Below, one piece after another: positions 1 through 41,491 of a DNA stretch of 41,491 nucleotides. The stretch is from Paramuribaculum sp. GTDB lineage: Bacteria > Bacteroidota > Bacteroidia > Bacteroidales > Muribaculaceae. Where the stretch lies: the NCBI GenBank assembly GCA_029052015.1, contig JAIDJW010000155.1, positions 1 through 41,491 of the forward strand, written 5' to 3'. The position numbers and the translations under genes were made by a program. The notes beneath the pieces are model-generated. The model saw only the letters and a list, made by a program, of their open reading frames with translations, was not told where the DNA came from and did no database searches. How positions within the stretch are numbered: the first letter of the stretch is position 1; every line of letters begins with the position of its first letter.

Positions 1-40
1 GATTATAAACCTTGTTTTACCATAGCTTTATTTCGCTGCA

Positions 41-949
41 ATGCAAGAAGAAACCTACCACATACCCGCTTTGCTTCCCCAGGCTCTCGAGGCTCTTGCC
101 ATAAGGCCCGACGGAGTGTATGTTGACGCTACTTTCGGAGGTGGCGGTCATTCGCAGGCTATTGTGCAACTTCTTGGTGATGAGGGACATCTTTATTCGT
201 TTGATCAGGATGAGGATGCGGTGAAGAGAGCGTTTGAGGACCCGCGGTTTACAATTGTGTACTCTAATTTCCGCTATCTGTCAAATTTTCTCCGCTATTA
301 CCGGGTAGACAAGGCAGATGGCGTTCTCGCCGACCTCGGTGTGTCGTTTCATCACTTTGACGATGCGGACCGAGGGTTCTCCTTCCGCTGGAGCGGAGCT
401 CTGGATATGCGCATGAACCGCAAGGCTCCGATGAGTGCGGCGCAGTTTCTGGCAGAAGCGTCTGAAGAGAAAATAGCCGACACGCTCTACCTCTACGGCG
501 AGGTCAAAGCCTCAAGGCGTATAGCTGCGGCGATAGTCAAAGCCCGCCAGCAAGGTGGGGTAGGCACGGTTGAGCGGCTTCTTGAAGTAGTGAAGCCGTT
601 TGTGAATCCACGGCAGGAGAAAAAAGAGCTGTCGATGATATTTCAGGCGCTGCGCATAGAGGTGAACGGCGAGCTGGATGCCTTGCGCAGCTTCCTGGAG
701 CAGAGTGCGTCGGTTGTCAGGCAAGGAGGCAGGCTCGTGGTCATAACCTACCACTCGCTGGAGGACAGGATGGTGAAGAACTTCATGCGCACAGGCAATG
801 TGGAGGGCAAGGACAGCAAGGATTTTTTCGGCCGAAGCGAAGCTCCGTTCAAGATATTGGGCTCAAAACCCATAGTGCCTGATGCTGCGGAGATTGAGCG
901 CAATCCGCGCTCGCGCAGCGCCAAGCTCAGGGTGGCGCAGAGACTGTAA
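41..949 (+). CDS. rsmH: 16S rRNA (cytosine-1402-N4)-methyltransferase RsmH
   Basis: RsmH (MraW) methylates N4 of C1402 in the 16S rRNA P-site using S-adenosylmethionine. The 302-residue product has the usual family length. The SAM-binding glycine-rich motif (DATFGGGGH, about residues 29-37) and the DLGVS motif (98-102, followed by FHHFD where SSHQID-like residues are common) are visible, as is an ITYHSLEDR motif near residue 238. It is the first gene of the dcw cluster seen here. In Bacteroidota mraZ usually lies directly upstream, but the 40 bases before this start are too few to show it. A CA-rich spacer separates it from the ftsL-like gene. The start at 41 gives a normal N-terminus (HIPALLPQ). 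Confidence 0.97.
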   Translation: MQEETYHIPALLPQALEALAIRPDGVYVDATFGGGGHSQAIVQLLGDEGHLYSFDQDEDAVKRAFEDPRFTIVYSNFRYLSNFLRYYRVDKADGVLADLGVSFHHFDDADRGFSFRWSGALDMRMNRKAPMSAAQFLAEASEEKIADTLYLYGEVKASRRIAAAIVKARQQGGVGTVERLLEVVKPFVNPRQEKKELSMIFQALRIEVNGELDALRSFLEQSASVVRQGGRLVVITYHSLEDRMVKNFMRTGNVEGKDSKDFFGRSEAPFKILGSKPIVPDAAEIERNPRSRSAKLRVAQRL

Positions 950-950
950 G

Positions 951-983
951 ACACACACGCACACATCGCACACACACACAACA
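951..983. repeat. CA-rich simple repeat in the rsmH-ftsL spacer
   Basis: The 43-bp gap between the rsmH stop and the start of the ftsL-like gene is almost entirely alternating CA, interrupted by single G and T bases. The longest pure run is around 970-981. It contains no Shine-Dalgarno-like sequence. The tract could change length by slippage, but it lies outside both coding frames. Confidence 0.7.
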
Positions 984-992
984 GCACTCGCA

Positions 993-1337
993 ATGGCAAA
1001 GAAAAGTGATAAGGATACAGAGGAATACGGCTGGCTTGGAAGGCTGATTTACGGTCAGGTGATAAGTCTTGACTTTTTCAAGCGGCACTGGCTTGTGGTC
1101 TTCACCACCGTGATAGTGATAATGCTTTATATAACCCAGAAATATAACTGCCAGACAAAGATGGAGGAGATACGTCGCCTCAACACCGAGCTCGAAATCG
1201 TAAAGACTGAGCATCTCAGAGTGAGAAGTATGTACATGAGCAACACACGCGAGTCGTCGATGCAGCATCTAATAGACTCTCTCGGACTTAGCCTCCGTGT
1301 GCAGGAGCAGCCACCCTTTAAACTTGACGCGAAATGA
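993..1337 (+). CDS. FtsL-like cell division protein
   Basis: This is a 114-residue bitopic membrane protein in the position of ftsL, between rsmH and the division transpeptidase. It has a short cytoplasmic N-terminus rich in charged residues, one membrane segment (about residues 34-51, WLVVFTTVIVIMLYI) and a periplasmic stretch with heptad-like hydrophobic spacing (about 58-90) expected to form a coiled coil. FtsL proteins recruit the FtsW-PBP pair to the septum with FtsQ and FtsB. Sequence conservation in this family is low, so the call rests on size, topology and gene order. The reading frame is open back to 882, but that would add CA-repeat-encoded residues and overlap rsmH; the ATG at 993 gives a sensible start. 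It overlaps the next gene by ATGA. Confidence 0.85.
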   Translation: MAKKSDKDTEEYGWLGRLIYGQVISLDFFKRHWLVVFTTVIVIMLYITQKYNCQTKMEEIRRLNTELEIVKTEHLRVRSMYMSNTRESSMQHLIDSLGLSLRVQEQPPFKLDAK

Positions 1338-3415
1338 AAAAGAAGTCGAACAGAAAGCACATACTGTTTCGTTACGGCATTATTGTAGGCTGTATTCTGC
1401 TGCTCGGCGCGGGAATAGTCTATAAGCTCGTCGACACAACTGTAATCAGCGCCGGCGAATGGAACAAGAAGGCGATGGAGGAGCTGTCGCGAAGCGATAC
1501 CATTATCCCTGAGCGCGGCAATATTCTTGCGGCAGACGGCAGCATTCTCGCGGCCAATCTAAAGTATTACACAGTGAGGATAGACTTCCGCTGCGAGAAG
1601 TTTATGGAGGCGAAGTTTCGCAATGCCGTAGACTCGATAGCCGACAGCATGGCCGTATATTTTCCCCGGCGCACAGCCGCTCAGTGGCGCGAGCATCTCA
1701 CCAAGCCGCTCGCGAAGCCGAAAGCGAAACGTCCGAGAGCATACAAGCTGATTGACAATATAAGCTACGCCGATTATCGCAAACTGCGCACATTTCCGTT
1801 CTTTTCCATCCGCAACCGCAACCGCAACGGTCTTAGCGTGGAGGACAAGATGCGCAGGGTAAACCCCTACGGCGACATGGCGCGCCGAAGCATCGGAGGA
1901 GTCGGAGCGACCGCGCAGTGCAGGGAGGTGCACGGAATCTCGGGGCTTGAAAAGGCTCTCGACTCGCTGCTTTACGGCAAAACCGGCTTGTCAAAGAAAG
2001 TGCCGCTGACCAAAGGCATTGTCAACTGGACCGATGTGCCCGCCATCCCCGGCTACAATATCCGCACGACTATCGACATAAAGATGCAGGATATTGTGGA
2101 GAATGAGCTTAACAATGTGCTTGCCTTCTGCAATGCCGATTGGGGAGTCGCTGTGCTGATGGATGTTGCCACCGGCGATATAAAGGCAATATCCAATCTT
2201 GAGAAGAATCCCAATGCCGACAATTATATCGAGGGAATGAACCGTGCAGTGCTCGGCTATGAGCCGGGGTCGGTTGTCAAGACTATTTCGATGATGATCG
2301 CTCTGGAGGACGGTATAGTGAATAATCTCGACGAGGTGCTTGTGACCGGCAGCTCGTTTGCTTACGCCGGAGGCCGCCCAATCACCGACTCTCACGGCGT
2401 TGCGTCCCTCACCGTCAAGGAGGTTATCGAGCGGTCAAGCAATATAGGCATGGCTAAGATTATCACCCGCAAGTACGATTCAAATCCCGGCGGATTTTAT
2501 GCCCGCCTCAAGGAGATTGGATTTCTGGAGCCGTTGAACACCGGTATTGCGGGCGAGTGTGTGCCGCGGGTCGACAGTGTGCCCAGCAACCGCGGCGGAC
2601 GTATCGCCCTCTCGCGTCAGTGCTACGGCTACGCCACGGAGATACCGCCGCTCTACACCCTGTCGATATATAATGCGATTGCAAACGGCGGCAAGTATGT
2701 GCGCCCGCGCCTCGTTAGCCGGCTTACCGGCGAAGGTGTCGACTCCATACTGCCTGTGACCTATATACGCGACAGAGTGTGCAGCGAAGTTAACGCAGAG
2801 AAGATGCGGACCATGCTCACAAATGTTGTGTGGGGCGACCACGGCACCGGCAAGCGCCTGCGCAACGACAAGGTGCGCATTGCCGGCAAAACCGGTACCT
2901 GCTACATGATTGAGGGCGGAGCTTACAATACCTCCAAAAAACGACTCGCATTCTGCGGATTTTTTCCGGCGGAAAATCCCAAGTACTCGTGCATTGTGCT
3001 GACCTGTAATCCCAAGCAGAATGCCATGGGTGCGGCGAGCACAAGCGGCGAGGTGCTCAAGAATATAGCGATGAAGATGTACTCGCGCGGTATGCTTGAC
3101 AACAGCTCCGACTATCGGGCAGAGCCGGCAAAGGTTGACCCGCCGGTGCTCTATGCCTCGGCAAGCGCGTCAAAAATACATAATGTAAGCAATAGTATCA
3201 TCGGAGGCAATCACAAGAGTCTCGCTCGTCCGGCTGCGCATAAGGGAGGAGTGCCGAGCGTGGTAGGCTACGGTCTGCGCGATGCCATAGCCACCCTTGA
3301 GCATGCCGGATATAATGTTGAGTTTCACGGTGCGGGGTATGTGGCGTCGCAACTTCCGTCCGCGGGCAAGGAAATGGCAAGAGGATCAAAAGTAACACTC
3401 TCTTTACGAGAATAA
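1334..3415 (+). CDS. ftsI: Division-specific penicillin-binding protein (transpeptidase) with C-terminal PASTA domain
   Basis: Class B penicillin-binding protein that cross-links septal peptidoglycan as the partner of FtsW. The 693-residue product has one membrane segment (about residues 13-30), a dimerisation/pedestal region (about 55-230) and the transpeptidase domain with all three active-site motifs: SVVK at 313-316 (catalytic Ser313), SSN at 368-370 and KTG at 519-521. Residues from about 640 to the end form one PASTA domain (PSVVGYGLRDA...), as in SpoVD/PBP2x-like proteins and in many Bacteroidota FtsI proteins. The start overlaps the stop of the ftsL-like gene (ATGA), which suggests translational coupling. 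Confidence 0.95.
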   Translation: MKKKSNRKHILFRYGIIVGCILLLGAGIVYKLVDTTVISAGEWNKKAMEELSRSDTIIPERGNILAADGSILAANLKYYTVRIDFRCEKFMEAKFRNAVDSIADSMAVYFPRRTAAQWREHLTKPLAKPKAKRPRAYKLIDNISYADYRKLRTFPFFSIRNRNRNGLSVEDKMRRVNPYGDMARRSIGGVGATAQCREVHGISGLEKALDSLLYGKTGLSKKVPLTKGIVNWTDVPAIPGYNIRTTIDIKMQDIVENELNNVLAFCNADWGVAVLMDVATGDIKAISNLEKNPNADNYIEGMNRAVLGYEPGSVVKTISMMIALEDGIVNNLDEVLVTGSSFAYAGGRPITDSHGVASLTVKEVIERSSNIGMAKIITRKYDSNPGGFYARLKEIGFLEPLNTGIAGECVPRVDSVPSNRGGRIALSRQCYGYATEIPPLYTLSIYNAIANGGKYVRPRLVSRLTGEGVDSILPVTYIRDRVCSEVNAEKMRTMLTNVVWGDHGTGKRLRNDKVRIAGKTGTCYMIEGGAYNTSKKRLAFCGFFPAENPKYSCIVLTCNPKQNAMGAASTSGEVLKNIAMKMYSRGMLDNSSDYRAEPAKVDPPVLYASASASKIHNVSNSIIGGNHKSLARPAAHKGGVPSVVGYGLRDAIATLEHAGYNVEFHGAGYVASQLPSAGKEMARGSKVTLSLRE

Positions 3416-3427
3416 AGGAAATAAGAT

Positions 3428-4885
3428 ATGAAACCACTGACACAATTACTGTCTGCAATATCCATCGAGGAGATTATAGGCAACAAGGATATAATGATAA
3501 GCTCTGTGGAGTGTGATTCCCGCAGAATTCAGCTCGGTTCGCTTTTTGTTGCCGTGCGCGGCACGAATGTCGACGGTCACCGGTTCATACCTATTGTCAC
3601 AGTGGGTGGCGTAGCTGCTATTGTGTGCGAGGAGCTGCCCGAGCGTCTTGAATCGAATGTCACATATATTAAGGTGTCCGACTCTGCCGTGGCACTCGGC
3701 TTTCTAGCCTCCAGATGGTATGGCGACCCTTCGCGCAAGCTCAAGCTCGTAGGTGTTACCGGCACAAACGGCAAGACTACCACAGCCACACTTATATATG
3801 AGATGATGCGTCTGAACGGTTACAAGGCAGGATTGCTGTCCACCGTATGCAATTATATCGATGATGAGGCTGTGCCAACAAGCCAGACTACCCCCGATCC
3901 GCTTACGCTCAACGCGCTGCTCGCCCGCATGGTTGAAGCCGGGTGCGCATACGCGGCTATGGAAGTGAGCTCACACGCTGCACATCAGCACCGAATCGCC
4001 GGGCTGCATTTTGCCGGCGGCATATTTACCAACCTCACGCGCGACCACCTGGACTATCACAAGACGGTGGACGCATACCTGAAAGCCAAGAAGTCATTTT
4101 TTGACATTTTGCCGAAAGATGCTTTCGCACTCACCAATATTGACGACAAGGTAGGTGAGGTTATGCTGCAGAACACAATGGCGTCGCGCTACTCGTACTC
4201 GCTGCGTCAGATGGCGGATTTTGCCGGACGCATAATCGAGAGCCGCATTGACGGCACTCTCATGAGCTTTAACGGCCATGAGGTGGAGGTGCTGTTTACA
4301 GGGCGCTACAACGCCTACAATCTGACAGCCGTGTATGGCGCTGCGATACTCCTCGGCTTCGACAAGGATACGGTGCTCACCGACATGAGCCGCCTTGTGC
4401 CGGTAGCCGGTCGTTTCCAGACTTTCCGCTCGCCGGGAGGTATCACTGCGGTGGTGGACTATGCCCACACACCCGATGCAGTTGTGAATGTGCTGACCGC
4501 TATCCGCGAGGTTGTAGGCACCAGGGGGGCTATAATCACGGTAGTGGGAGCGGGAGGCAACCGCGACAAAGGCAAGCGCCCCATTATGGCTAAAGAGGCG
4601 GCGACACGCAGCGACCGCCTCATCCTCACCTCTGACAATCCACGCGACGAAGAGCCTCTCGATATCCTGCACGACATGGAGGCGGGACTTGACGACACCA
4701 CACGTCCAAAGACCCTGAGCATAGCCGACAGGCGCGAGGCTATCCGCGCCGCTGCAGCTCTTGCAAAGGCGGGCGATGTAATTCTCATTGCGGGCAAAGG
4801 GCATGAGGACTATCAGGAAATCAAGGGTGTCAAGCACCATTTTGATGACCGCGAGGTTGTTGCGGAAGTGCTGCGTACATTATAA
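3428..4885 (+). CDS. murE: UDP-MurNAc-L-alanyl-D-glutamate--meso-diaminopimelate ligase
   Basis: MurE adds the third amino acid to the UDP-MurNAc peptide in the cytoplasm with ATP. The 485-residue product has the three Mur ligase domains. The P-loop is GTNGKTT (112-118), the central domain carries the conserved [10 protein letters not shown] stretch (202-211) and the lysine-rich AKKSFF segment where the carbamylated lysine lies (about 220-222). The C-terminal DNPR motif (403-406) is the signature of MurE enzymes that select meso-diaminopimelate rather than lysine, so the peptidoglycan is predicted to be of the DAP type. It starts 12 bases after the transpeptidase gene. Confidence 0.97.
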
Positions 4886-4903
4886 TAAGTCATCTTCATT
4901 ATC

Positions 4904-6166
4904 ATGTTGTATTATATATTCGATTATCTGGCGGATACCGGTTTTCCCGGAGCGAGGCTGATGGATTATATCACTTTTCGCTCCGGAGCGGCTTTGCTGC
5001 TTTCATTGTTTATAGCTCTTGTGTTTGGCAGGCGTATCATCGACCGCCTTCAGCTCATGCAGGTTGGCGAGATTATACGTGACCTCGGTCTGGAAGGACA
5101 GATGCAGAAAAAGGGCACTCCTACCATGGGCGGCGTCATCATCATCATTTCGATTCTGGTGCCCTGTCTGCTGTTTGGCGACCTGTCAAGCATCTATATG
5201 CTGCTGATGATTATCGCTACATTATGGCTCGGAACTCTCGGATTTATGGACGACTGGCTCAAGATGAAGCACCACAACAAGGACGGCATGAGCGGCAAAT
5301 TCAAGATTGTCGGTCAGGTGGGTCTGGGTCTGATAGTCGGACTGTCGATGTGTCTCAGCCCCGACATAGTGATGCGCGAGAATATCGAGACGATAAATGT
5401 TGAAAATTCGGAAATAACTGTGTCCTATCGCAATGAAGATGTCAAGGCGGCGCAGACAACAATTCCGTTTGTGAAGAACAACAACTTCGATTACGCATAT
5501 CTCACCCAGTGGATGGGCAAGTATGCGGTTACCGGCGGATGGATAGTGTTTGTGCTTGTTGTGATACTCGCGGTCAGCGCCACTTCGAACGGCGCTAATC
5601 TTACCGACGGGCTTGACGGCTTGTGCACCGGAGTGTCGGCGATTATCGGTGTCGCGCTGGCGATAATGGCATATCTGGGAGGCAATATAATCTATTCCTC
5701 CTACCTTAATATAATGTATATTCCTGGCAGCAGTGAGCTGGTGGTGTTCATGGCGGCATTCATAGGGGCACTGATAGGTTTCCTGTGGTACAACGCTTAT
5801 CCCGCCCAGGTATTCATGGGCGACACCGGCAGCCTGACAATAGGCGGCATCATAGCGGTGTTTGCCATTCTGATAAGAAAAGAGCTGCTGATTCCGCTGC
5901 TTTGCGCCATATTCTTTGTTGAAGACCTGTCGGTGATGCTTCAGGTGGCATATTTCAAATATACCAAGAGACGCACCGGAGTCGGCAAGAGGATATTCAA
6001 GATGACGCCTCTACACCATCATTTCCAGAAGCCGGGCAACAGCGGAATAGAGGCTCTGCTTCAGGCTCCGCTGAGAGCCGTGCCTGAAAGCAAGATTGTT
6101 GTCCGTTTCTGGATTGTGGCTATATTTCTTGCTGCGGTGACATTTGTAACATTGAAAATAAGATAA
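4904..6166 (+). CDS. mraY: Phospho-N-acetylmuramoyl-pentapeptide transferase MraY
   Basis: MraY makes lipid I by moving phospho-MurNAc-pentapeptide from UDP to undecaprenyl phosphate at the inner membrane. The 420-residue product is polytopic. Family motifs are present: DD at 116-117 in FMDDW, NLTDGLDG at 232-239, GDTGS at 306-310 and the HHH motif at 371-373 (PLHHHF). It is longer than the E. coli enzyme (about 360), mainly because of a loop of roughly 50 residues around 155-205 and an insertion after HHHF (about 375-395); such insertions are usual in Bacteroidota MraY. murD starts three bases after its stop. Confidence 0.97.
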   Translation: MLYYIFDYLADTGFPGARLMDYITFRSGAALLLSLFIALVFGRRIIDRLQLMQVGEIIRDLGLEGQMQKKGTPTMGGVIIIISILVPCLLFGDLSSIYMLLMIIATLWLGTLGFMDDWLKMKHHNKDGMSGKFKIVGQVGLGLIVGLSMCLSPDIVMRENIETINVENSEITVSYRNEDVKAAQTTIPFVKNNNFDYAYLTQWMGKYAVTGGWIVFVLVVILAVSATSNGANLTDGLDGLCTGVSAIIGVALAIMAYLGGNIIYSSYLNIMYIPGSSELVVFMAAFIGALIGFLWYNAYPAQVFMGDTGSLTIGGIIAVFAILIRKELLIPLLCAIFFVEDLSVMLQVAYFKYTKRRTGVGKRIFKMTPLHHHFQKPGNSGIEALLQAPLRAVPESKIVVRFWIVAIFLAAVTFVTLKIR

Positions 6167-6169
6167 GCA

Positions 6170-7534
6170 ATGGATTGCAATAACAATACAAAGCGCCTGG
6201 TGGTGCTGGGCGGCGGAGAGAGCGGCGTGGGTGCCGCTATACTCGGCAAGGACAAAGGGATGGATGTCTTTTTGTCGGATTTCGGAAGTATACCGGAGAA
6301 GTATCGCGCTATGCTTGATGCAGAGGGCATAGAGTGGGAGCAGGGCGGTCACACAATGGACCGCATTCTTGCCGCCGACGAGGTGGTGAAGAGCCCGGGC
6401 ATTCCGCCCACCGCACCGGTGATGAAAGCTATCTTTGAGAAGAATATCCCCGTTATATCTGAAATAGAGTTTGCCGGCCGCTACACCGATGCCAAGATGG
6501 TGTGCATCACCGGCAGCAACGGCAAGACCACCACAACATTGCTGACCTACCATATTCTCCGCGACGCGGGTATAAATGTCGGGCTTGCGGGCAACGTGGG
6601 CAAAAGCCTGGCGCTTCAGGTGGCGCGGGAGCATCATGATGTATATGTCATCGAGCTGTCGAGTTTCCAGCTCGAGAATATGTATGATTTCAAGGTCAAC
6701 ATCGCTGTGATGCTCAACATCACTCCCGACCATCTTGACCGCTATGACTACAAGATGGAGAACTATGTGAAGGCCAAGTTCAGAATAATACGCAACCTCA
6801 CGCCGGAAGATGCTTTCATCTATTGGCAGGACGACCCTGTGATACAGAGCCAGATGGCGCAGATAGCCACAGAGGCGCAGCTCTTTCCCTTCACCGACCA
6901 TGCCGAGCCTCACGCCCATGCATACGTTGACGAGGACGACAGCGTGGTGTTCGAGACACCCGACACCTCGATGCGTATGCCGCGCGCAGACCTGTCGCTC
7001 AACGGACTGCACAATCTCTACAACTCTATGGCTGCCGGTCTGTCGGCTTGTCTTCTCGATATAAAGAAGGAGGATATACGCCGCGCGCTGTCGGACTTTG
7101 AGGGAGTGGAGCACCGCCTGGAGTTTGCGGGCGAGGTTGACGGAGTGCGCTATATCAATGACTCCAAAGCCACGAATGTCAATTCATGCTGGTATGCGCT
7201 TGAAAGTATGCCGGCAAATACCGTGCTGATTCTCGGCGGCAAGGACAAAGGCAACGATTACACCGAGATAGAGCCTCTGGTAAAGGAGAAGGTCAAGGCG
7301 ATAGTGTGTATGGGCAAGGACAATGCCAAGCTCGAGAGCTTTTTCGAAGGCAAAGTGCCGGCGCTTGTTTCCACGCACTCACTTGATGAGGCCATGGCGG
7401 AGTGCCGCCGGCTTGCTTCGCCGGGCGACACCGTGCTTCTGTCGCCATGCTGCGCGAGCTTCGACCTATTCAGCAGCTATGAGGATAGAGGCCGCAAGTT
7501 CAAGGATGCAGTCAAGAAAATGAAAGAACAATAA
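6170..7534 (+). CDS. murD: UDP-N-acetylmuramoylalanine--D-glutamate ligase MurD
   Basis: MurD adds D-glutamate to UDP-MurNAc-L-alanine in the cytoplasm. The 454-residue product starts with a Rossmann-like UDP-binding domain (VVLGGGESGVGAA, 11-23), then SPGIPP (75-80), and the ATP-binding P-loop GSNGKTT (115-121). The central domain contains ELSSFQLE (about 162-169) and NITPDHLDRY, and the C-terminal domain has the INDSKATN motif typical of MurD. Length is normal. It sits between mraY (3-base gap) and ftsW (8-base gap) in the dcw transcription unit. Confidence 0.97.
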   Translation: MDCNNNTKRLVVLGGGESGVGAAILGKDKGMDVFLSDFGSIPEKYRAMLDAEGIEWEQGGHTMDRILAADEVVKSPGIPPTAPVMKAIFEKNIPVISEIEFAGRYTDAKMVCITGSNGKTTTTLLTYHILRDAGINVGLAGNVGKSLALQVAREHHDVYVIELSSFQLENMYDFKVNIAVMLNITPDHLDRYDYKMENYVKAKFRIIRNLTPEDAFIYWQDDPVIQSQMAQIATEAQLFPFTDHAEPHAHAYVDEDDSVVFETPDTSMRMPRADLSLNGLHNLYNSMAAGLSACLLDIKKEDIRRALSDFEGVEHRLEFAGEVDGVRYINDSKATNVNSCWYALESMPANTVLILGGKDKGNDYTEIEPLVKEKVKAIVCMGKDNAKLESFFEGKVPALVSTHSLDEAMAECRRLASPGDTVLLSPCCASFDLFSSYEDRGRKFKDAVKKMKEQ

Positions 7535-7542
7535 AGGGAATT

Positions 7543-8868
7543 ATGGAAATCAATCCGTTGTCAGCCATACCGTCTTCCGAGCCTGCGTCAGCGCAGAAGG
7601 AAGTGAGAGAGGATGCGGTCGAAACCAAAAGCGACCGTCATATCTGGGGTATATACATATTTCTGTGTCTGATTTCACTCATAGAGCTGTACAGTGCGTC
7701 CTCTCGCGAGGTCGCATCGTCCTCGATGGGTGTTTTCGGACCTGTTGTGCGTCATGCGTTCATGCTCGCCGCGGGGTGTGGCATCATATTGCTGCTTCAG
7801 CGGGTGCATTACCGCAAATTCATAGCGTTCATACCGGTTTTCGCTTTTATAAGCGTTGTGATGATGCTGTATGTGATGTTTTTTGGCGAGATTGTCAACG
7901 GCGCGCGCCGCAGCTTTTCGCTTATGGGCATAACTATCCAGCCGTCGGAGTTTCTGAAACTGAGCGCCGCGCTTGTCATAGCGCTGATAATGTCAAAGAC
8001 CCAGATAAAAGGGGGCGTGAAGAAAAATGGCGTGATAGTATCTGCGGTCATCGTCATAGTGTTCGGCTCTCTGCTCATCAAGCAAGGTCTTACAAACACG
8101 TTGCTGCTTATGGCGATAAGCCTTTCGATGATGGTTATCGGCGGAGTGGAATGGAAGAAATTTCTGATGGTGCTGCTTGTCTACGGTGTGTTCGTGGGTT
8201 TTTACGGAATTTATAAGCTTACGAATGATGAGCCGGAAGCGAAAACAGAAAATATCGAGGCTGTCGAAGCTACGGCAACTGAAGGACGTGGTGGCACTTG
8301 GGTTAACCGAATAGCCCGCTGGTCGGGTGACGGCAAACCGAAATATACTCAGAAAATAAATGCCGAAAACCGTCAGGAGATGTATTCCTTCATGGCGCAG
8401 GCAAATGGCGGAGTGGTAGGAGTGTTTCCCGGCAACAGCCGTGAGACAGCCCGATTGCCGCTTGCATTCTCCGATTTCATATATGCCATTATAATCGAGG
8501 ACATGGGGCTGATCGGCGGTCTGTTTGTGCTCGCCCTATATCTGTGGCTGCTCGGAAGAGCGAGCGCCATAGCGTCGAAATGCTCGCGCGCGCTGCCGGC
8601 GCTGCTTGTGATAGGCATGGCTGTGATGATAGCCTTTCAGGCGCTTTTCCACATGGCTATCGTCAGCGGTCTCGCGCCGGTGAGCGGTCAGCCGCTGCCG
8701 CTGATTTCAAAAGGAGGCACGTCGATATTGATTACCTCCATAGCATTCGGCGTGATGCTGAGTGTGAGCCGCTTCGCCGTGCGCAACGGCAAGCGCCAGG
8801 ATATCAAGAATGAAATAGATGTGCTGCCGGAGGAGATGCGTGCCGATAATCCCACAATGCTTCAGTGA
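7543..8868 (+). CDS. ftsW: SEDS-family septal peptidoglycan glycosyltransferase FtsW
   Basis: FtsW polymerises lipid II into septal glycan strands together with its cognate class B PBP, encoded five genes upstream. The 441-residue polytopic protein has a cytoplasmic N-terminus of about 33 residues. SEDS motifs are GARRSFSL (120-127), QPSEFLKL (133-140), the SDFIYA motif (310-315) whose Asp311 aligns with the catalytic aspartate of E. coli FtsW, and ISKGGTS (388-394, with Lys where Tyr is common). The extracellular segment before the SDF motif (about 226-300) is long and hydrophilic. murG starts one base after the stop. Confidence 0.95.
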   Translation: MEINPLSAIPSSEPASAQKEVREDAVETKSDRHIWGIYIFLCLISLIELYSASSREVASSSMGVFGPVVRHAFMLAAGCGIILLLQRVHYRKFIAFIPVFAFISVVMMLYVMFFGEIVNGARRSFSLMGITIQPSEFLKLSAALVIALIMSKTQIKGGVKKNGVIVSAVIVIVFGSLLIKQGLTNTLLLMAISLSMMVIGGVEWKKFLMVLLVYGVFVGFYGIYKLTNDEPEAKTENIEAVEATATEGRGGTWVNRIARWSGDGKPKYTQKINAENRQEMYSFMAQANGGVVGVFPGNSRETARLPLAFSDFIYAIIIEDMGLIGGLFVLALYLWLLGRASAIASKCSRALPALLVIGMAVMIAFQALFHMAIVSGLAPVSGQPLPLISKGGTSILITSIAFGVMLSVSRFAVRNGKRQDIKNEIDVLPEEMRADNPTMLQ

Positions 8869-8869
8869 T

Positions 8870-9982
8870 ATGGACAAGAAACCGATGAGAGTACTGATAA
8901 GCGGCGGAGGCACGGGAGGTCATATCTTTCCCGCGTTGTCAATCGCCGATGCCCTGAAGAGACGCGATGCCGAAACGGAAATACTGTTTGTTGGCGCGCA
9001 GGGGCGCATGGAGATGGAAAAGGTGCCTGCTGCCGGCTATGATATAATCGGGCTGCCGGTCGCGGGGTTTGACCGCAAGCGGTTGTGGCGCAATGTGGGA
9101 GTGCTGATAAAGCTTGCAAAGAGCCTTGCGAAAGCTAAAAAGGTTGTGAGAGATTTCAAGCCTGACATAGCTGTAGGCGTGGGCGGTTATGCCAGCGGTC
9201 CTGTGCTCAAGCAGGCACAGCGCAGAGGCATACCGACAGTGCTTCAGGAGCAGAATTCATACGCGGGAGTAACCAACAAGCTGCTTGCAAAGAAAGCATC
9301 GTTGATATGCACCGCATATCCGGAGATGGAGCGGTTTTTTCCTGCCGGGAGAATTGTGCTCACGGGCAATCCGGTAAGGGCTGCGCTGCTTGAGTGTGCC
9401 CTGGGCCGCGACGAGGCGGTGAAGTCACTCGGGTTTGACCCTGCGAAGCCGCTGCTCTTTGTTACCGGCGGCAGTCTGGGTGCAAGAACTATAAACGACA
9501 GTGTGGCAGCCTCGCTAAAGACCTTTGAGGAGGCGGGAGTGCAGGTGCTGTGGCAGACCGGCAAGCTGTATGCCGAGGAATGTGCCGGTAAGGCGAAGGG
9601 TTACGGCAATGTAAAGGCGATGCCTTTTATAGCGGATATGGCAACAGCCTACCGCGCGGCAGACCTCGTTGTAGCGCGTGCCGGGGCAGGCACCATCTCC
9701 GAGCTTGAGCTGCTCGGCAAGCCTGCGGTGCTGATACCGTCGCCCAATGTTGCCGAGGACCATCAGCGCAAAAACGCCGAGGCGCTGTCAAGCCGCGGAG
9801 CTGCGGTGATGATTGCTGATGCTGATGCCGTTGATAAACTTGCGGCGGAAGCGACCGCGCTTATAAATGACAAAGAGAGGCTTGCCTCACTCAGCGCCGC
9901 TGCAAAATCGCTCGCCAAAGAGGGGAGTGCCGACGCAATAGCTGAAGAAATATGTTCAATAGTGAAATCGCAACAGATATGA
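8870..9982 (+). CDS. murG: UDP-GlcNAc:lipid I N-acetylglucosaminyltransferase MurG
   Basis: MurG adds GlcNAc to lipid I to form lipid II on the inner face of the membrane. From the chosen start the product has 370 residues, with the glycine-rich GGGTGGH motif at 12-18, a second G loop (FVTGGSLGA, about 197-205) and the C-terminal sugar-nucleotide motif RAGAGTISEL (about 264-273). The frame is open back to 8819, but the extra 17 residues are cysteine and arginine rich and overlap ftsW; the ATG at 8870, one base past the ftsW stop, fits the family N-terminus. An ATG at 8885 is an alternative. Confidence 0.95.
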   Translation: MDKKPMRVLISGGGTGGHIFPALSIADALKRRDAETEILFVGAQGRMEMEKVPAAGYDIIGLPVAGFDRKRLWRNVGVLIKLAKSLAKAKKVVRDFKPDIAVGVGGYASGPVLKQAQRRGIPTVLQEQNSYAGVTNKLLAKKASLICTAYPEMERFFPAGRIVLTGNPVRAALLECALGRDEAVKSLGFDPAKPLLFVTGGSLGARTINDSVAASLKTFEEAGVQVLWQTGKLYAEECAGKAKGYGNVKAMPFIADMATAYRAADLVVARAGAGTISELELLGKPAVLIPSPNVAEDHQRKNAEALSSRGAAVMIADADAVDKLAAEATALINDKERLASLSAAAKSLAKEGSADAIAEEICSIVKSQQI

Positions 9983-11376
9983 AACCGGAGTCATCGCTAT
10001 CCAATAAGACTAATGTGTATTTTGTCGGTGCCGGAGGCATCGGCATGGCGGCGCTTGAGCGCTATCTCCTTGCCAAAGGGCTTAAGGTGGCGGGCTATGA
10101 CCGCACGCGCACAGATCTTACCCGCGCTCTGGAAGCTGAGGGTGTTGGCATGACCTACGGCGGCGAGGCAGAGGAAATACCTGTGCAGTTCCGCAATCCG
10201 GACACCACATTGGTGGTTTATACTCCCGCGGTGCCTGAATCACTGCCGATATTCAAGTGGTTTGCCGACAACGGTTTCGAGATAGTCAAGCGTGCCCGTC
10301 TGCTCGGCGAGATAACCCGCATGAGCAAGGGGCTGTGCTTCGCCGGAACGCATGGCAAAACCACAACATCATCCATGGCAGCGCATGTTCTGCATAGCGG
10401 AGCTACAGGCTGCAGCGCGTTTCTCGGCGGAGTGCTCAGAAATTACGGCACCAATTTCCTGCTAAGCGACAGCTCGCCTTACACAGTGATAGAAGCCGAT
10501 GAGTATGACCGCTCCTTCCATCATCTGTCACCGTATATAGCTGTAATCACGGCAACAGACCCTGACCATCTGGATATTTACGGCACGGAGGAGGCATATC
10601 TTGAGAGCTTTGCCCATTTCACAGAGCTGATTCGCCCGGACGGGGCGCTGATAGTGCATACAGGACTTAAGCTGAAGCCTCGCCCCGGTGAAGGAGTGAG
10701 AGTCTACACATATTCACGCGACAGCGGAGACTTCCATGCCGCAAACATTCGCAGGGCTGAGGGCAGAGTAGTTTTCGACTTTATCGCTCCCGATGGAAGA
10801 ATCGGCGACATAGAACTCGGTGTGCCCGTGGAGATAAATATCGAAAACGCCATAGCCGCGATTGCGGCAGTGTGGGTAGCCGGCGAGGCTGATGAGGCTA
10901 CCGTGCGCAAGGCCATCGGTTCGTTTCAGGGGCCGAAACGCAGGTTTGAATTCCATCTCCGCGAATCAGGCCCTCATGGCAGAGCTGTGATAGATGACTA
11001 TGCCCATCATCCAGACGAGCTGAGGGCTTCCATACAGTCGGTGAAGTCGTTATATCCCCACCGGAAGCTCACAGTGGCTTTCCAGCCTCATCTCTACAGC
11101 CGCACCCGCGACTTTGCAGGAGAGTTTGCACAAGCGCTTTCGCTTGCCGACAGCGTGATACTGCTCGACATCTATCCGGCGCGCGAACAGCCTATACCCG
11201 GAGTGACTTCACAGATTATATTCGACAGCATAACTTGTGCCGACAAAAAGCTAATTGGCAAAAAAGACTTTGTGGAAGAGATTAAAAATCGTAATTTTGA
11301 AATTTTGCTGACAGCGGGAGCCGGAGATATCTGCGACCTGCTGCCGCAGATAGTTGAAAACGTCACAGAATCATGA
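9979..11376 (+). CDS. murC: UDP-N-acetylmuramate--L-alanine ligase MurC
   Basis: MurC adds L-alanine to UDP-MurNAc, the first peptide step. The 465-residue product has an N-terminal dinucleotide-type fold (FVGAGGIGMAAL, about 15-26), the P-loop GTHGKTT (123-129), the EADEYDRSF motif of the central domain and the DDYAHHPDE motif of the C-terminal domain, all typical of MurC. The start chosen here overlaps the murG stop by ATGA; a longer frame opening at 9952 would overlap murG by 31 bases and is less likely. Its own stop overlaps the ftsQ start by ATGA, so murG, murC and ftsQ look translationally coupled. Confidence 0.96.
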   Translation: MKPESSLSNKTNVYFVGAGGIGMAALERYLLAKGLKVAGYDRTRTDLTRALEAEGVGMTYGGEAEEIPVQFRNPDTTLVVYTPAVPESLPIFKWFADNGFEIVKRARLLGEITRMSKGLCFAGTHGKTTTSSMAAHVLHSGATGCSAFLGGVLRNYGTNFLLSDSSPYTVIEADEYDRSFHHLSPYIAVITATDPDHLDIYGTEEAYLESFAHFTELIRPDGALIVHTGLKLKPRPGEGVRVYTYSRDSGDFHAANIRRAEGRVVFDFIAPDGRIGDIELGVPVEINIENAIAAIAAVWVAGEADEATVRKAIGSFQGPKRRFEFHLRESGPHGRAVIDDYAHHPDELRASIQSVKSLYPHRKLTVAFQPHLYSRTRDFAGEFAQALSLADSVILLDIYPAREQPIPGVTSQIIFDSITCADKKLIGKKDFVEEIKNRNFEILLTAGAGDICDLLPQIVENVTES

Positions 11377-12317
11377 CCCAGCGAAAAACGGATATTCATG
11401 CCAAGCAGCGGCATAAACGTCGCCGGCGCACCGCCATAGAAGCAGTGGTGGCGGTGGCGCTTGCTTTGTATCTGGTTGTGACTCTCACCGTTGCCGCCAA
11501 TGTTGGTGACGAGCGGCTGTGTAGCGGCATGCGCATAGCTGTCAACGACACCGCGTCCCATAAATTCGTTACGGCGGCGGAGCTTGCAAAAGAGCTTGGC
11601 GCAGTGCCTGCGGCGGCAAAAGGGATGAGGCTGCTTGACGTGAATACAGACAGCATAGAGCGTCTGCTCAACTCTATAGACAAGATAGAGGATGCCTCTG
11701 TGGTGAGGCTTACCGATGGCTCGGTGATGGTGACTGTGAATCCGCTCCATCCAGTGGCGCGAGTGTTTGACAGCAAAGGGTCATATTATATCAACCGTGT
11801 CGGCAAACGTATTACAGCCGATGCGCGTTATCATCTTGATGTGCCGGTGATACAAGGCGATTTTGTCGATTCGGTTTTTGCCGCCACTTCGGTTTTGCCT
11901 CTGATTGAATATATTTCGCGGGATTCGGTGTGGAATTCTTTTGTGTCGATGATAAAAGTCGATTCGCCGAGCGATATAATACTTGTGCCTATAGTGAGGG
12001 GACAGGTGATAAATTTTGGCAGGGCTGACGGTTTTGAAGATAAATTCGCACGTCTGAAGAGAATGTATGCCGAGGTCCTTCCGGTGAAAGGCTGGAGCTA
12101 CTATGACACTATTTCCGTTAAATGGGACGGTCAGATAGTTGCCACACGCCGCCATAAGAAGCTGCCTGCGCCTAAGTTTGCCGATGACGACGAGGTGGAA
12201 GATGTTGCAGTCGATGCCATGCTCGCCGGCGACAAGGTGGCTCCGGGACAGGTTATTCCCGGCAAGAAGGCGAAGGATGACAAGCCGATACCGGCGGCGG
12301 TAAAGAAAGGAAACTGA
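11373..12317 (+). CDS. ftsQ: Cell division protein FtsQ
   Basis: Bitopic divisome protein that links FtsL/FtsB and the synthases to the ring. The 314-residue product begins with a very basic cytoplasmic tail (KQRHKRRRR, 11-19), followed by one membrane segment (about 22-42) and a periplasmic domain of POTRA plus beta type (about 50-255). The C-terminal 60 residues are charged and low in complexity (DDDEVEDVAVDA, then KKAKDDKP), which is longer than in E. coli FtsQ. Sequence motifs are weak in this family; position between murC and ftsA and topology make the call firm. Confidence 0.9.
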   Translation: MTQRKTDIHAKQRHKRRRRTAIEAVVAVALALYLVVTLTVAANVGDERLCSGMRIAVNDTASHKFVTAAELAKELGAVPAAAKGMRLLDVNTDSIERLLNSIDKIEDASVVRLTDGSVMVTVNPLHPVARVFDSKGSYYINRVGKRITADARYHLDVPVIQGDFVDSVFAATSVLPLIEYISRDSVWNSFVSMIKVDSPSDIILVPIVRGQVINFGRADGFEDKFARLKRMYAEVLPVKGWSYYDTISVKWDGQIVATRRHKKLPAPKFADDDEVEDVAVDAMLAGDKVAPGQVIPGKKAKDDKPIPAAVKKGN

Positions 12318-12346
12318 GAAAATAATAAAAACATATATACAGCACA

Positions 12347-13639
12347 ATGGACGAAAAATACGTAATAGCTCTTGAGGTGGGCAGCTCCAAGATAAGCGGG
12401 GCTGTCGGCAGGGTAGACGATGCCGGTGTTCTCACTGTGACGGCGGTGGAGGAAGAGCCGCTGGTCGACAGCGTGCGCTACGGTCAGCTCAGCAATGTGA
12501 AGGTTGCCGCCGGACTTGTTGAGCGTATTCTCCGCAAGATAGAAAACAGAGTGTCGCCACGCAAGGTATGTGCGGTGTATGTCGGCATAGGAGGCCGCTC
12601 GCTGTGCTCCGTGCCTGTGGAGGTGGAGCGTAAGCTGCCCCCTGAAACAGAAGTCACCGCCGACCTGCTCAACCGTCTCAAGCTCGAGGCTCGTGCCGGG
12701 GCTGACGTGGATAAAGAGATTCTGGATGTTGTGCCGCGCGAATATTTTATCGACAATTCAAGAGTGGAGGGCCCTGAGGGAAGGGTGTGCTCGACAATAC
12801 GTATGGCGGCAAATCTCATAGTGTGCCGTCCGCAGCTTAAGCGCAATCTCGACCTGCTTGTTGACGACAAGCTCAGGCTCAGGGTTGCCGCATATATCAC
12901 CCGTCCTCTTGCCGAGGCTGCGCTTGTGCTGACACAGGATGAAAAGCGCCTGGGCTGCATGATGGTGGATTTTGGTGCCGAAACAACGAGTGTTGCCATC
13001 TACCGGCATGGTTCGCTGAACTATCTCGCCACCCTGCCGCTCGGGTCGCGCAATATCACCCGCGACATCACTACTCTCAATATAGTGGAGGAAAAAGCCG
13101 AGGAGCTGAAAAAATCACGGGGCAACGCCATGCCTGCCGATGACGGCTCGGATGCGATGGGTATTCCTGATGTGAACAATCTCGTGAGCTATCGTGCGGG
13201 CGAAATAATAGCAAATATCAAGGAGCAGATAAAATATGCCGGACTCACTGCTTCTGACCTGCCGGGAGGAATAGTGCTCATCGGCAGGGGCGCAAGGCTG
13301 GGAGGATTCAGCATGCGTCTTGAAAAGGAGACCGGACTGAAGGTGAGGAGCGGCAGCGCCATGACAGCCGAGGTGCGCATCGCCGACAGTCGCATCAATC
13401 CCTCTGAAACGGTGGACGTCATAGCTCTTCTGCTCGCTGCTGCGGCAAATCCTGCGGAGTGTCTTACTCCTGAGGAAAAGCCGGCGGAGGTTATAGCAGA
13501 GCCGGAGGAAGAGGAGCCGGTTGAGGAGCAGTCAGGTTCGCGCCGGGGTTTTATAGACCGACTCGGCGCTGTTCTCAGGGGCATGATTGACGGCAAGGAG
13601 GATGATTCCGACTTCTACGATGACGAGGATGACAGATAG
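12347..13639 (+). CDS. ftsA: Cell division protein FtsA
   Basis: Actin-like ATPase that tethers FtsZ to the membrane. The 430-residue product begins with an actin-type phosphate loop (ALEVGSSKISGAVG, about 8-21), has a second phosphate motif (VDFGAETTSVAIY, about 207-219) and a GRGARLGG adenosine motif (about 314-321). The C-terminus has an amphipathic helix candidate (RGFIDRLGAVLRGMID, about 399-414), as expected for membrane attachment. It is followed by a strongly acidic tail of about 15 residues (KEDDSDFYDDEDDR), so the helix is not at the extreme end as it is in E. coli. It lies 29 bases before ftsZ. Confidence 0.93.
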   Translation: MDEKYVIALEVGSSKISGAVGRVDDAGVLTVTAVEEEPLVDSVRYGQLSNVKVAAGLVERILRKIENRVSPRKVCAVYVGIGGRSLCSVPVEVERKLPPETEVTADLLNRLKLEARAGADVDKEILDVVPREYFIDNSRVEGPEGRVCSTIRMAANLIVCRPQLKRNLDLLVDDKLRLRVAAYITRPLAEAALVLTQDEKRLGCMMVDFGAETTSVAIYRHGSLNYLATLPLGSRNITRDITTLNIVEEKAEELKKSRGNAMPADDGSDAMGIPDVNNLVSYRAGEIIANIKEQIKYAGLTASDLPGGIVLIGRGARLGGFSMRLEKETGLKVRSGSAMTAEVRIADSRINPSETVDVIALLLAAAANPAECLTPEEKPAEVIAEPEEEEPVEEQSGSRRGFIDRLGAVLRGMIDGKEDDSDFYDDEDDR

Positions 13640-13668
13640 TAAAACACACGCGCTTACATACGGTTATT

Positions 13669-14994
13669 ATGGACAACAACGATAGACTAAATATGGACTA
13701 CATGGCGGAGCAGTTTGAAAAATCCGCCAGAGAGAAACAAAACCTCATATACATCAAGGCAGTGGGTGTAGGTGGCGGTGGCAGCAACGCCGTCAACTAT
13801 ATGTACAACCAGGGCATCGAGAATGTGGCCTTTGCGGTGATAAACACCGATTTTCAGGCTCTCAACTCTTCGCCGGTGCCCTGCAAGGTGCTTATCGGCA
13901 GCGGCCTCGGCGCGGGAAATAAACCTGATGTGGCACGTGAGGCAGCAGAGCAGGATATCGCCAAAATCGAAGCTCTGTTTGAGGACAATACGCAGATGGT
14001 GTTCATCACCGCCACCCTCGGCGGAGGCACCGGCACCGGCGCCGGTCCTGTAGTGGCCCGCGTAGCCAAGGAGAAGGGTCTGCTAACTATAGGCATAGTC
14101 ACCATACCTTTCTATTTCGAGGGCGACAGCAAGATTCTCAAGGCTCTCGACGGCGTGGATGAGATGAGAAATCATGTCGACGCCCTGCTGATAATCAACA
14201 ATGACCGCCTTGTGGAGATATATGCCGACCTTGACTTCTTCAACGCTCTGGCGAAGTCGGACGACACTCTCGCCACCGCCGCGCGCTCTATCTCCGAGAT
14301 AATAACATCAAAGGGTCACATGAACCTCGACTTCCGCGATGTGGAGACAACCCTGCGCAATGGCGGCGCGGCTATCATAAGCACCGGCTACGGTGAGGGT
14401 GAAAACCGTGTGACAAAGGCTATTGAAAATGCTCTTGACTCGCCGCTGCTGAAAAACCGCGATATCTTCGGCTCGAAAAAGCTGCTCTTCAACCTCTATT
14501 TCTCCGAAGAGGCGACAAACAAATTCCGCATGGGCGAAATGCAGGAGTTTACCACCTTTGTCAAGACCATCGACTCGAAGGTTGATGTTATCTGGGGCGC
14601 CGCGGTAGACAATACCCTCGGCGAGCAGGTGAAGGTGACTCTTCTTGCCTCCGGTTTCGAGGAGGAGGACAGCCGCGAGCGCTTTGCCGAGCCCCAGGCG
14701 GTTGAGGAGCGACCGCGGTCTACGTACAATGATCCCCAGGGCGCGCCGGACATAGCCAAAATCCGTAAGGAATACGGAGGAAAGGTCGATATCTACGGCA
14801 CCAACTACATAATCCTCACTCCCGCCCAGATGGACGATGACAAGGTGATAGAGGTACTTGAAACCAGCCCTGCCTACAAGCGCGACAAGAAGGTTGTTGA
14901 GGGTGTCAGAAAAGCCGCTCCCGCTTCAGGCGCTCCTGCCGCGCAGGTTGCCGCATCGCGCAATCCGTCCGGAGGCATGGATATATCTTTCTAA
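13669..14994 (+). CDS. ftsZ: Cell division GTPase FtsZ
   Basis: Tubulin-like GTPase that forms the division ring. The 441-residue product has the nucleotide-binding GVGGGGSNAV segment (33-42), the tubulin signature GGGTGTGAG (118-126) and the T7 catalytic loop (NLDFRDV, about 222-228). A variable linker (about 335-425) is followed by a short conserved C-terminal peptide ending GGMDISF, the likely FtsA contact. It is the last gene of the dcw unit on this strand. Its stop codon overlaps the stop of the convergent AraC-family gene, with no space for a separate terminator. Confidence 0.98.
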   Translation: MDNNDRLNMDYMAEQFEKSAREKQNLIYIKAVGVGGGGSNAVNYMYNQGIENVAFAVINTDFQALNSSPVPCKVLIGSGLGAGNKPDVAREAAEQDIAKIEALFEDNTQMVFITATLGGGTGTGAGPVVARVAKEKGLLTIGIVTIPFYFEGDSKILKALDGVDEMRNHVDALLIINNDRLVEIYADLDFFNALAKSDDTLATAARSISEIITSKGHMNLDFRDVETTLRNGGAAIISTGYGEGENRVTKAIENALDSPLLKNRDIFGSKKLLFNLYFSEEATNKFRMGEMQEFTTFVKTIDSKVDVIWGAAVDNTLGEQVKVTLLASGFEEEDSRERFAEPQAVEERPRSTYNDPQGAPDIAKIRKEYGGKVDIYGTNYIILTPAQMDDDKVIEVLETSPAYKRDKKVVEGVRKAAPASGAPAAQVAASRNPSGGMDISF

Positions 14995-15890
14995 GATTTC
15001 TGATATTCGGTCGGCGACATGCCGGTGATGTGCTTGAAGTACTTGCCGAAGCTCGACTGATTTGTGAAATTCAATTCGTATGCAATCTGCTGCACATTCT
15101 TGCCCGAGAATCGCAGCAGATTTTTTGCTTCGAGTATCACGAACTCGTCAATCCACTGCGCTGCGCTGGTGCCGGTAGCTTCCTTTACAATCAGCGACAG
15201 ATATTTGGGCGAGATATATAGCTTTGAGGCATAGAACGCCACCGAGCGCTCGCTGCGGTGATACTGATGCACAAGCCGCATGAAGTCCTTGACATAGCTT
15301 GACCTGCGTGACCGTGATCTTTCATGAGTGGGAGGGATATGACGCCTGGCAAAGAGAATAAGCTGGTATATGGCGGCGGCGACAAGATTACGCGATATGC
15401 TTCTCACATATTTTTCATCGTCATTATCGCGGGTATTGGAATGTATAAGCTCAAAATACTTCACCATCAGGTCTGTTTCCTCCTGGGTCAGTTCAAGTAC
15501 CGATGCCGGGGTCGGGCTGAACCGTCCGGTGTTGAGCATATTTATATCAAGGTTTATGTCGCGTAGAAACTCAGTGGATACAATGAATACGTATGAGTCG
15601 ATGGTTTCGGGGTCAACCTCATGCACATGAATCAGGCAGTCAGGACCAAACACCGCTATGGTGTTGGGTGTGAGGATATGGCTTGTCAGATTTACGTCAA
15701 GAGTCACCTTGCCTCCTAGAACCACGGCTATCATCACCCCGTTGAGACGCGTCGGGGCAGTTGTCATATCAGAAAACGGACGAGCTTTGGTGAAGCGTGA
15801 AAACACATAGTCGGAGCCTAATCTGCTGAACTCTGACGAATACTTTTCAAACTCATCCTTGGTGAGTTTTATGCCTTCGGGATTGCTCAT
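14991..15890 (-). CDS. AraC-family transcriptional regulator
   Basis: From the chosen start the product has 299 residues: an N-terminal cupin-like sensing half (about 1-160) and a C-terminal AraC/XylS DNA-binding domain of two helix-turn-helix units in about the last 100 residues (ASKLYISPKYLSLIV, then QIAYELNFTNQSSFGKYFK and GMSPTEYQ). No ligand can be named. It is divergent from the beta-propeller/NVEALA locus, 217 bases away, which makes that locus a plausible target; this is inference. The frame is open to 15968, but the extra 26 residues would run through the -7 box at 15916-15923, so the ATG at 15890 is preferred. Confidence 0.9.
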   Translation of the reverse strand: MSNPEGIKLTKDEFEKYSSEFSRLGSDYVFSRFTKARPFSDMTTAPTRLNGVMIAVVLGGKVTLDVNLTSHILTPNTIAVFGPDCLIHVHEVDPETIDSYVFIVSTEFLRDINLDINMLNTGRFSPTPASVLELTQEETDLMVKYFELIHSNTRDNDDEKYVRSISRNLVAAAIYQLILFARRHIPPTHERSRSRRSSYVKDFMRLVHQYHRSERSVAFYASKLYISPKYLSLIVKEATGTSAAQWIDEFVILEAKNLLRFSGKNVQQIAYELNFTNQSSFGKYFKHITGMSPTEYQKS

Positions 15891-15915
15891 GATTGCTGGA
15901 TTGGTATTTATGACG

Positions 15916-15923
15916 CAAATGTA
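15916..15923 (-). promoter_or_regulatory. Bacteroidota -7 box for the AraC-family gene
   Basis: TACATTTG on the minus strand matches the Bacteroidota -7 consensus TAnnTTTG, 25 bases before the chosen start codon. I see no matching TTTG at the usual distance upstream, so the -33 part is weak. Confidence 0.5.
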
Positions 15924-16049
15924 GAGATTTTTATCAATATTTCCTGAAAATGTCCCTATTAGTCGCAAAAAATAAGAAATTTATTCCAATGTAAGGGCGG
16001 TGAAACCACCATAACATGGGTCCGCAGGGATGATGTCATGTAATGAGCT

Positions 16050-16081
16050 GTTTCGCTGAAACGGAAAAATCGCTATCTTTG
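16050..16081 (+). promoter_or_regulatory. Promoter of the first propeller gene with overlapping inverted repeat
   Basis: TATCTTTG at 16074-16081 fits the -7 consensus and lies 26 bases before the start codon. TTCG at 16052-16055 sits 18 bases upstream as a possible -33 element. That element lies inside a 13-bp inverted repeat, GTTTC-gct-GAAAC (16050-16062), which is well placed to be an operator. The 19-bp core at 16064-16082 recurs exactly at 21270-21288. Confidence 0.6.
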
Positions 16082-16107
16082 CGTCTGACAACCAATATCT
16101 AAGCGCC

Positions 16108-17289
16108 ATGTATAAAATCTTTGCAACATTAGCCATACTACTCTTATCAGTCCTGATTTTCGGCTCTTGTCAGAGTAAGTCGGAAGAACTGGAAAAAGGT
16201 CGGATAATCCACGTTGATATTGAGCCTCAAGAAGTTGCGGTTGAAGATTTGTTTGACCGTATAGAAGTCGTGCCATTGGAAACAACTGATAGTGCATTAC
16301 TTGTCTTTATTGATAGGGCGAGGGTTGACAAGAATGAAATATTCCTGAATGACCGCAGGACAATGAAGGTATATCGCTTTGATGACAAAGGTCGGTTTAA
16401 GAATACAATCGGTCGTATAGGTCAAGGTCCGGGGGAGTATGCGCAGGCGTATGATTTTGATGTTGATCCATATAGTGGGAACGTGTTTATAATTACACCA
16501 TACGGTGATGTGAACGAGTATGACCGGAATGGCAATTATTTGCAGAGTTTTAATCCTCCATCAAAACGATACTCTGAAATAAACCGAGTGGATGACAGTC
16601 ATTGGCTGACATGGGAGGGTTGCTATATAGGTGAGAACGCTATTTCGGTTTTCAATAATGATTTTACTGAAGAAGTGTTTGCGCCAAATATCCCACGCCA
16701 CATGGCGAATACTGCATACTCGTCTCCTAATTTTTTTCATAATGGCGGAGAACTGTATGCAACTTTCAGTTATGACAGGAATGTCTATAAAGTGACTGCT
16801 GACTCGATGATGATAGCATATACCTGGGATTTCGGCTCTGAGAATCTTGATGAGAAGTCTCTTGAAAAGCATGACATCAATCCATACGAGGCAACTGAGG
16901 AGGTTAATATGCACAGGACATGGAATTTTATAAGTGATACATCGATAAAGTGCTCTTTGGAGAGACAATCATTGAATTCCAGATATAACTTCGTAGTTTA
17001 TTATTATACTGTAGAAATGGATCCGGTGACAAGGAGAGGAGTCGGTCCGATTGTGTTTTATAATGTAATCCATGATAGAAAAACCGGGAAAAGCTATGTG
17101 TTTGACAAGCTGACAAACGGAATGTCAATATCTGAATTCTTATTGATGACAGATGACTATATGCTTGTTATGATACGGCCTAATGAGCTTCCGCTGTATG
17201 AGGAGTATCTGCCGGAGGGGATGAAGCTGAGCGATATTGATCCGGATGATGACAATCCCGTGCTCGCCCGCTTCTATTTCAAGAAATGA
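16108..17289 (+). CDS. 6-bladed beta-propeller lipoprotein 1
   Basis: The 393-residue product has a signal peptide ending in a lipobox-like FGSC (Cys21), so it is expected to be a lipoprotein. The rest is the 6-bladed beta-propeller fold common in Bacteroidota: the entry segment EDLFDRIEVVPLET (46-59), the hallmark IGRIGQGPGEY (101-111) and repeated FD-x-YD strand signatures. No enzyme motif is visible and the ligand is unknown. The last 33 residues (starting LPLYEEYLPEGMKLSD) are identical in all three propellers of this locus, while the central blades differ strongly. It has its own promoter, and no NVEALA gene precedes it; one follows. Confidence 0.85.
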   Translation: MYKIFATLAILLLSVLIFGSCQSKSEELEKGRIIHVDIEPQEVAVEDLFDRIEVVPLETTDSALLVFIDRARVDKNEIFLNDRRTMKVYRFDDKGRFKNTIGRIGQGPGEYAQAYDFDVDPYSGNVFIITPYGDVNEYDRNGNYLQSFNPPSKRYSEINRVDDSHWLTWEGCYIGENAISVFNNDFTEEVFAPNIPRHMANTAYSSPNFFHNGGELYATFSYDRNVYKVTADSMMIAYTWDFGSENLDEKSLEKHDINPYEATEEVNMHRTWNFISDTSIKCSLERQSLNSRYNFVVYYYTVEMDPVTRRGVGPIVFYNVIHDRKTGKSYVFDKLTNGMSISEFLLMTDDYMLVMIRPNELPLYEEYLPEGMKLSDIDPDDDNPVLARFYFKK

Positions 17290-17401
17290 ATATTGTGTGC
17301 TCAAGCGTGTTAAAGTTGTGTTAAAAATGGCATTTGACTTTCAATTAGTTTCTTGGATTCGTACATTTGCGATTATTAACCCAATAAATCATATAACATG
17401 A
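17191..17401 (+). repeat. 211-bp perfect direct repeat, copy 1
   Basis: This block covers the last 99 bp of propeller gene 1, the whole 108-bp spacer with its promoter, and the first four bases of the NVEALA gene. It is identical to 18740-18950 (offset 1549). Beyond it, the next 100 bp carry only three mismatches (17402, 17436, 17462) before the copies diverge. Exact identity through a non-coding spacer points to recent duplication or gene conversion. Confidence 0.95.
17307..17369 (+). promoter_or_regulatory. NVEALA-1 promoter with 11-bp-spaced direct repeats
   Basis: TACATTTG (17362-17369) is a good -7 box 28 bases before the peptide start. Upstream, GTGTTAAA occurs twice (17307-17314 and 17318-17325), 11 bp apart and so on the same face of the helix, as operator half-sites often are. 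No -33 TTTG lies at the usual distance (the nearest, 17333-17336, is 25 bases away), which would suit an activator-dependent promoter. Confidence 0.5.
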
Positions 17402-17676
17402 GAAAAGTTATCCTTATAGCAACTGTCGCTCTTCTTGGTACAGCATGGAGTATGCTGAACTTTCAACCCACCCAGGAATCCAGGTGTGAACGCAATAATG
17501 TCGAAGCTGTTTCGGACAATGAGCTTCCTCCTGTAGAAATCACTTGTTGTGCATCTCCAATGGTAGGAAATGGTCAGTGTTGGGATGAGGTTGTTGATAG
17601 AGACGGAATTATGGTGGGCTGCCGCTATAGAGGGAATATAAATTTCCATTGTATGGGTGAAATATATCAAGAATAA
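17398..17676 (+). CDS. NVEALA-family exported cysteine-rich peptide 1
   Basis: The 92-residue product has a basic start and a hydrophobic segment (about 4-20), as in an export signal, then the NNVEAV motif (33-38) that defines the NVEALA family of short Bacteroidales proteins. Six cysteines follow or flank it (30, 50, 51, 61, 75, 85). Residues 1-44 match peptide 2 except for two changes (R2K, F22S); the rest differs, although the cysteines are retained. The function is unknown: a secreted peptide, a surface ligand or a natural-product-like precursor are all possible. The stop lies 4 bases before propeller gene 2, so the two are co-transcribed. Confidence 0.8.
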   Translation: MRKVILIATVALLGTAWSMLNFQPTQESRCERNNVEAVSDNELPPVEITCCASPMVGNGQCWDEVVDRDGIMVGCRYRGNINFHCMGEIYQE

Positions 17677-17680
17677 TGCA

Positions 17681-18838
17681 ATGCGACAATTATTAGTGTG
17701 TGTCGCTATCTGCTTTATAGTTTGTTCATGTGGGCAATCCGTTGTAGATTCAGCAGATAGAATACATCATGTGGACATAGAGCCTCAAGAAGTTGCGGTT
17801 GAAGATTTGTTTGACCGCATAGAGGTTGTGCCGTTAGAGACCAATGACAGCTCGCTGATATATTACATATATAATTCCTGTGTGAGCGACAGTGATATAT
17901 ATATACAGGATTTCAGGGCAATGGTGGTTTATCGTTTCGGTGCGGATGGCAAGTTCAAAAACCGCATCGGACGCATAGGGCAGGGACCGGGTGAGTTCAC
18001 ATTAGCATACGGTTTTGATATTGATTCTGACAAGAATAGGGCATATATAGTATCTGCGTTTGGTAAGGTATATGAGTATTCTCTCTCCGGTGAATTTATT
18101 TGTGACTATGAGCTGCCAAGTCGTCTTGCATACGATAATATAAAGATTGTTGATGACAGCACTTTTATGACTTGGTCAAGCTGTAGCTTTGAAGAGTTGT
18201 CGGGAACGATTCTTGGAAATAATTTTGATATGGTTCTTTATGTTCCGCAGCTATCGAGCCATCTGGCAGACAATCTTTATACTCAGCCAAGTTTTTTTAG
18301 AACTGATAATGTTCTTCATGTGGGTCAGTGCTATAACAGAAAAGTATATGCTGTAACCCGTGATTCTGCTATCGTTGATTATGAATGGGATTTCGGTAAA
18401 GATAACGTCCCTGACGAAGCTCTCGCAAAACATGATATTAAATCTGGCAGTGAAAATGCAGACACATCCAATGATCCTTCGGATATATTCCGTGCGGATC
18501 GTTCCATAACTTCATATCTGTACGGTCATAATTCAAATGATTTATATGATTATGTGACTTTTCGTGATGACTCAAAGTTTGATGGCGATAATAACAAGAG
18601 AATTCATTATAAGGTATTCTGCGACAAAAAGACAGGAAAGAATATAGTGTTTGACAAACTGTCAAACGGCATGATGAGATTCGGTCCTATGGATATGACA
18701 GAGGATTATGTTCTTTATCAGATTCCATGGAGGGAGTTGCCGCTGTATGAGGAGTATCTGCCGGAGGGGATGAAGCTGAGCGATATTGATCCGGATGATG
18801 ACAATCCCGTGCTCGCCCGCTTCTATTTCAAGAAATGA
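17681..18838 (+). CDS. 6-bladed beta-propeller lipoprotein 2
   Basis: The 385-residue product has a signal peptide with a lipobox-like VCSC (Cys17). It contains the same entry segment as propeller 1 (EPQEVAVEDLFDRIEVVPLET) and the IGRIGQGPGEF hallmark; a 38-bp DNA stretch in this entry segment (17780-17817) is identical to 16222-16259. The middle blades diverge and the last 33 residues are identical again. The frame is also open from an ATG at 17657 inside the NVEALA gene; the ATG at 17681, 4 bases past the peptide stop, gives a compact signal peptide and is preferred. The ligand is unknown; translation in tandem with NVEALA-1 suggests that they act together. Confidence 0.85.
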   Translation: MRQLLVCVAICFIVCSCGQSVVDSADRIHHVDIEPQEVAVEDLFDRIEVVPLETNDSSLIYYIYNSCVSDSDIYIQDFRAMVVYRFGADGKFKNRIGRIGQGPGEFTLAYGFDIDSDKNRAYIVSAFGKVYEYSLSGEFICDYELPSRLAYDNIKIVDDSTFMTWSSCSFEELSGTILGNNFDMVLYVPQLSSHLADNLYTQPSFFRTDNVLHVGQCYNRKVYAVTRDSAIVDYEWDFGKDNVPDEALAKHDIKSGSENADTSNDPSDIFRADRSITSYLYGHNSNDLYDYVTFRDDSKFDGDNNKRIHYKVFCDKKTGKNIVFDKLSNGMMRFGPMDMTEDYVLYQIPWRELPLYEEYLPEGMKLSDIDPDDDNPVLARFYFKK

Positions 18839-18950
18839 ATATTGTGTGCTCAAGCGTGTTAAAGTTGTGTTAAAAATGGCATTTGACTTTCAATTAGTTT
18901 CTTGGATTCGTACATTTGCGATTATTAACCCAATAAATCATATAACATGA
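18740..18950 (+). repeat. 211-bp perfect direct repeat, copy 2
   Basis: Identical to 17191-17401. It covers the last 99 bp of propeller gene 2, the spacer with promoter, and the first bases of the second NVEALA gene. Recombination between the two copies would delete or amplify exactly one peptide-plus-propeller unit of 1549 bp. Confidence 0.95.
18856..18918 (+). promoter_or_regulatory. NVEALA-2 promoter with 11-bp-spaced direct repeats
   Basis: Same elements as in front of peptide 1, because the spacer is duplicated: GTGTTAAA at 18856-18863 and 18867-18874, and a TACATTTG -7 box at 18911-18918, 28 bases before the start. Both peptide genes should therefore respond to the same signal. Confidence 0.5.
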
Positions 18951-19234
18951 AAAAAGTTATCCTTATAGCAACTGTCGCTCTTCTAGGTACAGCATGGAGT
19001 ATGCTGAACTCTCAACCCACCCAGGAATCCAGGTGTGAACGCAATAATGTGGAAGCAGTATCAGATAATGAGCTTCCGGAAGTAGAGATAAGTTGTTGTG
19101 CGTCACCAGAAATTGGCGATGGGCAGTGCTGGGCGCCAATATATAGATACCCTCAAACCCAAACGGGTTTTATGGGTTGCACATACGTTGGGATGATTAC
19201 TAACCATTGTGTGGGACCTAAATTCGTTCCGTAA
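18947..19234 (+). CDS. NVEALA-family exported cysteine-rich peptide 2
   Basis: The 95-residue paralogue of the peptide at 17398 has the same hydrophobic signal (about 4-20) and the NNVEAV motif (33-38). Cysteines are at 30, 50, 51, 61, 78 and 88; relative to peptide 1 only the segment between Cys61 and the fifth cysteine changes length (17 against 14), and the last interval stays at 10. Codons 35-44 differ from peptide 1 by six synonymous changes and no amino acid change, which indicates selection on the leader protein sequence rather than only recent copying. The C-terminal third is unrelated. It lies 10 bases before propeller gene 3. Confidence 0.8.
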   Translation: MKKVILIATVALLGTAWSMLNSQPTQESRCERNNVEAVSDNELPEVEISCCASPEIGDGQCWAPIYRYPQTQTGFMGCTYVGMITNHCVGPKFVP

Positions 19235-19244
19235 ATAACTAAGA

Positions 19245-20399
19245 ATGAAATTCATTTGTGCTATAGTTGCATGTATCCTTTTATACTCTTGCAGTTCCAC
19301 CTTATCTGTCGAGGATGAAAGAACTATAGATATCGAATTAATTCCCCAGAAAGTTGTATTTGAAGATATTTTTGGTTATATAGAAGTTGTGCCGCTTGAG
19401 ACTAATGACAGCTCATTGATAACCTGGGATTTTCATAAAGAACTAACGGATTCGGATATTTATATTTTTGATTTTGGAGCGAATGCCGCTTTTCGCTTTA
19501 GTCAGAAGGGTACTTTTAAGAACTGTATCGGTAAAAAAGGACAAGGTCCCGGGGAATATCCGTTTGCCTACGGTTTTGATGTAGATGCTAAAAGCAATCG
19601 AGCATATATTGTATCCGCATTGGGAACTTTGTATGAATATACTCTGTCAGGTGAGTTTGTCAGAGAAAGTCAGTTGCCGTGGCGATATAATTATCATCAG
19701 ATTCATCAGCTCTCTGACGGCAATTGGGCGTCGTGGACTTATAGCGATCTGGAAAATCCTGCGCTATCAATAATAAATCGGGAGAGGGACTCTGTTCTGT
19801 GCTCATTCGATGTGCCTGTACACATCGCAGACAGAATGTTTTCACAGCCAAAATTCTTTAAATATAATGGAGACTTATTTGTCGGTTTCGGATTTGATAG
19901 AAATGTTTACCACTTGAGTTCAGATACAATGACTGTCGCATACACATGGGATTTTGGAGAAAAAAACATCTCTGAAAATATGCTTGCCGAATATGATAAG
20001 ATGCGTGATGGTGGCGATTGGACAGATTTACAGGATAATTTTAGAAATGACAGCAGACGAATTTATCAGTTGTCGTCACATTGCTCAAACAACCGATACG
20101 ACTATGTGCTCGTTTATTATCTTGAAAAAATATATGACCTCCCTGAAAACGAACGAAAGTCAGAGGGGTATCATATATTTCATGACAAGAAAACCGGTAA
20201 AACATACGTTGTCGATAAGTTCAGCAATGGCTTGACCGGTATGGATGTATATGGCATGACGGATGATTATATGCTTTGCAGAATAGAGATGGAGTCATTG
20301 CCGCTGTATGAGGAGTATCTGCCGGAGGGGATGAAGCTGAGCGACATTGATCCGGATGATGACAATCCCGTGCTCGCCCGCTTCTATTTCAAGAAATGA
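19245..20399 (+). CDS. 6-bladed beta-propeller lipoprotein 3
   Basis: The 384-residue product has a signal peptide with lipobox-like LYSC (Cys16). The entry segment is more diverged (IPQKVVFEDIFGYIEVVPLET) than in propellers 1 and 2, and the hallmark reads IGKKGQGPGEY. The C-terminal 33 residues are identical to those of the other two, and the last 102 bp of DNA differ from copy 2 by a single base (20345). Its ATG follows NVEALA-2 by 10 bases, and its stop overlaps the next gene by ATGA. It is the last propeller of the array; a different gene, not a peptide, follows. Confidence 0.85.
   Translation: MKFICAIVACILLYSCSSTLSVEDERTIDIELIPQKVVFEDIFGYIEVVPLETNDSSLITWDFHKELTDSDIYIFDFGANAAFRFSQKGTFKNCIGKKGQGPGEYPFAYGFDVDAKSNRAYIVSALGTLYEYTLSGEFVRESQLPWRYNYHQIHQLSDGNWASWTYSDLENPALSIINRERDSVLCSFDVPVHIADRMFSQPKFFKYNGDLFVGFGFDRNVYHLSSDTMTVAYTWDFGEKNISENMLAEYDKMRDGGDWTDLQDNFRNDSRRIYQLSSHCSNNRYDYVLVYYLEKIYDLPENERKSEGYHIFHDKKTGKTYVVDKFSNGLTGMDVYGMTDDYMLCRIEMESLPLYEEYLPEGMKLSDIDPDDDNPVLARFYFKK
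20298..20399 (+). repeat. Third partial copy of the propeller 3' end
   Basis: These 102 bp match 18737-18838 with one substitution (T to C at 20345, silent). Identity ends exactly at the stop codon: the downstream spacer and promoter of the other two copies are missing, and the DUF1573 gene begins instead. Confidence 0.9.
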
Positions 20400-21253
20400 T
20401 GCGTGTTGCAGCGGTTATATTGCTGTTGGTGTGTCTTTGCGCCGGTTGCGGAGGCGGTGAAGCCGCGCAAAGTGACGCGGCGCTTCCCGACTCAATAGTG
20501 TTTCCGGAGTCGCTGGAATTTCGCGGCGCAACTCGTCAGCGCATAGACTATACGATTCCGCAGGGGAGATATAATGTGGTCTGCTATCAGGATTCATTGG
20601 CTTGCCTCGGCTGCCACTTCTCTCTGGAGCAGTGGCAGGAGTTTGCCGATGAGCTTGATTCGCTCTATCCCGGCAAGGCGACCGTAACTCTTATTTTCTC
20701 TCCGCGGTTCAAGCGCGAGGTGCGGTCGGCGATTCAGATGAGCGGCTATAACCGCCCGGTGGCTTTTGACATAGGCGACGCGTTTATGAAGAGTAACGGC
20801 ATCAAGGCTACGGCCGGTAGCTTTGTGGCGCTTGTCGACTCTGTCGGCAGGGTGGTGTCGACGGGCAATCCGGTCGGTGACGTGAGCGCGGAGTGGCGTT
20901 TCAGAAACATAATCGGAGGAAACGGGGCGCGTGAGCTTGCTGCCGGTGCTCCGGCAGCGGAGATGGTGCCCGAGGTGGTGAATCTCGGTGAATTTGACCA
21001 TAGCCTTGCGCGCGACACAACAGTGGCGATTGTCAACACGGGCGCGGAGCCGATGTGCATCCTTAAAGTAAAGGTGTCGTGCAACTGCACCGCCGTTGAC
21101 TGGAGTCGCAAGCCTATAGAGCCGGGCGACACGACCTTTATGCGGGTGGAGTACAAGAGCGACCGTCCGACCGAGGTTGACAGGAATATTCTCGTGTATC
21201 TGAGCGGTGGCAAGCGCCCGCTGGAGCTGCGGATTGTCGGCACAGCAAAATAG
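20396..21253 (+). CDS. Thioredoxin-like/DUF1573 lipoprotein
   Basis: The 285-residue product is a predicted lipoprotein (lipobox LCAGC, Cys18). The N-terminal half resembles a degenerate thioredoxin-like or AhpC-like fold, with a CLGC pair (about residues 70-73) in a position like the redox CxxC. The C-terminal part (about 190-285) is a DUF1573 Ig-like domain (VNTGAEPMCILKVKVSCNC, then IEPGDTTFMRVEYK). The start overlaps the propeller 3 stop (ATGATG/TGA; either ATG is possible), so it belongs to the same transcript. Its CxxC could serve the cysteine-rich peptides made in the same locus; that is inference. Confidence 0.8.
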   Translation: MMRVAAVILLLVCLCAGCGGGEAAQSDAALPDSIVFPESLEFRGATRQRIDYTIPQGRYNVVCYQDSLACLGCHFSLEQWQEFADELDSLYPGKATVTLIFSPRFKREVRSAIQMSGYNRPVAFDIGDAFMKSNGIKATAGSFVALVDSVGRVVSTGNPVGDVSAEWRFRNIIGGNGARELAAGAPAAEMVPEVVNLGEFDHSLARDTTVAIVNTGAEPMCILKVKVSCNCTAVDWSRKPIEPGDTTFMRVEYKSDRPTEVDRNILVYLSGGKRPLELRIVGTAK

Positions 21254-21269
21254 CCGAGGGCGGTTAGCC

Positions 21270-21288
21270 GAAAAATCGCTATCTTTGC
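21270..21288 (+). promoter_or_regulatory. -7 region for the flippase-like gene
   Basis: TATCTTTG at 21280-21287 fits TAnnTTTG, 17 bases before the start at 21304. The 19-bp stretch 21270-21288 is identical to 16064-16082 in front of propeller gene 1. No good -33 element is visible. Confidence 0.5.
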
Positions 21289-21303
21289 ACCGCGATATGA
21301 GCT

Positions 21304-22374
21304 ATGGAAGAAAGCAAGAGTCAATATAGCGGTGAGAATAGAAAGCGCGAGGCGTGGTGGCGGCTCCTGTTCAAGTACGGGGTGCCGCTGGTCATAACCG
21401 TGGGGCTGTGCTATCAGCTTTTTGCGGAGGTGCCTCTGGGCGAAATGATAGGAATCATCAAGGCCGACTGCAATTTTTTATGGATTGCGGCGGGTATGGC
21501 TCTGAGCATCCTCAGCCATGTGATTCGCGCGCTGAGATGGCGCATACAGCTTTACGCTCTTGATGTCAGGCCGCCGCTCGGTGTGCTGATTCTGAGTATA
21601 TTCGGCACCTACGCCGTCAATCTGGTGCTTCCGCGTCTTGGCGAGCTGTGGCGCACGGGATATATAGCGCAGCGTCAGCGGGCATCGTTCGCAACCGTTT
21701 TTGGCTCGATGATATGCGACAGGCTGTCAGACACGCTCACGGTGTTTCTGCTGCTGCTTGTCACTCTCGGGCTGGCTCATCCGCAGATAATGAGTTATCT
21801 GCAGCAGAACCCCGAGCTTTATCACAAAATCAGCGCCATACTCTCCTCGCCTTGGATATGGAGCCTGATACCCGCGCTGATTCTGATAGTATGGCTGATA
21901 TGCCGTGCGTTTCCGGACAATAAAATAGTTGCCGGAGTGAAAAAGCTCTGTGCGGGCATCTGGCAGGGCTTCGCGGTAATCGGCAGGATGAAGGGCAAAG
22001 GAATGTGGGTGGTGTACACGGTGCTGCTGTGGAGCTGCTATTTCTTTCAGCTCTATCTGGCGTTTTTCGCTTTTCCGGCAACTGCGGCTGTGGTGTCGGA
22101 CTACGGAATCACGGCAGTGCTCGTGTGCTTCGTGCTGACGAGCATATCTATGGCGGTGCCCTCCAACGGTGGCATAGGTCCCTATCAGTGGGCGCTGATA
22201 TTCGGTCTGAGCATGTACTCGGCAGGTATTCCGGAGCTGACAAAGGAGTATGCGATGTCGTTTGCCAATCTGGTGATGGGCTGTCAGACGCTGCTGCTCA
22301 TAGTTCTCGGTATAATAACTTTTGTGGTGCTGTCGGCAGACAGGCGCCGCAACAATATCCCCGCTACAAAATGA
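21304..22374 (+). CDS. Lysylphosphatidylglycerol synthase TM-region / flippase-like integral membrane protein
   Basis: The 356-residue polytopic protein has about eight membrane segments, with the signature features of the LPG_synthase_TM (YbhN/AglD-like) family: an early segment followed by LRALRW-like basic residues (VIRALRWRIQL, about 77-87), the NLVLPRLGELWRTGYI stretch (about 106-121) and PSNGGIGPYQW (about 286-296). It lacks the soluble synthetase domain of MprF, so it is more likely a lipid or lipid-linked substrate transporter of unknown specificity. Its stop overlaps the next gene (ATGA). Confidence 0.8.
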   Translation: MEESKSQYSGENRKREAWWRLLFKYGVPLVITVGLCYQLFAEVPLGEMIGIIKADCNFLWIAAGMALSILSHVIRALRWRIQLYALDVRPPLGVLILSIFGTYAVNLVLPRLGELWRTGYIAQRQRASFATVFGSMICDRLSDTLTVFLLLLVTLGLAHPQIMSYLQQNPELYHKISAILSSPWIWSLIPALILIVWLICRAFPDNKIVAGVKKLCAGIWQGFAVIGRMKGKGMWVVYTVLLWSCYFFQLYLAFFAFPATAAVVSDYGITAVLVCFVLTSISMAVPSNGGIGPYQWALIFGLSMYSAGIPELTKEYAMSFANLVMGCQTLLLIVLGIITFVVLSADRRRNNIPATK

Positions 22375-22889
22375 ATCTCGACGGACATAACGACTATTTT
22401 CTTGACGAGGATGAAAAATCCCAGGGTCAGACACCGGACAACGGCAGGACGATAAACTTTGGCAACGCTCCGGCTAATGCAGCGGCTCCGAAGCCGGAGT
22501 CTCCGCGGCGGCATCCGTTCAGAAAGGTTATCGGCTGGACGATAGTAATAGGTGTGCTGGTGCTCGCGGCGGTGTTTTATGTGCGCTATATCAATCCTTA
22601 CGCAGTGGACGCCCGCGCCACCGGCTATGTCACTTCGCTCGAGAAGCGCGGCATAATCTTCAAGACATTCGAGGGCGCTATGGCTACAGAGACTTCTATG
22701 GGCGACACTACAAGGGTGTATACCCGCGATTTTGCATTCACGGTGCCGGATGATTCGCTCGCGCGGCGCATACAGGATGTGGCGGCGGTGCCCGGCAAAC
22801 GCATCACACTTGTGTATGAGAGGTATTATGCCACTCTGCCGTGGCGCGGAAGCTCGGTAAATGTGGTGACAGGAATTGCCGGCGAATAA
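22371..22889 (+). CDS. Hypothetical single-pass membrane protein
   Basis: I do not recognise a characterised family. The 172-residue product has an acidic, disordered-looking N-terminus (about 1-50), one membrane segment (about 53-70, VIGWTIVIGVLVLAAVFYV) and a compact extracytoplasmic domain of about 100 residues rich in beta-strand patterns (ATGYVTSLEKRGIIFKTFEG, then RVYTRDFAFTVPD). The start is the ATG overlapping the stop of the upstream flippase-like gene (ATGA); the longer frame that runs back into that gene is a shadow. Co-translation suggests that the two membrane proteins are functionally linked. Confidence 0.75.
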   Translation: MNLDGHNDYFLDEDEKSQGQTPDNGRTINFGNAPANAAAPKPESPRRHPFRKVIGWTIVIGVLVLAAVFYVRYINPYAVDARATGYVTSLEKRGIIFKTFEGAMATETSMGDTTRVYTRDFAFTVPDDSLARRIQDVAAVPGKRITLVYERYYATLPWRGSSVNVVTGIAGE

Positions 22890-22897
22890 TATTTGAG

Positions 22898-22914
22898 CAA
22901 AAGCGCGGCTTTTG
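22898..22914. other. Short perfect hairpin between operons
   Basis: A 7-bp stem (CAAAAGC/GCTTTTG) with a 3-base loop lies 9 bases after the stop of the upstream gene. No T-run follows on either strand, so it is at best a weak terminator. Confidence 0.35.
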
Positions 22915-22928
22915 TCAGTGAGATTGAC

Positions 22929-22936
22929 TAAATTTG
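22929..22936 (+). promoter_or_regulatory. -7 box for pfkA
   Basis: TAAATTTG matches TAnnTTTG and lies 44 bases before the pfkA start. The nearest upstream TTTG (22911-22914) is only 14 bases away, closer than usual. Confidence 0.5.
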
Positions 22937-22980
22937 CACGATACACATAAGAATATCAACAGAATTAAATACTTAAGCAC

Positions 22981-23961
22981 ATGTCAGAAATCAAATGCGT
23001 GGGCATACTCACATCGGGCGGTGACGCCCCCGGAATGAATGCGGCAATCCGCGCCGTGACACGTTCCGCTATTTTCAGTGGATTTAAAGTGAAGGGCATC
23101 TATAGGGGATACAAAGGTCTGATTTCAGACGAGATTCAGGACTTCAGAACCCAGAATGTGTCGAACATCATACAGATGGGCGGCACGATACTGAAGACAG
23201 CGCGCTGCCCGGAATTCGCTACTCCCGAGGGGCGCCAGCTCGCATACGACAATATCAAACGCCATGGCATAGACGCGCTCGTTGTCATCGGCGGTGACGG
23301 TTCGCTCACCGGCGCAAGGGTGTTTGCAAACGAATTCAATTTCCCGTGCATCGGTCTGCCGGGAACGATAGACAATGATCTTTACGGAACCGATACCACT
23401 ATAGGCTATGATACAGCTCTCAACACTATTATGGAGTGTGTCGACAAGATTCGCGACACCGCTACGAGCCACGAGCGCCTGTTCTTTATCGAGGTCATGG
23501 GCCGCGATGCGGGCTTCCTCGCGCTCAACGGTGCGATAGCCTCCGGCGCCGAGGCTGCCATTATACCGGAAATCTCCACAGAGGTTGACCAGCTCGCAGA
23601 ACTTATCCAGAACGGCTTCCGCAAGAGCAAAAACTCTTCCATAGTGCTTGTTGCCGAAAGTCCGGTGACCGGCGGAGCGATGGGTATGGCGGAGCGTGTG
23701 AAGAACGAGTATCCCGGCTATGATGTGCGTGTGTCGATTCTCGGACACCTGCAGCGCGGCGGTTCTCCTACTGCCCACGACCGTATTCTTGCATCGCGTA
23801 TGGGCGCAGCCGCTATCGACGCTCTTCTTGAGGACCAGCGCAACGTGATGATAGGCATAACCAACGACAACATCGTGTATGTGCCGTTCAGCAAGGCTAT
23901 CAAGAACGACAAGCCTATAAACCGCGCTCTCCTCGACACCCTGCGCCGTCTGTCAATCTGA
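22981..23961 (+). CDS. pfkA: ATP-dependent 6-phosphofructokinase
   Basis: Phosphorylates fructose 6-phosphate in glycolysis. The 326-residue product has the E. coli PfkA length. Visible motifs are [16 protein letters not shown] (9-24), GGDGS (104-108), PGTIDND (127-133) and MGRDAG (173-178). The glycine in GGDG and the PGT (rather than PKT) motif are the features of ATP-using enzymes and argue against a pyrophosphate-dependent type. It begins after its own -7 box and is followed 7 bases later by the rRNA methyltransferase gene. Confidence 0.96.
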
Positions 23962-23968
23962 TTGCGCT

Positions 23969-25330
23969 ATGGGGCTGCCCGAGGGCTTTGTGCGGATGAT
24001 AGAGGAGCTTGGCTTTGCGCCGTTTGACGGACTTGCGCATACTCTTGCCGCAACTCCGCCGGAGGTGTCGCTGAGGCTGAATCCTGCAAAATATCATGAC
24101 CCGCTCCCGCCGCTTGAATCTGTGGCGTGGGGCGAGCATGGCTTTTATCTGCCCGGACGGCCGGGATTTACCTTTGACCCGCGGCTTCACCAGGGAGTGT
24201 ACTATGTGCAGGATGCCGCCTCGATGTTTATCGGATATGTGGCGCGCAAGCTCGCCGCCGGAGTTCCGGTGCGCTGGCTTGATGCTTGCGCCGCTCCCGG
24301 TGGCAAAACCACTGCTGTGGCGGCTGTTTTGCCAGAAGGTTCTGTAGTGGTGGCGAATGAGTATGTGGCTACCCGTGCGGACATACTCCGTGAGAATGTT
24401 GCCAAATGGGGCAATCCTCATGTGGGGGTGCTGAAAGGCGATACGGCACGATTCAGAAAATACAAAGGCGTTTTTGACATAGTGGCCGCAGATGTGCCAT
24501 GCTCCGGCGAGGGCATGATGCGCAAGGATGCCGATGCGGTGGGGCAGTGGAGCCCCGGACTTGTAGAGTTGTGCGCGGCTCGTCAGCGAGAGATAATTGC
24601 CAACCTTTGGGATGCGTTGCGTCCAGGCGGGTATTTTGTGTACAGCACTTGCACATTCAACACTGTTGAAAATGAACAGATGGTGGACTGGATGCGCAGA
24701 GAGTATGGTGCCGTACCGGTTGATGTGGAGGTAGACCCGGCGTGGGGAATTTGTGGCGGAGTAGGGGTGGATTATCCATGCTACCGTTTTGTTCCCGGCG
24801 TAACACGCGGCGAAGGACTGTTTATGGCGGTGCTGAAAAAGCCGGGAAATGAGCCGAGGCAATCGAAAGGCTCCGGCAAGTCGGCCCAGGGACGGCAGAA
24901 GGCGAGCGTAGGCGATTGGATTGACGCTGACGCGGCTGTGAGGCTTCAGGTGCAGGACAGCTCAGTGCTGATGCTCTCAATGACGGAGGCTGCAGTGGGA
25001 ATGCCTGAAGAACTGGTGCCGAAAACAGAGATAGCGGTAACCAAGGGCAAGGACTATGTGCCGGCGCAGGCTCTCGCACTGAGCGATGCTCTGCGAAGGG
25101 ATGCTTTTGCGGTGATGAGGGTTGACCGGCTTACCGCCCTGGCTTATCTGCGTGGTGAGGCGCTGAGTCCTGAAGAAGGTACGCCGCGAGGCATAGTTTT
25201 GCTGGAGTATTGCGGACGTCCGCTCGGGTTTGTCAAGAATATCGGTAACCGGGCAAATAATCCTTATCCCGACAAATGGCGCATACGCTCTTCGATTCAG
25301 GACGGATTTTTGCCGGAATTGCCTTTTTGA
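23969..25330 (+). CDS. rsmF: RsmF-like 16S rRNA m5C methyltransferase
   Basis: NOL1/NOP2/Sun-family RNA cytosine-C5 methyltransferase of 453 residues. The SAM-binding motif DACAAPGGKT (105-114), the PC motif (ADVPCSGEGMMRK, Cys178) and the TC motif (STCTFN, Cys228, the catalytic cysteine in this family) are present. The C-terminal region after about residue 310 matches the RsmF type, which carries an extra domain for RNA binding. The precise target base cannot be told from sequence alone. It lies close behind pfkA and is probably co-transcribed. Confidence 0.9.
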   Translation: MGLPEGFVRMIEELGFAPFDGLAHTLAATPPEVSLRLNPAKYHDPLPPLESVAWGEHGFYLPGRPGFTFDPRLHQGVYYVQDAASMFIGYVARKLAAGVPVRWLDACAAPGGKTTAVAAVLPEGSVVVANEYVATRADILRENVAKWGNPHVGVLKGDTARFRKYKGVFDIVAADVPCSGEGMMRKDADAVGQWSPGLVELCAARQREIIANLWDALRPGGYFVYSTCTFNTVENEQMVDWMRREYGAVPVDVEVDPAWGICGGVGVDYPCYRFVPGVTRGEGLFMAVLKKPGNEPRQSKGSGKSAQGRQKASVGDWIDADAAVRLQVQDSSVLMLSMTEAAVGMPEELVPKTEIAVTKGKDYVPAQALALSDALRRDAFAVMRVDRLTALAYLRGEALSPEEGTPRGIVLLEYCGRPLGFVKNIGNRANNPYPDKWRIRSSIQDGFLPELPF

Positions 25331-25333
25331 ATA

Positions 25334-25870
25334 ATGATTAACCGGATTATGAAGAATAAAGCTAAAATAATTGCGATAACGGTTCTGGCGATGCTGCTGC
25401 CCGCTCTCAGCGGCTGCCGCATCAGCTATAAGCTTAACGGCGCCGCACTCGATTATAACCTGTACAGAACGATTCAGATAGACAACTTTCCCATAAGGGC
25501 GGCGCTTGTATATCCTCCTCTTCAGCAGATGTTTGAAAATAAACTGCTTGATTATGTGACTCGAAACACGAGGCTTCAGACAGTCGACACCCGGTCGGAC
25601 CTGCAGATGGAGGGTGAGATAACCGGCTACGCGCTGTCGCCGCAGGCGGTCACGGAAAATGCGCTTGCATCGAAAACACGACTCACTATCACCGTGAGAG
25701 TGAAATATACGGACAACAAGCAGGAAAACAAGGATATCGACCAGACATTCTCGGCATATCGCGATTTTGACAGCTCGCAGATGCTCACGGAAGTGCAGGA
25801 CCAGCTCTGTGAAGAGATATGCGACGAACTCGTCCTTCAGATTTTCAACGCCACTCTCGGCAACTGGTAA
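25334..25870 (+). CDS. lptE: LptE-family LPS-assembly lipoprotein
   Basis: LptE is the outer-membrane lipoprotein that plugs the LptD barrel and helps insert lipopolysaccharide. The 178-residue product has a signal peptide with lipobox LSGC (Cys28), followed by the IDNFPIRAALVYPPLQQMFENKLLDY region and the QMEGEITGYALSPQ strand typical of Bacteroidota LptE proteins. An ATG at 25349 gives a shorter signal peptide and is equally plausible. It begins 3 bases after the methyltransferase stop, and the lptE - helical protein - secG order is familiar in Bacteroidales. Confidence 0.85.
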   Translation: MINRIMKNKAKIIAITVLAMLLPALSGCRISYKLNGAALDYNLYRTIQIDNFPIRAALVYPPLQQMFENKLLDYVTRNTRLQTVDTRSDLQMEGEITGYALSPQAVTENALASKTRLTITVRVKYTDNKQENKDIDQTFSAYRDFDSSQMLTEVQDQLCEEICDELVLQIFNATLGNW

Positions 25871-25883
25871 ATAGGCCCTAAGT

Positions 25884-26642
25884 ATGGAAGACGCGATACT
25901 AAGCAGATTTGCAAAGACACTTGATTCGCCGGACGCAGTGCCGAGCGCTGAGGATGTGAGTATCCTCGAGGCGGCATATCCCTATTTTATCCTTCCTGCG
26001 GCAGTGCGGCTCGAGAGGGCGAAACAGCTCTCGAATCAGGAGCGGCTGCATCTTGAGCGGCGGGTGGCTCTGTCGGTGTCGAATCCGGGCACTCTTTTTC
26101 GGCTTGTAGACGTGCAGGGGAAGCTGTTTGATGATTTCTATCCTCATGACAGCAAACCGTCTGCTCCAACTACTGACAGCGCAATCACAACATTTCTGGA
26201 AACTTACGGCAAGTCGGATCCGCGCGAGGACGAGATATTGACAAAACTTATATTTAACCCGGTGGCAGAGTATGCAGCTACTCTCGAAATCGAGGAGCAG
26301 GATTCCACTCCTGAAGCTGCAGACTCTCAGGATGCTCTGATGGATGCGTTTCTCAAGCGCTACGAGCCGTCACATCATGCGGCTCAGGAGCGCAATGATG
26401 TCAAACCGCAGGCACAGGTAAAGGAGACTCCGCAGGCAAGAGTCGTCACAAAAAAGGCCGATGAAGACTCCCTTCTCAGCGAAAGTCTTGCTAAAATATA
26501 CATTTCGCGGGGCAGATATGACAAGGCGTACGAAATTATACACAATCTAAGTTTGAATTTTCCAAAAAAAAGTATTTACTTTGCAGACCAATTGCGATTT
26601 TTGCAAAAACTAATCGTAAACAGCAAATATAAGGATAAATAA
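25884..26642 (+). CDS. Hypothetical helical (TPR-like) protein
   Basis: I do not recognise a characterised family. The 252-residue product has no signal peptide or membrane segment, is mostly helical, and has an acidic, glutamine-rich middle (about 130-190). The C-terminal 55 residues (SLAKIYISRGRYDKAYEIIHN, then a second helix pair) look like one tetratricopeptide-type unit. It sits between lptE and secG. The last 90 bases are much richer in A and T than the rest of the gene and may contain a promoter for secG. Confidence 0.7.
   Translation: MEDAILSRFAKTLDSPDAVPSAEDVSILEAAYPYFILPAAVRLERAKQLSNQERLHLERRVALSVSNPGTLFRLVDVQGKLFDDFYPHDSKPSAPTTDSAITTFLETYGKSDPREDEILTKLIFNPVAEYAATLEIEEQDSTPEAADSQDALMDAFLKRYEPSHHAAQERNDVKPQAQVKETPQARVVTKKADEDSLLSESLAKIYISRGRYDKAYEIIHNLSLNFPKKSIYFADQLRFLQKLIVNSKYKDK
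26552..26583 (+). promoter_or_regulatory. Possible secG promoter inside the upstream gene
   Basis: TTTG at 26552-26555 is followed after 21 bases by TACTTTG (26577-26583), one base short of the TAnnTTTG consensus. It lies in the A/T-rich end of the upstream coding region, about 70 bases before secG. Confidence 0.3.
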
Positions 26643-26655
26643 AACTACCGAAAAT

Positions 26656-27033
26656 ATGTATGTAGTCATCATCGTGCTCACGCTCATCGCAGCTATTCTC
26701 CTGATCGGGGTAGTGCTCATTCAGAAATCCAAAGGAGGAGGTCTTTCTTCTTCGTTTGCGGGTTCAAACCAGATTATGGGTGTGCGCCGCACAAACAGTT
26801 TTATAGAGAAAGTGACCTGGACTCTTGCCGGTGCCATCGGTGTGCTTGCTATATTGTCAGCATTCTTTCTCCCCTCCGGTTATGAATCTGCCGGCGGCAG
26901 AGTGAAAGCAACCACTCCCGTTCAACAGCAGCAGCCCGCTGATTTCAATTCTCCGGTCACCGCAACAGAACTTCCCGCCGCTGATGCGGCATCTCCTGCG
27001 GCTACCGAAGCTCCCGCCGAAGCAGCAGAGTGA
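26656..27033 (+). CDS. secG: Preprotein translocase subunit SecG
   Basis: Small subunit of the SecYEG channel. The 125-residue product has two membrane segments (about 3-22 and 53-72) separated by the family loop with QKSKGGGLSSSFAG (23-36). Like other Bacteroidota SecG proteins it has a low-complexity tail, here rich in Ala, Pro and Gln (about 80-125). It is followed by a hairpin terminator. Confidence 0.93.
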   Translation: MYVVIIVLTLIAAILLIGVVLIQKSKGGGLSSSFAGSNQIMGVRRTNSFIEKVTWTLAGAIGVLAILSAFFLPSGYESAGGRVKATTPVQQQQPADFNSPVTATELPAADAASPAATEAPAEAAE

Positions 27034-27056
27034 CCGAAACAGATATAATCGAATAT

Positions 27057-27093
27057 GGGAGGACGCGCTATACACTTCGCATCCTCCCTTTTT
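27057..27093 (+). terminator. Rho-independent terminator after secG
   Basis: A 7-bp stem GGGAGGA (27057-27063)/TCCTCCC (27082-27088) with an 18-base loop is followed directly by five T residues. Confidence 0.75.
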
Positions 27094-27161
27094 GACGTTT
27101 TTTTTCGCTAACCAATCACCCACAGTAAGCGTTATTTTTAGAAAGCATTAAAAGAAGTATT

Positions 27162-27524
27162 ATGGAAACAACACGTCAAGCCAAAATATCGCGCCTGCTA
27201 CAAAAGGAGCTTAGTGAAATTTTTCGTCAGCAAACCGCCAAGACTCATGGCGTGCTTGTGTCTGTAAGCACGGTGAGGGTATCGCCTGATCTCAGCATAG
27301 CGAGAGTCTATCTCTCGGTATTTCCAGCCGACAAGGCGCAGGAGGTAGTCGAGAATGTCAAGCGTAATGCCAAGACCGTGCGCTATGACCTTGCCCAGAA
27401 GGTGAGATTTCAGTTGAGAAAGACTCCTGAACTCGCATTCTATCTTGATGATTCTCTTGATTATATCGAGAATATCGATAATCTGCTCAAGGCTGCTCAA
27501 TCCGACTCGTCTGCCGAAAAGTGA
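27162..27524 (+). CDS. rbfA: 30S ribosome-binding factor RbfA
   Basis: RbfA acts in late maturation of the 30S subunit. The 120-residue product has the KH-like fold of the family: an N-terminal helix (ISRLLQKELSEIFRQQ), the strand TVRVSPDLSIARVYLSVFP (about 37-55) and the closing RKTPELAFYLDDSLDYIENID (about 86-106). Length is normal. No clear promoter is visible in the 128-base gap after secG. Its TGA stop shares one base with the ATG of the next gene. Confidence 0.95.
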   Translation: METTRQAKISRLLQKELSEIFRQQTAKTHGVLVSVSTVRVSPDLSIARVYLSVFPADKAQEVVENVKRNAKTVRYDLAQKVRFQLRKTPELAFYLDDSLDYIENIDNLLKAAQSDSSAEK

Positions 27525-28759
27525 TGGTGGCTCTGCGGATAGCACTGCGGTATCTGTTTTCGCGCAAAAGGCATAATGCCGTCAATGTCATATCGTGGAT
27601 TTCAGTTGCCGGTGTAGCGGTTGCCACGGCAGCAATCGTGTGTGTGCTGTCTGTATTCAACGGCTTCTCATCAATAGCATTGTCGCGCCTGAGCGCTATA
27701 GATCCGGATATAAAGATAAGTCCCGTGAGCGGCAAGACATTTGAGGCTGTCGACTCACTGACGCAAAAACTGGCTGCATTGCCGCAGTTTGCCGCCGTGG
27801 CTCCGGTTGTGGAGGAGCGCGCCCTTGCCATTTATGCCGGGCGTCAGACACCGGTTACGATAAAAGGAGTGCCCGAGAATTATAATGAGGTGACCGATAT
27901 AGCTGGTACTGTTATTGACGGCGAGATGCTGAGCAAGGACGGGGACTATCCTTGCGCGGCTCTGAGTGTGGGGCTGGCTGTGGGGCTGAATGCTCGCCCC
28001 GGCTATTATGATTTATTGTGTCTTTATGTGCCGAGGCGCGAGGGACGCATAAATCCGGCGAATCCAATGACCGCCTTTATTGGCGATACACTTATCGTAA
28101 GCGCTGTGTATGAGGTCGAGCAGACCGATTATGATATAGACCGCGCTATTGTGCCTCTGTCCACCGCGCGCAATCTCCTTGATTATGACAATATGGCGAC
28201 AGCAATAGAGCTGAAGCTTGCACCGGGAATAAGCGTGCGGCAGGGCATGGCAGCGGCGGAGGCGGTTGTCGGTGACACCGGGCTTGTGGAGGACAGGCTG
28301 ATGCAGCAACATGAGTCTTTCCGAATGATTTCTGTAGAGAAATGGCTCACTTTTCTCATGCTGACGTTTATACTGGTGATAGCTTCTTTCAATGTTATCT
28401 CTACCATGTCGATGCTGATTATTGAAAAGAAGGACAATATAGCTACTCTGCGCGCCCTCGGTGCTTCTCCTTCTATGATTTCACGCATTTTTCTATTGGA
28501 AGGCTGGCTTATATCATTTCTTGGCGGTATTAGCGGAATTATAATAGGTGTGATACTATGTGTTGCGCAGCAACTCGGGGGCTTTATAAAGCTCGGAGGC
28601 GACCCGTCGCAACTGACAATTACCGAGTATCCTGTTAGAGTTGAGCTATGGGATATTGTTGTGGTCACAGTGCTGGTCGCTGCTGTGGGTTTGCTGATAG
28701 GATTTGTTGCCAGCCGTTTCTCTTCGGTAAAATCCGATGATATGACTCAGGAAATCTAA
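27524..28759 (+). CDS. LolC/LolE-type ABC transporter permease (FtsX-like family)
   Basis: The 411-residue product has the MacB/FtsX permease layout: an N-terminal membrane segment (about 20-42) after LRYLFSRKRHNAVNVIS, a large periplasmic domain (about 45-265), and three membrane segments at the C-terminal end (about 275-300, 320-350, 370-395). The SMLIIEKKDNIATLRALGAS motif is the coupling-helix region of lipoprotein-releasing permeases, so a role in lipoprotein sorting to the outer membrane is likely. The ATPase partner is not in the window. The start is taken at the ATG in TGATG overlapping the rbfA stop; a GTG lies one codon upstream. Confidence 0.85.
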   Translation: MVALRIALRYLFSRKRHNAVNVISWISVAGVAVATAAIVCVLSVFNGFSSIALSRLSAIDPDIKISPVSGKTFEAVDSLTQKLAALPQFAAVAPVVEERALAIYAGRQTPVTIKGVPENYNEVTDIAGTVIDGEMLSKDGDYPCAALSVGLAVGLNARPGYYDLLCLYVPRREGRINPANPMTAFIGDTLIVSAVYEVEQTDYDIDRAIVPLSTARNLLDYDNMATAIELKLAPGISVRQGMAAAEAVVGDTGLVEDRLMQQHESFRMISVEKWLTFLMLTFILVIASFNVISTMSMLIIEKKDNIATLRALGASPSMISRIFLLEGWLISFLGGISGIIIGVILCVAQQLGGFIKLGGDPSQLTITEYPVRVELWDIVVVTVLVAAVGLLIGFVASRFSSVKSDDMTQEI

Positions 28760-28770
28760 CAAACCGGAAT

Positions 28771-29394
28771 ATGAAGAAAACTGTTTTGTTGCTGTCAGTA
28801 TTTATTTCTGTGATGATGACAGCCTGTTCAGACAAAGCCGCTCACAATGGCGGTGAGAAAGAGAGTGGAAATGCCGCGCTGGAATGCATCATGACGCGCA
28901 CAAGCGTCAGAGCCTACGATGCTGACCGCAAAATAAGCAAGGATACTGTGGATATTCTGCTCAAGGCAGCAATGGCGGCTCCGACTGCCGTAAACAAGCA
29001 GCCATGGGCATTTGTGGTTGTTGATGACCGCGCGGTGATGGATTCTCTCATGGCAGCTTGCCCCTACGCCCGTATGCTCGAAAGTGCTCCTATGGCAATA
29101 GTGACCTGCGGTGACCTTAGTCTTGCAATCGAGGGAGAGGCCCGTGATATGTGGATTCAGGATGTCAGCGCGGCGACTGAAAACCTGCTGCTCGCAGCTC
29201 ATGCCGTCGGACTTGGCGCAGTGTGGACTGGGGTCTATCCCATAGCTGACAGGATGGATGGCGTGTGCAAGGCGCTTGGATTGCCTTCAAACATAGTGCC
29301 GCTTGCGGTGGTGCCGATAGGATATCCGTCAGGAAGCACTGCTCCCAAGGATAAATGGATGCCCGAAAAGGTGCATTATAACGGCTGGGACTGA
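28771..29394 (+). CDS. Nitroreductase-family predicted lipoprotein
   Basis: The 207-residue product is a flavin-type nitroreductase domain: the RTSVRAYDADRKIS start (about 43-56), MAAPTAVNKQPWAFVVV (about 69-85) and the LGAVWTGVYP segment (about 149-158). The unusual feature is an N-terminal signal peptide with a lipobox-like MTAC (Cys19), predicting an exported, lipid-anchored enzyme, whereas most nitroreductases are cytoplasmic. Substrate is unknown. It lies 11 bases after the permease gene and converges with queF, with only 3 bases between stops. Confidence 0.85.
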   Translation: MKKTVLLLSVFISVMMTACSDKAAHNGGEKESGNAALECIMTRTSVRAYDADRKISKDTVDILLKAAMAAPTAVNKQPWAFVVVDDRAVMDSLMAACPYARMLESAPMAIVTCGDLSLAIEGEARDMWIQDVSAATENLLLAAHAVGLGAVWTGVYPIADRMDGVCKALGLPSNIVPLAVVPIGYPSGSTAPKDKWMPEKVHYNGWD

Positions 29395-29397
29395 TTT

Positions 29398-29868
29398 TTA
29401 GAAGTTATTGCGGAATGCGGCGAGCATACGTTCCTTGACGAGGGACTGATGCTCGTCGTCGCCGTAATTGGCAAACGGATAAATGGCAATTCCTCCTCGG
29501 GGTGTGAATATGCCGGTGACTTCAAGATAGCGCGGATTCATAAGCGCAACGAGGTCTTTCATGATGATGTTTATGCAATCCTCGTGGAAATCTCCGTGAT
29601 TTCTAAAGCTGAACAGATATAATTTCAGGCTTTTGCTCTCGACCATCAGTTCGCGGGGAATGTAGTTTATGATGATTTTTGCAAAATCCGGCTGTCCTGT
29701 CTTGGGGCAGAGTGATGTGAATTCCGGGCACATGAATGTGACGAGGTACTCGTTACCCGGATGTTTGTTGACGAATGTCTCCAGAATCTCAGGTGAATAT
29801 TTGTCAGGATAGTTGGTCCCTGTATTTCCGAGCAGGTTTACTCCTGTGAGTTCTTCTTGCGTGCGCAT
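29398..29868 (-). CDS. queF: NADPH-dependent 7-cyano-7-deazaguanine reductase QueF
   Basis: QueF reduces preQ0 to preQ1 in queuosine biosynthesis. The 156-residue product is the short, single-domain (YkvM-type) form. The catalytic Cys54 is in [11 protein letters not shown] with Asp61, the [13 protein letters not shown]-binding motif is at 77-84, and [11 protein letters not shown] follows. It is the last gene of the polysaccharide operon on this strand, 9 bases after the glucosaminidase gene; no other queuosine gene is near, so the linkage is odd. Confidence 0.95.
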
Positions 29869-29877
29869 CGGTTTTTT

Positions 29878-30552
29878 TCAGTTGTTTATGTCAAAATTAG
29901 CCATCTGGGAGTAGAGCTTCATAATCCGGTCGGCATAGTGGCTGTTTGCCGCCCATCGGCGATTGAGGTCAGCCCATGTAGGCGCAATGCCGCGGCGCAC
30001 AAGCGAGAAGCGTGGGTCAATGAGTTTTTCTCCTTTTGGCAGTTCTTTTTTACAGGCATAAGCATAAAGGTGCTGGATTTGTGCGGTAACGCCCTCTTCT
30101 ATTGTGTCGAACGCATGTCCTTTAATGCCTAATTTCGTTACTCCGAGGCCGCAGAAATTGTTTTGTTCGAGTGTTACTGCAGTGCCTCCGGTGAATTTGA
30201 ACCAACCGGTTTCAAGAATAGACTGACAGAGTGCGATGTCGCCGCGGATGCCGTAGCGTTTTCCGATGGTGTAAAAGGCTTCGGCGATTTCGCGCGGAAA
30301 GTCAGGATTTCTGCTTGAGACGAATGCGTACATCTGCTCGACTTGAAGCCTGGTTTCTCCCAGAATAGCGGTATGTATGCTTTCTGTGTAATATTCGTGT
30401 TCTAAGATTTCGGTTTCAAATACAATATCGTCGGGTATGGCGATAGTGTCTACCGGCAATCTTTTAAGCGGTTTGTGCTTTCTTGCTTGAATCGGCGAGG
30501 GGTACATAGCCGTTGATACAGCTATAAGTATGGCCATGATTACCCTTGTCAT
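29878..30552 (-). CDS. Exported glucosaminidase-domain protein
   Basis: The 224-residue product has a signal peptide (about 1-23) and a domain of the glucosaminidase family (peptidoglycan endo-beta-N-acetylglucosaminidase, FlgJ/LytD type). Key features are SILETGWFKF with the likely catalytic Glu114, NNFCGLG (131-137) and YAD near the end. It would cleave peptidoglycan in the periplasm, possibly to make room for the polysaccharide export complex encoded upstream in the same operon; that link is inference. No SH3 or LysM cell wall binding domain is present. Confidence 0.85.
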   Translation of the reverse strand: MTRVIMAILIAVSTAMYPSPIQARKHKPLKRLPVDTIAIPDDIVFETEILEHEYYTESIHTAILGETRLQVEQMYAFVSSRNPDFPREIAEAFYTIGKRYGIRGDIALCQSILETGWFKFTGGTAVTLEQNNFCGLGVTKLGIKGHAFDTIEEGVTAQIQHLYAYACKKELPKGEKLIDPRFSLVRRGIAPTWADLNRRWAANSHYADRIMKLYSQMANFDINN

Positions 30553-30572
30553 TATTTTTTGTTTTTTGATAC

Positions 30573-31706
30573 TTATTTCTGGCTTTCGCTGTCAGTGTTT
30601 TCTTTCTTGAATGCCGCTACAAGATCCTTGCCGAACAAAATCCATGCGCAGGCTGCAACAACAGCAAGGAAAATGCATCCGACAATAATCAGCATCTTGG
30701 AGGGTTTCGAGGATGTGAGAGGCACGGTTGCAGGCTGAACTACTGTGTAGACGGGCGTTATTTCCTGTACTTTTGCCTTTGCCATCTGAAGCTGTTGGGC
30801 TGTGTTGTTGTAGAGGTTGAACGCAAGCTGCATCTCGTTTTGCAGTCTCTCCTCCTCATTGCGGATAGAGTGACGGATGACACCATGGTTCTGGTCCATA
30901 TACGAAGCGTAATTCTGCTGTGCGGTGTAATAGTCATCGCGTGCTTCATCAGTGAGCTTCTGCGTATATTCGAGGTCGGAACGTGCTTTGTTTGTCCTGT
31001 ATTGCACTACATAATCTTTCAGTCTCTCGGCGACAGTGTCGGCAAGAAGTGCCGACACAAGGGGGTCCTGCATGGTGACGCTGATGGATATGATCGAGGT
31101 TTTGCCGTCAACATCCACTGATACTCTTGATGCCAATGCTCCAACAATACCGTTCTCTTCCGGAGTGAGTTTGAAGGTGTTAATCTCTGTAGGCTCGCCA
31201 TCTTCAGACTCGGAAGATTTGAATACAGACATCACTCCTCCGATAGCCTTGGAAGGCAGACTTGTGATGTAGCTCCACCATGGTGACGAAATGTCATCGG
31301 TGAGGTATTGCCTCACAGTTGTTTTCTGTTCGCTTTTTGATATAGTTACCGGTACGTCAAAAAGCTCAACAGCGAACGGTATGCTGCTTACAATATCCGG
31401 GTAAAGTGTGGGGCTGACAGCATCCTTGCCTCCTCCCATGTTTGCATTAATGCCAGCCATGGCTGCTAATGCTCCGAGATTTGACGCGGCGCCGCCGCCT
31501 TCGCGTGCTTCAGGTGCAAGTTTTATGGTGGTGGTGTACTCTTTTGGGATGGAAAATGCGATAATTATTCCTGCTACAGCCGCTATGACTGCCCATTTGA
31601 TAATAGTCCGTTTCTCCGCCCATAGTTTCCGGGCAAGTTCCAGCAGATCTATCTCTTGTTCGTCGTCACTGCCGGTTGTTTTTATGTCAATGTCTTTATC
31701 CTGCAT
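30573..31706 (-). CDS. Wzz-type polysaccharide co-polymerase / chain-length determinant
   Basis: The 377-residue product has two membrane segments, near the N-terminus (about 42-60) and near the C-terminus (about 340-362), flanking a large periplasmic domain with a coiled-coil region (about 225-315), the layout of Wzz/PCP proteins. PATVPLTSSKPSKM before the second segment is the proline-rich Wzz motif. No tyrosine kinase domain is attached. The frame is open to 31805, but the extra 33 residues overlap the upstream gene; the ATG at 31706, 4 bases after that gene's stop, is preferred. It would control polymer length with the SLBB protein. Confidence 0.88.
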   Translation of the reverse strand: MQDKDIDIKTTGSDDEQEIDLLELARKLWAEKRTIIKWAVIAAVAGIIIAFSIPKEYTTTIKLAPEAREGGGAASNLGALAAMAGINANMGGGKDAVSPTLYPDIVSSIPFAVELFDVPVTISKSEQKTTVRQYLTDDISSPWWSYITSLPSKAIGGVMSVFKSSESEDGEPTEINTFKLTPEENGIVGALASRVSVDVDGKTSIISISVTMQDPLVSALLADTVAERLKDYVVQYRTNKARSDLEYTQKLTDEARDDYYTAQQNYASYMDQNHGVIRHSIRNEEERLQNEMQLAFNLYNNTAQQLQMAKAKVQEITPVYTVVQPATVPLTSSKPSKMLIIVGCIFLAVVAACAWILFGKDLVAAFKKENTDSESQK

Positions 31707-31710
31707 GAGA

Positions 31711-34170
31711 TTACTTCTTGAATATGGAGTAGATTGTGGCAGCCATAGTGCCGAGTGAAGCGAACGAGCTGACATATCCGATAACCTGTGCCCAGTTGGT
31801 GCCACCGGATTTGGGTTTGGACGGTACGATTATCTGACAGCCGGGTTCTATCGGCGTATTCCTTTTTGCTCTGGCTACCATGCCGTTCATGTAAACGACA
31901 AATGCTTTGCTCTTTTTAGCGCGTTCTCCGTAGCCGCCTGCCTGGTCAATGTAGTAGCCGAGTTTTTTGCCCGGCTGATATCCTACAACGTTGGGGAACA
32001 TAACATCACCTGAAATCTTAACGGTGCTCATCTCTTCAGGTATGATTAGCTTGTCGCCATCCTTAAGCACCAGGTCATATGCGCTTCCCGGCTGGGCAAG
32101 TGCCTTTTCAAGCTCAATGCCTACGCTGTAGACATCTGACAGTGCCAGCTGGTCTATCGAAATTGAATCCTCAGCGCTCTGTGTGGCGAGGCGTATAGAT
32201 TCGTCGCGGGCAGCTTTTTCATCTTCTGTCATTTTACGCATAAGGCGTGCGCCGCGCAGATATGCTCCGTCAATTATGCCTCCGGCTCTACGGATAATCT
32301 CGCTTATGCGCTCATTGCGCTTCTGCAGCGCATATTCGCCTTCAAAGAGTACTTCTCCCTCTACTTCTATAAGTTTCTGTGTCTGATAGCCCGGGCTCTT
32401 GCGCACTTCTACAATGTCGTAGGGCTTCAGCTCAAATCCGGGGTCGCCTTTGAGCATAAGTCCGTCTTTCAGGGCGAAAGTGAACACTTCCGCAACATTC
32501 TCCGTGGGCTTAAGGCTTGCGGGGTCGATGACGCGACGGGATACATCGACTCTTGCGGTGGATGCTCCCTGCTGCAGACCTCCGGCTATAACGATAAGGT
32601 CTTCAATAGTAATACCTTTCGCATAAGGATAATCGCCGGGATTGGTAATCTGGCCATTGATTGTCACCTCGCCTTGGTCCATAATCTCTTTGACGCTTGA
32701 GACCACGAGCATGTCATTCGGTCTGAGCTTGACATCAGGAGCTCTGCCAGCAAGAATGTCTGCGAGGTCGACTCCTATGGCCTCAAGGCTATTGTCCGTA
32801 CCTTCGCGGTAAAGAATGGCACGGTTTGAGAAAGCATCGTCAGCGAGGCCTTCTGCCACCCGTAGAACATCACGAAGGGTTGAAATGCCGTTGCCGAGCG
32901 CGTAATTGCCCGGACGCATGACTGATCCCTTGAGCTCAACTTTGTTTAAGAAGCGGTCGGTAACCGAGCCGACGGTGACAATATCTCCGTCCTTTAGGCG
33001 ATATGAACTGAAATCCGACGCGCTGACATTAAAAATCTCATTGTCTTTGCCTGTCTGACGGCTCACGGTAATCATGTCGGTGTAAGCGTTGCCCGCAAAT
33101 CCGCCGGTATATTCAAGGAGTTTAGCGAGGGACTCGCCTTCACGGAGCTCATAGTACATCGGGCGTTTTACTGTGCCCTCCACATTTATGAGTTCTGCAT
33201 AAGGCGGCACTATGATGACATCGCCCTCCTGCAGGCGGACATCCCCGGTCTTTTTACCGCCGAAGAGATAGTCGTATATGTCGACATTAACAAGTCGGTT
33301 GCCGTTGCGGACTATTTCGATATTTCTGAGCGTGCCCACTTCGTTTATACCGCCTGCGCGGTAAAGCGCGTTGAACACGGTGGAAAACGGTGACAAGCGG
33401 TATGAGCCGGGGATGTTGACCTCGCCCATCACATTGACGAGTATGCTGCGCACATCTCCGAGGTTTACGCTTACTTCGGTATCTTCTTCCGCAACTCCGG
33501 CATATTTAGAGGCAAACAGCTGTTTGAGTCGAGAATTAGCTTCAGCAATGGTGAGACCGTTGAGGTAAACCGGACCTATCTGTGATACTATTATGCTGCC
33601 TTCGGGTGATATGAAATCGCGTATCTGATCCTCGCTCGCTCCCCAGATGTCAATGACAACTTCATCGCCCGGGCCGAGACGATAGTCGGCAGGGGTTGCC
33701 ATGTTTTCATTGGGCTCGAAAGAGAGCGCCTTGTTTGTGAATACATCATGACCGAAAATCTTTTTACGGGTGATTGTGTCCTCCAGCTCAATCTTCAGTG
33801 AATCCGGTGTTATGATGTCGAAGACTGTCTCCATTTTGCCGATAGTCTTCTCGTCGGGTTCAGTAGCCTTGCGAAGGCGCGATTCTCTGGTGCCTTCAAG
33901 TTTTTCGCCTACACCGCCGGTTTTTGAGTTTTTGTTTTTGGATGTGACTGCTTCTTCCTGGCTCGCATATTTTTCTCTCAGGCGCTCAACCTGCTCCTGG
34001 GTGACTCCTTTCGCCAGCAATTCCTTGCCTATCTGTTGTTCAGACTTGCCTACGGCGCTCTGTCTCTTTATATAATCAATAACCTGTTGGTCGGTCATTT
34101 TTGCCCATGCTGTCAGGGCAGTAATCATTGCCACAACTATAAGGGCAGTCCTCATAAAGGGTTTTGACAT
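31711..34170 (-). CDS. SLBB-domain polysaccharide export protein (Wza-like)
   Basis: The 819-residue product has a signal peptide (about 1-23), then a helical N-terminal extension (about 24-70, DQQVIDYIKRQ and GKELLAKGVTQEQVERL). A polysaccharide export domain follows (about 157-245, DYRLGPGDEVVIDIWG), then a series of SLBB domains to about residue 780 (for example VNVMGEVNIPGSYRLSP, INGQITNPGDYPYA, VEGEVLFEGEYALQ, ISGDVMFPNVVGY). A hydrophobic helix ends the protein (about 795-817). It is much longer than E. coli Wza (about 380), as is usual for Bacteroidota homologues with many SLBB units. There is no lipobox. It lies between the WecA-type transferase and Wzz genes. Confidence 0.92.
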   Translation of the reverse strand: MSKPFMRTALIVVAMITALTAWAKMTDQQVIDYIKRQSAVGKSEQQIGKELLAKGVTQEQVERLREKYASQEEAVTSKNKNSKTGGVGEKLEGTRESRLRKATEPDEKTIGKMETVFDIITPDSLKIELEDTITRKKIFGHDVFTNKALSFEPNENMATPADYRLGPGDEVVIDIWGASEDQIRDFISPEGSIIVSQIGPVYLNGLTIAEANSRLKQLFASKYAGVAEEDTEVSVNLGDVRSILVNVMGEVNIPGSYRLSPFSTVFNALYRAGGINEVGTLRNIEIVRNGNRLVNVDIYDYLFGGKKTGDVRLQEGDVIIVPPYAELINVEGTVKRPMYYELREGESLAKLLEYTGGFAGNAYTDMITVSRQTGKDNEIFNVSASDFSSYRLKDGDIVTVGSVTDRFLNKVELKGSVMRPGNYALGNGISTLRDVLRVAEGLADDAFSNRAILYREGTDNSLEAIGVDLADILAGRAPDVKLRPNDMLVVSSVKEIMDQGEVTINGQITNPGDYPYAKGITIEDLIVIAGGLQQGASTARVDVSRRVIDPASLKPTENVAEVFTFALKDGLMLKGDPGFELKPYDIVEVRKSPGYQTQKLIEVEGEVLFEGEYALQKRNERISEIIRRAGGIIDGAYLRGARLMRKMTEDEKAARDESIRLATQSAEDSISIDQLALSDVYSVGIELEKALAQPGSAYDLVLKDGDKLIIPEEMSTVKISGDVMFPNVVGYQPGKKLGYYIDQAGGYGERAKKSKAFVVYMNGMVARAKRNTPIEPGCQIIVPSKPKSGGTNWAQVIGYVSSFASLGTMAATIYSIFKK

Positions 34171-34206
34171 TGGTTCGTTATATTCGTTTTTGATTTATAA
34201 GGATTC

Positions 34207-35343
34207 TCAAGATTTGTTTGCGCACTTGTTATTCTCTTTAGATTCACGCACTTTTTTTCTGTGCGTGAGCCATATATTCGACAGGGTCCAAGCTGCGATG
34301 TCGATTAGCAGAAGCAGATTGACTTCGATATAGCGCGATAGGAATATGTTGAAAGTGCTGAAAACAACTGCGCTTACCACGATAAATACCATAGCGAGGC
34401 GCTGATTGATGCCAATGGCCAGAAGTTTATGGTGAATGTGTGTCTTGTCAGGGAGGAAAGGATTGCCGTGACGACGAATGCGACGGAAGAACACTCTGAC
34501 AACATCAAAACATGGAATAATGAGGGGAGATGCGGCGAGAATTAGAGGGTTAGTTCTGAAAATAGGCAGCGATTCGGGAGCGTACTGCAGGAGGGCAAGA
34601 GCGAGAAAGACCAGGAAAAGACCTATTGTAAGGCTGCCGGTATCGCCCATGAATATCTTTTTGCGCTTTTCCGGGTCGCCGAAAACGTTATAATAGAAAA
34701 ACTGAATCAGAACTCCGAATGCCGCAAATGAAATCATAGCATAGACCGGCTTGTCAATGAGCAGGAAGGCGGTGCCGTAGATTATGAATGCTGCGCCCGA
34801 AAGTCCTGATGCCAGGCCGTCAATGCCGTCTATGAGGTTTATAGCATTGATGACGTAGACAACAACCAGTATTGTTAGCGGTATTCCGAGGAAAGGGCTT
34901 ATGATATGGAGACCCAGCACTCCGTGGAGGTCGTGAATCCATAGGCCTCCTCCGATAAGCAATATCGAGCAGAAAATCTGTATGACGAATTTCGCGCGGT
35001 AGCGAACGCCAATAAGATCGTCAGCCATGCCGGTGAGGTAGAGCATGAGCAGAGCGCAGAATCCAAAAGATATGGCCTGGGCGTTGGCTCTCATCATATA
35101 TTCGATTTCTTTGTCGCCCATCAGGAAAGCGAGGCCGAGAAGCAGAGACACAGAGAAGCATATTACGGGTGTAAATGCTATGCCTCCAAGGCGTGGCACA
35201 GTGCCTCGGTGGATTTTTCTTTCGTCCGGCTCGTCAAAAAGCTTGCGGCGGAAAGACACAAGGAGTATCTGGGGAATAAGTATTCCCGCAAAAAGGATGC
35301 TTAAAAACATCGCTATGAAGGAGCCGAAAATCCCTATTGTCAT
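34207..35343 (-). CDS. WecA/TagO-type undecaprenyl-phosphate sugar-1-phosphate transferase
   Basis: Polytopic membrane enzyme of the MraY/WecA family that starts polysaccharide synthesis by loading a sugar phosphate (GlcNAc-1-P in characterised members) on undecaprenyl phosphate. The 378-residue product has the DD pair (108-109 in GMADDLIG), NLIDGIDGLA (169-178), GDTGS (233-237) and THIHHKLL in the last cytoplasmic loop, the HIHH motif that separates WecA/TagO from MraY. It is the first gene of the operon, behind a leader of about 240 nt. The exact sugar cannot be told from sequence. Confidence 0.92.
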   Translation of the reverse strand: MTIGIFGSFIAMFLSILFAGILIPQILLVSFRRKLFDEPDERKIHRGTVPRLGGIAFTPVICFSVSLLLGLAFLMGDKEIEYMMRANAQAISFGFCALLMLYLTGMADDLIGVRYRAKFVIQIFCSILLIGGGLWIHDLHGVLGLHIISPFLGIPLTILVVVYVINAINLIDGIDGLASGLSGAAFIIYGTAFLLIDKPVYAMISFAAFGVLIQFFYYNVFGDPEKRKKIFMGDTGSLTIGLFLVFLALALLQYAPESLPIFRTNPLILAASPLIIPCFDVVRVFFRRIRRHGNPFLPDKTHIHHKLLAIGINQRLAMVFIVVSAVVFSTFNIFLSRYIEVNLLLLIDIAAWTLSNIWLTHRKKVRESKENNKCANKS

Positions 35344-35590
35344 AGTGGATAGATTTTGAGGTGAGTATCAGATGTGTGACAATCGTGAACTTCATGCCTA
35401 ATCCGTCGCAGACGGTTGGCTGCGCGCTCCTTGCTATATGGAGAGAAATGGATAATCATGATCGTCTGACAGAAGTTAAGGTCACATAATAATTTAAGCA
35501 CACGCAGTACACAGTCCGGCGTGTGCGCACGGACACAATCCCCGGATTGCTACCTTCCGTAGGTTTGCAGCCTCGCGGCAGGTCGGTCTG
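35344..35590 (-). promoter_or_regulatory. Structured 5' leader of the polysaccharide operon
   Basis: The 321 bases between the flanking genes (35344-35664) hold no convincing ORF. From the promoter at 35591-35622 to the first start codon the transcript has a leader of about 240 nt. It shows a GCC-GCGA-GGC hairpin with a GNRA loop (35570-35579), a CTAC/GTAG hairpin (35550-35562), a CAATC/GATTG hairpin (35536-35549) and two mutually exclusive helices: 35498-35505 with 35519-35526, or 35514-35521 with 35526-35534. On the transcribed strand a GGTAGC motif (35549-35554) matches the core of the ops element of E. coli polysaccharide operons. No known riboswitch was recognised. Confidence 0.5.
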
Positions 35591-35622
35591 CAAAGATAAG
35601 ACAAAAGGTTTGACAATGCAAA
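35591..35622 (-). promoter_or_regulatory. Promoter of the polysaccharide operon
   Basis: On the minus strand TTTG (35622-35619) is followed after 20 bases by TATCTTTG (35598-35591), a full match to the Bacteroidota -33/-7 promoter. Confidence 0.8.
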
Positions 35623-35664
35623 TTTTTTAAAGTGTCATTGTGGCTATGGGGTATTTGGCAAGCG

Positions 35665-36075
35665 TCAGAATTTCTTGAGGTGTATAATGGCACTTTCGCT
35701 GCGGAGAGTGAGGTTTTTGCCTGTGAGATGTGTGATTTCAAAAGTGGTCTGCCATGAGAATATACCCCATTCGTTCAGAGAGGTGTTGTCTGTGTTGTAG
35801 GGGAATTCCAGGGCGATTTTGTCGCCGTCATGAACCATATTCCCGGCAAATATTACGCCCCCCCTTGTGAGATTGACAGTGTGGAGATTGAAGCAGATAA
35901 AGAGTCCTGTGGGCTCGGTGGTGGTGCCGTCCTGCAGGTTCTCGATGGAGATTATGCGCCACTGGCCGTCAAGATCTCCGTTGATGCCTCTTTTTTGACA
36001 TGACGCCGTGGTGGCGAAGAGTATGATTGTGGCAAATATTGCTGCCACGTTGCTGAAAAAAGTTTTACGTGTCAT
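35665..36075 (-). CDS. Lipocalin-like predicted lipoprotein
   Basis: From the chosen start the product has 136 residues, a signal peptide with lipobox-like TASC, and a small beta-barrel type domain beginning GDLDGQWRIISIENLQDG, a pattern of the lipocalin-like domain proteins of Bacteroidota. No ligand is known. The ATG at 36075 overlaps the stop of the Wzi-like gene (ATGA), which suggests coupling; an ATG two codons earlier (36081) is an alternative. Its promoter-proximal neighbour is an outer membrane capsule protein, so a surface role is likely. Confidence 0.7.
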   Translation of the reverse strand: MTRKTFFSNVAAIFATIILFATTASCQKRGINGDLDGQWRIISIENLQDGTTTEPTGLFICFNLHTVNLTRGGVIFAGNMVHDGDKIALEFPYNTDNTSLNEWGIFSWQTTFEITHLTGKNLTLRSESAIIHLKKF

Positions 36076-37541
36076 AGCCATCCGGTTTTTTTGATTGAAA
36101 GCATTGCTCCGAAGCTGGGTCCGAGGAGCGATCCGCCGTCAGAGCCAAGCGAGAGTGTGCCGCTCCATCCTTTTAGTTTTGCGGGGGTGAAGGTGGTTTC
36201 AAAAAGTGTGTTGAAGTTTTTCAGTTCTCGTGATGTGGGTATGTCATACGTGCCCCAGCTGCGGGTGTATGAGAGGAGTACGCGGTAATTCAGCCATGAG
36301 AGGGGGGCGCCTTCAAACCCGAAGTGATGACCCTTGATTCTGTTGTGTCTGAAGTTAAGAGCATGGTTGCGGTTATAAATCGGAGAAATAAGCAATGGGT
36401 TTCCGATTCCCATGCCCCAGTGTTGCCAGCCGGTGTAGATGCTGTGGTTGTAGTACTGGTCGCGTCCGCTCACCTGCTCGGGTATTTCAGGTGTATGGTC
36501 CCAGTACACCGCTCCTGCCTGGTCCTTGGTGTAAAGATATTCATAGACGAATGTGCTCACCACCGGGTTGCGGGGGAAGGAGACCTCCGCTCCGAGAAGC
36601 ATATCATGCCAGGTGTATTCGAGAAACATCATTGAATGATCCTCGAAAAAGTGGTCGTAGTAGATTTTAGCTTTCCAGGGGGAGTTCTTGTCGTTCCAGT
36701 TAAGAGCAAAATTCCAGTCACCCACATGGTTTCCGTAGACATTGAGCTGCTCTCCCATGGGGGTGTTCGCTCCTCCGCTTGAAGGAATGATTACTTTGAG
36801 CCAGTCCTTTATGCTTTCGGGCATATCAATGACAGCGTCTCCGGTGTAAGATTTTCCGCCAAATTGAGCTGCCATCTGCAATCCGCCTTCAAGCTGCAGG
36901 GGGAATCTGTCGGGGTCGCCGATGCGAAGGAATCCTCCTTTGGAATGAAAGAGCACGTGCTCGGTGCGTTTTGTGCCGGGTGCGGCAAAATCCTTTTGCC
37001 ATCTGCCGTCGGTGAAGAATCCGTATGAGAAGAATCCTTTGACTGCGAGCCACCCCTTGGTAAGAGGCACAATTGTGTATTCCGGAATCTCAATGCGCGC
37101 CTGGGGTATCGGTCGGGCATTCGGTGAAAACAGCATATTGCCGCTACTTAGGCGCGGATTGTTGAAGCCAGACGTGAATTCCTTGCTGCCGACCGTGAGC
37201 CCGAGGCAGCGGTAGCGCACCTCGCCGTAGAGCTGCTGGATTATAAAAGAGGAGGTGTAATTATAGGCTGCCGCGAGGTCTACTCCGGCTCCCCATGCAA
37301 AACGCTTGCCGTTCTGGTGGGCGTCGCGGAAGATTCCCGCACGCAGGTATCCATTATTCTTCTTGATGGATGAAAGCCCGAATCGGTTATTGGCCAGCCA
37401 GAAAGGTGTGTTTTCGCCGGAACTAAAAGATGTGTTGGCTTCCACGGAATAGTATATACTGTCGGGCATTTCAGCTCGAGCCGGCGCTGTTGAGGCAATG
37501 ATAATCGCGGAAGCGAGGAGAGTGTGTTTATAAAGATGCAT
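36072..37541 (-). CDS. Wzi-like capsule assembly outer membrane protein
   Basis: From the chosen start the product has 489 residues, a signal peptide (about 1-23, ending APARA) and a beta-barrel sequence of alternating aromatic strands, with YYSVEANTSFSSGENTPFWLANNRFG near the start as in the capsule assembly Wzi family of Bacteroidota. Wzi in E. coli helps attach or order capsule at the cell surface. The frame is open to 37625, but the added 28 residues lack signal features and would run across the promoter at 37572-37605, so the ATG at 37541 is preferred. It overlaps the lipocalin-like gene by ATGA and lies upstream of the polysaccharide operon on the same strand. Confidence 0.88.
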   Translation of the reverse strand: MHLYKHTLLASAIIIASTAPARAEMPDSIYYSVEANTSFSSGENTPFWLANNRFGLSSIKKNNGYLRAGIFRDAHQNGKRFAWGAGVDLAAAYNYTSSFIIQQLYGEVRYRCLGLTVGSKEFTSGFNNPRLSSGNMLFSPNARPIPQARIEIPEYTIVPLTKGWLAVKGFFSYGFFTDGRWQKDFAAPGTKRTEHVLFHSKGGFLRIGDPDRFPLQLEGGLQMAAQFGGKSYTGDAVIDMPESIKDWLKVIIPSSGGANTPMGEQLNVYGNHVGDWNFALNWNDKNSPWKAKIYYDHFFEDHSMMFLEYTWHDMLLGAEVSFPRNPVVSTFVYEYLYTKDQAGAVYWDHTPEIPEQVSGRDQYYNHSIYTGWQHWGMGIGNPLLISPIYNRNHALNFRHNRIKGHHFGFEGAPLSWLNYRVLLSYTRSWGTYDIPTSRELKNFNTLFETTFTPAKLKGWSGTLSLGSDGGSLLGPSFGAMLSIKKTGWL

Positions 37542-37571
37542 CAGCTTTGGTTTTAATTTTTTTTGCGGGTG

Positions 37572-37605
37572 CAAAGTTACATAAAAAAGCGGAAGTATAG
37601 GCAAA
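37572..37605 (-). promoter_or_regulatory. Promoter of the Wzi-like gene
   Basis: TTTG (37605-37602) and TAACTTTG (37579-37572) on the minus strand are separated by 22 bases and lie 31 bases before the chosen start. Confidence 0.65.
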
Positions 37606-37702
37606 TGTGACTTTTGTTTGAACAATATGTTGCGGTTGATTGTTTACCTGCCAAACGACAAAAGAAAAACTACAGTACATTTTATTCATAAATCATAAAA
37701 AT

Positions 37703-38704
37703 ATGGATTTTTTGACAAAAGACAAGCTGGTTATAGTAGGTGCAGCCGGCATGATTGGCTCAAACATGGCTCAGACAGCTATGATGATGCGCCTGACTCC
37801 CAATATCACTCTTTATGACCCATACGCTCCGGCGCTTGAAGGGGTTGCCGAGGAGTTGCGTCACTGCGGATTCGAGGGGATGAACCTCGTGGCAACTTCC
37901 GACATCAAGGAAGCGCTGACCGGCGCAGACTATATCGTAAGCTCCGGTGGCGCTGCGCGCAAGGCCGGCATGACCCGTGAGGACCTTCTGAAAGGTAATG
38001 CCGAAATCGCCGAGCAGTTTGGCAAGGATGTAAAGCAGTATTGCCCTGGTGTAAAACATATAGTAGTGGTGTTTAATCCGGCAGATATAACGGGTCTTAT
38101 CACTCTTGTGTACTCCGGTCTGAAACCTTCGCAGGTAACAACACTCGCGGCTCTTGACAGCACGCGCCTGCAGTCGGAACTGGCAAAATTCTTCAAGATT
38201 GCTGCCGATAAGGTTGTCAACAGCCGTACATACGGCGGTCATGGCGAGCAGATGGCAGTGTTTGCGTCAACAACAACAGTTGACGGCACACCGCTTGATT
38301 CGCTAATCGGCACTGACGCCCTGCCTGTTGAAGAGTGGGAGAAGATAAAGGTGAAAGTTATTCAGGGCGGCAAGAATATCATCGAGCTGCGTGGTCGTTC
38401 ATCCTTCCAGAGCCCCGCATATCTCTCAATCGAGATGGTTGCGGCCGCGATGGGTGGCAAGCCTTTCCGCTGGCCGGCAGGATGCTATGTCAACAACGAC
38501 AAGTTCAAGCACATAATGATGGCTATGGAAACAACCATCACCAAGGACGGTGTCAGCTACAAGAATATAGCCGGCACACCCGAGGAGCAGAAAGAGCTTG
38601 AAAAGAGCTATCAGCATCTGTGCAAACTTCGTGACGAGGTGATAGAGATGGGAGTGCTTCCGAGAATTCCGGACTGGCATAAACTCAATCCCAATCTTCA
38701 CTAA
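37703..38704 (+). CDS. mdh: Malate dehydrogenase (Bacteroides type)
   Basis: NAD-dependent malate/oxaloacetate interconversion, here likely in the reductive branch toward fumarate and succinate. From the ATG at 37703 the product has 333 residues: a Rossmann nucleotide loop (VIVGAAGMIGSNMA, about 10-23), an acidic residue after the second strand (LYDPYAP, NAD preference), and the lactate/malate dehydrogenase catalytic region (DSTRLQSELA, about 151-160, and RTYGGHGEQM with the catalytic His, about 175-184). The frame is open to 37640, but the extra 21 residues are not family-like. It is divergent from the Wzi-like gene and followed by a strong terminator. Confidence 0.9.
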   Translation: MDFLTKDKLVIVGAAGMIGSNMAQTAMMMRLTPNITLYDPYAPALEGVAEELRHCGFEGMNLVATSDIKEALTGADYIVSSGGAARKAGMTREDLLKGNAEIAEQFGKDVKQYCPGVKHIVVVFNPADITGLITLVYSGLKPSQVTTLAALDSTRLQSELAKFFKIAADKVVNSRTYGGHGEQMAVFASTTTVDGTPLDSLIGTDALPVEEWEKIKVKVIQGGKNIIELRGRSSFQSPAYLSIEMVAAAMGGKPFRWPAGCYVNNDKFKHIMMAMETTITKDGVSYKNIAGTPEEQKELEKSYQHLCKLRDEVIEMGVLPRIPDWHKLNPNLH

Positions 38705-38725
38705 GAGCAGAGATATACAGTTTAT

Positions 38726-38770
38726 ACATCAAAATGCCTCCGATAGTTGTTGTCGGGGGCATTTTGATGT
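38726..38770 (+). terminator. Strong hairpin terminator after mdh
   Basis: An 18-bp stem (38726-38743 with 38753-38770, one G-T wobble) encloses a 9-base loop. The stem contains AAAATGCC/GGCATTTT, and a T-rich stretch follows. It separates mdh from asnA. Confidence 0.85.
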
Positions 38771-38777
38771 GGATAAT

Positions 38778-38808
38778 TTTGTTTTGTTGGCATAATGTTA
38801 TACTTTTG
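38778..38808 (+). promoter_or_regulatory. Promoter of asnA
   Basis: TTTG (38778-38781) and TACTTTTG (38801-38808) are 19 bases apart, a good Bacteroidota -33/-7 pair, 29 bases before the start codon. Confidence 0.75.
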
Positions 38809-38837
38809 TCGAAAATGCTATCATAAAATCAAGTTTT

Positions 38838-39872
38838 ATGCCACTGATAATACCAAAGCAATATAAACGCAAGCTGCTGCCTGAAACCACCGAGGTCGCT
38901 ATCAAGATGATAAAGGATGAATTTCAGCGGCGCCTCGCCGAGGATTTGAATCTCAGGCGCGTAACCGCACCTCTTTTTGTGCTATCCGGCACGGGCATAA
39001 ATGATGACCTGAATGGTGTTGAGCGGGCGGTGAGTTTTCCGGTTAAGGCTGTGGGTGACCGCAGGGCCGAGGTCGTGCATTCCCTGGCGAAATGGAAACG
39101 AATCAAGCTCGGCGCCTACGATATAGCACCAGGCTATGGATTATACACCGACATGAATGCCATAAGGGCAGATGAGGAGCTGGATAACCTTCATTCTCTG
39201 TATGTTGACCAGTGGGACTGGGAAAAAGCCATCAATGAGAGTGACAGAAATCTTGATTTTCTGAAAGAAACCGTTCGCAAAATCTACAATGCGGTAAAGG
39301 AAACCGAGCAAACGGTGTATAAGCACTTTCCGCATATCACTCCGCGCCTGCCGGAGGAAATAACTTTCATACATTCCGAGGAACTGCTGCAACGCTATCC
39401 GGGTATGAGTGCCACGGATCGTGAGGGCGCGGCGGCAAAGGAGTATGGCGCCATATTCGTGATAGGCATAGGAGGAGAGCTCAGCAGCGGTGAGCCGCAT
39501 GACGGCAGGGCGCCTGATTACGATGACTGGATTACGCCGAATTCCGACGGTTATACCGGACTTAACGGTGATATTATATTGTATGACCGGATTCTTGACC
39601 GCTCATTCGAGTTGTCATCTATGGGCATAAGGGTCAGCCCCGAGTCCTTGCGGCGTCAGCTCGATGTGCGAGGGTGCAATGACCGCTCCGGGCTTGCCTT
39701 CCATCGGGCACTGCTCGCAGGAGAGTTGCCTTACTCGATTGGAGGCGGCATAGGTCAAAGCCGTCTGTGTATGTATCTGCTGCAAAAAGCGCATATCGGA
39801 GAGGTGCAGGCGAGCATCTGGCCGGAGGAGCAGATTGAGGAGTGCCGCAAGGCGGGAATAGAACTTCTTTGA
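38838..39872 (+). CDS. asnA: Aspartate--ammonia ligase AsnA
   Basis: Ammonia-dependent asparagine synthetase with a class II aminoacyl-tRNA synthetase-like fold. The 344-residue product matches the usual length (330-345). Visible family stretches are LRRVTAPLFVLSGTGINDDLNG (about 42-63), VHSLAKWKR (about 82-90), YTDMNAIRADE (about 103-113), DQWDWE (about 122-127) and the C-terminal IGGGIGQSR motif (about 306-314) for ATP binding. It stands alone between its own promoter and a hairpin terminator. Confidence 0.96.
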   Translation: MPLIIPKQYKRKLLPETTEVAIKMIKDEFQRRLAEDLNLRRVTAPLFVLSGTGINDDLNGVERAVSFPVKAVGDRRAEVVHSLAKWKRIKLGAYDIAPGYGLYTDMNAIRADEELDNLHSLYVDQWDWEKAINESDRNLDFLKETVRKIYNAVKETEQTVYKHFPHITPRLPEEITFIHSEELLQRYPGMSATDREGAAAKEYGAIFVIGIGGELSSGEPHDGRAPDYDDWITPNSDGYTGLNGDIILYDRILDRSFELSSMGIRVSPESLRRQLDVRGCNDRSGLAFHRALLAGELPYSIGGGIGQSRLCMYLLQKAHIGEVQASIWPEEQIEECRKAGIELL

Positions 39873-39875
39873 CGT

Positions 39876-39914
39876 AAAAATAAGGTCGGACAAATAATGC
39901 CCGACCTTATTTTT
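39876..39914. terminator. Bidirectional terminator between asnA and the GH20 gene
   Basis: A perfect 14-bp stem (39876-39889 with 39901-39914) and an 11-base loop. It has an A-run on one side and a T-run on the other, so it can stop transcription from both convergent genes. Confidence 0.9.
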
Positions 39915-39929
39915 ATGGATTACGTTTGC

Positions 39930-41491
39930 TTATTTGATATAGTTATAGGCTTTGAGGTTTGTGATGGCGCTCTTGAAGTTGCCGGCTTTGTCGAGCGGAA
40001 ACACAAGGGTCTGCAGATAGTACATCTTGTTTTTACCGTCGTTGTGCCACTGCGTTGTCTTGTCGAGGCTCTCATATTTCTCGCCGTTGACCCAGAGAGT
40101 TGTCGATTTGTTGTCGCCGGTAATTTTTATATGTGCCTTTTCGCCGGGGTAGGGGCGGAAATTAAATGTATTGAGATAGCCGTCGCGCGCGAATCCGAAA
40201 AGACCTTTTATCGGGTCGCTGAGATAGAATACTGCATCGGGCGATGTGAAGAGGGCGGTGCCGTTAGCTTCGGGAGCGGCTGTTATGTCAAATTCAACAG
40301 TGTAGCCGTAGCCTAATTCCTTGACCGGTAGGGTTGAGCCGGGTGACACTTGCGTCTGTTCGAGCACAAGGCTGTTTGGCTCGCCGGTTTTGCCGAGTCG
40401 GTTTATGCCGGGAGCCTCGGTGAGTATGAGGGCGGCTTTTTCGAAGTCTTCAAACGGGATGGTGACGTTCGGGCCGTCCCAAAGTTTTGCCGCCATAGTC
40501 GGCATGGCATGCATTATGCGGTGGTGCACATCCTGTACTGACACCCCGTTGCCTACATGGTCGTTCCACACCGCGAAGTATCCGCCGACAATAGCAGGGT
40601 CTTTTTCCTCAAACTGCACGTTGCCGACCTTTGCGGGAGTCCAGTTTTCATATAGCCACTTGGTGTTGAGATAGTCATGATAGTAGCCGGCGTTAGGCAC
40701 TATATAAACCATGCCGTCGGGGATGCTGTTGAGTTTGAATCCGAGCTTTACCATCTCCTTCGGGTCGGCATAGCCGTTGTACCAAGCATCAAGCATCACG
40801 CCTTCGGTTTTGATAGGAGTGTCGCCCGGAGCTGTGGAGAGTGAACCCCATACCCAGGGTTTCTTACCGTAACTCTCCACAAGTTTTATGTAGTGGTCCA
40901 TGAATCCGCGGAATTTTTCGGCTGTCTCTTTCTTTTTGTCAAAACCGGGATAATCCTTGCCGAATTCATCGGTGCCGATGTGCATATACTCGTTTACAAA
41001 CACCGGATTGTCACCGCCGAGATATTCGTCAAAGACAGAGTCGAGGAAGGGCATTGTCTCCTCATTGAAGAGGTCGAGGTGGTCCATGCCGAATTCTTTG
41101 CTGCCAATGCCCTTTTTATATTTGCTGAAAGCGAGAGCGTGGGCGGGGATGTCTATTTCAGGCACGATATCCACGAAGCTTTTTGCTGATGAGCGCTGGA
41201 AATCACGAAACTCATCCTTGGTGTAATAGCCATCGCGTGCTGTCAGGCCGGGAAAGCGGTCACTCTCCATGCGGAAAGCGGCGTATGTCTTATCCCAGTC
41301 ATTGCCGAAATAGTAGGGGAAGCCGTTGTCGTTGAGATGTATGCGCAGGGAGTTGAATTTATAGTACGAAAGCACTTTCACCAGGTCCTTGAGATAGCTC
41401 ATGGGAAAGAATTTGCGTCCCACGTCCATTGACAGTCCGCGCAGAGCGTAGTCGGGATAGTCAATTATTTTGCCGCAGGGTAGGGCGTGAT
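39930..41491 (-). CDS. GH20 beta-N-acetylhexosaminidase, partial (5' end outside the window)
   Basis: The coding frame runs to the window edge; before the first in-frame ATG (41429) it reads DYPDYALRGLS, which is GH20 sequence, so the N-terminus lies beyond the window. About 519 residues are visible. The (beta/alpha)8 domain includes HLNDNGFPYYFGN, EIDIPAHA and MHIGTDEFG, with the catalytic Asp-Glu pair at 40965-40970. The last 150 residues or so form a beta-sandwich of laminin-G/concanavalin type (VEFDITAAPEANGTALF). The enzyme should release GlcNAc or GalNAc from host glycans or similar substrates. It converges on asnA across a shared terminator. Confidence 0.93.
   Translation of the reverse strand, partial: HALPCGKIIDYPDYALRGLSMDVGRKFFPMSYLKDLVKVLSYYKFNSLRIHLNDNGFPYYFGNDWDKTYAAFRMESDRFPGLTARDGYYTKDEFRDFQRSSAKSFVDIVPEIDIPAHALAFSKYKKGIGSKEFGMDHLDLFNEETMPFLDSVFDEYLGGDNPVFVNEYMHIGTDEFGKDYPGFDKKKETAEKFRGFMDHYIKLVESYGKKPWVWGSLSTAPGDTPIKTEGVMLDAWYNGYADPKEMVKLGFKLNSIPDGMVYIVPNAGYYHDYLNTKWLYENWTPAKVGNVQFEEKDPAIVGGYFAVWNDHVGNGVSVQDVHHRIMHAMPTMAAKLWDGPNVTIPFEDFEKAALILTEAPGINRLGKTGEPNSLVLEQTQVSPGSTLPVKELGYGYTVEFDITAAPEANGTALFTSPDAVFYLSDPIKGLFGFARDGYLNTFNFRPYPGEKAHIKITGDNKSTTLWVNGEKYESLDKTTQWHNDGKNKMYYLQTLVFPLDKAGNFKSAITNLKAYNYIK

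Follow-up and report, generated by a model that had tools for sequence, protein, structure and literature searches.

The window, the whole 41,491-nt stretch of DNA from the gut bacterium Paramuribaculum sp. that was analysed, contains an array in which three propeller lipoprotein genes alternate with two genes for cysteine-rich peptides and precede the gene of a Trx-like/DUF1573 lipoprotein (Table 1). The gene set, order and cysteines described in the first-pass annotation were all recovered, and its tight spacings of 4, 10 and −4 bases agree exactly with the coordinates. Both propeller-to-peptide gaps measure 108 bases. The prop2 gene was assigned an ATG start; an alternative GTG at 17657 would overlap pep1. 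The array is best explained as two cassettes, each made up of a promoter-like site, an exported cysteine-rich peptide and a propeller lipoprotein, together with an orphan propeller and a redox/DUF1573 lipoprotein. PADLOC models of anti-phage defence gave no match to six window proteins at E 0.01.

Table 1. Features of the peptide–propeller array and its flanks
Feature	Coordinates	Strand	Description
AraC-type regulator	14991..15968	−	PF12833 (8e-22); site resident, judged outside the system
19-bp direct repeat, copy 1	16064..16082	+	Includes a promoter-like site (TAnnTTTGC); precedes prop1; marks left array edge
Propeller lipoprotein 1 (prop1)	16108..17289	+	PF17170; orphan, without preceding peptide gene
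102-nt homogenised 3′ tail	17188..17289 (prop1)	+	Copies at 18737-18838 and 20298-20399; 98-100% identity
108-bp spacer, copy 1	17290..17397	+	Promoter-like TACATTTGC at 17362-17370
Peptide 1 (pep1)	17398..17676	+	N-terminus hydrophobic; NNVEAVS motif; C-terminal half rich in cysteine
Propeller lipoprotein 2 (prop2)	17681..18838	+	PF17170; putative partner of pep1
108-bp spacer, copy 2	18839..18946	+	Identical to copy 1; promoter-like site at 18911-18919
Peptide 2 (pep2)	18947..19234	+	pep1-like leader (97% nt), differing cysteine-rich C-terminal half
Propeller lipoprotein 3 (prop3)	19245..20399	+	PF17170; putative partner of pep2; modelled as propeller
Trx-like/DUF1573 lipoprotein	20396..21253	+	CxxC (CLGC); C-terminal DUF1573 (SCNC)
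19-bp direct repeat, copy 2	21270..21288	+	Identical to copy 1; promoter-like site before next resident gene; right edge of array

The three propellers belong to Pfam family PF17170 (E values of 7e-39, 8e-34 and 1e-38 for prop1, prop2 and prop3; 117–134 bits against a gathering score of 22.9) and share only 44–47% protein identity. A structure model of prop3, of moderate confidence (pLDDT 64.8, pTM 0.71), is closest to the solved propeller BF0058 of Bacteroides fragilis (4raa; 19% sequence identity). The DUF4221 protein BVU_1028 (3s9j), also a solved propeller, is 8% identical in sequence, and neither entry title names a function. Propellers of the window type were found in 4 of 247 genomes of the family, the window's own included (E 1e-25); elsewhere, a single Muribaculaceae MAG (isolate Lapin-026, by its name from a rabbit) accounts for the two named loci that have them. 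A search of viral contigs for the propeller, Wzy_C and signal peptidase genes found none of them.

Each window peptide contains six cysteine residues, one of which precedes the NVEA motif, so that only five would be left after cleavage there. The NVEALA label attached to the peptides at first is weak by Pfam and holds for a broader leader family. In the Pfam search, pep2 scores 15.5 bits, below the PF14055 gathering score of 27 bits, and pep1 is unmatched. Of the 170 window ORFs, a wider NVEALA-type profile, built from 57 sequences of other loci and none from the window, matches pep1 and pep2 alone (E 1.3e-7 and 1.2e-6), and the peptides are filed here as NVEALA-type and not as PF14055 members. 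The leader, LSDLxLxN[VI]EAL, bears what we take to be a resemblance to double-glycine leaders (LSxxELxxIxGG). The double glycine of class II bacteriocin and bacteroidetocin leaders was not found: [VI]EAL[AS] stands in its place, and the next residue is glycine in 4% of 89 cases. The putative cleavage motif lies ∼24 residues past the hydrophobic stretch, which is far for ordinary signal-peptidase cleavage and counts against the reading preferred below.

At the nucleotide level, an exact 211-nt run (17191–17401 and 18740–18950) spans the propeller tail, the spacer and the peptide start. Identity drops at the NVEA codons after this run, which places a mosaic break at the border between leader and mature part. 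dS is saturated, and positive selection is therefore not claimed. The TAnnTTTGC motif occurs 17 times in the window versus 6.3 ± 2.6 expected, and the four matches to a two-part promoter pattern (TTTG gap TAnnTTTG) all lie outside the array. For the 19-bp repeat at the array edges, 0.05 matches are expected allowing up to three mismatches. At 10 of 23 congener loci, the AraC gene lies directly beside the counterpart of the next resident gene (at 21304). These ten congeners have no array at this position, and it was probably inserted here. The divergent AraC gene assigned to the system at first is thus present but does not belong to it. Its candidacy as the array regulator was rejected on the site comparison and on its absence at the other modules searched, where the only family match besides the window copy is a distant one (9e-16; locus L081), ∼7 kb from a peptide.

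Adjacency of peptides and propellers, for which the first-pass annotation had suggested a survey, far exceeds chance. A propeller directly follows 83 of 106 evaluable NVEALA-type peptides (44/51 and 39/55 in two peptide sets) and all five peptides found in the window's own genome. This recurrent order does not favour the pairing of a peptide with its upstream propeller. In 16 modules with both, the downstream propeller has the better mean rank (0.22 versus 0.32 for the upstream one), but the two are indistinguishable in homogenised arrays. The unit would be a peptide and its downstream propeller with their own promoter-like site, which would pair pep1 with prop2 and pep2 with prop3 and leave prop1 as an orphan.

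The proposed coupling of variable peptide to variable propeller is borne out by sequence matching. The mature part of the peptide predicts its own propeller, with 33 of 89 in the top 5% against a shuffled maximum of 14 (34/78 versus 10 in a strict subset). In contrast, the leader is not predictive (4/89 in the top 5%), and the match of mature peptide to Trx protein is at chance level (mean rank 0.498, 41 modules). Within the window, pep2 obtains a rank of 0.00, and pep1, whose best match is weak, fails the test with 0.90, which counts against the reading preferred below. Across genera, then, it is the mature peptide and the propeller after it that are matched, unlike the leader and the Trx protein. 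The matching represents co-inheritance, which does not prove binding. Joint inheritance of a variable effector and a variable partner is the pattern of the effector/protection-protein class.

Tandem duplication and gene conversion of neighbours from two lineage-expanded families, with no functional coupling, would account for the homogenised tails and spacers of the window and for the multi-copy status of both families. Such an origin is extremely improbable, given that the peptide-then-propeller order recurs in 13 families despite strong sequence divergence, that the match between mature part and propeller persists and that further genes co-occur. Alternatively, the propeller could be a maturation or export partner, either holding the peptide in the periplasm during redox, peptidase and Wzy_C action or displaying it, with a separate final role of the peptide in adhesion, matrix or host contact. 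The fixed order, the inheritance as a cassette and the median gap of 18 bp between peptide and next gene are consistent with such a partner. At some loci, an additional protein of 183–215 aa separates the peptide from the propeller, as if the propeller were general. Some peptides have a protein of this size after them in the propeller's place, which weighs against the preferred reading. Acidic residues after the lipobox cysteine are an export signal for surface lipoproteins, and at least three such residues just after the cysteine occur in only 2 of 80 lipobox propellers, which argues against surface exposure. However, a general scaffold would need no matching to the mature peptide over the leader, and this role is considered somewhat unlikely.

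The last lipoprotein of the array matches DUF1573 (PF07610; E 5.8e-19, 68.4 bits against a gathering score of 26.1). Of its first description, the CxxC and DUF1573 parts stand; a thioredoxin domain is only suggested by a StoA model (E 0.009), with no Pfam thioredoxin match, and a relative at locus L055 matches AhpC-TSA at 2e-5. Of 89 peptide–propeller modules, 41 have such a redox lipoprotein no more than three genes away. It is a frequent companion, although often placed before the peptide, which does not agree with the closing position proposed at first. According to PMC6671954, Bacteroides lack general disulfide machinery, and a dedicated redox gene therefore fits. The original interpretation is partly supported, for adjacency, matching and the redox companion but not for AraC regulation or upstream pairing.

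Shared machinery overlooked in the earlier reading, comprising signal peptidase I, Wzy_C and a transglutaminase-like lipoprotein, lies elsewhere in the same genome, where one contig (C176) carries propeller, S26, Wzy_C and transglutaminase-like genes together. Among genes within six of a peptide, transglutaminase-like proteins were found at 14 of 59 loci, signal peptidase at 10 and Wzy_C at 8. A TPR lipoprotein lies near 8 of the 59 loci. The catalytic serine and lysine of the signal peptidase (S26) are invariant in 10/10, and the C176 copy matches PF10502 (1.4e-25). Catalytic C232 and H265 of the transglutaminase-like proteins are invariant in 8/8; the Pfam transglutaminase match is above the cut-off only at L145, below it at L181 and absent at L129 and C176. 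The value of this gene as a specific marker is weakened by its presence in all 9 Pfam-NVEALA genomes but also in 9 of 52 others, most of which show a different recurring context without peptides that counts against the preferred reading. In one of these nine others, G032, peptides were found later. The Wzy_C subfamily occurs, across the 61 genomes, in the nine Pfam-NVEALA genomes and in G032, where its presence led to the search that uncovered peptides missed by Pfam. At the order level, Wzy_C is present in 16 of 20 peptide genomes versus 20 of 373 (p 2.5e-15; 1.6e-11 without seed genomes). The failure to find it in the remaining 4 peptide genomes, or a peptide beside it in 12 of 17 other genomes examined, counts against the preferred reading. 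Overall, the peptides co-occur in these genomic comparisons with signal peptidase I, a Wzy_C/TPR membrane protein and a transglutaminase-like lipoprotein.

Two further accounts draw on these neighbours. Wzy_C and the transglutaminase-like protein could couple the peptides with glycans or with one another in a variable surface coat, in line with the close Wzy_C–peptide co-occurrence, the conserved transglutaminase-like catalytic residues and the acidic, Gly/Ser-rich mature parts; such a polymer leaves one matched propeller per peptide unexplained and is distinctly unlikely. A pheromone system, in which the propeller senses a secreted peptide and feeds a regulator, would suit the specific matching and the TPR lipoprotein, presumably a regulator. 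This role is unlikely: the AraC gene is a site resident without counterpart at the other modules searched, TPR proteins were seen in 3 genera only, one genome may hold up to 14 peptides, and a Pfam search of the window propellers finds no signalling domain.

The preferred reading, to which a probability of roughly 40% is assigned, is an undescribed Bacteroidales peptide system. Polymorphic disulfide-rich peptides with NVEALA leaders would be matured by a dedicated signal peptidase, the redox/DUF1573 lipoprotein, a Wzy_C ligase-like enzyme and a transglutaminase-like protease. Each would be neutralised or received by its own β-propeller lipoprotein, and diversity would arise through swapping of the cassette of mature peptide plus propeller, with the leader before it and the propeller tail after it conserved. 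The precursor would be exported through its N-terminal hydrophobic segment and cut at the conserved N[VI]EAL[AS] site, either by an S26 peptidase dedicated to it or by the transglutaminase-like protein. The Trx/DUF1573 protein would make or repair disulfides, the Wzy_C protein, from a family of O-antigen ligases that presumably also includes O-oligosaccharyltransferases, might add a glycan or anchor the product, and each propeller would bind its own peptide in the periplasm. Most PF17170 propellers of the window's genome lack a recognisable peptide, which counts against this reading.

As for function, we tentatively regard the products as polymorphic secreted antagonistic, bacteriocin-like peptides, with the partner providing self-protection and orphan propellers guarding against the peptides of others. 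Hints of antagonism are the number of peptides per genome (up to 14), their patchy presence in Bacteroidales, their carriage on plasmids and a fulvocin-related cluster. Around a cysteine-rich-ended fulvocin C-related protein (NF033852) of Bacteroides finegoldii (NZ_OY725911) lie transglutaminase-like, DUF1573, TlpA and Wzy_C genes, and in a genome of the window's family (G069) another lies between pieces of transglutaminase-like and Wzy_C genes. These proteins differ from the window peptides in their length (234–246 aa) and in having neither an NVEALA leader nor a paired propeller. Counted against antagonism are the restriction of the fulvocin link near Wzy_C to two clusters, the EAVS motif of the window peptides in place of EALA, followed by five cysteines, and the mildly acidic mature peptides (mean net charge −2.4), from which many membrane-active bacteriocins differ in charge.

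Bacteroidetocins, as described in PMC6671954, are likewise disulfide peptides of ∼40 residues from Bacteroidales, and a thiol oxidoreductase is dedicated to them. They differ in their 15-residue leader of the double-glycine type and in their peptidase/transporter, and no immunity gene is evident. NVEALA-type peptides instead have a ∼43-residue leader with a hydrophobic segment and an ALA-type site, and are accompanied by a signal peptidase and by a lipoprotein matched to the peptide. Plasmid pPvulCL10_1 (NZ_CP096966), from strain CL10T00C06 of Phocaeicola vulgatus, a species common in the human gut, is annotated with NVEALA, 6-bladed β-propeller, signal peptidase I, O-antigen ligase and transglutaminase genes. 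It shares with the window the gene families, the peptide-then-propeller order and an adjacent redox gene, with the machinery behind; its parts lie together, whereas the window's machinery is on another contig (C176). In a plasmid survey, Wzy_C was present in 5 of 72,556 records. In the open-licence PMC literature, the plasmid cluster was found annotated gene by gene and not described as a system. No paper there was found to name the multi-gene system, which may be described elsewhere, or to use the term NVEALA; matches to DUF5128, DUF4934, PF17170, PF14055 and PF16288 were taken as accidental from their titles (Plasmodium or enzyme topics), and locus tags returned PMC10434189 only. The window array appears to belong to a dispersed, patchily found and apparently undescribed Bacteroidales system.

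If this reading is correct, some Bacteroidales, including a plasmid-bearing human Phocaeicola, would be armed with as many as 14 secreted peptides in a genome, whose genes annotation lists as nothing more than unconnected orphan families. Many 'NVEALA' and '6-bladed propeller' genes would then acquire a function, the extra signal peptidases and O-antigen-ligase-like genes beside them would be explained, and microbiome research would gain a new set of peptides and of specificity pairs. P. vulgatus CL10T00C06, isolated from a healthy human, carries the cluster on its plasmid, and a barcoded transposon (RB-TnSeq) library and RNA-seq data have been published for it (PMC13114119), so that this strain would be a tractable organism in which the main predictions are directly testable.

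The array lies between ftsZ and a flippase-like gene (the 21304 gene). The order proposed in the first-pass annotation, prop1-pep1-prop2-pep2-prop3-CxxC/DUF1573 with an AraC-type gene on the opposite strand, is borne out by the gene coordinates.

Features of the array and its surroundings, with positions in the window
Feature	Position	Description
ftsZ	13669-14994	left of array; named by eye from sequence
AraC-type gene	14991-15968	strand opposite to array
prop1	16108-17289	propeller lipoprotein
pep1	17398-17676	exported peptide
prop2	17681-18838	propeller lipoprotein
pep2	18947-19234	exported peptide
prop3	19245-20399	propeller lipoprotein
Trx	20396-21253	CxxC/DUF1573 lipoprotein
21304 gene	starts 21304	flippase-like gene; right of array

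The array genes are mosaics of conserved and divergent segments. The three propellers are 44-47% identical as proteins, but their final 102 nt are 98-100% identical. An exact 211-nt run, present in two copies, spans the propeller tail, a 108-nt spacer and the peptide start. The pep1 and pep2 leaders share 97% DNA identity, but this falls away abruptly on reaching the NVEA codons, which are conserved in protein and not in DNA. The variable pieces are thus the mature peptide and the propeller after it, flanked by a conserved leader and a conserved tail. The motif TAnnTTTGC, a form of the Bacteroidetes -7 promoter element, occurs 17 times in the window (6.3 ± 2.6 expected), including sites upstream of the AraC gene, prop1, pep1, pep2 and the 21304 gene, and is a convenient promoter marker for this genome. 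The sites before prop1, pep1 and pep2 suggest the transcription units prop1, pep1-prop2 and pep2-prop3-Trx.

The 21304 gene is present in 32 of 34 genomes of the genus. In 10 of the 23 congener loci fetched, an AraC gene (53-73% identical) adjoins it with no array between, and ftsZ is visible within the flank in three of these ten; the other 13 have no AraC gene within ~1.5 kb and are uninformative on AraC-array linkage. The AraC gene, listed with the array in the first-pass annotation, is thus not tied to it. The interval from AraC to the next gene is 144-333 bp in the nine congener loci measured, each with a visible TAnnTTTG site. Insertion of the array at this site is a simpler reading than an ancestral array lost from the congeners. 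An identical 19-bp promoter-bearing repeat flanks the whole array (16064-16082 and 21270-21288), as if recombination at the resident promoter, or its duplication, had brought the array in.

Among 61 relatives, 9 have Pfam NVEALA matches (E 1e-3); at order level, 20 of 393 genomes do (E 1e-5), and a single genome has up to 14. Regions around them were fetched, genes were called by a simple script and peptides were found by our own profile. The NVEALA-propeller adjacency, for which a Bacteroidales survey had been proposed, recurs: a propeller directly follows the peptide on the same strand in 44/51 cases in the first set of regions and 39/55 in the second, one contig-end peptide being left out of each count. 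Four of the seven first-set exceptions are followed directly by 342-384 aa proteins with lipobox-like starts, which are probably diverged propellers; the other three precede a 202 aa protein, an 89 aa protein and a 357-aa protein 1.1 kb off. The 16 second-set exceptions precede an unrecognised protein (nine), a second peptide (five), a Trx gene (one) or an opposite-strand gene (one). One second-set peptide call (E 8e-3) resembles a DUF3244 protein. Alternative partners besides propellers may exist. A 194-215 aa protein occupies the propeller's place in three regions (L130, L140 and L146), and in genome G032 (region L202, 11433-13481) each of three tandem peptides precedes a 183-aa secreted protein, not a propeller.

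The assembly of the window's own genome is fragmented (210 contigs, 87% complete). Five peptides were found in it, each of them upstream of a propeller (contigs C63, twice, C133, C43 and C128). On C43 and C128 the partner scores as a TolB-like propeller, on C43 just below the cut-off. Propellers without peptides are common in this genome: 15 of its 19 PF17170 matches lie outside C63 and C133, and none of the 13 of these that the script could resolve has a recognisable peptide upstream.

Across 89 peptides, the motif consists of N (95%), V/I/A/L, E (96%), A (96%), L (91%) and A or S (84%), preceded by LSDL and with E at the third position past it in 77%. The leader has a median of 43 aa and the mature part 41 aa, with a mean net charge of -2.4 and four (37 peptides), two (20), five (11), three (10), six (10) or one (1) cysteines. 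The pattern A-x-A/S/G/T fits 84/89 peptides. The motif lies ~24 residues past the hydrophobic stretch, a distance that makes an ordinary cut there unlikely and points to a separate processing step. Both pep1 and pep2 have a Cys right before NVEA and a doubled Cys after it; a relative from genome G005 lacks both. The two extra cysteines may pair, a curious arrangement if cleavage takes place at the motif.

The pairing of variable peptide with variable propeller was upheld in 89 peptide-partner modules drawn from the surveyed regions (25 genomes, 16 genera and 13 families). Partners were recognised propellers or unrecognised 300-420 aa proteins, with a minimum length of 250 aa and a gap of no more than 400 bp. 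Left out were peptides >175 aa, those directly upstream of a second peptide, of a Trx gene or of a gene on the other strand, and one peptide lacking the motif. For each mature peptide, we took the best match in another genus and noted where its propeller ranked. The mean rank was 0.251 vs 0.489 after shuffling, and 33/89 propellers fell in the top 5% (at most 14 in shuffles), or 25/89 (at most 15 in shuffles) with matches restricted to another family. Choice by leader placed 4/89 in the top 5%. A strict subset gave 34/78, and when each genome contributed a single module, the mature part outperformed the leader in 183/200 draws. The mature peptide did not predict Trx (mean rank 0.498; 41 modules with Trx within three genes). 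The signal is clear, though not universal, and comes from peptides with recognisable relatives: at mature-peptide similarity of at least 0.2, 22/31 modules were in the top 5%. In the window, the best match of pep2 agrees with its propeller (rank 0.00) and the weak best match of pep1 disagrees (rank 0.90).

Genes recurring at most six genes from a peptide in 59 loci encode transglutaminase-like (TG-like) proteins (14 loci, 9 genera), signal peptidase I (S26/lepB; 10 loci, 7 genera), Wzy_C/TPR proteins (8 loci, 7 genera), TPR lipoproteins (8 loci, 3 genera; some of these may be Wzy_C/TPR proteins picked up by the TPR profile) and DUF3244-like proteins (4 loci, 2 genera). The last, exported proteins of 118-123 aa, sometimes precede the Trx/DUF1573 gene (regions L052, 3667-4023, L150 and L073). 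Ser and Lys are kept in 10/10 signal peptidases, and Cys and His in 8/8 TG-like proteins. Regions L181 and L150, and the contig of G014 to which L077 and L205 belong, each hold a full machinery set; in the window's genome, propeller, S26, Wzy_C and TG-like genes sit side by side on contig C176. The Wzy_C profile matches 10/61 relatives, namely the nine Pfam-NVEALA genomes and G032, a Pfam-negative genome in which inspection prompted by this match revealed four NVEALA-type peptides by our own profiles (E 1e-10 to 2e-3); the co-occurrence has p = 1.4e-6 without the four of the nine genomes that supplied profile seeds. At order level, Wzy_C occurs in 36/393 genomes (16/20 peptide genomes and 20/373 others). 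Of the latter 20, 17 were inspected: peptides lie beside Wzy_C in five and none were found there in 12. No peptides were found in 12 control regions around TG-like genes. TG-like genes also have a second recurring context (L177, L178, L180, L162 and L187), ~406 aa, TG and 144 aa, mostly then 540-559 aa, with no peptides nearby.

Named examples extend to plasmids. Plasmid pPvulCL10_1 of Phocaeicola vulgatus CL10T00C06 is annotated with NVEALA, 6-bladed propeller, redoxin, lepB, O-antigen ligase, hypothetical protein, transglutaminase and propeller; its opposite strand bears another NVEALA-propeller pair. Our profiles detect four pairs, along with S26, TG-like and Wzy_C genes, in a P. massiliensis plasmid record. 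For B. thetaiotaomicron, published tables list BT0662 (O-antigen ligase), BT0663 (hypothetical), BT0664 (6-bladed propeller) and BT0667 (lepB), with values of 0.11-0.44 beside their iron effects, none of which is therefore taken as significant (PMC10434189). A B. finegoldii record (L257, 2582-13335), labelled a plasmid but carrying prfB and perhaps chromosomal, groups TG-like, DUF1573, fulvocin C-related (NF033852, 4.9e-32) and TlpA genes, with Wzy_C 6 kb on. In the related cluster of genome G069 (L239), the TG-like and Wzy_C genes are broken, and a fulvocin-related gene lies between their pieces. NF033852 was found in 2/20 Wzy_C genomes searched. Fulvocins are counted among the myxobacterial peptides and referred to as Myxococcus fulvus bacteriocins (PMC8708641). 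The Muribaculaceae MF13079 mobilizable plasmid (CP061010) has a TG-like gene and, by eye, Wzy_C-like pieces with a transposase-like frame between.

The cassette structure, the matching, the co-occurrence and the absence of the array from its site in ten congeners are demonstrated at the level of sequence. That they reflect one real secreted-peptide system is given a probability of about 0.85. In the proposed mechanism, the array would have been inserted at its site, and the peptide precursor would be exported, cut at the motif, have its disulfides handled, be modified and be bound by its propeller. Antagonism with self-protection is the likeliest function, although held tentatively; a propeller acting as maturation partner of its peptide ranks second and is rather doubtful, a peptide pheromone is improbable, and a surface polymer is the least probable of the four. 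A Bacteroidales RiPP survey covers GG-leader, transporter-linked clusters and makes no mention of propeller, transglutaminase or signal peptidase (PMC10352776). The families are themselves named, and no description of the whole system was found in the literature searched. The mode of the system, in which a secreted disulfide peptide has its cognate partner, is known; new, as far as found, is the parts list.
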